Both the position numbers and the translations under genes were made by a program. Below, one piece after another: positions 1 through 45,821 of a stretch of DNA of 45,821 bases. Every line of letters begins with the position of its first letter. Positions within the stretch are counted from its first letter, which is position 1. Below the pieces are notes generated by a model. The model worked only from the letters and a program-made list of their open reading frames with translations, ran no database searches and was not told the DNA's origin. The stretch comes from Nevskia soli (GTDB lineage: Bacteria > Pseudomonadota > Gammaproteobacteria > Nevskiales > Nevskiaceae): positions 1 through 45,821 of the forward strand of contig JAMFRN010000061.1 in NCBI GenBank assembly GCA_026224805.1, given 5' to 3'.

Positions 1-2118
1 GGTGAGGTAGTAGTAGCCATCTTCATTGTCCACCAGCATGCGCTTGAGGCCGTTGTGGACGATGGTGACCAGCTCATACGAGAAAGCCGGATCGTAGGAG
101 CGACAGTTGGGAACCACGCTGCTGAAGATATGGCTGTGCCCATCTTCGTGTTGCAGGCCCTCGCCGTTGAGCGTGGTGCGTCCCGCCGTGCCGCCTAAAA
201 GAAAACCACGCGCGCGCATGTCGCCGGCGGCCCAGCACAGATCGCCGATGCGTTGAAAACCGAACATCGAATAGAAAATGTAGAAGGGCAGCAGCGATAC
301 GCCATGGTTGGCGTAGCTGGTGGCGGCGGCGATCCAGCTCGACATGGCGCCAGCCTCGGTAATGCCCTCTTCGAGGATCTGCCCCTTGATGTCTTCCTTG
401 TAGAAAGACAGCTGGTCGGCATCCTCAGGCTTGTACTTCTGGCCCACGATCGAATAGATGCCGAGCTGGCGGAACATGCCCTCCATACCGAAGGTGCGCG
501 CCTCGTCCGGAATGATCGGCACCACGCGCGGGCCCACCGTCTTGTCGCGGAGCAGGGCTTGCAGGAATTGCACGAAGGCCATTGTCGTGCTGATCTCGCG
601 TTCGCCGCTGCTGTCCAGCAGGCGCTGGAAGCTGGCGAGCGGCGGCACGGCGAGTGTTTCCTGCGTCACCCGCCGCTGCGGCAGATAACCACCCAGGGCT
701 TCGCGCCGCTGTTTCAGGTACTGCATTTCCGGCGCGTCGTCCGCCGGCTTGTAGAACGGCGTGTCCTTGATCTGCGCGTCGGAGATCGGCAGCTGGAAGC
801 GGTCGCGGAAAGCGCGCAGTGCGTCCTCACCCATCTTCTTCTGTTGATGGGTGATGTTCTGGCCTTCACCGGCCTCGCCCATGCCGTAGCCCTTGACCGT
901 CTTGGCCAGGATCACGGTGGGGCTGCCCGTGTGCTTGCTGGCGGCAGCATACGCCGCATAGACCTTGTGCGGATCGTGGCCGCCGCGTTCCAGGCGGCCG
1001 ATGTCCTGGTCGGTCATGGTCGAGACCAAGCGCAGAAGCTCCGGGTACTTGCCGAAGAAGTGCTCGCGCGTGTACTTGCCGCCCTTGGCCTTGTAGGCTT
1101 GGTACTCGCCGTCGACGGTCTCGTTGAAGGCCTTGATCAGCAGACCGCTCTTGTCCTGCGCCAGCAGCGCATCCCAGCCGCCGCCCCACAGAACTTTCAG
1201 CACGTTCCAGCCGCCGCCGCGGAACACGCCCTCCAGCTCCTGCACGATCTTGCCGTTGCCGCGCACCGGACCGTCCAGGCGCTGCAGATTGCAGTTGACC
1301 ACGAAGATCAGGTTGTCCAGCTTCTCGCGCGCCGCGATGTCGATCGCGCCCAGGCTCTCCGGCTCGTCCATCTCGCCGTCGCCGCAGAAACACCAGACCT
1401 TGCGGCTGCCGGCTTTCATCAGGCCGCGGTTTTCCAGGTACTTCATCAGCCGCGCCTGGTAGATCGCCATGATGGGCCCCAGGCCCATGCTGACGGTAGC
1501 GAACTGCCACAGGTCCGGCATCAACCAGGGATGCGGATAGCTGGACAGGCCGCGCCCGGGTTCGCGATCCACTTCCATGCGGAAGCGGCGCAGCTCGTCC
1601 TCGCTGATGCGGCCTTCAAGAAAGGCGCGGGCGTAGATGCCGGGCGTGCAGTGGCCCTGGATGTAGAGCAGGTCACCACCCTCGGCGTGATCCGGTCCTT
1701 TCCAGAAATGATTGAAGCCGACGTCATACAGCGTGGCGGCGGAGGCGAAGCTGGCCAGGTGGCCGCCGACGCCGGTGTTGCCGCGGTTGGCGTTGATCAC
1801 CATCGCCATCGCGTTCCAGCGCATCAGCGACAGCGCCTTCCATTCCAGCGCCTGGTCGCCGGGCGAGCGTTCCTCCAGGTGCGGCGGAATGGTGTTGATG
1901 TAGGCGGTGTTGGGCGAGAACGGGATATAGGCGCCGGACAGGCGCGCCTTCTCCTGCAGGGCCTCCAGCAGGAAGTGCGCGCGCTCCGGGCCTTCGCGCT
2001 CCAGCACCGCCTGCAATGCCTCCAGCCACTCCAGGGTTTCCTGCGGATCGGCGTCGTGATGAATCTCGACGCGCGTGCCGCTGTCCACCAGCTTGCGCTC
2101 CTCGCTGCCTGCATCCAT
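1..2118 (-). CDS. aceE: pyruvate dehydrogenase E1 component, homodimeric type (3' end outside window)
   Basis: E1 of the pyruvate dehydrogenase complex: thiamine-diphosphate-dependent decarboxylation of pyruvate and acetylation of the E2 lipoyl group in the cytoplasm. The visible 706 residues are the N-terminal part of a protein usually about 890 long; the frame is open to base 1. The start is ATG at 2118 with AGGAG seven bases upstream. The ThDP-binding motif GDGEMDEP begins near residue 246, and the stretch NTAYINTIPPH near residue 70 is typical of the homodimeric (E. coli-like) family. It is transcribed divergently from a LysR-type regulator. aceF and lpd are expected beyond the left edge. 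Confidence 0.97.
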   Translation of the reverse strand, partial: MDAGSEERKLVDSGTRVEIHHDADPQETLEWLEALQAVLEREGPERAHFLLEALQEKARLSGAYIPFSPNTAYINTIPPHLEERSPGDQALEWKALSLMRWNAMAMVINANRGNTGVGGHLASFASAATLYDVGFNHFWKGPDHAEGGDLLYIQGHCTPGIYARAFLEGRISEDELRRFRMEVDREPGRGLSSYPHPWLMPDLWQFATVSMGLGPIMAIYQARLMKYLENRGLMKAGSRKVWCFCGDGEMDEPESLGAIDIAAREKLDNLIFVVNCNLQRLDGPVRGNGKIVQELEGVFRGGGWNVLKVLWGGGWDALLAQDKSGLLIKAFNETVDGEYQAYKAKGGKYTREHFFGKYPELLRLVSTMTDQDIGRLERGGHDPHKVYAAYAAASKHTGSPTVILAKTVKGYGMGEAGEGQNITHQQKKMGEDALRAFRDRFQLPISDAQIKDTPFYKPADDAPEMQYLKQRREALGGYLPQRRVTQETLAVPPLASFQRLLDSSGEREISTTMAFVQFLQALLRDKTVGPRVVPIIPDEARTFGMEGMFRQLGIYSIVGQKYKPEDADQLSFYKEDIKGQILEEGITEAGAMSSWIAAATSYANHGVSLLPFYIFYSMFGFQRIGDLCWAAGDMRARGFLLGGTAGRTTLNGEGLQHEDGHSHIFSSVVPNCRSYDPAFSYELVTIVHNGLKRMLVDNEDGYYYLT

Positions 2119-2179
2119 TGCTCGCTCCTGCCGCGCGCCGCGCGCACGGGTTTGTACTTGTGCCGATTGGAATGGTGCG

Positions 2180-2208
2180 ACTGTAGACGCAGCTATTTCA
2201 TATGTCTA
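2180..2208 (-). promoter_or_regulatory. candidate sigma-70 promoter of aceE
   Basis: On the minus strand TAGACA (2203-2208, 5 of 6 to TTGACA) is separated by 17 bases from TACAGT (2180-2185, 4 of 6 to TATAAT). It lies about 60 bases before the aceE start. Its -35 sits inside the first ATAT-rich repeat of the divergent intergenic region, so a LysR protein bound there could affect aceE. Read from sequence only. Confidence 0.5.
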
Positions 2209-2245
2209 ATATCTTGAAACAGACAACTCGATATGTTTGAGATAT
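2200..2245. promoter_or_regulatory. paired ATAT-type repeats, candidate LysR operator
   Basis: Two related segments, ATATGTCTAATATC (2200-2213) and ATATGTTTGAGATAT (2231-2245), lie 31 bases apart in the divergent aceE/lysR spacer. Each has ATAT arms around a 5-7 base centre. LysR-type regulators commonly bind paired dyads in such spacers; assignment to this regulator is inference. Confidence 0.4.
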
Positions 2246-2247
2246 AC

Positions 2248-3192
2248 ATGGAATTGCGTCACTTGCGCTATTTCGTCACTGTCGCGGAGGAGCTCAACTT
2301 CACCCGCGCGGCCAGGCGCCTGGGCATCGAGCAGCCGCCGCTGAGCCAGCAGATCCGGCATCTGGAAGAGGAGGTGGGCACCAGCCTGTTCCAGCGCCTG
2401 CCGCGCGGCGTGGCGCTGACCGGCGCCGGCAGCTCCTTCCTGCTCGATGCCCGGGAAATCCTGGAGCGCGTGCGGCTGGCTACCGAGCATGCCCAGCGCG
2501 TGGCGCGCGGCAACCTGGGCCGCATCCGTGTCGGCATGATCAATTCGGCGCCGTTCCATCCTTTCGTGCCGCGGCTGATCCGCGAGTTCGGCCAGCGTTA
2601 TGCGGAGGTCGCGCTGTCGCTGGAGGAAAACACCACGCCGGAGCTGGCGGAGGCGGTGCGCAACGGCTCGGTCGACGTGGCCTTCGTGCGGCCGCTGCTG
2701 GGCGAGGCGGCGGACCTGGTGATCGAAACCCTGTTCGACGAGGAGATGGTGGTGGCGCTGCCGGAAGGCCATCGCCTGACCCGGCTGCGCTCGCTGCCGC
2801 TGGCGGCGCTGGCGCAGGAGAGCTTCGTGCTGTTTCCGCGGCCGGTGGGCTCCGGCCTTTACGACGAGATCATCTCGGCCTGCCGCCGCGCCGGCTTCGG
2901 CCCGCACATCGGCCATGAGGTGCGGCAGGTCACCTCCATTGCCAACCTGGTGGCAGCCGATCTGGGCGTATCGGTGGTGCCGGCTTCGATGCAGCAGGTG
3001 CTGTCCACCGGCGTGGTCTACCGGCCCATCGCCGGCGATGCGCCCAAGGCGCGCATGAGTCTGGCCTATCGCAAGGATGATCCGTCCGCCACGGTGCGCA
3101 ACATGATCGAGCTGGCGCACCAAGTGCTGCGCAAGATGTCCTTACATCGGACATCGAAAGTGGCTGCCCGGCGTGAAAAGCTCCCGCTCTGA
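2248..3192 (+). CDS. LysR-family transcriptional regulator (CatR/BenM-like)
   Basis: DNA-binding regulator of 314 residues. The N-terminal winged helix-turn-helix (residues 1-60, starting MELRHLRYFV, with the usual AARRLGIEQPPLSQQI recognition segment) is followed by a periplasmic-binding-protein-like effector domain (about 90-290). The start at 2248 is preferred over an in-frame ATG at 2233: MELRHLRYF is the canonical family start, a GAG lies about eight bases upstream, and the earlier ATG falls inside an operator-like repeat. It is divergent from aceE, so autoregulation and possibly control of aceE are plausible. The effector is unknown; similarity to benzoate/catechol regulators is by eye. 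A GATGTCC/GGACATC hairpin (3135-3155) lies in its last codons. Confidence 0.92.
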   Translation: MELRHLRYFVTVAEELNFTRAARRLGIEQPPLSQQIRHLEEEVGTSLFQRLPRGVALTGAGSSFLLDAREILERVRLATEHAQRVARGNLGRIRVGMINSAPFHPFVPRLIREFGQRYAEVALSLEENTTPELAEAVRNGSVDVAFVRPLLGEAADLVIETLFDEEMVVALPEGHRLTRLRSLPLAALAQESFVLFPRPVGSGLYDEIISACRRAGFGPHIGHEVRQVTSIANLVAADLGVSVVPASMQQVLSTGVVYRPIAGDAPKARMSLAYRKDDPSATVRNMIELAHQVLRKMSLHRTSKVAARREKLPL

Positions 3193-3844
3193 ATATCGAC
3201 CCGCGCTGCTGCGAACCTGCCTGATCGTACTGGCCGCACTGTGGCTGGCAGCTTGCGGCGCTGCTGCTTCGCGTCCAGAGCCGGGCGCCGCTTCACCGCC
3301 CGCGGCAATGGCCTTCGTGGTGCGCCGCGGTTGGCATACGGATATTGCTTTTGAGGTGGACGCGCTGCCGGCTTCGTTGGGAGCGATTGCGCGCGATTTC
3401 CCCGGTGCCCGCTACCTGGTGTTTGGCTTCGGCGATCGCCGCTATCTGCTGGCGCGGAACAAGAGCGGCGCTTCCATCGAGGCGTTGCTATGGCCGGAGC
3501 GGGGCTTGATTCTGGTTACCGCGCTGAAGGCGTCGCCAGCGGAAGCTTTCGGTGCCGAAAACGTGATGCTTCTTGCCCTATCGCAGCAGCAGGCCGGGGC
3601 CATGGAGGAGTTTGTCCGGCAATCCTTGCAGCTGGAACCTGACGGCACCATGCATCGTTATGCCGACGGGCCTTATAGCGGCAGCCTGTTTTACGCATCC
3701 ACCCGCGTCTACGCCGGTGTCCGCACTTGCAATACCTGGACGGCGCAGGCCCTTCATGCGGGTGGACTGCCGGTGGACAGCTTTGGTGTGCTATTCGCGG
3801 ATCAGGTCTGGATGCAGTTGCAGAGCCCGCGCTCTAATCCCTGA
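3173..3844 (+). CDS. DUF2459 (TIGR02117-type) lipoprotein
   Basis: Predicted lipoprotein of 223 residues, beginning at GTG 3173 and overlapping the lysR 3' end by 20 bases. A hydrophobic signal ends in the lipobox LAAC with Cys28. The mature part carries GWHTDI (about residue 50) and TCNTWTA (about 185), the conserved blocks I associate with the DUF2459 family; the Cys in TCNTWT suggests a cysteine-hydrolase-like fold, but the function is unknown. Overlap with lysR suggests co-transcription, though nothing shows a functional link. The start is uncertain because no good ribosome binding site is visible. Confidence 0.8.
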   Translation: MKSSRSEYRPALLRTCLIVLAALWLAACGAAASRPEPGAASPPAAMAFVVRRGWHTDIAFEVDALPASLGAIARDFPGARYLVFGFGDRRYLLARNKSGASIEALLWPERGLILVTALKASPAEAFGAENVMLLALSQQQAGAMEEFVRQSLQLEPDGTMHRYADGPYSGSLFYASTRVYAGVRTCNTWTAQALHAGGLPVDSFGVLFADQVWMQLQSPRSNP

Positions 3845-3876
3845 GCGCGGGCCCCGGCAAGATCCATCAAGATCGA

Positions 3877-4029
3877 TTACCGGCAAGGCGGTTGGGTTCC
3901 GTCCGAGCAGATCGTGGTGGTGCCCTGGGGCACGACCACAGTGGTGGTCGCCGGTGGGGGTGGACTGCTGCTGCTGATACAGGCAGACAGTGCGAAAGGC
4001 AGCAGCAAGACAAGCGTCAGGATGCGCAT
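3877..4029 (-). CDS. very small lipoprotein (50 residues)
   Basis: The start at 4029 gives MRILTLVLLLPFALSAC, a complete lipoprotein signal with Cys17 as the acylated residue. A short Ser/Pro/Thr-rich tail follows, with a Cys pair near the C-terminus (ICSDGTQPPC). GAGGGA lies eight bases before the ATG. The frame is open further upstream, but that part is Arg/Pro-rich and has no signal, so the short form is preferred. Many proteobacteria carry such mini-lipoproteins with no known role. It is convergent with the DUF2459 gene, with 32 bases between stops. Confidence 0.6.
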   Translation of the reverse strand: MRILTLVLLLPFALSACISSSSPPPPATTTVVVPQGTTTICSDGTQPPCR

Positions 4030-4132
4030 GGTGTCGGTCCCTCGACAAGGTGTCTGATTTGGAACGGCACTTGATGCGCTAAGTTCCCCTGCATTGCTCC
4101 GCCCACGCGCTGGCTGCCTCGGCCAGAAACAA

Positions 4133-4157
4133 AAAGACCCGCTCGAGGCGGGTCTTT
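4133..4157 (-). terminator. intrinsic terminator after the 81-residue membrane protein
   Basis: Perfect 10-bp stem (AAAGACCCGC / GCGGGTCTTT) with a 5-base loop. On the minus strand the stem runs into TTTTT, 20 bases past the stop codon of the upstream small gene. Confidence 0.8.
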
Positions 4158-4177
4158 CCGGTGCAGCCTTGAAGCGC

Positions 4178-4423
4178 TCAGGCGGCTTTGGCGGCCGTCG
4201 GATTCGCCGCGGCCGGACGGCGGCGGGGAGCACTCTTTGCCTGCTGTGGCTTCTTCACCAGCAGCGAGTCCAGTCGCGCATCCGTCTGCGGCATCGCCGA
4301 GTGCTGGTTCTGGGTGCGGCGGCCTTCCAGCCAGTCCAAGCCCAGGAGAACGGCAAGAGCCAAAATGCTGAGTCCAGTCGACCAGAGAATCACGTTTGCC
4401 ATCAGTAACACCGAAGTATCCAT
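4178..4423 (-). CDS. small single-pass membrane protein (81 residues)
   Basis: Not recognised as a named family. Start ATG 4423 has AAAGGA eight bases upstream. Residues about 5-29 form one strongly hydrophobic helix, followed by a soluble Arg/Lys/Ala/Pro-rich tail that ends in an Ala-rich stretch. A clear terminator follows the stop, and a promoter-like pair lies at 4500-4528, so it looks like a real monocistronic gene. It is divergent from the LexA-box gene at 4686. The topology is probably N-out with a basic cytoplasmic tail. Confidence 0.65.
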   Translation of the reverse strand: MDTSVLLMANVILWSTGLSILALAVLLGLDWLEGRRTQNQHSAMPQTDARLDSLLVKKPQQAKSAPRRRPAAANPTAAKAA

Positions 4424-4499
4424 CGCTTTATTCCTTTGCCGGGATCTCCGTTCTCGCCAATGCCGCGAGAGGGGTACTCAGCAGTTTTCGATGGACGAA

Positions 4500-4528
4500 T
4501 TTATACGCCGCTTGTTGCGTTGCAACAA
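4500..4528 (-). promoter_or_regulatory. candidate promoter of the 81-residue membrane protein
   Basis: On the minus strand TTGTTG (4523-4528) is separated by 17 bases from TATAAA (4500-4505), about 77 bases before the start codon. The -35 lies in one arm of a small perfect hairpin (TTGTTGC, loop GTT, GCAACAA, 4512-4528). The surrounding DNA is AT-rich for this genome. Confidence 0.45.
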
Positions 4529-4602
4529 TTGATATTTAGTGTGCGGACGATTTAGAAAAACTAAATTATTCGTCGCATTTATAAATTGCTTGCGTGGGGG
4601 TA

Positions 4603-4631
4603 TTGCATCGGATACTGGACATATGTACAGT
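4603..4631 (+). promoter_or_regulatory. candidate promoter of the 65-residue membrane protein
   Basis: TTGCAT (4603-4608) and TACAGT (4626-4631) with exactly 17 bases between them. The -10 is inside the right half of a LexA-like palindrome, the usual arrangement for an SOS gene. It lies 54 bases upstream of the ATG at 4686. Confidence 0.5.
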
Positions 4632-4632
4632 A
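4613..4632. promoter_or_regulatory. LexA-like SOS box
   Basis: TACTG, ten bases, CAGTA: 17 of 20 positions match the gammaproteobacterial LexA consensus, with an AT-rich centre. The perfect arms extend to 8 bases (GGATACTG 4610-4617, CAGTATCC 4628-4635). The box overlaps the spacer and -10 of the promoter for the small membrane protein at 4686. LuxR-type quorum boxes share CTG-N10-CAG and are the main alternative. Confidence 0.65.
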
Positions 4633-4685
4633 TCCGCAAGCAGTGACCGAATGCCTGTGGCGAATCGGAATGCAAGGAGCGGCAA

Positions 4686-4883
4686 ATGAAGCGTAAGCCA
4701 GTGGCGGGAAAAAGCAAGGGCGTAGGTCGCTACAAGATCTATACGCGGCCCGATCTGTATGAGGATCAGCGTCCCGTGGCGACCTGGGCGGTGCGGCTCG
4801 GCATCGTCCTGACCATGCTGGGCATGGTGGCGATTTTCCACCAGCCGCTGCATGCGGCGCTTACTTCGGTTTTCGGAGCCTGA
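4686..4883 (+). CDS. small membrane protein, probably SOS-regulated (65 residues)
   Basis: Not a family I recognise. Start ATG 4686 has AGGAG eight bases upstream. The first 30 residues are basic and polar and rich in Lys/Arg/Tyr; one hydrophobic helix spans about 34-52; a short tail ends in SVFGA. Topology is probably N-in. The LexA-like box 53 bases upstream suggests DNA-damage induction. Small single-pass membrane proteins under LexA control elsewhere include division inhibitors (SidA, YneA) and TisB-type toxins; the fold resemblance is only general, so a division- or envelope-related role is inference. A bidirectional terminator follows. Confidence 0.7.
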   Translation: MKRKPVAGKSKGVGRYKIYTRPDLYEDQRPVATWAVRLGIVLTMLGMVAIFHQPLHAALTSVFGA

Positions 4884-4931
4884 GGCAAATGAAGGCCGCA
4901 GCTTGTTTGCGCGACGCGAGCTTCAATAAAA

Positions 4932-4952
4932 AACCCGCCACGCGGGCGGGTT
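4932..4952 (-). terminator. bidirectional intrinsic terminator for the Glu/Ala tRNA unit
   Basis: Perfect 8-bp stem (AACCCGCC / GGCGGGTT) with loop ACGCG. On the minus strand it is followed by a run of T, 11 bases after the CCA of tRNA-Glu. It probably also ends the plus-strand 65-residue gene (TTCTTTATTA follows on that side). Confidence 0.8.
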
Positions 4953-4962
4953 CTTTATTAGC

Positions 4963-5038
4963 TGGCGTCCCCACGGGGATTCGAACCCCGGTTCTCACCG
5001 TGAAAGGGTGGTGTCCTAGGCCTCTAGACGATGGGGAC
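4963..5038 (-). tRNA. tRNA-Glu(TTC)
   Basis: 76 bases on the minus strand with encoded CCA (complement of 4963-4965). The acceptor GTCCCC pairs with GGGGAC, the anticodon loop reads CTTTCAC with anticodon TTC, and the T-arm is GGTTCGAATCC. Sequence is very close to the E. coli tRNA-Glu. It is 42 bases downstream of tRNA-Ala in the same transcript. Confidence 0.97.
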
Positions 5039-5080
5039 GAACATCGGGAAAACGGACAACTGCAAAACCGGCAAAAAATT

Positions 5081-5156
<76 letters not shown>

Positions 5157-5171
5157 GTGTTGAGGCGCGAA

Positions 5172-5199
5172 ATTATACACGCGCCCGCCCTCAAGTCCA
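5172..5199 (-). promoter_or_regulatory. promoter of the Ala/Glu tRNA operon
   Basis: On the minus strand TGGACT (5194-5199), a 16-base spacer and a perfect TATAAT (5172-5177). A GC-rich discriminator (CGCGCC) follows, typical of stringently controlled stable-RNA promoters. tRNA-Ala begins 15 bases past the -10. Confidence 0.75.
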
Positions 5200-5347
5200 G
5201 CTATTGGAACATAAATATTTCGATGTGTCTTGCCATGTGCCTGAATGTTTCGCGGATCGCGCTTCGGGTGGTGCTTTGGCTGTCCGGCAATTGCGCTTCC
5301 GTTATCATGCGCACTTCGTCTCTACGCACCACTAAAAGCACACTCCA

Positions 5348-5917
5348 ATGGCGACCGTCAGCACTAATGAAATGAAGTCCGGGACCAAGGTCCTGATCGA
5401 TGGCGAACCTTACGCCGTCGTCGAAAACGAATACCGCAAGCCCGGCAAAGGGCAGGCGACCAATTCCATCAAGATCCGCAACCTGAAGAACGGTCGCGTC
5501 ATTGAGCGCACGCTCAGGTCCGGTGATTCCTGGGAACTGGCGGATGTGGAAACGGTGGAAATGCAGTACCTCTACAGCGACAGCGAATTCTGGACCTTCA
5601 TGGACCCCAAGTCGTTCGAGCAGATCCAGGCCGGCGCCGCCGCCATGGAAGAAGCCAAGATGTACCTCAAGGGCGAGGAAACCTGCACGGTGCTGCTGTG
5701 GAATGGCGTGCCGCTGTCGGTGGCCGCGCCGAATTTTGTGCTGCTGAAGATCACCGAGACCGATCCCGGTCTGCGCGGTGACACCTCCGGCGGCGGTGGC
5801 AAGCCTGCGACACTCGAAACCGGCGCGGTGGTGCGCGTGCCGTTGTTCGTGCAGCAAGGTGAAGTAGTCAAGGTCGATACGCGCACTGGCGAATATCTGG
5901 GACGGGTAGGCAAATAA
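5348..5917 (+). CDS. efp: translation elongation factor P
   Basis: Relieves ribosome stalling at consecutive prolines. 189 residues, the usual length, with three OB-like domains. Lys34 lies in KPGKGQA, the site beta-lysylated by EpmA/EpmB in E. coli, so the enzyme is of the Lys34 type; the C-terminal block [19 protein letters not shown] is canonical. The ribosome binding site is weak. The stop at 5915-5917 is only 41 bases before the recA start with no terminator or promoter visible between them, so recA appears to be co-transcribed. Confidence 0.97.
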
Positions 5918-5958
5918 TGGCTAGGGCTTCAGCGGCAGCGGCAAAGGAGACGGCTTCA

Positions 5959-6970
<1,012 letters not shown>

Positions 6971-6987
<17 letters not shown>

Positions 6988-7447
6988 GGATCCACAGGAC
7001 CCCGCGGCCGCCCGCGCGCGCGCCCTGCGCCTGCTGGCGCGCCGCGAGCACGGCGCCAGGGAGTTGCAGCACAAGCTGGCGGTGCGCGGTGTCGATCAGG
7101 AGCGCGCCGCCGAGGTAGTGGGTGAACTGGCCCGCTCCGGATGGCAGAGCGATACCCGCTACGTCCAGTCCCTGGTGCGGACCCGGGTCGCCCAGGGCTT
7201 CGGCCCCCTGCGTATCGAATCGGAGTTGGAAGGCTCGGGCGTCGCCGACAGCCTGATCCGCGAGTCCCTGGCGGCGGTGGACGCGGACTGGAAAGCGCTT
7301 GCGGTGGAGCTCCATGCCCGCAAGTTCGGGCAGGTTCCCCAGACCGGTCCCGAATGGCAGAAGCAATACCGCCACCTGGCCGGGCGCGGTTTCGAAGCGG
7401 AGCAGATTTACGCCGCCCTCAGGCGGGAAGCGCCGGACCAGGACTAG
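6971..7447 (+). CDS. recX: regulatory protein RecX (start unresolved)
   Basis: Modulator of RecA filaments, directly after recA as usual. The C-terminal three-helix RecX repeats are clear. The family N-terminal helix ([19 protein letters not shown]) is encoded from about 6998, but between the upstream in-frame stop and that point there is no ATG, GTG or TTG. The only standard start is TTG 7064, which would cut this helix away. The earliest near-cognate codon in the open frame is CTG 6971, inside the recA 3' end. I give the frame from 6971; a conservative annotation would be 7064-7447. Confidence 0.8.
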
Positions 7448-7559
7448 GGGGCGGAAAGCGGCTGGGGCCGCAAGGGGCAGGGGGCCAGACGCCTTTCCGG
7501 ACGTGGCGGGAGGAGGGCCTAAAGCGTTACCATTCGCCCCTTTCCCGCCGTCATTGCCC

Positions 7560-10214
<2,655 letters not shown>

Positions 10215-10283
10215 AATGCTGCCCCGCCAAGGGTCTGCGTGCAGACCCCGGTGGCGCAGGCAATTACTTGAAGCGGAATGACG

Positions 10284-11510
10284 ATGGCACTCCTGGTACA
10301 GAAGTACGGCGGCACTTCGATGGGCTCGGTCGAGCGCATCGACCATGTGGCGTCCAAGGTAGCGACGGCGCGCGAGCGCGGTCACCAGATCGTGGTGGTG
10401 GTGTCGGCCATGTCGGGCGAGACCGATCGCCTGATGAAACTGGCCAAGGGCATCAACCCGCGGCCGAATCCGCGAGAGCTGGACCAGATGCTCGCCACCG
10501 GCGAGCAGGTCACCATCGCCCTGCTGGCCATGGCCCTGGAAAAGCGCGGCGTGCCGGCGCGTTCCTACCTCGGCTCGCAGGTGGCGATCCGCACCGACCA
10601 GGCCTACAACAAGGCGCGCATCAAGAGCATCGACAGCGAGCGCCTGCTAGCCGACTGCAAGGCCGGCATCGTGCCGGTGGTGGCCGGTTTCCAGGGCGTC
10701 GATGACGAGGGCAACATCACCACCCTCGGCCGTGGCGGCTCCGATACCACCGGCGTGGCCCTGGCGGCCGCGTTGAAGGCCGACGAGTGCCAGATCTACA
10801 CCGATGTCGACGGCGTCTACACCACCGACCCCCGGGTCGAGCCGAAGGCGCGCCGCCTGGACCGCATCACTTTCGAGGAAATGCTCGAAATGGCCAGCCT
10901 CGGTTCCAAGGTGCTGCAGATCCGCTCCGTTGAATTCGCCGGCAAGTACAAGGTGCCGCTGCGCGTACTCAGTACCTTCCAGGAAGGTCCGGGCACGCTG
11001 ATCACACTAGAGGAAACCAAGATGGAAGACGCGCTCATTTCCGGCATCGCCTTCAACCGCGACGAGGCGCAGCTGACAGTTGCCGGCGTGCCCGACCGTC
11101 CCGGCATCGCCGCGGCCATTCTCGGCCCGGTGGGCGAGGCCAACATCGAAATCGACATGATCGTGCAGAACGTGGCCGCCGACAGCACCACCGACTTCAC
11201 CTTCACCGTGCACCGCAACGACTACGAGCGCGCCACCGAAATCTCGAAGAAGGTGGCGGAAGAGCTCAAGGCCAAGGGCGTGCGCACCGCGCTGGACATC
11301 GTCAAAGTGTCCCTGGTCGGCGTCGGCATGCGCTCGCACGCCGGCATCGCGGCGCAGATGTTCCGGGTGCTGGCGGCCGAGGGCATCAACATCCGCATGA
11401 TCTCCACCTCCGAAATCAAGATTTCCGTGGTCATCGAGGACAAGTACCTGGAACTGGCGGTACGCGCCTTGCACAAGGCCTTCAAGCTCGACGAAACCCC
11501 CGTCAGCTAA
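10284..11510 (+). CDS. lysC: aspartate kinase (lysine/threonine-sensitive type)
   Basis: Phosphorylates aspartate, the first step to lysine, threonine, methionine and diaminopimelate. 408 residues, the monofunctional size. The kinase domain begins ALLVQKYGGTS (KYGGTS 7-12) and includes GRGGSDTTGVALAAAL; two ACT domains follow (about 265-340 and 345-405). Start 10284 matches the family N-terminus (MALIVQKF in pseudomonads); an in-frame ATG two codons earlier at 10278 is possible. A TAGAAT at 10213-10218 at the alaS end may be its -10. The alaS-lysC-csrA order is typical. Confidence 0.96.
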   Translation: MALLVQKYGGTSMGSVERIDHVASKVATARERGHQIVVVVSAMSGETDRLMKLAKGINPRPNPRELDQMLATGEQVTIALLAMALEKRGVPARSYLGSQVAIRTDQAYNKARIKSIDSERLLADCKAGIVPVVAGFQGVDDEGNITTLGRGGSDTTGVALAAALKADECQIYTDVDGVYTTDPRVEPKARRLDRITFEEMLEMASLGSKVLQIRSVEFAGKYKVPLRVLSTFQEGPGTLITLEETKMEDALISGIAFNRDEAQLTVAGVPDRPGIAAAILGPVGEANIEIDMIVQNVAADSTTDFTFTVHRNDYERATEISKKVAEELKAKGVRTALDIVKVSLVGVGMRSHAGIAAQMFRVLAAEGINIRMISTSEIKISVVIEDKYLELAVRALHKAFKLDETPVS

Positions 11511-11664
11511 GGGTTTTCTCACCGGCGGGCCCGCCGGACGGCAATGGCAGGTCGTCGCCGGCCGTGGTCAGCCGAGGCCGGCGAGTACCCCCTCAGTAGT
11601 AAGTTTTTTCGGCTATACGGCGCCCGCGCGCAGCATGACACTGTAGTTGCAAAGGAGAACTTTC

Positions 11665-11856
11665 ATGCTGATTCTGACAAGGCGTGTCGGCGAGACGGTC
11701 GTGATTGGTGACGAGGTCACGGTGACCGTGCTCGGTATCAAGGGCAACCAGGTGCGCATCGGCGTCAAGGCGCCCAAGAACGTTGCCGTTCACCGCGAGG
11801 AAATCTTCGAACGCATTCGCGTCGAGCGTGGCGAAGAAGTAGGCATCTCCGGGTAA
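11665..11856 (+). CDS. csrA: carbon storage regulator CsrA/RsmA
   Basis: RNA-binding dimer that represses or activates translation at GGA motifs in hairpin loops. 63 residues, starting [16 protein letters not shown], with the C-terminal helix [11 protein letters not shown]. Start ATG 11665 has AAAGGAG six bases upstream; a frame extension to ATG 11647 is not in the family. Position upstream of tRNA-Ser and tRNA-Arg is the same as in E. coli. The spacer from lysC holds a perfect CCGGCGGGCCCGCCGG palindrome (11522-11537) of unknown role. Confidence 0.98.
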
Positions 11857-11892
11857 ATATTAAATATTTCCCCGGGTTTCCCGAGTTTTCCC

Positions 11893-11921
11893 TTTACCTG
11901 AGCGGCGTCCACCGCTATCCT
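11893..11921 (+). promoter_or_regulatory. candidate promoter of tRNA-Ser/tRNA-Arg
   Basis: TTTACC (11893-11898), 17-base spacer, TATCCT (11916-11921), 33 bases before tRNA-Ser, in the AT-rich spacer after csrA. A GCGGC follows the -10. Both hexamers match the consensus at only 4 of 6 positions. Confidence 0.4.
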
Positions 11922-11954
11922 ATTGCGGCTTTATTGCTGCCTTGCTCTCGGCGA

Positions 11955-12046
11955 GGAGAGATGGCCGAGTGGACGAAGGCGCTCCCCTGCTAAGGGAGTA
12001 TAGGGTTTATCCCCTATCGCGGGTTCGAATCCCGCTCTCTCCGCCA
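11955..12046 (+). tRNA. tRNA-Ser(GCT)
   Basis: 92 bases with a long variable arm and encoded CCA. Acceptor GGAGAGA/TCTCTCC, anticodon GCT (11989-11991) in the loop CTGCTAA, T-arm GGGTTCGAATCCC. A near-perfect copy of its last 26 bases plus trailer is found at 18095-18128. Confidence 0.97.
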
Positions 12047-12080
12047 TTCAGCATGTGCGAGTAAAGCAAAAGCACAAGAC

Positions 12081-12157
12081 GCGCCCGTAGCTCAGTTGGA
12101 TAGAGCACCTGGCTACGAACTAGGGGGTCGGAGGTTCGAATCCTTCCGGGCGCACCA
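12081..12157 (+). tRNA. tRNA-Arg(ACG)
   Basis: 77 bases with encoded CCA. Acceptor GCGCCCG/CGGGCGC, anticodon loop CTACGAA with anticodon ACG, T-arm GAGGTTCGAATCCT. Its 3' end begins the 39-base direct repeat whose second copy is at 16846-16884, marking it as a likely integration target. Confidence 0.97.
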
Positions 12158-12182
12158 CCTGTTTTTGTAAATGTTTCAATAA
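12144..12182 (+). repeat. direct repeat copy 1 (tRNA-Arg 3' end, att-like)
   Basis: 39 bases from the tRNA-Arg acceptor arm (TTCCGGGCG) through AAATGTTTCAATAA. The second copy is at 16846-16884 with 33 of 39 identical. Overlap of the repeat with a tRNA 3' end is the classical layout of a tyrosine-integrase attachment site. Confidence 0.65.
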
Positions 12183-12185
12183 TAT

Positions 12186-12214
12186 AGGCCATCTTTGATG
12201 GCCTTTGTTATTTT
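12186..12214 (+). terminator. terminator after tRNA-Arg
   Basis: Perfect 8-bp stem AGGCCATC / GATGGCCT with loop TTT, then TTTGTTATTTT. It starts 29 bases after the tRNA-Arg CCA. Confidence 0.75.
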
Positions 12215-12300
12215 CGGGCTTTGTGCCCATGTGCCCACGCTGTGCCCGTTTGTGCCCGTACAGCAGGGCGCGGGCCCCATTGCATCGCCGCCATCCATAG
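12215..12300 (-). pseudogene. possible C-terminal remnant of an integrase (very tentative)
   Basis: The hexamer GTGCCC occurs four times in 40 bases (about 12225-12265). Read on the minus strand this stretch encodes GHKRAQRGHMGTK, running toward the tRNA-Arg gene. Integrases that target tRNA genes often end in such low-complexity tails antisense to the tRNA. No catalytic Arg/His/Tyr block is present, so this would be only a scrap. Confidence 0.2.
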
Positions 12301-12341
12301 CTTGGCGCAACGCTAGGACACACTCGTTCGTTTAGTCCCCC

Positions 12342-15200
12342 ATGAGCTTCCTTGCACAGCTACGTCAGCGATCAGATCCCAAACACGACGGAGCTTCGCT
12401 TTGCTACTTGGTACAGCGGGGAGGGGAGCCGCCATCGGCGCACCTGTCGTTGCGTCTGGCCGACGTGCGCGGCGACCGCATGGAGGGTCACGGCACCGCT
12501 TATGTGATCCAGCCAACGCATCTGCATGCGCCTCCTCCCTTTATCAGCGCGGACGACGTTGATGTGCTGTCCGGCCTGGTGGACGCCGATCAGGCTTGGC
12601 TAAGCCGTAGCGCCGGCCAGGCGCCCGGCGGCTGGGCCCTTCTCAATTCGCTGCTCGAGACGCAACGCTGCTTTCTCGATATGTCGGAGCAAGTCCCTTG
12701 CCGGCTGCGGGCCTTGACGCCGCTGAAGGCCGAACTCCAATGGATCATCGATCCAGACGGCCGCCAGCGCCTTCATTGGTCGGTGGACGGGCAGGTGGTC
12801 GCGCTCGCCGGATCGCGCGATCTCGTTGTCTACCAACCCATGAACCACGGTCTGGCACCGCTGCAACATGATCTGAGTGACCCGGCACTGGAGGCAGCAG
12901 CATCCTTTTTCTGCCCACAGACGCCAGAGGCCGTCGAGTCGCTGTTGGCAAATGCTGAATGCTGGCCGGCGCTGGGACTGCCTTTGCCGCAACGGCTGAA
13001 CCTGCGCCGCTTACCCCTGCACCCCAACGCCGTATTGCATTGCGATCTGCCCGCAGGGGGCCTCCAGCCCCGACTCAGGCTGCTGTTTCAATATTCGAGC
13101 GATGAGTGCTGCGTTTGCTTCGTGAACTGGAAAGAGGCAGCCGACTTCCGCTACTGGAACGGTGAGCAACTCATCCAAATCGTCCGCGATCCGGACGCCG
13201 AAGCAGCGTCCGCCGCCGGGCTTGTGGATCGCTTGCGTGGGTTCACGGCCGCAACCGATGGCGGATGGACCGCTGACCCCGGTGCCTGGCAGCAGCTACT
13301 GACCGAGGCACTGCCCGAGCTGGAACAGAACGGGTATCAATGGCGATTCACGCCCGCCTTCGCTCAGCACTTCGCCTGGGCCGAGAACTGGCAGGTCAGT
13401 GTCTCGCCCCAGGATGACAGCCACTGGGAACTGCAGCTGCGCATCTCCATGCAGGGCCGGTCGATTGATCTGATGCAGCTGCTCGCGCAACTTCCACCGG
13501 ACTGCCTGGAGCAGGGGCGAATCCCCCTCCAAGATGGCCGGTTGCTGCTACTGCCGATCAAACAGGCCCGGAGCCTTGCCGCGGAGCTTGGCGACCTGAC
13601 GGGCCAGAGCGGCTCCGGCCGCTTGCCGTACAGCCAGCTCAACCGGCTGGGGGTGGTGGGGCAAGCGCTACCGGAAACAACACAGTGGCTGGATGACACG
13701 GGCTTGCTCGATCGGGCCAATCGTCTCCTCCAACCAGCGCAGACCCTGCCGCTGGTGGACACTGGCCTGCGCGCCACCTTGCGTGGCTATCAGTGGCATG
13801 GCGCCTGCTGGATGCAACACCTCCGCGCATTCGGGGTCAACGGCCTGCTTGCGGATGACATGGGCCTGGGTAAGACCCTGCAAACCATCGCGCATCTGAG
13901 CCTTGAACGCAGCCAGGGCCGACTCACGTTGCCGGCGCTGGTCGTGGCACCGACCAGCCTGCTGCACAACTGGCGCCAGGAGCTGGGTCGCTTCGCCCCG
14001 TCGATGCGATGCTGTGTCGTTCATGGTGCCGCGCGACATCGTCTCTGGACCGCCCTGGGGGACTATGACGTCCTCATCACCAGCTACACGCTGCTGGTCA
14101 ACGACCTCGAGCGGTGGCGGCAGCAGCCCTTGAGCTGGCTGGTGCTCGACGAGGCGCAGTGGATCAAGAATCCGGGAACCCGCGCCAGCCAGGCTGTCCG
14201 GCAGATCGCCGCGGAGCATCGGCTGGCCCTGACTGGCACGCCGGTGGAAAATCATCTCGGCGAACTGTGGTCCATCATGGATTTCCTGAATCCCCAGTGC
14301 CTGGGCTCGGAGCGCAACTTCCGGCGCTACTTCCGTGAGCCGATCGAAGAGCAAGGCGATGCCGCGCGTCTGCAGGTGCTCCTGCAGCGCATCTCGCCAT
14401 GGATGCTAAGGCGCACCAAAGATCAGGTCGCCACGGAGTTACCCCCGAAAACAGTCATCCAACGCAAGGTGCCTTTCGCAGACGGCCAAAAGGATTTCTA
14501 CGAGGAGCTCCGATCAGCCACCTGGTCGGACCTGGATGCCCGCATGGCTGCGACCGAACACACCGGCGAGCAGCGCGTGCTGGTGCTCAGTGCGCTACTG
14601 CGGCTGCGCCAGGCCTGCTGCGATCCGTCGCTGCTGGGGCATCCCGACATTGCATCTGGTAAACGCCAGCACTGTCTGGAAATGATCACAGAGCTGGTCG
14701 AGGAAGGCCGGTCCGTACTGCTGTTTTCGCAATTCACGGCGATGCTGGCTCTGCTGGCGCAGGACCTGCGCGAACAAGGTATCGCGCATCTGGAGTTGAC
14801 AGGGCAAACCCCGGCCGATGAGCGCAGCCGGAGGGTGGCCGCTTTTCAGGCCGGCGAGGCGGCGGTGTTCCTGATCAGCCTCAAAGCGGGCGGCGTGGGA
14901 TTGAACCTGACCCGCGCGGACACGGTGATCCACTACGACCCGTGGTGGAACGACGCGGCCGAACGGCAGGCTTCCGACCGTGCGCACCGTATCGGCCAGG
15001 ATAAACCGGTCTTCGTCTACCAGCTCATCACCGAAGGTAGTGTGGAAGAACGCATTGCCGAACTGCAGCAGCGTAAGGCGCTGCTCGGCGAGCATGTGAA
15101 TCAGAGCGCCCAAGCCAGCGGCCAGCATTTTGCGGTGAAGTTTGAGGAATTGATTGCGTTGTGCCGTCCAGTCGACGAGGAAGGAAGTGCGGATGAGTAA
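12342..15200 (+). CDS. SNF2-family DEAD/DEAH-type helicase/translocase
   Basis: 952-residue SF2 ATPase of the SNF2 group, which remodel protein-DNA complexes by dsDNA translocation. About 490 N-terminal residues are the divergent region seen in bacterial SWIM/SNF2 proteins, but no CxC...CxH SWIM finger is visible. SNF2_N domain: Walker A DDMGLGKT (505-512), Walker B DEAQ (603-606), TGTPVENHLGELWS. Helicase_C domain: VLLFSQFT, SLKAGGVGLNLT, and motif VI QASDRAHRIGQ (876-886). The start ATG 12342 lacks a good ribosome binding site. Its stop overlaps the next gene by 8 bases, so the two are translationally coupled. It lies between tRNA-Arg and a degraded tRNA-Arg 3' copy. The role is unknown; DNA defence or repair are possibilities. 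Confidence 0.9.
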   Translation: MSFLAQLRQRSDPKHDGASLCYLVQRGGEPPSAHLSLRLADVRGDRMEGHGTAYVIQPTHLHAPPPFISADDVDVLSGLVDADQAWLSRSAGQAPGGWALLNSLLETQRCFLDMSEQVPCRLRALTPLKAELQWIIDPDGRQRLHWSVDGQVVALAGSRDLVVYQPMNHGLAPLQHDLSDPALEAAASFFCPQTPEAVESLLANAECWPALGLPLPQRLNLRRLPLHPNAVLHCDLPAGGLQPRLRLLFQYSSDECCVCFVNWKEAADFRYWNGEQLIQIVRDPDAEAASAAGLVDRLRGFTAATDGGWTADPGAWQQLLTEALPELEQNGYQWRFTPAFAQHFAWAENWQVSVSPQDDSHWELQLRISMQGRSIDLMQLLAQLPPDCLEQGRIPLQDGRLLLLPIKQARSLAAELGDLTGQSGSGRLPYSQLNRLGVVGQALPETTQWLDDTGLLDRANRLLQPAQTLPLVDTGLRATLRGYQWHGACWMQHLRAFGVNGLLADDMGLGKTLQTIAHLSLERSQGRLTLPALVVAPTSLLHNWRQELGRFAPSMRCCVVHGAARHRLWTALGDYDVLITSYTLLVNDLERWRQQPLSWLVLDEAQWIKNPGTRASQAVRQIAAEHRLALTGTPVENHLGELWSIMDFLNPQCLGSERNFRRYFREPIEEQGDAARLQVLLQRISPWMLRRTKDQVATELPPKTVIQRKVPFADGQKDFYEELRSATWSDLDARMAATEHTGEQRVLVLSALLRLRQACCDPSLLGHPDIASGKRQHCLEMITELVEEGRSVLLFSQFTAMLALLAQDLREQGIAHLELTGQTPADERSRRVAAFQAGEAAVFLISLKAGGVGLNLTRADTVIHYDPWWNDAAERQASDRAHRIGQDKPVFVYQLITEGSVEERIAELQQRKALLGEHVNQSAQASGQHFAVKFEELIALCRPVDEEGSADE

Positions 15201-16419
15201 AAAGGCGACCACCAGTGCTGGCTTCATCGACATTGGGGCTGTAGACCGGTTCCTCGTCGAGCATGGTTCCTTCACCGTGCTGGACTGGCTTCTCGCCGAA
15301 GGTACGCTGGCCTACGCGGACTACGCCGCCTGGCGCGACGGCAATCGCGAAACACTGGACGAAGCCCTGCCATTGGCGCCCGCCAATGTCGATCACCTGC
15401 TGGCCGAAGTGGACCGTCATGGCCATGCCTTGCACCTCGCCGCCGAATCCAGGGACGTTTTCACCTGGTCGACATCGAATCCGAAGCCGCTGAAGGCCAG
15501 CAAGCGCGCGGAGGCGCATCGTCGGCTCGTTCAGCAGTGGCGACGTGCCAGCCTTGCGCCGCAGTTCGACCTGTTCATGGATAACGCGGCGTCGGTGGCC
15601 GAAAGCCGGCTGTGCGGGACGCTCAGCAGCCGACGGTTCGATGAGGCCACAAGGGACCTGAATGCCCTGTCGCGACTCGACCCCGCGAACAAATCGCTGG
15701 GCCACTACCAGGACCTGATCAACTACGGCCGCCATATACAGACTCCGGCTCCGGCGGACGCGCAGGGCCTTCGCGCGGAGCTGGATGGCCTGGAGCAGGA
15801 AGTCCAGCCGCTGGCCCGGGCGCTGCTCGCGGCCAACGCGCGCGACTACCTGACCCCGGCCTGGCAGCGCCTGGCCAAGGCGCTCAAGGCGCTTCCCGCA
15901 CCGGAAGACCTGGATGATCGGCTGCATGCCAGTTATGCGCTCGCGCAAATCCCGGATTGGGAGGCCGTACGCCAGTGCCTGGAGCCCGAGCCGCAACTGT
16001 TGAAGCGGCCGCGATGGCTGCAGCGCCTGGCCCGGGCCTGCCGCGCAACGGGCAAGCCGGAGGCGGGATTGCTCTGGTGGCTGGTGTGTATTGACCGGCA
16101 TCCGCACGACACCGCTTCGGCGCTGGAGCAGTGCGACGACCCGGTCCTGACCCGGCTATTCAGTGATTTTTTGAGCGTGCAAAACCGCCTTCGGATCGAG
16201 CTGCCTGAATCGGGATTTCCAGGATTTGTCCTGTTGCGACGTCCCGGGTTGGTACATTACCTGGGCGCCGTAGCACCGCTGGAGCGGCCGGAGACCGCCT
16301 TGATGGTCCGCTTGATCGAGGCGCGCCGTGACGGGAAAGACGAGATCGCACTGCGTAAGTCCCTCGGCGAAATCGATCTGGGATTACTGGCGATGTATCT
16401 GCAGGTGGGTATTCGCTGA
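15193..16419 (+). CDS. uncharacterised partner of the SNF2 ATPase (408 residues)
   Basis: Not recognised. Start ATG 15193 has AGGAAGGAAG upstream and overlaps the SNF2 stop (ATGAGTAA), strong evidence for a joint operon. No signal peptide, membrane segment or Cys motif is seen. Residues 1-110 are mixed. About 125-310 looks all-helical, with TPR- or HEAT-like segments (RRFDEATRDLNALSRLDP; KPEAGLLWWLVCIDRHP). The last 80 residues look alpha/beta and are Leu/Arg-rich. It is likely an adaptor or regulator of the ATPase (inference from coupling). No nuclease or toxin signature is visible. A structure prediction would be the decisive view. Confidence 0.85.
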   Translation: MSKKATTSAGFIDIGAVDRFLVEHGSFTVLDWLLAEGTLAYADYAAWRDGNRETLDEALPLAPANVDHLLAEVDRHGHALHLAAESRDVFTWSTSNPKPLKASKRAEAHRRLVQQWRRASLAPQFDLFMDNAASVAESRLCGTLSSRRFDEATRDLNALSRLDPANKSLGHYQDLINYGRHIQTPAPADAQGLRAELDGLEQEVQPLARALLAANARDYLTPAWQRLAKALKALPAPEDLDDRLHASYALAQIPDWEAVRQCLEPEPQLLKRPRWLQRLARACRATGKPEAGLLWWLVCIDRHPHDTASALEQCDDPVLTRLFSDFLSVQNRLRIELPESGFPGFVLLRRPGLVHYLGAVAPLERPETALMVRLIEARRDGKDEIALRKSLGEIDLGLLAMYLQVGIR

Positions 16420-16978
16420 TGAGCAGGCTGAAGTATGAAGTCACCGCTGACCTGCGCCTTGCATGATCGCAGGTCAGCCCGTTTCGGTCGGTGGCGAGCG
16501 TCAACTTTAGGGAGGGCAAACCCTTGTCCGCAGTGGGCGCCCATAGCGGCCACACGCTAAGTGCAACTGGCGCTGCGTAGCGGGAATAAGCAAGCAATGA
16601 TTGCCAGCGATAACGGTGTCGCCGAAGCGAGCGCACTCCAACTGCTCGATTCGGGAGTCGCCGGTGTTGGGTGCATTCGATCTAGAATAGGTACGTAGCG
16701 CATTCTGGCTGGACAATCGGTGTAAATCGGAAGCTAACCGTTCGTCGTCAGCATCAAGGGGGGCGCTTGCGGGGCTTTGTCGTTTCTGCGCTTCCATCTG
16801 CCTGATCTTGCGCTGCTCTCGACCGTCTGCGGCGGTCGAAACTCGTTCCGGGCGTACCGACTGTCTCTGCAAATGTTTCAATAACGGTCGCACCTGATGG
16901 TGCGTGCCGGCACGCCGCCGCCTGGAGTGGGCGGAATGGCGCGCAGGAACAGGCGGCAGCGGAGAAGGTGAACCCCGC
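16420..16978. other. gene-poor stretch between the SNF2 operon and the FAD oxidoreductase
   Basis: 559 bases. I see no convincing gene: open frames on the minus strand are Arg-rich, have no ribosome binding sites and run through the tRNA-derived repeat. It contains the second att-like copy (16846-16884) and then a short hairpin (CGCACC/GGTGCG, about 16889-16904) at the place where the tRNA-Arg terminator lies in the first copy. Confidence 0.5.
16846..16884 (+). repeat. direct repeat copy 2 (degenerate tRNA-Arg 3' end, att-like)
   Basis: TTCCGGGCGTACC through AAATGTTTCAATAA; 33 of 39 bases identical to 12144-12182, including the last 15. Only the acceptor-end segment of the tRNA is present. 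With copy 1 it brackets 4.7 kb holding the SNF2 operon. Six mismatches indicate an old event. Confidence 0.65.
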
Positions 16979-18088
16979 ATGACGGACATGGTTGACTGCG
17001 TTGTGGTTGGCGCCGGTGTGATCGGGCTGGCGGTCGCGCGTCAGCTGGCGCTGGATGGCCACGAAACTCTGCTAGTGGAGCGCCAGGAGGCTTTTGGCAC
17101 CGAGACCAGCTCGCGCCACAGCGAAGTGATTCACGCCGGCATCTACTACTCCGCGGGCTCGCTCAAGGCGCAGCTCTGCGTGCGCGGCCGTGAATTGCTC
17201 TATGAATATTGCGCCGCACGCGGCATCGATCACCGCCGCTGCGGCAAGCTCATCGTGGCGACGCAGCCGGGGCAGATTGCCGATCTGGAGCGCATTGCCG
17301 CCGCGGCGCGGCGCAACGGCGTCGAAGACCTGTATCCGGTTAGCCGCGATGAGGCGCTGCGCCTGGAGCCAAGCCTGCAATGTGTGGCCGCGCTGGTGTC
17401 GCCGTCCACCGGCATCATCGATTCCCACGGCTACATGCTGAGCCTGCTCGGCGATGCCGAAAGCAAGGGCGCGACGCTGGCGCTGCTCAGCACGGTGAGC
17501 GCGCTGCGGCCTGCCGGCGGCGCAGTCGAGCTATGGGTCTCCGGCGAGCCGCAGCCGCTGCTCAAGGCGCGCTGGGTGGTGAATTGTGCCGGATTGCATG
17601 CGCCGGAGCTGGCGCGGCGCATCGAGGGCTTTCCCGCCGCGCAGGTGCCGCGCGCCTGGTACGCCAAGGGCAACTATTTCACGCTGGCCGGCCGCGCACC
17701 GTTTTCGCGGCTGATCTACCCGGTGCCGGAACCCGGCGGGCTCGGTGTGCATCTGACGCTGGATCTTGGCGGCCAGGCCCGGTTTGGTCCCGATGTGGAA
17801 TGGATCGACGCGCTGGACTACAGCGTCGACCCGCGCCGATCCGGGCAGTTCTACGCCGCCATCCGCGCTTACTGGCCGCAGCTGCGCGACGGTCAGTTGG
17901 CTCCGGCTTACGCCGGCATCCGGCCGAAAATCTCCGGCCCCGGTGAGCCCGCCGCCGACTTCCGCATCGACGGTCCTGTCGTGCATGGCGTTGCGGGCAT
18001 CGTCAACCTGTTCGGCATCGAGTCGCCGGGTTTGACCGCCTCGCTGGCGATCGCCGAACGCGTCGGCGAGATCGTTGCCGGCGCCTGA
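16979..18088 (+). CDS. FAD-dependent oxidoreductase, L-2-hydroxyglutarate oxidase-like (DAO family)
   Basis: 369 residues with an N-terminal Rossmann FAD site ([15 protein letters not shown], residues about 8-22) and the family block [24 protein letters not shown], shown here in part ([10 protein letters not shown]), characteristic of L2HGDH/LhgO-like proteins. These oxidise L-2-hydroxy acids and pass electrons to the quinone pool or oxygen; the exact substrate is not visible. Start ATG 16979 has AAGGTGA about eight bases upstream; the frame is open further up but Arg-rich. It is flanked by two tRNA-derived scars, so it may have moved with the accessory region. Its stop lies six bases before the tRNA-Ser scar. 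Confidence 0.88.
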
Positions 18089-18417
18089 TCCATCGGGTTC
18101 GAATCCCGCTCTTTCCGCCATTCAGCATTCGCAGACAAAAGCACAGGCCGCGCTCTGCGCCGAGCGCAATTGCGATATGCTCGTTGCGGATGGGAACAAG
18201 AACTAGATCACTAATTTTGGGAGCGCGCGCAACCAGGTTCCAGGCTGCCGGCACTTATCAATGCTCCGGGAGCAATCCGCGGTAATCTCTTCCAGGGTGC
18301 ATGGCAGCATTGCCTGGCTCACGATCTCGCGGCTGTGATGCAGCGAATCAAATGATTTGGCATGCTGATCGAAAGCCGGCCTGGCCAGGCGGAAAACGGA
18401 AGATAGGGGAGTCATTC
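18089..18417. other. intergenic stretch with tRNA-Ser relic
   Basis: 329 bases without a convincing gene. It starts with the tRNA-Ser 3' copy (18095-18128), whose similarity continues patchily through AAAAGCACA (18137-18145), matching the real tRNA-Ser/tRNA-Arg spacer. The rest shows nothing recognisable apart from the amidase ribosome binding site. Confidence 0.5.
18095..18128 (+). repeat. copy of the tRNA-Ser 3' end and trailer
   Basis: 34 bases, GGGTTCGAATCCCG...CCGCCATTCAGCAT, identical to 12021-12054 except one C-to-T. It covers the T-arm, acceptor strand, CCA and eight trailer bases of tRNA-Ser(GCT); the 5' part of the tRNA is absent. It is either an attachment-site remnant or the tail of a broken duplicate gene. 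Confidence 0.75.
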
Positions 18418-20004
18418 ATGCGCGGAGTGCGGGCATTCCATTTGCTTTTCGGCGCTGTTCTGTCGCTGTCGGCGACGCTGGTCCCGGCGGCCGATGCCGC
18501 GGCGGCGGATCCGGTGCCGGCCGAGCCGGGCATTGCGCAGCTGCACGAGGATATTCGCGCCGGCCGCTATGACGTGCGTACCGTCGAATCGCACTACGAA
18601 GGGAGAATCCGCAGCATCGACCGCAGCGGCCCGACCCTGCGCGCCGTCCTCGAAGTCAATCCCGATGCGCCGGCCATCGCGGCGCAGCTGGATGCGTCCA
18701 AAGGCGCTCGCGGTCCCCTGTTCGGCGTGCCGATCCTGCTGAAGGACAACATCGATACCGCGGATCAGATGCTGACCACCGCGGGCTCGCTGGCCCTGGT
18801 CGGCTCGAAGCCGGCGCAGGATGCATTCATCGTGCGGCGCCTGCGCGAGTCGGGCGCCGTGATTCTGGGCAAGACCAATCTCAGCGAATGGGCCAATTTC
18901 CGCTCCAAACGCTCCTCCAGTGGCTGGAGCGGGCGGGGCGGGCAAACCCGCAATCCCTATGCGCTGGATCGCAATCCCTGCGGCTCCAGCGCGGGTTCCG
19001 GCGCGGCCGTTGCCGCCGATCTGGCGGTGGTCGCGGTCGGTTCCGAAACCGATGGCTCCATCGTCTGCCCGGGCAGCGTCAACGGCATCGTTGGCATCAA
19101 GCCGACCGTGGGGCTGGTGTCGCGTTCCGGCATCATTCCGATCTCGGCCAGCCAGGATACGGCGGGCCCGATGGCGCGCAGCGTTGCCGACGCGGCCGCC
19201 CTGCTCACGGTGCTGGCGGGCTATGACCCGGCCGATCCCGCCACCGCTCCGCTGCGCACGCAGAAGCCGATCGACTACAGCGCCGCGCTCGACCCGCATG
19301 GATTGAAGGGCGCGCGGATCGGCGTGCTGCGCCAATACGCGGGCTTCCATGAGGAGGTCGACGGCGTGTTCGAGAAAGCCCTCGACACACTGCGGGCCCA
19401 AGGCGCCGTGGTGGTGGACAAGGTCGAAATCCCCAACCAGGACAAGCTCGATGCCGACGAGACGACGGTGCTGCTCTATGAATTCAAGGACGGCATCAAC
19501 CGGTATCTGGCGGCGCGTGTCGGCACCGGGCCGCGTACCCTCGCGGACCTGATCGATTTCGACTTGCGCGAAGCGGCGCGCGAAATGCCATATTTCAGGC
19601 AGGAGCTGTTTACGGATGCGCAGGCCAAGGCCGGCTTGACCGATCCCGAATACATCGCCACCAGGGACCGGGTGAAGCGCCTCGCCGGTCCGGAAGGCAT
19701 CGACGCCGCGCTGGCCAAGGACAAGCTCGATGCCCTGGTGGCGCCGACGCTGGGAGCGGCCTGGACCACCGATCTGGTCAACGGCGATCATTTTCTCGGC
19801 GGCGGCGTATCGACGCCTGCGGCGGTAGCCGGCTATCCGCACATTACCGTCCCTATGGGGGCGGTACATGGGCTGCCGGTGGGCCTGTCCGTGATCGGCC
19901 CGGCCTGGAGTGAATCCCGCCTGATCCGCTATGCCTACGCCTACGAGCAGGCGAGCGCCGCCCGCAGGCCGCCGGAATTTCATACTACTGTGGCTGGCGA
20001 ATAG
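18418..20004 (+). CDS. exported amidase (amidase signature family)
   Basis: 528 residues; hydrolyses an amide bond of unknown substrate. Start ATG 18418 has AGGGGAG seven bases upstream and gives a signal peptide (basic start, hydrophobic core, ending near AADAAAA), so the enzyme is probably periplasmic. The Ser-cisSer-Lys triad is visible: Lys109 in LLKDN, Ser190/191 in CGSSAGSGAA and Ser214 in ETDGS. Family relatives include AtzF, GatA and peptide amidases; the export signal and single-chain form argue against GatA. An open frame from 18301 has no signal and is rejected as start. A hairpin follows the stop. Confidence 0.92.
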   Translation: MRGVRAFHLLFGAVLSLSATLVPAADAAAADPVPAEPGIAQLHEDIRAGRYDVRTVESHYEGRIRSIDRSGPTLRAVLEVNPDAPAIAAQLDASKGARGPLFGVPILLKDNIDTADQMLTTAGSLALVGSKPAQDAFIVRRLRESGAVILGKTNLSEWANFRSKRSSSGWSGRGGQTRNPYALDRNPCGSSAGSGAAVAADLAVVAVGSETDGSIVCPGSVNGIVGIKPTVGLVSRSGIIPISASQDTAGPMARSVADAAALLTVLAGYDPADPATAPLRTQKPIDYSAALDPHGLKGARIGVLRQYAGFHEEVDGVFEKALDTLRAQGAVVVDKVEIPNQDKLDADETTVLLYEFKDGINRYLAARVGTGPRTLADLIDFDLREAAREMPYFRQELFTDAQAKAGLTDPEYIATRDRVKRLAGPEGIDAALAKDKLDALVAPTLGAAWTTDLVNGDHFLGGGVSTPAAVAGYPHITVPMGAVHGLPVGLSVIGPAWSESRLIRYAYAYEQASAARRPPEFHTTVAGE

Positions 20005-20006
20005 CA

Positions 20007-20033
20007 CCTGGCAGGCATCGGGCGCCTGTCAGG
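20007..20033 (+). terminator. hairpin after the amidase, possible terminator
   Basis: CCTGGCAGGC pairs with GCCTGTCAGG (one G-T pair) around a 7-base loop, starting three bases after the amidase stop. There is no T-run, so termination is uncertain. Confidence 0.4.
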
Positions 20034-20143
20034 AAGCAAGATCAACCGCTGATTCCAAGCTAATGTTTTACAACAATAAAAGCTGCTGGTGGCCTGCCTG
20101 TTTTTAAGTAGAGGGATAAGAAATCTTATAGCTGGAAACAATT

Positions 20144-20163
20144 ACGTCATAATTACTTGACGT
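20144..20163. repeat. perfect dyad ACGTCA-N8-TGACGT
   Basis: Six-base perfect arms around TAATTACT in AT-rich DNA, 23 bases after another dyad (ATAAGA/TCTTAT, 20116-20129). Operator-like, but no adjacent gene is evident. Confidence 0.35.
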
Positions 20164-20553
20164 GCCTGAAACGCCCCGCTACGCTCGGCCGGTAAGCAGA
20201 CATTTTCCAGTATGGAAAGTTCCATGGCCAAATCGGGAGGTAGAGCAGTTCGACGTGTCAGGAAATTCATCGACGAAACTATCAGTGCGCAGGCTGCCGA
20301 TGCAGGCGTACCAGGTAGTCATGATGGGCAACATTGAAAATCGCCAGTCACTCCAGGGGCGAGTTATGGATGGCATGCGGCATGTCTTGTTTGATCGCCG
20401 TTTGGAAGTCCATGTTCCGGAGAGCCGGAATGGCAGCTGGCAGAACTACATCTGAGGAATCGCGGACCAGACGGAATGCTTGAATAAGCATGGACACCGA
20501 TGTGACGTCCGGTCTGGTGTAAAGAATGGTTGCGACCGCATCAAAACACGCGG

Positions 20554-20589
20554 TGTTGCGGACAGATGCAGGATGTTGCGGACAGATGC
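20554..20589 (+). repeat. two tandem copies of a 16-base word (20-base period)
   Basis: TGTTGCGGACAGATGC occurs at 20554-20569 and again at 20574-20589, identical, with similar 4-base spacers. Such paired words are common at ends of insertion sequences, but no transposase is near. Confidence 0.5.
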
Positions 20590-20727
20590 TGTGTCTATTT
20601 AGGGGCAGGTTTCGAGCAGTTCACAAGCGTAAATTACCGATGTTGCCGGGGCATTGAACTTTCATGCTTTTTTGGGGATGCCTGCAGTCGTTAGCGACGT
20701 ATTGAATTCGACCTAGGGAGATTGATG

Positions 20728-23496
20728 ATGAGACTGAGTACCGACGGAAAACTTCGTCTGGCTGCAAGAGTTGCGTTTGTTGCAAGTTTGGGGACCATTG
20801 CCGGCGCAGCGAATGCGCAGGATACAACTACGCAGTTGGGCTCCGTGGTGGTCACCGGATCGATGATCAAGCGGGCCGATGCCGAAACCGCGGAGTCCGT
20901 CACCGTCCTCCACGCGGATGCCCTCAAGGCTCAGGGCATCACGAGTGTGGAGCAGGTGCTAAGCACGCTGACCTCCGCCACCCCGTCGATCAACATCGCC
21001 TCAGTCGTAGGCACGTTTTCCGGAGGCGGTACTTACGCCAACTTGCGCGGCCTGGGCAATGGCCGCACCCTGGTGCTGCTTGATGGCCAGCGGCTGGCTC
21101 CCAATGCCTTCAGCGGCCTTGGCGTCGATCTGAGTGGTATTCCGTTCTCGGCCATCGACCGCGTCGAAGTTCTTCATGAAGGCGCCTCGGCACTGTACGG
21201 CTCGGACGCGATCGCGGGCGTGATCAACTTCATCACCAAGAAGAGTGCCCAGGGGGGCACTATCGAGGGCACTGTCGACGTACCGAAGGAAGCCGGCGGC
21301 TCCCAGATCCTGGGCGATCTCAGCTACGGATACGGGAATCTGCGGAAAGACGGCTATAACGTCCTGGTCACGGGAAGTTACAACCAGGCCAATGAAATCC
21401 GGGCGACGCAGCGGGCTTTTTCCGCCCAGGGTTTTAACCCCGCCGACGGTATCACCGCTACGAATTATCCGGGATCGTGGCCCGGGAACGTTCTGGATGC
21501 CAACGGTAACCTTTGGCAGTCGGGCTATCCGGGCTGTTCGGGCAATTCGCAACTGACCACGTATTTCGGCGACTGCTCATATCGTTATTCAGCCGCGACG
21601 GATCTGCAACCGCAGGCCGATCAGATTTCCGGGCTGCTCCAATTGACCAAGACGCTGCCGCTCAACAACCAGATCAAGGCGCAGTACATCTTGGCGCACT
21701 CCGAGGTGAACGGCTATTCCGGGCCCATGTTCTATGATTTCACAATGAACCCGGCGAGCCCCTACTACCCGACGGCGTCGCAGCTGACTTGCAATAGGGG
21801 CGCGGCGAATTGCACTGTAAATGGCGTTGTTACCACAACGCCGGATCTCACCGATCCGATCCAGGCGATCTGGACCGACCCCAACAACTCCCGCTACTCC
21901 GGCGCCGTCAATCTTGAGCAGAGGCTTCTGCTGACGTTCTCCGGCAACAACGCCGGTTGGGACTACTCTACGGACTTCAATTGGAGCAAGAACCTCAACA
22001 ACAATCGCAATACCGCGGGCTATCCCAATGAAGCCATCCTTGCGCCCGGCGGTGTCCTCAGCGTTCTGATCAATCCTTTCGGTCCCCAGAGCGTGGCCGG
22101 ACAGAATTTGATCAACTCGTCGTACATCAACGGCAACTTCCAGACCGGCACGTACACCCGCTGGAGCTTCGACGGCAATGCCAGCCACGAGCTGGGCGAT
22201 GCTTTCAATGCGGGCACGCCGGCGACCCTGGCGGTCGGCTTCACGATGAGCACCGAGCAATACGTGAACTCGACCACGCCCTATAACGTGCTTGTGCAGT
22301 CCGCAACCGGACTGAGTAATAGTGCAGTCTCAGGGCAGCGTCAGATTCAGGCGGCTTTCTTCGAGTTGGACGTGCCGATTAGCAAGACCATCGATATCGA
22401 CTTATCGGATCGTGAGGACCGGTATAGCGATTTCGGCACAACCAACAACGGCAAGGTGTCGGCGCTGTTTCATCCCTTCAGTTTCCTGACGATCAGGGGA
22501 TCCGCCTCCACCGGCTTCCGGGCGCCCACGCTTGCCAACCTGTACACGCCACCTTTCCTGGCAGCGTCGAGCAGCGGCACCATGGGAAATGGGAACCCGG
22601 ACTGCAACCCGACGCCCACCGGCGGGATATGGACTGCATCCACTTGTAATGCGCAAGGAATCGGGCTGTACGGCGGAAACAAGAGCCTGACGCCCGAAAC
22701 ATCGAGAAACTTTGATCTCGGTGTGGTCCTCTCACCGACTGCGGATTTGGGAATCACGGCGGACTTTTTCCGAGTCATGGTCGACAACGCCATTGGCGGC
22801 GTTCCGTCCAGCGCCATTTACGGGAATCCCGCCAACTTCGCGAGCTATATCGTACCGGCCACTACCGGTACTTACGCGGGAACACTCCCGCCGACGATCG
22901 CAGAGGCCAACGTGTGCCAGCCTTACACGTCAACGTCGTGTGGATATATCAGTCTGGCAAATTCGAATACCGGCTTTGCCACGACCAGCGGAATCGATTT
23001 GAGCGTCCAGTACAAGCAGCATACCCCGGTCGGAACGTTCAGCGAAGACCTGGAAGGAACCTGGGTCACGGTGTTCAAGGAGCAGCAATACACTGGCGGG
23101 CCGACCCTGAATTTGTTGGGCAATCTGCAAGTCCAGGGACTTAACCCAGCGTACAGGTGGCAGCATGACGTGAGGGTCGACTGGACGAGTCTGGGGAAGA
23201 TGTGGGGTGGCGGACTGAGCGACCGCTACTACTCGGGGTACGCTGATGAATTCGGCAGTGGCCCCAGCAACACCGGCCCTGTGCCGCATGTGGACGCTTA
23301 TTCGCTCATTGATGGTTACGCGAGCGTGACGCCGTTCCAGAAGTTCACCGTGATGGTTGGAGTTAAAAACATCTTCAACACGAAACCGCCGCTCACCAAT
23401 GCATCGCAAAACAACTTCGCGTCTGGCTACAACGCGCTCGTTGCGGACCCGCGGCTGCGGAATTTTTATCTCCGTATGACATACAGTTTCCTGTAA
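20728..23496 (+). CDS. TonB-dependent outer-membrane receptor
   Basis: 922 residues; a beta-barrel transporter driven by TonB/ExbBD. Start ATG 20728 (20725 also possible) has AGGGAG seven bases upstream. The signal peptide ends AANAQ. The plug domain (about 40-170) has VVVTGSMIKR, LRGLGNGRTLVLLDGQRL and ALYGSDAIAGVINFITK, the pattern of OAR/Caulobacter-type receptors; the barrel ends FYLRMTYSFL. The ligand is unknown; no Fur or other operator is seen. Codon use is less GC-extreme than in the housekeeping genes. A strong terminator follows. Confidence 0.94.
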   Translation: MRLSTDGKLRLAARVAFVASLGTIAGAANAQDTTTQLGSVVVTGSMIKRADAETAESVTVLHADALKAQGITSVEQVLSTLTSATPSINIASVVGTFSGGGTYANLRGLGNGRTLVLLDGQRLAPNAFSGLGVDLSGIPFSAIDRVEVLHEGASALYGSDAIAGVINFITKKSAQGGTIEGTVDVPKEAGGSQILGDLSYGYGNLRKDGYNVLVTGSYNQANEIRATQRAFSAQGFNPADGITATNYPGSWPGNVLDANGNLWQSGYPGCSGNSQLTTYFGDCSYRYSAATDLQPQADQISGLLQLTKTLPLNNQIKAQYILAHSEVNGYSGPMFYDFTMNPASPYYPTASQLTCNRGAANCTVNGVVTTTPDLTDPIQAIWTDPNNSRYSGAVNLEQRLLLTFSGNNAGWDYSTDFNWSKNLNNNRNTAGYPNEAILAPGGVLSVLINPFGPQSVAGQNLINSSYINGNFQTGTYTRWSFDGNASHELGDAFNAGTPATLAVGFTMSTEQYVNSTTPYNVLVQSATGLSNSAVSGQRQIQAAFFELDVPISKTIDIDLSDREDRYSDFGTTNNGKVSALFHPFSFLTIRGSASTGFRAPTLANLYTPPFLAASSSGTMGNGNPDCNPTPTGGIWTASTCNAQGIGLYGGNKSLTPETSRNFDLGVVLSPTADLGITADFFRVMVDNAIGGVPSSAIYGNPANFASYIVPATTGTYAGTLPPTIAEANVCQPYTSTSCGYISLANSNTGFATTSGIDLSVQYKQHTPVGTFSEDLEGTWVTVFKEQQYTGGPTLNLLGNLQVQGLNPAYRWQHDVRVDWTSLGKMWGGGLSDRYYSGYADEFGSGPSNTGPVPHVDAYSLIDGYASVTPFQKFTVMVGVKNIFNTKPPLTNASQNNFASGYNALVADPRLRNFYLRMTYSFL

Positions 23497-23539
23497 ATTC
23501 CTTCAAAAAGTTTGGTTAGAGCGGTAGATGAAAATTGAG

Positions 23540-23570
23540 AGCGGCGCACATCGTGCGCCGCTTTTTTTTT
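23540..23570 (+). terminator. intrinsic terminator of the TonB receptor
   Basis: Perfect 10-bp stem AGCGGCGCAC / GTGCGCCGCT with loop ATC, followed by a run of nine T. 44 bases past the stop. Confidence 0.9.
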
Positions 23571-23608
23571 GCGCCATGCCTGGCGCTGCCGCCCCCGGCT
23601 TCCATCCC

Positions 23609-23657
23609 TGGCCAATTTTCAATGCGCAGAGATGGTCAATTTTCGGTGAGCGCCAAC
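23609..23657. mobile_element. possible IS21-family terminal repeat remnant
   Basis: TGGCCAATTTTC (23609) and TGGTCAATTTTC (23633) recur with a 24-base period, followed by GGTGAGCGCCAACA. Repeated TGGNCAATTTTC plus GTGAGCG resembles the multiple terminal repeats of IS21-type elements as I remember them. No istA/istB genes are in the window, so at most a solitary end remains. Confidence 0.35.
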
Positions 23658-23910
23658 AGGTTCTAGGCCTGTAAGCCGTACTCACCCGAGCCCAGCGCCC
23701 CTGCGGAGGGTGCAATTCGGGGAAGTTTGCAGTCATCCAGCCCCGGCGGAACTCCGCCGTGGCTTTTGTGGGAGATGCAGGGCAGCGATCACTGCCGGGG
23801 CTGCGTCAAGCAGCCATCAGCGCGTTCAAAACCGTCGGGCGCGATCAGATGCCAAAGTTGCCAAGCCCCGCTCACCCCCGCTCACCGTGGGCTGGACGGA
23901 ACTTTGCCGC

Positions 23911-24216
23911 CTAGCGGGTGATGCTGGGATCGAGGTTGGTCAGCGCCCCGCCGACCGTGGTGGAGCCGGTGCGATCTATGTCTTCCCTGCTGTAACTGCG
24001 GCCGTTGACCCGCAGGCAGTTACCGGCTGCCGGTTTGATGGCGCTGCCGGTTTCGGTCAGGCAGCGCGATCTGTCGGCGCTCGAGGCGCCGGCTGTCGCA
24101 TCCGCTTTTGTTGCATTCACCGTCGCGTCCGCGCTGGCCGTGGCCGTGCTCTGGGCATAGGCCGCCGTTCCGAAGAGAGATAGAAAGCCTATCAATATCA
24201 ATCGTCTGTGTGACAT
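23911..24216 (-). CDS. small exported protein with TonB-plug-like C-terminus (101 residues)
   Basis: Start ATG 24216 has GGAGG five bases upstream and gives a signal peptide (MSHRRLILIGFLSLFG..AYAQ). Then comes an Ala/Thr/Asp-rich linker (about 22-47), two Cys (Cys52 and Cys67, possibly a disulfide), and a C-terminal block, residues about 73-100, GRSYSREDIDRTGSTTVGG then ALTNLDPSI. That block resembles the beginning of TonB-receptor plug domains (EDI-RTG-TTV-DAL). No barrel follows. The function is unknown. It faces the TonB receptor gene convergently. Confidence 0.7.
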   Translation of the reverse strand: MSHRRLILIGFLSLFGTAAYAQSTATASADATVNATKADATAGASSADRSRCLTETGSAIKPAAGNCLRVNGRSYSREDIDRTGSTTVGGALTNLDPSITR

Positions 24217-24360
24217 GGGTGCCTCCATGCAGGCCGCCGTGAAGAGGCGGCTGGCCTGGATAATGTGACATATAAAGCCGATTTTGGTTCCTCGGCGGAA
24301 TAAGGCAATTTTCGGGTGGCAGCGAAGCTTGTTGCCCGAACTTTCCCGGCGAATCGAAAC

Positions 24361-24387
24361 GGCATGGGCGGCACCGCCGCCCATGCC
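24361..24387 (-). terminator. hairpin after the DUF2135/TPR gene
   Basis: Perfect 12-bp stem GGCATGGGCGGC / GCCGCCCATGCC with loop ACC, 18 bases past the stop on the minus strand, followed by GTTTCG. Strong stem, weak T-run. Confidence 0.6.
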
Positions 24388-24404
24388 GGCAAACCCCGAT
24401 GCGC

Positions 24405-25604
24405 TCAGTTGGATCGCTGCCGCAGCCGGCTGATTGCGGCGAGGTATACGTCGCTGTGTTTCTCGTTTTCGGCGGCCTGATAGCTGCCCAGCGCCTTGGC
24501 CCATTCCGACTTCGATTCGTAGATGCGCGCGATGTTGTAGTAGGAGCTGGCGCGCACTCGCGCCGCGTCCGGGCCGTTAGCCAAGGCAATGGCCTTGCGA
24601 TCGGCCCAGATGGCCTCGGCTTCGTTGCCGGCTTTTTCGAAGGTCAGGCCGAGGTTGCTGTAGGCCTGGCCGTAGCCGGGAAAGAGCTCGATGGCCTGCT
24701 GGAACAGGCGGATCGCGGTGTCGTAGTCCGTGCGCCGGTAGGCGGCTTCGCCGTCGCGGTTGAGCTCGTTTGCCTGCACCCGGTCGTTGGCGCTGACGGG
24801 GCGGCTGGAAACCTGCAGGGGGCCGTTGAAATCGTTCGCAAGTGCAGTAGCGACATCTTCGGGATGCTCGACATCGCTGTACTGGTCCAGGTCTTCCAGA
24901 TCGCCGCTTTCGCTGATGGCGAACACGCTCCACAAATTGCCCTTCTTCGCCGGATCGATGGTGTAGCTGCGCACCAGCGTCTGTCCGACATAGACACGCA
25001 CCTGCGGCCGGCCCAGTTCCATCGCGTTGCTGCCGCTCAGTTCCCGGTCGATGTAGTCATGCACAGCGTAGACATAGCGCTGTCCGGGATGGCGGTTCTG
25101 GATGGTGATGGTTTCCGGGCCGTAGCCCGAGGTGTGATCGACGTCCAGCGCCGATTCGTCGCCTTGCTTGGCGTTCCAGTAGACATGCTGCCCCGGATAA
25201 ACCAGATGTGCGTCCAGGTCGAGCGGGGTGGCGCCCCAGTTCAGCACCACGCGCAGGCCGTCGAGCTGCTGCATCACCGGGCTGATGGCGTAGCTGAGCC
25301 CGTTGCAGGGGCACTTGGCCACCAGGGTCGAGTATCCGGCCTTGCGGATGATCAGGGCGGCCAAGGGGTCATCGGCGGAAAACTGGATGGCGCCGTGGAA
25401 ATTGCCGTCGGCGTCGCTGTAGCCGTGGGCGCTCTGCTGGCCGTTCTTTTGCAGCAGCACTTCGGCCTCGCCGATTGCCTGGTCCTTGACGGTGGCGCTC
25501 AATACATGGATCTCGACCGGTTCGGCCCGGGCAATGGTGGCGCAGGCCATCAGGCCGATGGCGCCAATGGCATGCGGAAGGAAATGGATGGTGTCACGGT
25601 TCAC
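24405..25604 (-). CDS. exported DUF2135/YfaP-like protein with C-terminal TPRs
   Basis: 399 residues from GTG 25604, which has GGGAG seven bases upstream; the frame continues upstream without a signal. Signal peptide to about residue 27 (ending TIARA). About 30-110 is a carboxypeptidase-regulatory-like fold (GEAEVLLQKNGQQSAHGYSD). About 115-210 matches the YfaP/DUF2135 type (VVLNWGATPLDLDAHL, VHDY). About 270-395 holds three TPR-like units (GEAAYRRTDYDTAIRLFQQA). Probably a periplasmic or surface protein-interaction factor; function unknown. It is divergent from the sorbosone-dehydrogenase-like gene. Confidence 0.78.
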   Translation of the reverse strand: MNRDTIHFLPHAIGAIGLMACATIARAEPVEIHVLSATVKDQAIGEAEVLLQKNGQQSAHGYSDADGNFHGAIQFSADDPLAALIIRKAGYSTLVAKCPCNGLSYAISPVMQQLDGLRVVLNWGATPLDLDAHLVYPGQHVYWNAKQGDESALDVDHTSGYGPETITIQNRHPGQRYVYAVHDYIDRELSGSNAMELGRPQVRVYVGQTLVRSYTIDPAKKGNLWSVFAISESGDLEDLDQYSDVEHPEDVATALANDFNGPLQVSSRPVSANDRVQANELNRDGEAAYRRTDYDTAIRLFQQAIELFPGYGQAYSNLGLTFEKAGNEAEAIWADRKAIALANGPDAARVRASSYYNIARIYESKSEWAKALGSYQAAENEKHSDVYLAAISRLRQRSN

Positions 25605-25797
25605 GTTGCTCTCCCTGGATGTTGGCTGATGCCGGCCGGGAGTATTGGCGTCGGCCGTGCAGCGGCATCGGCCGCTCCATGCAAACGCCGCGAAACTGTG
25701 TGCGGATTCCGTGCGTGGTGTTTTCTGCGCTGATGTCACTGCTAAGCTGCCTCCATCGCGTCATGCCTGAGCCTGGGCACACAGGAGGATTGAAGCC

Positions 25798-27024
25798 GTG
25801 ATCAAGAGCACAGCGCTGCGAAAGTTGGCGTTCGCCCTGCTGTTGATGCTGACTGCCGGTACTTCTACGGGGGCAACCCCGGCGGGGCAATACAGCACGT
25901 CCGGTGACTGTGATGGGTTTCCCCGCGTGGATCTGAAAACCGCGCCTGGACTTTGCGTCGGACTGGTGGCAACGCACTTGGGATTCGCCCGTGGCGTGGT
26001 GGCGCTGGGTCCGGATATTTATGTCGCGGACATGGGCGGCTGGCACCGCAAGCGCGGGCGGATTCTGCGCCTGCAGGCAAAGGGGCAGGGCAAGCCGAAG
26101 GTATTGCTGAGCGGACTCGACGAGCCGAACGGCCTGGTCCCAGGACCGGACGGCTCGCTCTATGTCGGCGTGCTGGGCAAGGTGATCCGCTTCGATCCGA
26201 AAGCTGCCAACCCGTCCCAAAGTGTGAGGGAAATCGTGACCGGCTTGCCCGACAGCGGCCGCCATCCGCTGATCGCCCTGGTAACGGCTGCGGACGGCAC
26301 GCTGTTCATCAACCTGGGTTCCGCCACCGACCATTGCGAAAAAGACGATGGCAGCGCCCCCGATCCGGCGCTGCCCTGTCCTGAAACGCTTGCCACGCCG
26401 CCGCGCGGCTCCATCCTGCGCATCATGCCGGGCAAGGATGCGGTGGATGCCCGTACGGTCAAGCCCTACGCCACCGGCCTGCGCAACGACATGGCTCTGG
26501 CGGTATTGCCCTCGGGCCGGCTGCTGGCCGCGAGCAATGCCCGCGACTACATCAACAGCGCCGACCCCTCCCTGTCGGACGAGGAACTGCCGCACGAGCC
26601 CTACAACCGGGTGGAGCCGGGCGCCGACTACGGCTGGCCCTATTGCTACGACAGCAAGCTCGCCAGCCCGGAATACCCGACATTCGATTGCAGCGCCAAG
26701 CAGGCGCCGACCCTTCTGCTGCCCGCTCATGCGGCGCCGCTGGGCATGCTGCTGTACCGGGGCAAGGCACTGGCCGGGCTCGATGGCCAACTGCTCATCG
26801 GCTACCACGGCTATCGCGCCAAGGGACATCGCATTGTCAGCCTGGCGGTGGACGGGCAGGGCCAGCCCCTGGGTGAGCCGCAGGATCTAGTGGCAGGCTG
26901 GGACTACGCCGAAGGCGCCCATCCGCAGGGCGCGCCGGTGGCCCTGTGGCAGATGGACGATGGCAGCGTCCTGATCAGCGAGGACCACAACGGCACCCTG
27001 CTGCGTCTGGCGGCGCAGCATTGA
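25798..27024 (+). CDS. exported glucose/sorbosone dehydrogenase-like beta-propeller protein
   Basis: 408 residues from GTG 25798 with AGGAGG nine bases upstream. The signal peptide ends near TGA. The body is a six-bladed propeller of the soluble PQQ glucose/sorbosone dehydrogenase type: LDEPNGLVPGPDGSLYVG, GSILRIMPG, TGLRNDMALAVLPSGRLLAASN, GADYGWPYCY and EDHNGTLLRL are family blocks (GWPYCY near the C-terminal third is typical). It likely oxidises a sugar or aldose in the periplasm if PQQ is available; the substrate and cofactor cannot be shown. No cytochrome is fused. Confidence 0.85.
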   Translation: MIKSTALRKLAFALLLMLTAGTSTGATPAGQYSTSGDCDGFPRVDLKTAPGLCVGLVATHLGFARGVVALGPDIYVADMGGWHRKRGRILRLQAKGQGKPKVLLSGLDEPNGLVPGPDGSLYVGVLGKVIRFDPKAANPSQSVREIVTGLPDSGRHPLIALVTAADGTLFINLGSATDHCEKDDGSAPDPALPCPETLATPPRGSILRIMPGKDAVDARTVKPYATGLRNDMALAVLPSGRLLAASNARDYINSADPSLSDEELPHEPYNRVEPGADYGWPYCYDSKLASPEYPTFDCSAKQAPTLLLPAHAAPLGMLLYRGKALAGLDGQLLIGYHGYRAKGHRIVSLAVDGQGQPLGEPQDLVAGWDYAEGAHPQGAPVALWQMDDGSVLISEDHNGTLLRLAAQH

Positions 27025-27095
27025 TTCCGTACACGGGCGCTTGAATTTCGCGGTCCAGCGCCTAAAACAGGCTAAAATAGCCGACGGAGGCACTC

Positions 27096-27473
27096 ATGCC
27101 GTTTTACGAATACATTTGCACCAATTGCGGCGCCGCGACGGAAATCCTGCAGAAGCTTTCCGACCCGCCGGCGACCACCTGTCCCAAGTGTCACGCCGAA
27201 GCCCTGACCAAGCAGATTTCCGCTGCCGGGTTCCGTCTCAAGGGCGGCGGCTGGTACGAAACCGACTTCAAGTCCGGCGGGCAACGTAACCTGGTCGGTT
27301 CCGGCACCGAAACCGCGCCTGCCGCGGCCGTGCAACCGGCGGCCCCGGGCGGCAAGGAAGGCGCGGCAGCTGCCAAGCCGGCTGAAAGCAAGCCTTCCGA
27401 CAGCAAGGCCAGCGACAGCAAATCCAGCGATAGCAAGCCCGCCGCCAAGCCGGCCGCAGCCCCGACTACATGA
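27096..27473 (+). CDS. FmdB-family zinc-ribbon protein
   Basis: 125 residues. The N-terminal zinc ribbon has MPFYEYICTNCG (Cys8, Cys11) and a second pair CPKC about 20 residues on. After about residue 70 the tail is low-complexity Ala/Lys/Ser/Asp with repeated SDSK units. Start ATG 27096 has GGAGG five bases upstream; a TAAAAT (27074-27079) may be its -10. In gammaproteobacteria this family often precedes a DUF502 gene and aspS, as here. Role unknown; proposed to be regulatory. Confidence 0.9.
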   Translation: MPFYEYICTNCGAATEILQKLSDPPATTCPKCHAEALTKQISAAGFRLKGGGWYETDFKSGGQRNLVGSGTETAPAAAVQPAAPGGKEGAAAAKPAESKPSDSKASDSKSSDSKPAAKPAAAPTT

Positions 27474-28078
27474 TCCGCAAGTGGATCCTGGCCGGGCTGA
27501 TGGTATGGGTACCGCTCGGCGCCACCTTGCTGGTGATCCGCTTTATCTACAACCTGCTGGATTCGAGCTTCCTGCTGCCGCCGTCCTGGCGCTTCCCGGG
27601 ATCGGGCGTGCTGCTCACCGCGGCGGTGCTGCTCGGCACCGGTGTGGTGGCGGCGAACTACCGAGGCGGCCAGTTCCTGGCCTGGGCCGAGCGGCTGCTC
27701 AACCACATTCCGCTGATCCGCTCCCTGTACGGCGGCACCAAGAAGCTCGCCGAAACCCTGTTTTCCGAGAATTCCAGCGCCTTCCGCAAGGTGGTGCTGA
27801 TCGAATGGCCGCGCAAGGGCCTGTGGTCGGTGGGCTTCCAGGCGGGTGAGCCCCTGCACGAGGTGCGGGAAAAAACCGGCCAGGAGATGGTCACGGTGTT
27901 CATCCCGACCACGCCCAACCCCACCTCCGGCTTCATCATGCAGGCCAACCGCGACGAAGTGGTGATACTGGATATGAGCGTGGAAGAGGGCATGCGCTAT
28001 ATCATCTCGCTCGGCGTGGTCACCCCCGGCCAGCCGGCCTCAATGCCGCTGCCCCCAGCCAGCGCGACCGTTAAGTAG
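27470..28078 (+). CDS. DUF502 family membrane protein
   Basis: 202 residues, starting with ATGA overlap on the fmdB stop, so translation is coupled. Two hydrophobic segments (about 5-25 and 43-62) are followed by a soluble domain with the family blocks [34 protein letters not shown] and [12 protein letters not shown]. Probably an inner-membrane protein; function unknown. The fmdB-DUF502-aspS order is conserved in many gammaproteobacteria. Confidence 0.92.
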
Positions 28079-28166
28079 CCGTAAAGTCAGCGTTTCGGCT
28101 ACACGGGCGGCCGCCCGCAAGGCTACAATCCACCTTTGGCTTGCTTCCTTTCCGATTTCTTCGAAG

Positions 28167-29894
<1,728 letters not shown>

Positions 29895-29979
29895 CTGCGC
29901 GAACTGTCGATCCGCAGCACCCTGCAGCCGGTCACGGCACCGTCAGCGGCATAACGCCGGCTCCAACAGAGGTTAGTGA

Positions 29980-31497
29980 ATGAACCTGTCGTTCCGCGGT
30001 CCCCTCAATTCCCTGATCGGTACTCTGCTGTCCGCCTCGGCTGCCGTGGCGGGGCTGGGCCTTACCGCCTGCAACGGCGCGGTCGGTGCGGGAAATGCAC
30101 CCCAGACCCTGGTCATCGCCGCACCCAGCACCGTCTTGCAGCTGACCACCCTGCAGATGTATCAGTGCCTGACCAGCGGGCTCCGCGCGCTCCTGTACTT
30201 TACCAACGGTACCGTCGGCGACTACACCGCGCGGGTGGTGTGGAGCACCTCCAATCCCGGCGCCGTGCAGGTCAGCAATGGCGATATTCCCATCGCCGGC
30301 ACCAGCAGCTTCTATCCCAGCGGCACCCTGGTTCCCACGGGCGCCGGCAACGCCGTCATCACCGCCGATTATTTCGGCATCCAGTCGGCCTTGTCGATCG
30401 GCGTCGACACGCCGCAGGACATCAACGTCAAGGCCATTTTCAACGGCACCTATATTCCGCTGACGAAATTGAACATCAGCACCGTCAGTTCCACCCCGCA
30501 TTTCAGCCTTGCCGCGGGCAGCACCGTGCAGCTTGCCGTCACCGCCAAACTGAGCGGCGTGGAGACGGACATCACCAAGTTCGCCACGCTGGGCTTTCAG
30601 AATCCGAGCGCATCCGACAGCAACATCGCCACCATCAACGCGACTACCGCATTGCTGACCGCGGTCGCCGACAGCGGCGGCACCGGGCCGCTGGTGCCGG
30701 AAGCCACTTTCCCTCCCTGTGATCTGACCAGCATCACCAATACGGCCAACATCACCCCGTTCCAGGTCTATCCGGCGGTAAGCCTCAACCTGGTGCCGCA
30801 ATTCCCGCCCGCCGACCCCACCAATCCGCCTTCGACGACCAATGCGGTGCCGCCGCTGGTCGTCGGCAACTCGGAGCGGTTCGTCGTTGCTGCCACCTTG
30901 CCCAACGGCGATGTGCAGGATGTCAGTGCCAACTCGACGCTGACCTCGCAGAACACCACCGCGGCGATCTTCGGCGGCACCACCGGCGTCAACAATCTGC
31001 TCACTGCGCTGGTCGGCAATAACGCGACAACCATATTCGCGGTCTTTACCGGCGCCGGTACGAACCTCACCTCGAACAGCTACAGCGTCAGCACCCTGAC
31101 CGCGACGCTCAATGCGTTGACCACCTGCTATACCGACATTTACACCGTGATCCAGAGTTGCCCAAGCCCCCCGCAGACCACCCCTGCAACCGTGCAGGCG
31201 GGAACCCTGACGCCGGTGCAGTTCCACGCCTTCGGCAACTACGGCAACCTGGGCGTCGATGGCAGCACGGGGGCGTTCACCCAGGAAATAACCCGTATCA
31301 CGAACTGGTCGATCTTGGCCAACGTGCCGGGCAATTCGACCACCGTCGCCACCATCAGCAATGCCGCCGCCAACGCCGGCCAGGCGCTTGGTGTGAACCA
31401 GGGCTCCGTCAACATCAACGCTATTGCCACTGCCGCAAGCGGCACCGAACTGCAGCAGATCACTCAGCTGGTCGTGACGCCGCAGTCGCAGCAATAA
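29980..31497 (+). CDS. large lipoprotein with Ig-like (BIG2-type) repeats
   Basis: 505 residues. Start ATG 29980 has GAGG nine bases upstream. Signal with lipobox GLTAC, Cys31. The mature chain is rich in Thr, Asn, Val and Ala with almost no charge, and has repeated beta-sandwich-like units, for example WSTSNPGAVQVSNGD (about 87-101), FATLGFQNPSASDSNIATINATT (about 202-224, in part SNIATINATT) and NWSILANVPGNSTTVATISN. These are the signature of bacterial Ig-like group 2 domains. Likely outer-membrane-anchored and surface or periplasm facing. Function unknown. Not obviously linked to aspS or nadA. Confidence 0.75.
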   Translation: MNLSFRGPLNSLIGTLLSASAAVAGLGLTACNGAVGAGNAPQTLVIAAPSTVLQLTTLQMYQCLTSGLRALLYFTNGTVGDYTARVVWSTSNPGAVQVSNGDIPIAGTSSFYPSGTLVPTGAGNAVITADYFGIQSALSIGVDTPQDINVKAIFNGTYIPLTKLNISTVSSTPHFSLAAGSTVQLAVTAKLSGVETDITKFATLGFQNPSASDSNIATINATTALLTAVADSGGTGPLVPEATFPPCDLTSITNTANITPFQVYPAVSLNLVPQFPPADPTNPPSTTNAVPPLVVGNSERFVVAATLPNGDVQDVSANSTLTSQNTTAAIFGGTTGVNNLLTALVGNNATTIFAVFTGAGTNLTSNSYSVSTLTATLNALTTCYTDIYTVIQSCPSPPQTTPATVQAGTLTPVQFHAFGNYGNLGVDGSTGAFTQEITRITNWSILANVPGNSTTVATISNAAANAGQALGVNQGSVNINAIATAASGTELQQITQLVVTPQSQQ

Positions 31498-31562
31498 GCC
31501 GATTGGGGAATCCACCCGCCAGCCGCTGATACGGTTGTCTGGAGAGGGTTTGCCGCCGCCGC

Positions 31563-31595
31563 CCGCTTGCCCCCGTCGCGCTTGGGGGCAGGCGG
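31563..31595 (+). terminator. hairpin after the Ig-like lipoprotein
   Basis: CCGCTTGCCCCC pairs with GGGGGCAGGCGG (one G-T pair) around a 9-base loop, 66 bases past the stop. There is no T-run; it may be a Rho-aided terminator or an RNA-protecting stem. Confidence 0.4.
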
Positions 31596-31688
31596 AGTGT
31601 CACGTCGCTGCCACGTCGATGCGGGGGATAGAGTTAAAATAGCCGTCTCAGCCCCCCACCGGCGCCACTGGTGCCGAGGAACCAGGCG

Positions 31689-32786
31689 ATGTCCGCCGCT
31701 CTGAAAATCGATCAATTCAACCTGCTGCCCGACGAGGACTGCGACGCCCGCATCCGCGCCGCCAAGAAGCTCCTGGGCCGACGCCTGGCCATCCTGGGGC
31801 ATCACTACCAGCGCGACGAAGTATTCAAACACGCTGATTTCACTGGAGATTCCCTCAAGCTGTCGCAGCTCGCGGCGAAGACCGACGCGGAATTCATCAT
31901 TTTCTGCGGCGTGCACTTCATGGCCGAGGTGGCCGATATCGTCACCGACGGCCAGCGCAGCGTGATCCTGCCCGACCTGGCCGCCGGCTGCTCCATGGCT
32001 GACATGGCCAACCTCATCAAGGTGAGGAAGTGCTGGAGTGAAATCTCTGAAGTACTTGATCCAGATGAGAAAATTACTCCGGTCACCTATATCAACTCGG
32101 CGGCCGACCTGAAGGCCTTCTGCGGCAGCCACGGCGGCATCGTCTGCACCTCGTCCAATGCGCGCGGCGTGCTGGAATGGTCCTTCTCCCGGCGCGAGAA
32201 AGTGCTGTTCTTCCCGGACCAGCACCTGGGCCGCAATACCGGCTACCGCATGGGCATCCCACTGGACGAGATGGTCCTGTGGGATTTCACCAAGCCGATG
32301 GGCGGCCTCACCGCCGAGGAAATCCGCAAGGCCAAGATCATCCTGTGGAAGGGCTTCTGCTCGGTGCACCAGATGTTCCACCCGGCGCACATCGAGAAAT
32401 TCCGCCGCGAAGTGCCGCAGGGCAAGGTCATCAGCCATCCCGAGAACGCTTTCGAGGTGTGCGAGAACTCCGATTACGTCGGTTCCACCGAATACATCCT
32501 GCGCACCGTGCGCGCCGCCGAGGCGGGCAGCCACTGGCTGATCGGCACCGAGTTGAACCTGGTCAACCGCCTCAAGGACGAGATGAAGCCCAAGGGCGTC
32601 ACGGTGCAGTTCATGTCGCCGATGGTGTGCATGTGCTCCACCATGTTCCGCACCGATCCGCAGCACTTGGCCTGGACGCTGGACAATCTCGTCGCCGGCC
32701 AGGTGGTGAACCAGATCCGCGTACCTGTCGAGATCGCGCGGCCGGCCAGGACCGCACTGGATTTGATGCTGGAAGTTGTCGACTGA
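31689..32786 (+). CDS. nadA: quinolinate synthase A
   Basis: Condenses iminoaspartate with dihydroxyacetone phosphate to quinolinate, in NAD biosynthesis; a [4Fe-4S] enzyme. 365 residues from ATG 31689, with GAGGA upstream; an ATG at 31671 would add six residues. Candidate cluster cysteines are Cys153 (IVCTSSNA), Cys224 (GFCSVHQ) and the MVCMC pair at 314/316. HHYQRDEV and GDSLKLSQLAA are family blocks. A TAAAAT lies at 31634-31639. nadB is not in the window. The stop is three bases before a heptad palindrome. Confidence 0.96.
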   Translation: MSAALKIDQFNLLPDEDCDARIRAAKKLLGRRLAILGHHYQRDEVFKHADFTGDSLKLSQLAAKTDAEFIIFCGVHFMAEVADIVTDGQRSVILPDLAAGCSMADMANLIKVRKCWSEISEVLDPDEKITPVTYINSAADLKAFCGSHGGIVCTSSNARGVLEWSFSRREKVLFFPDQHLGRNTGYRMGIPLDEMVLWDFTKPMGGLTAEEIRKAKIILWKGFCSVHQMFHPAHIEKFRREVPQGKVISHPENAFEVCENSDYVGSTEYILRTVRAAEAGSHWLIGTELNLVNRLKDEMKPKGVTVQFMSPMVCMCSTMFRTDPQHLAWTLDNLVAGQVVNQIRVPVEIARPARTALDLMLEVVD

Positions 32787-32789
32787 ACG

Positions 32790-32870
32790 TTCGGGAGGCG
32801 AGAGGCGAGAGGCGAACAGCCCAAGCCTTCCGCTTTTGCGCCTCCCGCCTCTCTCCTCCCGCCTCCCGAA
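32790..32870. repeat. long palindrome built of GC-rich heptads
   Basis: The left arm (32790-32814) has GGAGGCG AGAGGCG AGAGGCG, and the right arm (32839-32870) has CGCCTCC CGCCTCT CTCCTCC CGCCTCC; each unit is 7 bases. The arms are largely complementary (TTCGGGAGGCG at the left pairs with CGCCTCCCGAA at the right end), so a long imperfect hairpin can form. It fills the nadA-glyA spacer, from 3 bases after the nadA stop to 6 before the glyA ATG. Confidence 0.8.
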
Positions 32871-32876
32871 AAGACC

Positions 32877-34163
32877 ATGTGGACTAACGCCAAATCCCTC
32901 GCCCAAGCCGATCCGGAACTGAACCGCGCCATTGAAGCCGAGCGCGCACGCCAGGAAGCGCATATCGAACTGATCGCTTCCGAAAACTACGCCAGCCCGG
33001 CGGTGATGGAAGCGCAGGGCTCGGTGCTGACCAACAAATACGCCGAGGGCTACCCGGGCAAGCGCTATTACGGCGGCTGCGAGCATGTCGACGTGGCCGA
33101 GAACCTGGCGCTGGAGCGGATCAAGCAGGTGTTCGACTGCGATTACGCCAACGTGCAGCCGCATTCCGGCGCGCAGGCCAATGCCGCCGTATTCGCCGCG
33201 CTGGTCTCGCCCGGCGACACCATCATGGGCATGAACCTGGCCCATGGCGGTCACCTGACTCACGGCCATCCGGCCAATTTCTCCGGCAAGAACTACAAGG
33301 TCGTGGCCTACGGCCTCGATCCCGAAACCGGCCTGATCAATTACGACGAGATGGAGCGGGTGGCGCTGGAGCACAAGCCGAAAATGCTGATCGGCGGCTT
33401 CTCCGCCTATTCGCGCATCAAGGACTGGGCGCGCATGCGCGCCATCGCCGACAAGATCGGCGCCTGGTTCTGGGTCGACATGGCGCACATCGCCGGCCTG
33501 GTGGCCGCCGGGGTCTATCCGAGCCCGCTGCCGCACGCCCACGTGGTCACCAGCACCACCCACAAGACCCTGCGCGGCCCGCGCGGCGGCATCATCCTGG
33601 CCAAGGGACAGCCGGAGGACTTCACCAAGAAATTCAATTCCGCCGTGTTCCCCGGCATCCAGGGCGGCCCGCTGATGCACGTCATCGCCGCCAAGGCGGT
33701 GGCGTTCAAGGAAGCGCTGGCGCCGGACTTCAAGCTGTACCAGCAGCAGGTCGTCGCCAATGCCCGCGCCATGGCCAAGGTGTTCCTCGACCGCGGCTAC
33801 AAGGTGGTGTCCGGCGGCACCGACGATCATCTGTTCCTGCTCGACCTGTCGGCCCGCAACGTCACCGGCAAGGACGCGGAAGCGGCCCTGGGCCAGGCCC
33901 ACATCACGGTCAACAAGAACGCGGTGCCGAACGATCCGCGCTCGGCCATGGTCACCTCCGGCCTGCGCATCGGCAGCCCGGCCAGTACCACCCGCGGCTT
34001 CAAGGAAATGCAGATGGCCGAAGTGGCGAGCTGGATCGCCGATATCCTCGATGCCATCGCCGACGGCAAGGACGTGGACGCCACTATCGCTCGCGTGCGC
34101 GGCCATGTCGGCGAGCTGTGTGCCAATTATCCGGTGTATGTGGCGGCGAAGAAGGCCGCATGA
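32877..34163 (+). CDS. glyA: serine hydroxymethyltransferase
   Basis: PLP enzyme interconverting serine and glycine and charging tetrahydrofolate. 428 residues. The N-terminal helix then [15 protein letters not shown]; the PLP lysine is Lys230 in [14 protein letters not shown]-terminal [12 protein letters not shown]. Start ATG 32877 matches the family, but no Shine-Dalgarno is visible because the leader is the heptad palindrome itself. A second, different heptad palindrome begins at the base after the stop codon. No glycine riboswitch is seen. It precedes nrdR-rib as in pseudomonads. Confidence 0.97.
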
Positions 34164-34250
34164 AGCAGTGGTTAGTGATCAGTGGTCGGTGGTCAGTGAG
34201 AAGCTCGATGCTTTTTACTGGTCACTGGTCACTAGTCACTAATCACTGCT
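34164..34250. repeat. long palindrome built of GTGGTCA-type heptads
   Basis: The left arm (34164-34200) contains GTGGTTA GTGATCA GTGGTCG GTGGTCA GTGAGAA; the right arm (34216-34250) contains ACTGGTC ACTGGTC ACTAGTC ACTAATC ACTGCT. The arms are reverse-complementary over about 35 bases with scattered mismatches, outer ends AGCAGTG/CACTGCT. It starts immediately after the glyA stop and touches the hairpin before nrdR. Confidence 0.8.
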
Positions 34251-34265
34251 GAGGCGGAGCCTCAG
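34249..34265 (+). promoter_or_regulatory. hairpin enclosing the nrdR ribosome binding site
   Basis: CTGAGGC, loop GGA, GCCTCAG: perfect 7-bp stem ending one base before the nrdR ATG (34267). The GGCGGAG ribosome binding site lies in its loop and stem, so ribosome access needs the hairpin open. A GGA triloop is also the preferred presentation for CsrA; binding is conjecture. Confidence 0.5.
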
Positions 34266-34266
34266 C

Positions 34267-34794
34267 ATGCAATGTCCCTTCTGCAAGGCTCCCGACACCC
34301 GGGTCATCGATTCGCGCCTGTACGAGGAAGGCACCCAGGTGCGGCGCCGCCGCGAGTGCCCGCATTGCGGCAACCGCTTCAGCACCTTCGAGAAGGCGCA
34401 GCTGTCGATGCCGTTCGTGCTGAAAAGCAGCGGCAAGCCGCAGCCGTTTGACGAAGACAAGCTGCGCCGCGGCTTCGAGAGCGCGGTGTATAAGCGCCCG
34501 GTGCCGCAGGAAGCGCTGGACCACGCGGTCGAGAACGTGATGCGCAAGCTGCGCGCCAGCGGCGAGCGCGAGGTGCCGTCGCGCCGCATCGGCGCCTGGG
34601 TGATGGAAGAGCTGCGCGATCTCGATCATGTCGCCTACGTGCGCTTCGCCTCGATCTATCGCAGCTTCCAGGACGTCAATGCCTTCCGCGAGGAGATCGA
34701 CCGGTTGGAGAAGCTGCCCAGTGCCGAGCTGCGCCGTAATCAGCTGCTGCTGATCGACGCGCCCGAAGAAAAAAAGAATCCGAAGAAGGTCTGA
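34267..34794 (+). CDS. nrdR: transcriptional repressor NrdR
   Basis: Zinc-ribbon/ATP-cone repressor of ribonucleotide reductase genes, sensing ATP/dATP. 175 residues. The zinc ligands are Cys3, Cys6, Cys31 and Cys34 ([15 protein letters not shown]). The ATP-cone domain (about 49-139) has [20 protein letters not shown]. The C-tail is Lys-rich. It heads the nrdR-ribD-ribE-ribBX-ribH-nusB cluster, with ribD 10 bases away. No NrdR box is seen near it. Confidence 0.97.
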
Positions 34795-34804
34795 AGAACC
34801 CCCG

Positions 34805-35908
34805 ATGTCCAACGCCGACGAAGTCCTGGCCAAGAGCTTCATGGCCCGCGCGCTGCGCCTGGCGGAGCGGGGCAAGGCCAGCACCCATCCCAATCCGCGC
34901 GTGGGCTGCGTCATCGCCCGCGACGGGGTGATCGTGGGCGAGGGCTTCCACCGGCGCGCCGGCGAGCCGCACGCCGAAGTGCTGGCCCTGCGCGCCGCCG
35001 GCGACAAGGCGGTCGGCGCGGAAGTCTATGTAACGCTGGAGCCCTGCGCCCACCATGGCCGCACGCCGCCCTGCGTCGATGCGCTGATCGCGGCCAGGCC
35101 GAAGCGGGTCTGGGCGGCGCTGCAGGACCCCAATCCGCTGGTGGCGGGCAAGGGCCTGGCCCGGCTGCGCGATGCGGGCATCGAAGTCCATGTCGGCGCC
35201 CTCGGTGACCTGGCGGCTGAACTGAACCGTGGCTTCATCTCGCGCATGACGCGCGGGCGGCCCTGGGTCACGCTGAAGCTGGCCGCCAGTCTCGACGGGC
35301 GCACCGCCATGGCGTCCGGCGAGAGCCAGTGGATCACCGGCGACGCCGCGCGCGCCGACGTGCACCGGCTGCGCGCCGAGGCCGGCGCGGTGATGACCAG
35401 TTCGGCCACGGTGCTGGAGGACGATCCGCAGCTGACCGTGCGGCTGGAGGGCGAATGGCGCCAGCCCGACCGCGTCGTGCTCGATACCCACCATCGCGTG
35501 CCGGACAGCGCCAAGGTCTGGACCGAAGGCGCGCGCCGCTTCCTGCTGACCGCCGACGCCGGGGTTGCGCCGCCCGCCGCCGGCGTCGAGGTGCTGACGG
35601 TGCCGGCGAACACTGCCGGCCATGTCGATCTGTGCTCCGCCCTGGACGCCCTCGGCCGCAGCCAGGTCAACGAAGTGCTGATCGAATGCGGGCCGCGGCT
35701 GGCGGGGTCGTTCCTGCAGGGCCGCCTGGTCGACGAGATTGTGGTGTACCTGGCGCCGTCGCTGCTCGGCCACGACGCGCAGCCGCTGGCGCACCTGCCC
35801 GGCATGGTCCGTCTGGATCAGCGGGTCAGGCTGAAACCCAAGGACGTGCGCCTGGTGGGCGACGATATCCGTGTCACCGCAGTGCTTGAAGCGAAGGAGA
35901 AATGCTGA
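34805..35908 (+). CDS. ribD: bifunctional riboflavin deaminase/reductase RibD
   Basis: Deaminates 2,5-diamino-6-ribosylamino-pyrimidinone phosphate, then reduces the ribosyl group: steps two and three of riboflavin synthesis. 367 residues. The deaminase domain has His56-Ala-Glu58 and Cys81/Cys90 in PCAHHGRTPPC as zinc ligands; the reductase domain runs from about 150 (PWVTLKLAASLDGRTA). The stop TGA shares its A with the ribE ATG. No FMN riboswitch is seen upstream. Confidence 0.97.
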   Translation: MSNADEVLAKSFMARALRLAERGKASTHPNPRVGCVIARDGVIVGEGFHRRAGEPHAEVLALRAAGDKAVGAEVYVTLEPCAHHGRTPPCVDALIAARPKRVWAALQDPNPLVAGKGLARLRDAGIEVHVGALGDLAAELNRGFISRMTRGRPWVTLKLAASLDGRTAMASGESQWITGDAARADVHRLRAEAGAVMTSSATVLEDDPQLTVRLEGEWRQPDRVVLDTHHRVPDSAKVWTEGARRFLLTADAGVAPPAAGVEVLTVPANTAGHVDLCSALDALGRSQVNEVLIECGPRLAGSFLQGRLVDEIVVYLAPSLLGHDAQPLAHLPGMVRLDQRVRLKPKDVRLVGDDIRVTAVLEAKEKC

Positions 35909-36504
35909 TGTTTACCGGCATCGTCGAGGCCCAGGGCCGCATCGAGACGGTGGAAGAGATCGGCGGCGACCGCCGCATGAGCATCGTCACCGGCGGGGCC
36001 TATCTGGACGGCGTGCAGTCCGGCGACAGTATTGCTGTTAGCGGCGTCTGCCTGACGGCGGTGCAGCTGCTGCCACGCGGTTTTACCGCCGATCTGTCGG
36101 TGGAAACCCTCAATGCCACCACCTCGGGCACCTGGCAGGCCGGCACGGCGGTCAATCTGGAGCGCGCCCTGACTCCGTCCAAGCCCCTCGGTGGCCATAT
36201 GATGTCCGGCCATGTCGACGGTGTCGGCCGGCTGGTGGAAAAACACGAGGAAGCGCGCTCCTGGCGCCTGAGCTTCGAGGCGCCGCAGGCGCTGGCGCGC
36301 TATATCGCGCGCAAGGGCTCGATTGCCATCGACGGCATCAGCCTGACCGTCAATGAAGTGGATAAAACCCATTTTGGCGTTAACATCATCCCGCAGACGT
36401 GGACCCACACCACGTTGGGCGGGTTGCGGGTGGGCGGGCAGGTCAATCTCGAGGTGGATCTGATCGCCCGTTACCTGGAACGCCTGATACAGGAGAGAGC
36501 TTGA
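35908..36504 (+). CDS. ribE: riboflavin synthase alpha chain
   Basis: Dismutates two 6,7-dimethyl-8-ribityllumazines into riboflavin. 198 residues, two homologous lumazine-binding domains: [10 protein letters not shown] and [13 protein letters not shown] in the first, [12 protein letters not shown] and [13 protein letters not shown] in the second. Start 35908 (MFTGIVE) is chosen over ATG 35902 because AAGGAG is eight bases before it and it matches the family; it overlaps the ribD stop by one base. E. coli names this gene ribC. Confidence 0.97.
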
Positions 36505-36507
36505 ATC

Positions 36508-37677
36508 ATGACTAGCAAAATCGCATCGATCGACGCCAAGCGTGAGCGCAAACTGGATTCCATCGAGGACATCGTTGCCGACATCAAGGCCGGCAAGATG
36601 GTCATCATGATGGACGACGAGGACCGCGAGAACGAAGGCGATCTGATCATGGCGGCCGAGAAGGCCACCCCGGAAGCGGTCGCCTTCATCATCCGCCACT
36701 CCAGCGGCATCATCTGCCAGCCGATGACGCGCGAGCGCCTGGAAGAACTGCGCCTGCCGCTGATGGTGGCCGAAAACACCGAGAGCCACCGCACCGCCTT
36801 CACCATCTCGGTGGACTACAAGCACGGCACCACCACCGGCATCTCGGCGCTGGACCGCGCCAAGACCATTCGCGCCCTGGCCGATCCGGCGACCAAGCCG
36901 GATGACCTGGCCCGTCCTGGCCACATCTTCCCGCTGCGCTGCGCCGAAGGCGGTGTGCTGGCCCGCGCCGGCCACACCGAAGCCGCGGTGGATCTGGTCA
37001 AGCTCGCCGGGCTGTCGTCCCCGGCCGGATTCATCTGCGAAATCGTCAACGACGACGGCACCATGAAGCGCGGTGCCGACCTGTTCGCCTTCGCCCGCGA
37101 GCACGATCTGCGCATCGGCACCATCGCCGACCTGATCCGCTACCGCCTGGCCAACGAGCACAGCGTCGAGCGCGTCACCGAGCAGCAGGTGCAGACCGAA
37201 TTCGGCGAATTCCGCATGGCGGTGTACGAGGACCGCATCGGCAAGACCGTGCACCTCGCCCTGGTCAAGGGCGAGATCAAGGGGGACGAGCCGATCCTGG
37301 TGCGCGTGCACCTGCGCAACATGCTGCAGGACGTGCTCACTGTGCAGCACGGCGATTTCTCCTGGCCCCTGCGCCGCGCCATGAAGCGCATCGCCGACGA
37401 AGGTCGCGGCGTGGTGGTGCTGCTGCGCAAGCCGGAGTCGGCGCGCGACGTGGTGCAGCAGATCGTCAGCCTCAACCAGCCGTTGGTGACTTCCTCCTCC
37501 AGCAGCGTGCCGCAGGCGCAGCCGGACGAGCGGCAGTCGCTGCGCACCTACGGCGTCGGCGCGCAGATCCTGGCCGATCTGGGCGTGCGCAAGATGCGCG
37601 TGCTGTCGGCGCCGAAGAAGATGTACGCCTTGTCCGGCTTCGATCTCGAAGTCGTCGAATATGTTCATTGCGATTGA
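36508..37677 (+). CDS. ribBX: DHBP synthase fused to a degenerate GTP cyclohydrolase II domain (RibBX type)
   Basis: 389 residues. The N-terminal part (about 18-215) is an intact 3,4-dihydroxy-2-butanone-4-phosphate synthase ([38 protein letters not shown]). The C-terminal part has the RibA fold (LVRVH at about 271, [12 protein letters not shown]) but the zinc-binding Cys blocks SECLTGD and RCDCG are replaced by LRNMLQD and VQHGDF, and the REEGRGIG-like motif is lost. This matches the RibBX variant described in Proteobacteria, in which only RibB activity is expected. A separate ribA should exist elsewhere. Confidence 0.93.
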
Positions 37678-37689
37678 CCGGAAACTCCA

Positions 37690-38202
37690 TTGCCGAATAA
37701 AACAAGTAAAGCGCCGAACAAGACCGGCTACGCCGCACCGCCGAAGCCGGGCAAGGACGAATTCAGGAAAGTCCGAATCGCGCTGTTGGTCACGCGCTGG
37801 AATGTGGATGTGGTCGAAGCGCTGCTCAACGGCGCCCGCCGCGGCCTCTCGGAATGGGGCGTGACGGACAAGCATGTCGAGGAATTCCGCGCGCCTGGCG
37901 CGTTCGAGCTGCCGCTGGCCGCCAGTGCCCTGATGAAGGGCGGCCGCTACGACGCGGTGATCACCCTGGGCGCGGTGATCCGCGGTGATACGCCGCATTT
38001 CGAATTCGTCGCCGGCGAGTGCTCGCGCGGCCTGCGCGAGGCTTCGCAGATCTACGGCGTGCCACTGGGTTTCGGCGTGCTCACCGTGAACACGCCGCAG
38101 CAGGCGGCCGAGCGCACCGGCCCGGGACGCGACAACAAGGGTTATGAAGCCGCCGCCGCGGCGCTGGAGATGGTTCGACTGATGCGTGCGATCCATGAGT
38201 GA
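37690..38202 (+). CDS. ribH: 6,7-dimethyl-8-ribityllumazine synthase
   Basis: Lumazine synthase, penultimate step of riboflavin formation; forms icosahedral or pentameric shells. 170 residues from TTG 37690 with GGA eight bases upstream; no ATG or GTG is available before the conserved core. Core blocks: ALLVTRWNVDVVEALLNGA, VEEFRAPGAFELPLAA, ITLGAVIRGDTPHFEFV (given in part) and GVLTVNTPQQAAER. A 25-residue Lys-rich N-terminal extension precedes the core. It overlaps nusB by 8 bases. Confidence 0.95.
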   Translation: MPNKTSKAPNKTGYAAPPKPGKDEFRKVRIALLVTRWNVDVVEALLNGARRGLSEWGVTDKHVEEFRAPGAFELPLAASALMKGGRYDAVITLGAVIRGDTPHFEFVAGECSRGLREASQIYGVPLGFGVLTVNTPQQAAERTGPGRDNKGYEAAAAALEMVRLMRAIHE

Positions 38203-38641
38203 GAACGCACCCACCAGTCGTCGCGGCCTGGCGCGTCGCCTGACCTTGCAGGCCCTGTACCAGTGGCTGGTCAACGAAAGCTCGCCGGAGGCGCTGCTGC
38301 GACAGTTCGCCGAGCAGCCAGAAGGGCTGGGACGCGCCGATCCGGAATATTTCGCCGAGCTCCTGCACGGCGTGGTGCAGGCACGCGCCGAGCTGACCGA
38401 CCTTATCAGACCTTTTCTGGACCGCCCGCTGGATCAGCTGGACCCGGTCGAGCACGCGGTGCTGCTGCTCGGCGCCTACGAGCTGAAATACAGGCCGGAA
38501 GTGCCGTGGAAGGTCGTGGTCAACGAGTCGGTGAACCTGACCAAGGTGTTCGGCGCCGAGGAGGGGTATAAATTCATCAACGGCGTGCTCGACAAGCTGG
38601 CCCGTGCCCAGCGCGGCGGCGAGATCAGCGCGGGTCTGTGA
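38195..38641 (+). CDS. nusB: transcription antitermination protein NusB
   Basis: Part of the NusB/NusE complex that binds boxA of rRNA operons. 148 residues, all helical: RRLTLQALYQWL near the N-terminus, and VVNESVNLTKVFGAEEGYKFINGVLDKLAR near the C-terminus (quoted in part: EEGYKFINGVLDKLA). Start ATG 38195 overlaps the ribH stop by 8 bases; a GTG nine bases earlier is not needed. The ribH-nusB-thiL order is conserved. Confidence 0.97.
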   Translation: MSENAPTSRRGLARRLTLQALYQWLVNESSPEALLRQFAEQPEGLGRADPEYFAELLHGVVQARAELTDLIRPFLDRPLDQLDPVEHAVLLLGAYELKYRPEVPWKVVVNESVNLTKVFGAEEGYKFINGVLDKLARAQRGGEISAGL

Positions 38642-38764
38642 GTTCCGTCTCCGCGCGGAGGGGCCGCGCGGTGTTGTCCCAGGCGGGAAGGGGGAAGCGA
38701 AATTTGGACATTCCAAACCAGCGACGACCGTGGCGGCAGGGCGGGATTCCAGGCGCAATGCGTC

Positions 38765-39721
38765 ATGGATGAATTCGCGCTCATCCGCAAGCATTTCCAG
38801 CCGCTCGTTCCCGGTTCATCCGATGTCGTGCTAGGAATCGGCGACGACTGCGCCCTGCTGGCGCCGCCGGCGGGCGAGGAACTCGCAATCACCACCGACA
38901 CCCTGGTGGCCGGACGCCACTTCGACCTGAAAGCGCGGCCCGAGGATATCGGCTGGAAGTCGCTGGCGGTCAGCCTCTCCGATCTGGCGGCGATGGGCGC
39001 GCGGCCGCGCTGGTTCGTGCTGGCGCTGACCCTGGAGCAGCCTGAAGAGGCCTGGCTGGCGGCGTTCGCGCAGGGGCTCAAGGCGCAGGCGGCTGCTGCC
39101 GGCATCGCCCTGGTGGGCGGCGACACCACGCGCGGCCCGCTGTCCGTCACCATTACCGCCATGGGGACGCTGCCCGCCGGCAAGGCCATGCGGCGCAGCT
39201 GCGCCAAGCCCGACGACGTGGTCTGCGTCACCGGTACCCTGGGCGATGCGGCTCTGGCGCTTCAATTGGGCTTGGCCACGCAATGTGCGCGCTTCGATGC
39301 CGATCGCGAATACCTCAAATTGCGTCTGAACCGGCCAACCCCGCGCCTGGCGGCGGGCCACGACCTGCGCGGCCTGGCGCGCGCCGCCATCGACCTGTCG
39401 GATGGCTTGGCCGGCGACCTGCGGCACATCCTTGAAGCCAGCTGGGTCGGAGCCGAAGTGTGGGTGGATAAGCTGCCCAGATCCGAAGCATTTGAACGCC
39501 TTTCGCCTCCCGCGTCCCGCCTCCCGCTGCAGGCTGCCGGCGGCGACGACTACGAACTGTGCGTCTGCATTCCGCCGGAACGGGTGGCCGAGGCGCGCCG
39601 CAAGCTCGATGTGCCGCTGACCGAGATCGGCCGCATCACCCGCGAGCCCGGCCTGCGCTGGCTCGACGCCGGGGGCGGGCCGCTGGCGTTCGAGTTGCGC
39701 GGCTACAATCATTTTTCATAA
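38765..39721 (+). CDS. thiL: thiamine-monophosphate kinase with an inserted heptad tract
   Basis: Phosphorylates thiamine monophosphate to the diphosphate cofactor. 318 residues. Magnesium/ATP blocks: GIGDDCALL (about 24-32), TTDTLVAGRHF, LVGGDTTRGPLS, DLSDGLAGDLRH and GGDDYEL. Between helix SEAFER and GGDDYEL, residues about 245-254 ([10 protein letters not shown]) are encoded by four GC-rich heptads (39497-39524), the same family as before glyA. Relatives have a short variable link here, so the enzyme is probably still active. 123 bases separate it from nusB. Confidence 0.95.
   Translation: MDEFALIRKHFQPLVPGSSDVVLGIGDDCALLAPPAGEELAITTDTLVAGRHFDLKARPEDIGWKSLAVSLSDLAAMGARPRWFVLALTLEQPEEAWLAAFAQGLKAQAAAAGIALVGGDTTRGPLSVTITAMGTLPAGKAMRRSCAKPDDVVCVTGTLGDAALALQLGLATQCARFDADREYLKLRLNRPTPRLAAGHDLRGLARAAIDLSDGLAGDLRHILEASWVGAEVWVDKLPRSEAFERLSPPASRLPLQAAGGDDYELCVCIPPERVAEARRKLDVPLTEIGRITREPGLRWLDAGGGPLAFELRGYNHFS
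39497..39524 (+). repeat. four GC-rich heptads inside thiL
   Basis: CGCCTTT, CGCCTCC, CGCGTCC, CGCCTCC in tandem with a 7-base period, continuing as CGCTGCA. They match the right-arm units of the palindrome at 32839-32870. Here they are single-armed and in an open reading frame. Confidence 0.7.
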
Positions 39722-39757
39722 CAGCCTCCTGACCCTGGCTTGCCATGAGCGGTTTCC

Positions 39758-40567
39758 ATGAATGACGCTCCCATCGGAGTGTTCGACTCCGGCCTCGGCG
39801 GCATGTCCGTGTTGCGCGAAATGGTGCAGCGCCTGCCGCATGAGAATTTCGTCTACGTCGCCGACAGCGGCCATTGCCCCTATGGCGGCAAGTCGCAGCA
39901 GCAGATCATCGCGCGCACGGTGGCCATCACCGATTTCCTGCTCGGACGCGGCGCCAAGCTGATCGTCGTGGCCTGCAATACCGCCACCGTCGCCGCGGTG
40001 GAATACCTGCGAGCCAATTATTCCAACGGCTTCGTCGGCATGGAGCCGGCGGTGAAGCCGGCGGTGGCGCTGACCCGCAGCGGCGTGGTCGGCGTGCTGG
40101 CCACGGTGGCCACGCTGTCGGGCGAAAAGCTGCACAAGCTGATCGATCGTCATGCCGGCAGCGTGCGCATCATCACCCAGCCTTGCCCGGGTCTGCCGGA
40201 GCGGGTGGAGGCGGGCGAACTGGACAGCGCGGAGACGCGCATCCTGGTCGAGCGCTATACCGCGCCTCTGCTCGCCGGCGGCGCCGACGTGATGGTGCTG
40301 GGCAGCACCCACTATCCCTTCCTGCGGCCGCTGATCCAGCAGGTGGTCGGCGGCGAAGTGAAGCTGCTCGACACCGGCGCGGCGGTGGCGCGGCGGGTGG
40401 AAGGCGTGCTGGCCGGTAACGGCGGCGCCGGCGGCGAGGATCTGCGGGCAGACCGTGTCGGGCGGGGCGGGGTGGAGTGGTTCAGCAGCGGCGCCCCGCA
40501 GCATATGCAGACCATCGGCTCACGGCTGTGGGGCCTGCCGATCGTTGCCTCGGCCCTGCCCAATTAA
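39758..40567 (+). CDS. murI: glutamate racemase family protein with Cys-to-Ser at the second catalytic site
   Basis: Glutamate racemase makes D-Glu for peptidoglycan using two cysteines. 269 residues. FDSGLGG (8-14 region) and ACNTAT with Cys73 are intact, but the second block, normally LGCTHYP, reads LGSTHYPFL with Ser183 (codon AGC, one base from TGC). The rest (VYVADSGHCPYG, LLDTGAAVARRV) looks normal. Racemisation may be slowed or one-sided, or another racemase may supply D-Glu. It sits between thiL and pgpA, which are usually adjacent, suggesting insertion of this gene. Confidence 0.88.
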   Translation: MNDAPIGVFDSGLGGMSVLREMVQRLPHENFVYVADSGHCPYGGKSQQQIIARTVAITDFLLGRGAKLIVVACNTATVAAVEYLRANYSNGFVGMEPAVKPAVALTRSGVVGVLATVATLSGEKLHKLIDRHAGSVRIITQPCPGLPERVEAGELDSAETRILVERYTAPLLAGGADVMVLGSTHYPFLRPLIQQVVGGEVKLLDTGAAVARRVEGVLAGNGGAGGEDLRADRVGRGGVEWFSSGAPQHMQTIGSRLWGLPIVASALPN

Positions 40568-40582
40568 CCATTCAAGACATCC

Positions 40583-41125
40583 ATGAGCGAACCGAAGCGG
40601 GACAAGAACTCGATCCAGATTCCGGCCGCGACCGTGCTGCGCTCGCCGGTGCATCTGCTGGCTTTCTGGTTTGGATCGGGTCTTTCGCCCAAGGCGCCCG
40701 GCACGGCCGGCACGGTGGCGGCGGTGCCGCTGTGGCTGCTGTTGCAGCCGCTGAACCTGTCCCTTCCGGCCTATCTGGCTTTGCTGGCCGTGCTGTTCGT
40801 ATGCGGCTGCTGGATTTGCGGCGAGAGCGCGCGGCAGCTGGGCGTGCACGATTATGGCGGCATCGTGTTCGATGAGGTGGTCGGCCTGCTGATCACCTGC
40901 ATCCCGCTGCTGCCGGCCTTGGGCTGGGTCAGCGATGTCGGCCCGGGCCGCTGGTGGTGGCTGCTGGCGGCTTTTGCACTGTTCCGCTTGTTCGACGTGT
41001 GGAAGCCTTGGCCGATCGCCTGGATCGATCGCCGCGTCGGTGGGGGCATCGGCATCATGGTCGACGATGTGCTCGCGGCCGTGTACGCCGCGCTGATCCT
41101 GGCCGTGGCCACGCACTACATCTGA
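40583..41125 (+). CDS. pgpA: phosphatidylglycerophosphatase A
   Basis: Dephosphorylates phosphatidylglycerol phosphate at the inner membrane. 180 residues. FGSGLSPKAPGTAGTVAA (about 30-47), DYGGIVFDEVVG (about 90-101) and FRLFDVWKPWPI (about 134-145) are the family motifs; four hydrophobic segments. Start ATG 40583 is 15 bases after murI. It ends the nusB-thiL-(murI)-pgpA group. An AT-rich 120-base spacer follows. Confidence 0.95.
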   Translation: MSEPKRDKNSIQIPAATVLRSPVHLLAFWFGSGLSPKAPGTAGTVAAVPLWLLLQPLNLSLPAYLALLAVLFVCGCWICGESARQLGVHDYGGIVFDEVVGLLITCIPLLPALGWVSDVGPGRWWWLLAAFALFRLFDVWKPWPIAWIDRRVGGGIGIMVDDVLAAVYAALILAVATHYI

Positions 41126-41247
41126 TCGATATACGATCGTTGTAGTAATAGATATTGTTCTGGCGTGCCAACGGTGCTTGAGGCAAGCTAGAGGCCGCAC
41201 CATCTTGGCGTGACTCAGCGTCAAGATCCAATCAGGATTTGAAGAAT

Positions 41248-43059
41248 ATGGCCAATCCAAAGAAAACCGTGCGCATCGGCTGCGCCTCCGCCTTCTGGGG
41301 GGACACGAACACCGCCGCGGCGCAATTGGTGCATAAGGGTAACATTGATTACTTGGTTTTCGACTACCTGGCCGAGATCACCATGTCGATCCTCGCCGCC
41401 AAGCGCATGCGCGATCCCAACGATGGCTACGCCACCGATTTCGTCGAGCATGTGATGGCGCCGCTGCTGGGCGAGATCCAGTCGCGCGGCATCAAGGTGG
41501 TGGCCAATGCCGGCGGCGTCAATCCGCTGGCCTGCAAGAAGGCGCTGGAGGAAGTCGCCGCCAAGGCCGGCGTGGCGATCAAGGTCGGCGTGGTGTTGGG
41601 CGACGACCTGCTGCCGCGCAAGAAGGAATTCACCGATTGCACCGAGCTGGATAGCGGCAAGCCGATGCCGCCGACCCTGGTGTCGATGAATGCCTATCTC
41701 GGCGCCATTCCCATCGCCCGCGCGCTGGATGCGGGCGCCGACATCGTTATCACCGGGCGCTGCGTCGATTCCGCCGTGGTGCTCGGCCCGCTGATGCATG
41801 AGTTCGGCTGGCGCGAGGACGAATACGACAAGCTCGCCGCCGGCTCGGTGGCCGGCCACATCATCGAGTGCGGTGCGCAATGCACCGGCGGCAACTTCAC
41901 CGACTGGGAGCTGGTGCGGGAGGGTTATGCCGACATGGGCTTCCCCATTGTCGAAGTCGAACCGAGCGGAGAATTCATCGTCACCAAGCCGGAAGGCACC
42001 GGTGGCCTCGTGTCTGTGCACTCGGTGCTGGAGCAGATGCTGTACGAGATCGGCGATCCGCGCGCCTACCTACTGCCCGACGTGGTTTGCGATTTCACCG
42101 GGGTGAAGCTGGAGCAGGCGGGGGACAACCGCGTGCGCATCACCGGCGCGCGGGGTTATCCGCCCACCGCGTCCTACAAGGTCAGTGCCACCTATCCGGC
42201 CGGCATGCGCTGTGCCGCCCTGTTCATGATCGGCGGCATCGACGCCGCCAAAAAAGGCCGCGCTTCGGCCAGCGCCGTGGTGGAGAAGGTGCGCCGCCAG
42301 CTGCTCGAAGCCAAATTGGGCGATTTCACCGGCGTGGACATCCACTGCATCGGTGCCGAGGAGACCTACGGGCCGCATGCGCGCGCCGCCGCGGCCGCGA
42401 TGCGCGAGGTGGTGGTGAAGATCGCCGTGCATCACCCCAATCCCAAGGCGCTGAAGCTATTTGCCCGCGAGATCGTGCAGGCCGCCACGGCGATGGCGCC
42501 GGGCTTCACCGGCTATTTCGGCGGCGGCCGGCCCGAGCCGAACATGATCCCGCGCCTGTTCTCCACCCTGGTGCCGAAAAGCCAGGTGGGCATCGAAGCC
42601 GTGGTCGGCGAGCAGCGCTTTGTGGTGACGGTGCCGGCGCAGGGCGGCTTTGTGCCGCCGCCGGCGGAAGCCGAGGAGTTGCCGGCGCTGTCGCAGCAGG
42701 ATGCCGTCACCGTGCCGCTGATCAAGCTGGCCGTGGCCCGCTCCGGCGACAAGGGCGATCATTCCAACATTGGCGTCGCCGCCCGCCGGGCGGACTATCT
42801 GCCGTACATCCGGGCCGCGCTGAGCACCGCCAACGTGCGGAAATACTTCGCCCATGTCCTGGCCGGTGGCGAGCAGGGGCGGGTGGAGCGCTGGGAGCTG
42901 CCGGCCAGCCTGAGCCTCAATTTCCTGCTGTACAACGCCCTGGGCAGCGGCGGCGCCGCCTCGCTGCGCACCGACCCGCAGGGCAAGGCCTTTGCGCAGA
43001 TGCTGCTCGACTACCCGGTGCCAGTGAGTAGGGCTTTGGCCGATTTTTTGGACAATTAG
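41248..43059 (+). CDS. AtuA-like acyclic-terpene/isovalerate utilisation family protein (DUF1446)
   Basis: 603 residues. Residues about 8-450 are the AtuA/DUF1446 domain (VRIGCASAFWGDTNTAA, VVANAGGVNPLACKKALEE, ITGRCVDSAVVLGPLMHEFGW in part, ECGAQCTGGNFTDW). About 490-595 is the AtuA-like ferredoxin-fold domain (KLAVARSGDKGDHSNIGVAAR). atuA belongs to the citronellol/leucine-type degradation cluster of Pseudomonas, though the protein's own reaction is unknown. Start ATG 41248 is favoured over TTG 41239. Genes for ETF-QO and ETF beta follow, fitting acyl-CoA dehydrogenase-dependent catabolism (inference). Confidence 0.88.
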   Translation: MANPKKTVRIGCASAFWGDTNTAAAQLVHKGNIDYLVFDYLAEITMSILAAKRMRDPNDGYATDFVEHVMAPLLGEIQSRGIKVVANAGGVNPLACKKALEEVAAKAGVAIKVGVVLGDDLLPRKKEFTDCTELDSGKPMPPTLVSMNAYLGAIPIARALDAGADIVITGRCVDSAVVLGPLMHEFGWREDEYDKLAAGSVAGHIIECGAQCTGGNFTDWELVREGYADMGFPIVEVEPSGEFIVTKPEGTGGLVSVHSVLEQMLYEIGDPRAYLLPDVVCDFTGVKLEQAGDNRVRITGARGYPPTASYKVSATYPAGMRCAALFMIGGIDAAKKGRASASAVVEKVRRQLLEAKLGDFTGVDIHCIGAEETYGPHARAAAAAMREVVVKIAVHHPNPKALKLFAREIVQAATAMAPGFTGYFGGGRPEPNMIPRLFSTLVPKSQVGIEAVVGEQRFVVTVPAQGGFVPPPAEAEELPALSQQDAVTVPLIKLAVARSGDKGDHSNIGVAARRADYLPYIRAALSTANVRKYFAHVLAGGEQGRVERWELPASLSLNFLLYNALGSGGAASLRTDPQGKAFAQMLLDYPVPVSRALADFLDN

Positions 43060-43164
43060 CGCCCTTCGGCCAGTCGCCAAAAGCGCCCGAGACGGTAAAA
43101 TAGGGAATTACACCCGTCCAAAACCGCCTAGGCGCCACTGCGCACCGATCCGAGAGCACTAAAA

Positions 43165-44826
43165 ATGAGCGTTGAACGCGATGTAATGGAGTACGACGTC
43201 CTCGTCGTCGGCGCCGGCCCCGCCGGCCTGGCCGCCGCCTGCCGCCTCAAGCAGAAGGCCGCCGAGGCGGGCAAGGAGATCTCGGTCTGCCTGGTGGAGA
43301 AGGGCTCCGAGGTCGGCGCTCATATCCTCTCCGGCGCGGTATTCGAGCCGCGTGCGCTCAACGAGCTGTTCCCCAACTGGAAGGAACTGGGCGCGCCGCT
43401 GAATACCCCGGTGAAGCGCGACGAGGTGTGGTTCTTCACCAGCCCGGAGAAGGGTATCAAGACCCCCGGGCCGTTCGTGCCGCACACGATGCACAACGAT
43501 GGCAACTACGTCATCTCCCTGGGCAACCTGTGCCGCTGGCTGGCGCAGCAGGCGGAAGGGCTGGGCGTGGAGATCTATCCGGGCTTCGCCGCCCAGGAAA
43601 TCCTCATCGACGAGAAGAACGTCGTGCGCGGCGTGCAGATCGGCGACATGGGCGTCGATCACAACGGCAAGCACAAGGAAGGCGTCTACACCCCGGGCAT
43701 CGAGCTGCGCGCCAAGTACACCCTGTTTTCGGAAGGCTGCCGCGGCCACCTCGGCAAGCGCCTGCTCAAGCATTACAAGCTGGACGAGAAATCCGATGCG
43801 CAGCACTACGGCATCGGCCTGAAGGAACTGTGGACCATCGACCCGGCCAAGCATGAGCAGGGCCTGGTCATCCATGGCACCGGCTGGCCGCTCAACAGCG
43901 CCAATCCGGGCGGCTTCTTCCTGTACCACCTGGAAAACAACCAGGTCTACGTCGGCCTGATTGTCGATCTGGCCTACAGCAATCCTTACCTGTCGCCGTT
44001 CGATGAATTCCAGCGCATCAAGCACCATCCGGTGCTGAAGAAGTTTCTGGAAGGTGGCAAGCGCGTCTCCTACGGCGCCCGCGCCATCACCAAGGGCGGC
44101 TTCAACGCCCTGCCGAAAATGGTCTTCCCGGGCGGCGCCCTGATGGGCTGCGACCTGGGCACCCTGAACTATTCCAAGATCAAGGGCAGCCATTCGGCGA
44201 TGAAGTGCGGCATGCTGGCTGCCGAAGCCGCGGCCGAAGCGCTGCTGGCCGGCGGCGAGGGCGGCGACGAGCTCAACAGCTATACCGAGAAGTTCGAGGC
44301 CAGCTGGCTGCGCGACGAGCTGCATCGCGACCGCAATTTCGGTCCGGCGATGCACAAGTTCGGCATCCTGTTCGGTGCGGCCTTCAACTACGTCGACCAG
44401 AATTTCTTCCGCGGCAAGAGCCCGATCACCCTGCGCGACAACACGCCCGACTACACCACGCTGAAGCCGGCGGCGCAGAGCAAGAAGATCGAGTATCCGA
44501 AGCCGGACGGCGTGATCAGCTTCGACAAGCTGTCCTCGGTGTTCATCTCCAGCACCAATCACGAGGAGGACCAGCCGGTCCACCTCAAGCTGGCCGACCC
44601 GAGCATCCCGATCGGCAAGAACCTACCGCTGTACGACGAGCCGGCGCAGCGCTACTGCCCGGCGGGCGTCTATGAAGTGATCGCGGCGCCCGACGGCGCC
44701 AAGAAATTCCAGATCAACGCGCAGAACTGCGTGCACTGCAAGACCTGCGACATCAAGGATCCGGCCCAGAACATCACCTGGGTGGCGCCGGAAGGTTCCG
44801 GCGGCCCCAATTATCCAAACATGTAA
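43165..44826 (+). CDS. electron transfer flavoprotein-ubiquinone oxidoreductase
   Basis: Passes electrons from reduced ETF to ubiquinone at the membrane; FAD and one [4Fe-4S]. 553 residues. FAD site VVGAGPAGLAAACRLKQ (about 14-30); GAHILSGAVFEPRALNEL; ubiquinone-binding region GALMGCDLGTLNYSKIKGSH in part; cluster ligands Cys498 (RYCPAG) and Cys522, Cys525, Cys528 (CVHCKTC). A TAAAAT lies at 43096-43101. The strong dyad downstream separates it from the carbonic anhydrase gene. Works with EtfAB, whose beta gene begins at 45726. Confidence 0.97.
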   Translation: MSVERDVMEYDVLVVGAGPAGLAAACRLKQKAAEAGKEISVCLVEKGSEVGAHILSGAVFEPRALNELFPNWKELGAPLNTPVKRDEVWFFTSPEKGIKTPGPFVPHTMHNDGNYVISLGNLCRWLAQQAEGLGVEIYPGFAAQEILIDEKNVVRGVQIGDMGVDHNGKHKEGVYTPGIELRAKYTLFSEGCRGHLGKRLLKHYKLDEKSDAQHYGIGLKELWTIDPAKHEQGLVIHGTGWPLNSANPGGFFLYHLENNQVYVGLIVDLAYSNPYLSPFDEFQRIKHHPVLKKFLEGGKRVSYGARAITKGGFNALPKMVFPGGALMGCDLGTLNYSKIKGSHSAMKCGMLAAEAAAEALLAGGEGGDELNSYTEKFEASWLRDELHRDRNFGPAMHKFGILFGAAFNYVDQNFFRGKSPITLRDNTPDYTTLKPAAQSKKIEYPKPDGVISFDKLSSVFISSTNHEEDQPVHLKLADPSIPIGKNLPLYDEPAQRYCPAGVYEVIAAPDGAKKFQINAQNCVHCKTCDIKDPAQNITWVAPEGSGGPNYPNM

Positions 44827-44859
44827 CCCGAACAAGTCATCCGAACATGTAGGCTGTAG

Positions 44860-44891
44860 GGCAGGGGATCGACCAAGGCCGATCCCCTGCC
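44860..44891 (+). terminator. hairpin after ETF-QO
   Basis: Perfect 12-bp stem GGCAGGGGATCG / CGATCCCCTGCC with an 8-base loop, 33 bases past the stop. No T-run follows, so termination is likely but not certain. Confidence 0.55.
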
Positions 44892-44955
44892 GCGCCCCTC
44901 GTAGGCCGCGGCATACCGCCCGAACCATCTACTCATTCCGAGAACCCGAAACCCA

Positions 44956-45609
44956 GTGCCGCCTCTCGATCACCTGCTGCAAAGAAACCGCTCCTGGGCC
45001 TTGCGCACCGAGGTCGAGCGTCCCGGCTTTTTTGCCGCGCTGGCCAAGCAGCAGTCGCCGGAATACCTGTGGATCGGCTGCGCCGACAGCCGCGTGCCGG
45101 CCAATGAGATCATCGACCTGCCGCCGGGCGAGGTGTTCGTCCATCGCAATATCGCCAACGTGGTGGCGCACAGCGATCTGAATTGCCTCACCGTGCTGCA
45201 GTTCGCGGTGGACATTCTGCGGGTCAAACACATCATCGTCGTCGGGCACTACGGCTGCAGCGGCGTGCATGCCGCGCTGGAGCGCAAGCGCGTGGGCTTG
45301 GCCGACAACTGGCTGCAGCACGTGCGCGATGTCGCCCATGATCACCGCCACGAGCTTTCCGCGATCGCGCACGACGAACACCGCGCCGACCGCCTGTGCG
45401 AGCTGAACGCCATTGAGCAGGCCAGCAATGTGTGCGAGACCACCATCGTGCGCGACGCGTGGCTGCGCGGGCAGGAGCTGTACGTGCACGCCTGGGTCTA
45501 CGGCCTCAAGGACGGCCGGGTGCGCGATCTAGACTTTTGCGTCGGTAGTGCGGCAGAGTTCACCCGGCGTCGTGAAAACGGCAGCAGCCGCAAGGTATCG
45601 AAGGGCTAG
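44956..45609 (+). CDS. can: beta-carbonic anhydrase
   Basis: Zinc enzyme interconverting CO2 and bicarbonate in the cytoplasm. 217 residues from GTG 44956; close to E. coli Can in length and sequence. Zinc ligands Cys42, His98 and Cys101, with the Asp44/Arg46 pair (CADSRVP) that gates activity in type II beta enzymes; VVGHYGCSGV and ELNAIEQASNV follow. It lies between ETF-QO and etfB, an unusual guest in that group. A weak stem then TTTTTT follows the stop. Confidence 0.95.
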   Translation: MPPLDHLLQRNRSWALRTEVERPGFFAALAKQQSPEYLWIGCADSRVPANEIIDLPPGEVFVHRNIANVVAHSDLNCLTVLQFAVDILRVKHIIVVGHYGCSGVHAALERKRVGLADNWLQHVRDVAHDHRHELSAIAHDEHRADRLCELNAIEQASNVCETTIVRDAWLRGQELYVHAWVYGLKDGRVRDLDFCVGSAAEFTRRRENGSSRKVSKG

Positions 45610-45620
45610 CTTTTTTAAAT

Positions 45621-45710
45621 GTCCGGGCATGAACACCCGGTTGCATAGACAGGATAACGTCTCCATTGAACAGTCCAGGCATGGAGCCTGGTCGCTTAGA
45701 CAGGATGTCT
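45621..45710 (+). promoter_or_regulatory. duplicated two-hairpin leader element before etfB
   Basis: Unit 1 (45621-45662): stem CCGGG/CCCGG, then AGAC/GTCT with loop AGGATAAC. Unit 2 (45673-45710): stem CCAGGC/GCCTGG with loop ATGGA, then AGACA/TGTCT with triloop GGA. The two units share GTCC-GGCATG, a 6-base linker and AGACAGGAT. Stem bases differ but stay paired, evidence of a conserved RNA. A third GGA is in the etfB ribosome binding site (45720-45722). Candidate CsrA/RsmA target or an unnamed RNA motif. Confidence 0.55.
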
Positions 45711-45725
45711 ACTACGAGAGGAAGC

Positions 45726-45821
45726 ATGAAAGCATTGGTCAGCGTCAAACGCGTGGTGGACTACAACGTCCGCATCCAGGTCAAGGCAGACGGTAGCGGC
45801 GTCGTAACGGAGGGCGTGAAA
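45726..45821 (+). CDS. etfB: electron transfer flavoprotein beta subunit (N-terminal fragment)
   Basis: The first 32 codons only; the window ends inside the gene. [20 protein letters not shown] is the canonical EtfB/FixA N-terminus (pseudomonads have [20 protein letters not shown]). Start ATG 45726 has AGAGGA upstream. With EtfA it collects electrons from acyl-CoA dehydrogenases and hands them to the ETF-QO encoded 900 bases upstream. Expression may be shaped by the leader element. Confidence 0.93.

Follow-up and report, generated by a model that had tools for sequence, protein, structure and literature searches.

To our knowledge, few functions have been assigned to bacterial SNF2 ATPases other than RapA and those belonging to a handful of defence systems. 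Among the defence systems, Zorya has ZorA/ZorB genes alongside and DISARM has drmA/B/C genes. The sliding clamp, to which we relate one such ATPase below, is the ring that keeps DNA polymerase on DNA. Bacterial clamp binders named in parts of two reports are Pol III alpha, Pol II, Pol IV, Hda, MutL and RecB (PMC11139829; PMC13254535), and the clamp motif of RecB, treated in part of the second report, serves as a precedent. Sections of PMC11139829 give the clamp-binding consensus as QL(S/D)LF and its general form as Q-phi-x-[L/M]-[F/L], with QLDLF as the strongest binding peptide, Asp slightly favoured at position 3, Leu and Met as the only residues known at position 4, flanks that are mainly acidic, and known sites that include internal loops. 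An SNF2 motor acting on a sliding clamp has a eukaryotic precedent in ZRANB3, through its PIP-box (parts of PMC12841045).

Here, we analysed a 45,821-nucleotide stretch of DNA from Nevskia soli (the window), in which an SNF2 gene and a partner gene lie next to a tRNA gene. The features of the locus are as follows:

12081..12157, + strand: tRNA-Arg(ACG), with the gene pair at its 3' end (ARAGORN)
12279..16419, + strand: shared mobile unit, made up of the two genes and a little upstream DNA, with 85.8% DNA identity to L017 199-4337 (genome G001)
12342..15200, + strand: SNF2-family ATPase, 952 aa (ORF and Pfam)
13731..15101, + strand: core of the two-lobe SNF2 motor, spanning about residues 464-920 (extent of the Pfam and PADLOC matches)
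15193..16419, + strand: partner protein, 408 aa, ATG at 15193 and stop at 16419, no named family
15232..15546, + strand: N-terminal domain of the partner, spanning about residues 14-118; elsewhere it forms a small protein of its own beside SNF2 genes
15562..15582, + strand: QFDLFMD at residues 124-130, a motif predicted to bind the beta sliding clamp (DnaN), in a loop predicted to be disordered (conservation, pLDDT, consensus and chance rate)
15586..16416, + strand: partner C-terminal domain, putative helical repeat, possibly in a TPR-like arrangement
16764..16792, + strand: native DNA may start again here (blastn identity of 95.8-96.6% across 24-29 bases)
about 16830-16885, + strand: degraded copy of the tRNA-Arg 3' end plus about 20 following bases (local score and BLAST)

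The SNF2 motor and its relatives

The SNF2 protein of the window is a complete two-lobe motor of the SNF2 superfamily. Pfam recovered the whole SNF2-rel_dom profile (2e-68) and positions 7-110 of 110 of Helicase_C (3.4e-23), and the protein contains the strings DDMGLGKT (505), DEAQ (603), LTGTP (630), FSQF (795), KAGGVGLNL (848) and DRAHRIGQ (879), which we take to be the SNF2 motifs. These results bear out the first-pass annotation, which had read an intact SNF2 ATPase with all motifs, and the ORF coordinates agree with its 8-base overlap between the two genes (15193-15200). By sequence, the nearest solved chain was 1z63 (E 6.3e-90). The N-terminal region (about residues 1-455) is beta-rich, and the AlphaFold model of the protein had a mean pLDDT of 80.3 and a pTM of 0.51.

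The same motor core is found in bacterial SWIM-SNF2 helicases, and several relatives of the window SNF2 keep SWIM whereas the window protein does not. The N-terminal SWIM motif (CxC..CxH) was absent from the SNF2s of the window, G001, L018 and L019. Of the 14 paired SNF2s compared, 6 carry it, and contig ends truncate some of the remainder. Two NCBIfam models scored below their cut-offs, namely SCO1167/SCO6262 (424.4 vs 1200 bits) and the pilus expression-regulating Snf2, pilus_reg_Snf2 (409.9 vs 1100 bits). DpdE, ZorD and DrmD matched essentially the motor core alone (about 464-920), with NCBIfam scores of 68 bits against a cut-off of 500 for DpdE (best PADLOC match, residues 464-920 only), 230.7 against 1500 for ZorD and 66.7 against 950 for DrmD. 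RapA also has an SNF2-type motor, and here the window protein reached 28 bits against a cut-off of 576. Companion genes of Zorya, DISARM or Dpd were not found among the three ORFs downstream and one upstream of the pair, which matched no PADLOC family at 1e-5.

A modular partner family with a predicted clamp-binding motif

Searches of Pfam, PADLOC and NCBIfam left the partner unmatched at E<=1, so that the earlier description of an unassignable 408-residue helical protein still stands. Reciprocal profile HMMs identified homologues, members were found in 44 genomes or records in all, and by this sequence evidence the partner is a real protein family; in an alignment of 16 homologues (A1), one was 86% and the others 23-44% identical to the window partner. 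Solo partners in the same genus had been suspected of being shadow ORFs because of composition bias, and this was rejected on reciprocal HMM values of 1e-35 to 1e-57. The AlphaFold model of the window partner had a mean pLDDT of 86.3. A search for a known fold, with the profile against sequences of solved structures, gave nothing under E 0.25, and a viral structure library gave nothing under 0.16.

Sequence comparison also indicates that the family is modular, its two halves occurring separately in other bacteria and plasmids. The N-terminal domain alone lay next to or near SNF2 in all four cases found (L163, L164, L166 and L167). The helical domain alone was present on plasmids of Burkholderiales. 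At 9 of the 10 loci examined its beginning carries QLDLF or QLDIF close by, and the tenth (L207) has a partial ORF only.

Between the two domains lies QFDLFMD, the main feature here, which the first-pass annotation had missed. Across 42 non-redundant homologues, Q124 was kept in 42, D126 in 41, F128 in 40 (Leu in the other two) and D130 in 42, and by relative entropy these columns ranked 14th, 19th, 5th and 18th, respectively. In the AlphaFold model only residues 1-10 and 121-129 had pLDDT < 50, and the motif loop of the isolated protein is therefore predicted to be disordered, which is what a short linear motif would lead one to expect; the loop runs directly into a helix. QFDLF agrees with the Q-phi-x-[L/M]-[F/L] form given in part of PMC11139829, its Phe at position 2 being hydrophobic, not aliphatic, and the motif is probably exposed, in the predicted disordered loop here and close to the N-terminus of the plasmid forms. 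Among 501 other ORFs, some of which are not real genes, one had the strict pattern Q[LMF]D[LM]F. Variants among homologues were QFDLL (two), QKNLF (one) and QADLF (one); the partners of G004, G010, G014 and G016 have QGDLF, with a non-aliphatic second residue, and 7 of 9 plasmid forms have Ile at position 4. We consider the predicted clamp-binding motif well supported, and infer from it clamp binding itself. In a separate scan, a loose clamp motif was seen inside 2 of 28 SNF2 ORFs, vs 13 of 501 other ORFs with a loose pattern that was close to it but not the same (25 of the 28 had no adjacent partner, and the L112 SNF2 was left out).

As in the bacterial clamp binders described in parts of the cited reports, the partner combines a short Q-phi-x-[L/M]-[F/L] motif with a flexible place and an acidic flank. 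Unlike them, it is a putative helical-repeat adaptor of an unnamed family, is often gene-paired with SNF2, and has no recognised catalytic domain. ZRANB3 resembles the proposed pair in that a Q-containing short motif brings an SNF2 motor to the clamp, whereas its PIP-box, APIM and HNH nuclease are in one chain, according to parts of PMC12841045; in the window a second protein carries the motif, no nuclease was seen, and homology is claimed for the motor alone.

Pairing and mobility of the two genes

SNF2 adjoins the partner in 16 of the 44 partner-bearing genomes or records; none was seen beside it in the other 28, of which the G181 and G035 contigs end on the SNF2 side. Among 369 sampled genomes of the class, SNF2 (E<=1e-90) was found in 13 of 14 partner-bearing genomes vs 86 overall (P 3e-8, uncorrected for relatedness), and the fourteenth, G355, contains sizeable SNF2 fragments at two ends of contigs. 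Because SNF2 is far commoner than the partner (86 genomes vs 14 at E<=1e-10 for the partner), the SNF2 family can work without it. Partner-adjacent SNF2s were clustered on the tree (6 changes vs a shuffled mean of 13.3; 0/500 as low), and SNF2 and partner distances were correlated (r 0.45, 1/5000 permutations; 0.38 and 48/5000 without G001). The co-occurrence and the distance correlation are partly explained by shared ancestry. The stand-alone two-component system suggested by the first-pass annotation is thus not strict: the genes are often paired elsewhere, but many genomes have the partner without an adjacent SNF2, and G004, G010, G014 and G016, all of the same genus, have it with no SNF2 at E<=1e-20, the very situation which that annotation had named as counting against its proposal. 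No recurring replication or repair gene was seen near the partner. Beside one solo homologue (L036) lies a photolyase-like gene.

The SNF2-partner pair is a mobile, compact accessory cassette. Of the 18 genomes of the genus, 2 contain it, each time close to a different tRNA gene, the copy in G001 lying 0.57 kb from tRNA-Met; blastn joined the window and L017 in one 4141-column match that ends at the partner stop codon. csrA, tRNA-Ser and tRNA-Arg are together in 15 of the 18 genomes, and the pair adjoins them only in its own genome (in the other 14, up to 1.5 kb downstream of tRNA-Arg was covered, about 60-100 bases in L039 and L042). The expected tRNA linkage and variable presence among relatives were therefore found. 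Synteny with relatives, based on DNA matches, showed that collinearity between G008 and the window begins at 25879, which in G008 corresponds to about 1 kb past its tRNA-Arg, and the whole of 12158-25879 is therefore extra relative to G008. A defence island was also considered and rejected, PADLOC on the SNF2, the partner, 9 + 5 neighbours and one further copy of the partner itself (G506, locus L170) having given no consistent defence context.

The pair had been placed between tRNA-Arg and a degraded copy of its 3' end. Both were found (local score of the copy 54 vs a best of 28 in 200 shuffles; BLAST match 16836-16884), but the copy need not be the footprint of the pair's insertion. Positions 16764-16792 match DNA closely following tRNA-Arg in G001 and G006, over only 24-29 bases, so that the return to native sequence may lie at about 16764, ahead of the degraded copy. 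Downstream in G001 stands another copy of its tRNA-Arg 3' end, and the pair is not there.

Possible roles of the pair

It is fairly probable, in our judgement, that the partner is an adaptor by which the SNF2 translocase is tethered to the DnaN clamp and so acts at forks or in repair. The 408-aa protein would dock on DnaN through the exposed QFDLFMD, its N-terminal domain would most likely hold the SNF2 translocase, and its putative helical-repeat domain would be the scaffold. At forks and repair sites, the pair would bring a translocase of double-strand DNA to DNA loaded with the clamp, and there the SNF2 would clear proteins away or remodel blocked forks or intermediates of repair, much as ZRANB3 works on PCNA in eukaryotes, with the clamp motif on a separate subunit. 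Besides clamp binding, it is the partner-SNF2 contact and the fork or repair role that we infer here.

A clamp-tethered factor for replication, partition or stability of plasmids and islands, and not for host repair, seems rather unlikely, though it draws on the C-terminal module matching 26 Burkholderiales plasmid records (20 over at least 80%), variously near genes annotated as DNA-binding protein (4 loci), toxin-antitoxin, H-NS, HU or integrase in 10 plasmid loci, and on SNF2 genes about 5-6 kb from the module on pBPHY02 and on pHG1 of Cupriavidus necator H16, where the module is WP_041688822.1 and the SNF2 is WP_011154101.1. However, annotated neighbours at several full-length partner loci are ordinary metabolic or surface genes, and no integrase lies beside the window pair. 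Plasmid matches came solely from other family members, none from the window partner as query. The suggestion that QxDLFxD is only a structural linker without clamp contact, in a partner acting as SNF2 regulator or chaperone, is quite improbable: short motifs can match by chance and a helix directly follows the loop, yet the five-residue match has an acidic flank and predicted disorder, is conserved across divergent members, and persists near the free N-terminus of truncated plasmid forms.

Anti-phage or anti-plasmid defence, in which the partner would use the clamp to sense or reach foreign forks and SNF2 would block or mark them, is unlikely, and slightly more so than service to mobile DNA. 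The pair is patchy, mobile and tRNA-linked, and the Zorya and Dpd SNF2 motors match its motor core; but of 9 neighbours at 5 loci only two matched PADLOC, a cNMP-binding protein whose hits to TIR-effector and Pycsar models are probably due to the cNMP domain, and an AAA_14/DUF4143 protein that hit a candidate family. Five further neighbours matched nothing in PADLOC, partner homologues without SNF2 exist, and tblastn of the window partner against 50,697 phage records gave no match. A pattern scan of viral contigs, sensitive to close relatives only, gave no match to the G279 partner. Of the defence or DNA-repair role first proposed, replication and repair is now the better half, with no clear defence genes among the neighbours scanned.

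Returning to the clamp-tethered translocase, a fuller version is put forward tentatively, as a reading about which we are nearly evenly divided but lean against: a mobile bacterial machine in which a modular adaptor (SNF2-docking domain, QLDLF motif and helical scaffold) would recruit an SNF2 translocase to the clamp, as a functional counterpart of ZRANB3-PCNA of independent origin, split over two genes, with halves also used separately. No bacterial SNF2-clamp link was described in the titles and abstract openings listed, chiefly of open-access literature. The partner would add a protein family to the clamp interactome, which part of PMC13254535 calls incompletely defined. A clamp motif on an often gene-paired partner offers a testable action site, DnaN-loaded DNA, for part of the large SNF2 family and, if true, the eukaryotic logic of an SNF2 motor plus a sliding clamp would be present in bacteria.

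The SNF2-partner gene pair and its insertion site

The window is a single contig of a genome in 267 contigs (84% complete), and the following features were located on it:

12081-12157, +, tRNA-Arg(ACG)
12342-15200, +, SNF2 ATPase, intact
15193-16419, +, partner protein, 408 aa

The partner start overlaps the SNF2 stop by 8 bases. Motor families were the only Pfam matches of the SNF2 protein, and the partner had no match in Pfam, PADLOC or NCBIfam. The solved chain nearest in sequence to the motor was 1z63 (E 6.3e-90), from Sulfolobus. A degraded copy of the tRNA-Arg 3' end follows at about 16830-16885 (score 54 vs 28 for the best of 200 shuffles). Several TGTGCCC repeats were noticed at 12225-12262, just past tRNA-Arg and upstream of the SNF2 gene.

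Among 18 genomes of the genus, csrA, tRNA-Ser and tRNA-Arg were grouped together in 15 and the pair was present in 2; it was absent after tRNA-Arg in the 14 of these 15 other than the window's genome, within a visible stretch of at most 1.5 kb (much less at two contig ends). The other carrier, G001, has this 4.1 kb unit (window 12279-16419) at 85.8% identity, with the match ending at the partner stop codon, 0.57 kb from tRNA-Met; the gene region flanking it on that contig is common to 13 other genomes of the genus. Since G001 has this segment near tRNA-Met and its tRNA-Arg locus is without the pair across 4.6 kb up to the contig end, the two-gene unit is mobile. No integrase gene was recognised beside the pair. 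The public record of the G001 locus (L017) is titled Verrucomicrobia bacterium, and the genome was placed in the window's genus by the search tool. G001 also has a second copy of the tRNA-Arg 3' end ~170 bases downstream (L068, 2038-2305), without the pair, followed by two tandem 562-aa ORFs, alike at the start and on the other strand.

The tRNA-Arg site has a layered history, because window 16764-16792 matches DNA after tRNA-Arg in G001 and G006 (over 24-29 bases) and the entire 12158-25879 is extra compared with G008. The degraded tRNA copy may be older than the insertion of the pair. Downstream of the pair, 16764-25879 is a further insertion that is missing at the same site in G008; its ORFs, named by eye as FAD oxidoreductase-like, amidase-like and TonB-receptor-like, had no PADLOC match at 1e-5.

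Distribution of the partner family and its association with SNF2

A single-sequence search found partner matches in 15 of 194 genomes, and profiles from nine near and eight far members matched each other at 1e-35 to 1e-57. In profile surveys, which are samples with often short contigs and each take in the window's own genome, the partner was detected in 14/369 genomes of the class, 10/58 of the family and 20/398 of the phylum, the last including an N-terminal-only match (G717). Counting once each genome or record whose homologue extends past residue ~220, and excluding a weak partial match (G069), we obtained 44 in all: 10 from the family, 13 more from the class, 18 more from the phylum and three named records (L018 from Pseudomaricurvus, L019 and L020). 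A same-strand SNF2 gene adjoins the partner in 16 of the 44 (the window, G001, G147, G184, G279, G367, G387, G424, G428, G447, G506, G573, G612, L018, L019 and L020), and adjacency cannot be judged in G181 and G035, whose contigs end on the SNF2 side. In G573 a 764-base gap containing a 150-aa ORF separates the two genes, and the SNF2 of L020 is divided into two ORFs. Similar-looking unassigned proteins of ~150 aa were seen in L163 (7035-7487, between SNF2 and partner; no Pfam match) and L170 (10991-11437, upstream of SNF2). In L026, a cNMP-binding-domain protein (14154-15053) directly upstream of an SNF2-partner pair matches PADLOC TIR-effector models, probably due only to this domain.

The partner can exist without SNF2, because solo homologues occur in the window's own genus: G004, G010, G014 and G016 have a homologue and no SNF2 at E<=1e-20, and in G016 it lies behind a MoeA gene. 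The association was examined in comparisons that only partly account for shared ancestry: SNF2 at E<=1e-90 was present in 13 of 14 partner-bearing genomes of the class sample vs 86/369 overall; in a 54-row SNF2 tree, where partner-adjacent sequences are not one clade and one long row (L164) was flagged unreliable, the partner-adjacent label takes 6 changes vs 13.3 when shuffled (0/500 shuffles as low); and SNF2 and partner distances correlated over 14 pairs (r 0.45, 1 of 5000; without G001 0.38, 48 of 5000). The exception in the class sample, G355, has SNF2 pieces that run off two contig ends. A further comparison of this kind, a direct search of 23 partner-bearing genomes from the class and phylum, found SNF2 on the same criterion in 20. 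G147 and G184 carry, besides the partner-adjacent SNF2, another without a partner in a different clade. The N-terminal SWIM zinc motif is kept in 6 of 14 paired SNF2s and absent from those of the window, G001, L018 and L019.

A predicted clamp-binding motif and modular architecture

The AlphaFold model of the window partner (mean pLDDT 86.3, pTM 0.82) has only one internal segment with pLDDT under 50, residues 121-129. This loop is predicted to be disordered yet strongly conserved, which points to a binding motif. It overlaps QFDLFMD (residues 124-130), where 42 non-redundant homologues keep Q124 (42/42), D126 (41/42), F128 (40/42, Leu in 2) and D130 (42/42), all ranking 19th or higher in conservation by relative entropy. 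The family motif is mostly Q[LMFG]DLF-x-D, with QFDLL (2), QLDMF, QADLF and QKNLF (one each) as exceptions. According to a review, the beta-clamp consensus is QL(S/D)LF and the strongest peptide QLDLF; Asp is slightly preferred as third residue, the flanks are mostly acidic, and the motif can also sit in internal loops (PMC11139829). Of 501 other ORFs of 200 codons or more from the loci compared, not all of them real genes, one contained strict Q[LMF]D[LM]F.

In L163, L164 and L166 the counterpart of the N-terminal ~115 residues forms a protein of its own (118-140 aa) that abuts an SNF2 gene; these proteins stop close to the motif position, either just short of it or a little past it, and are without the motif. 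In L167 this domain lies within a 264-aa protein two genes past the SNF2 gene, and no such motif was seen in it. The helical domain matched 26 Burkholderiales plasmid records, 20 of them across at least 80% of the query; two plasmid proteins checked matched the profile at 5e-49 and 2.5e-51. Of 10 plasmid loci examined, nine (L191, L192, L202-L206, L208 and L209) have QLDIF (7) or QLDLF (2) near the start; the tenth, L207, is a partial ORF only, and L210 and L211 duplicate two of the ten records. In all nine the profile match begins at the motif and the N-terminal domain is absent. The analysed ORFs of L191, L192, L202 and L206 extend upstream of annotated starts that sit just before the motif. 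Plasmid pHG1 of Cupriavidus necator H16 has two SNF2 genes, one on each side just under 6 kb off, and pBPHY02 has one about 5 kb from the helical protein. Plasmid helical proteins are variously near genes annotated as DNA-binding protein, H-NS, HU, toxin-antitoxin or integrase.

Judged from these sequences, full-length partners join an SNF2-travelling domain to a putative clamp-motif module. This suggests, without proving, that the partner bridges SNF2 and the clamp.

Possible role of the pair

The first-pass annotation had proposed a two-component system possibly related to defence or DNA repair. Neighbourhood scans gave no clear support for defence, a reading that the patchiness and mobility of the pair keep alive. 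We give roughly even odds that the pair acts at forks or in repair rather than in defence or for plasmids. Clamp binding by the partner is predicted and very probable, and physical contact between SNF2 and partner is somewhat favoured. The eukaryotic SNF2 protein ZRANB3 acts analogously, using a PIP-box to work on PCNA (PMC12841045), and a 2026 paper reports that RecB binds the bacterial clamp via such a motif (PMC13254535). Our reading is that the partner is an adaptor through which an SNF2 translocase docks on the clamp.
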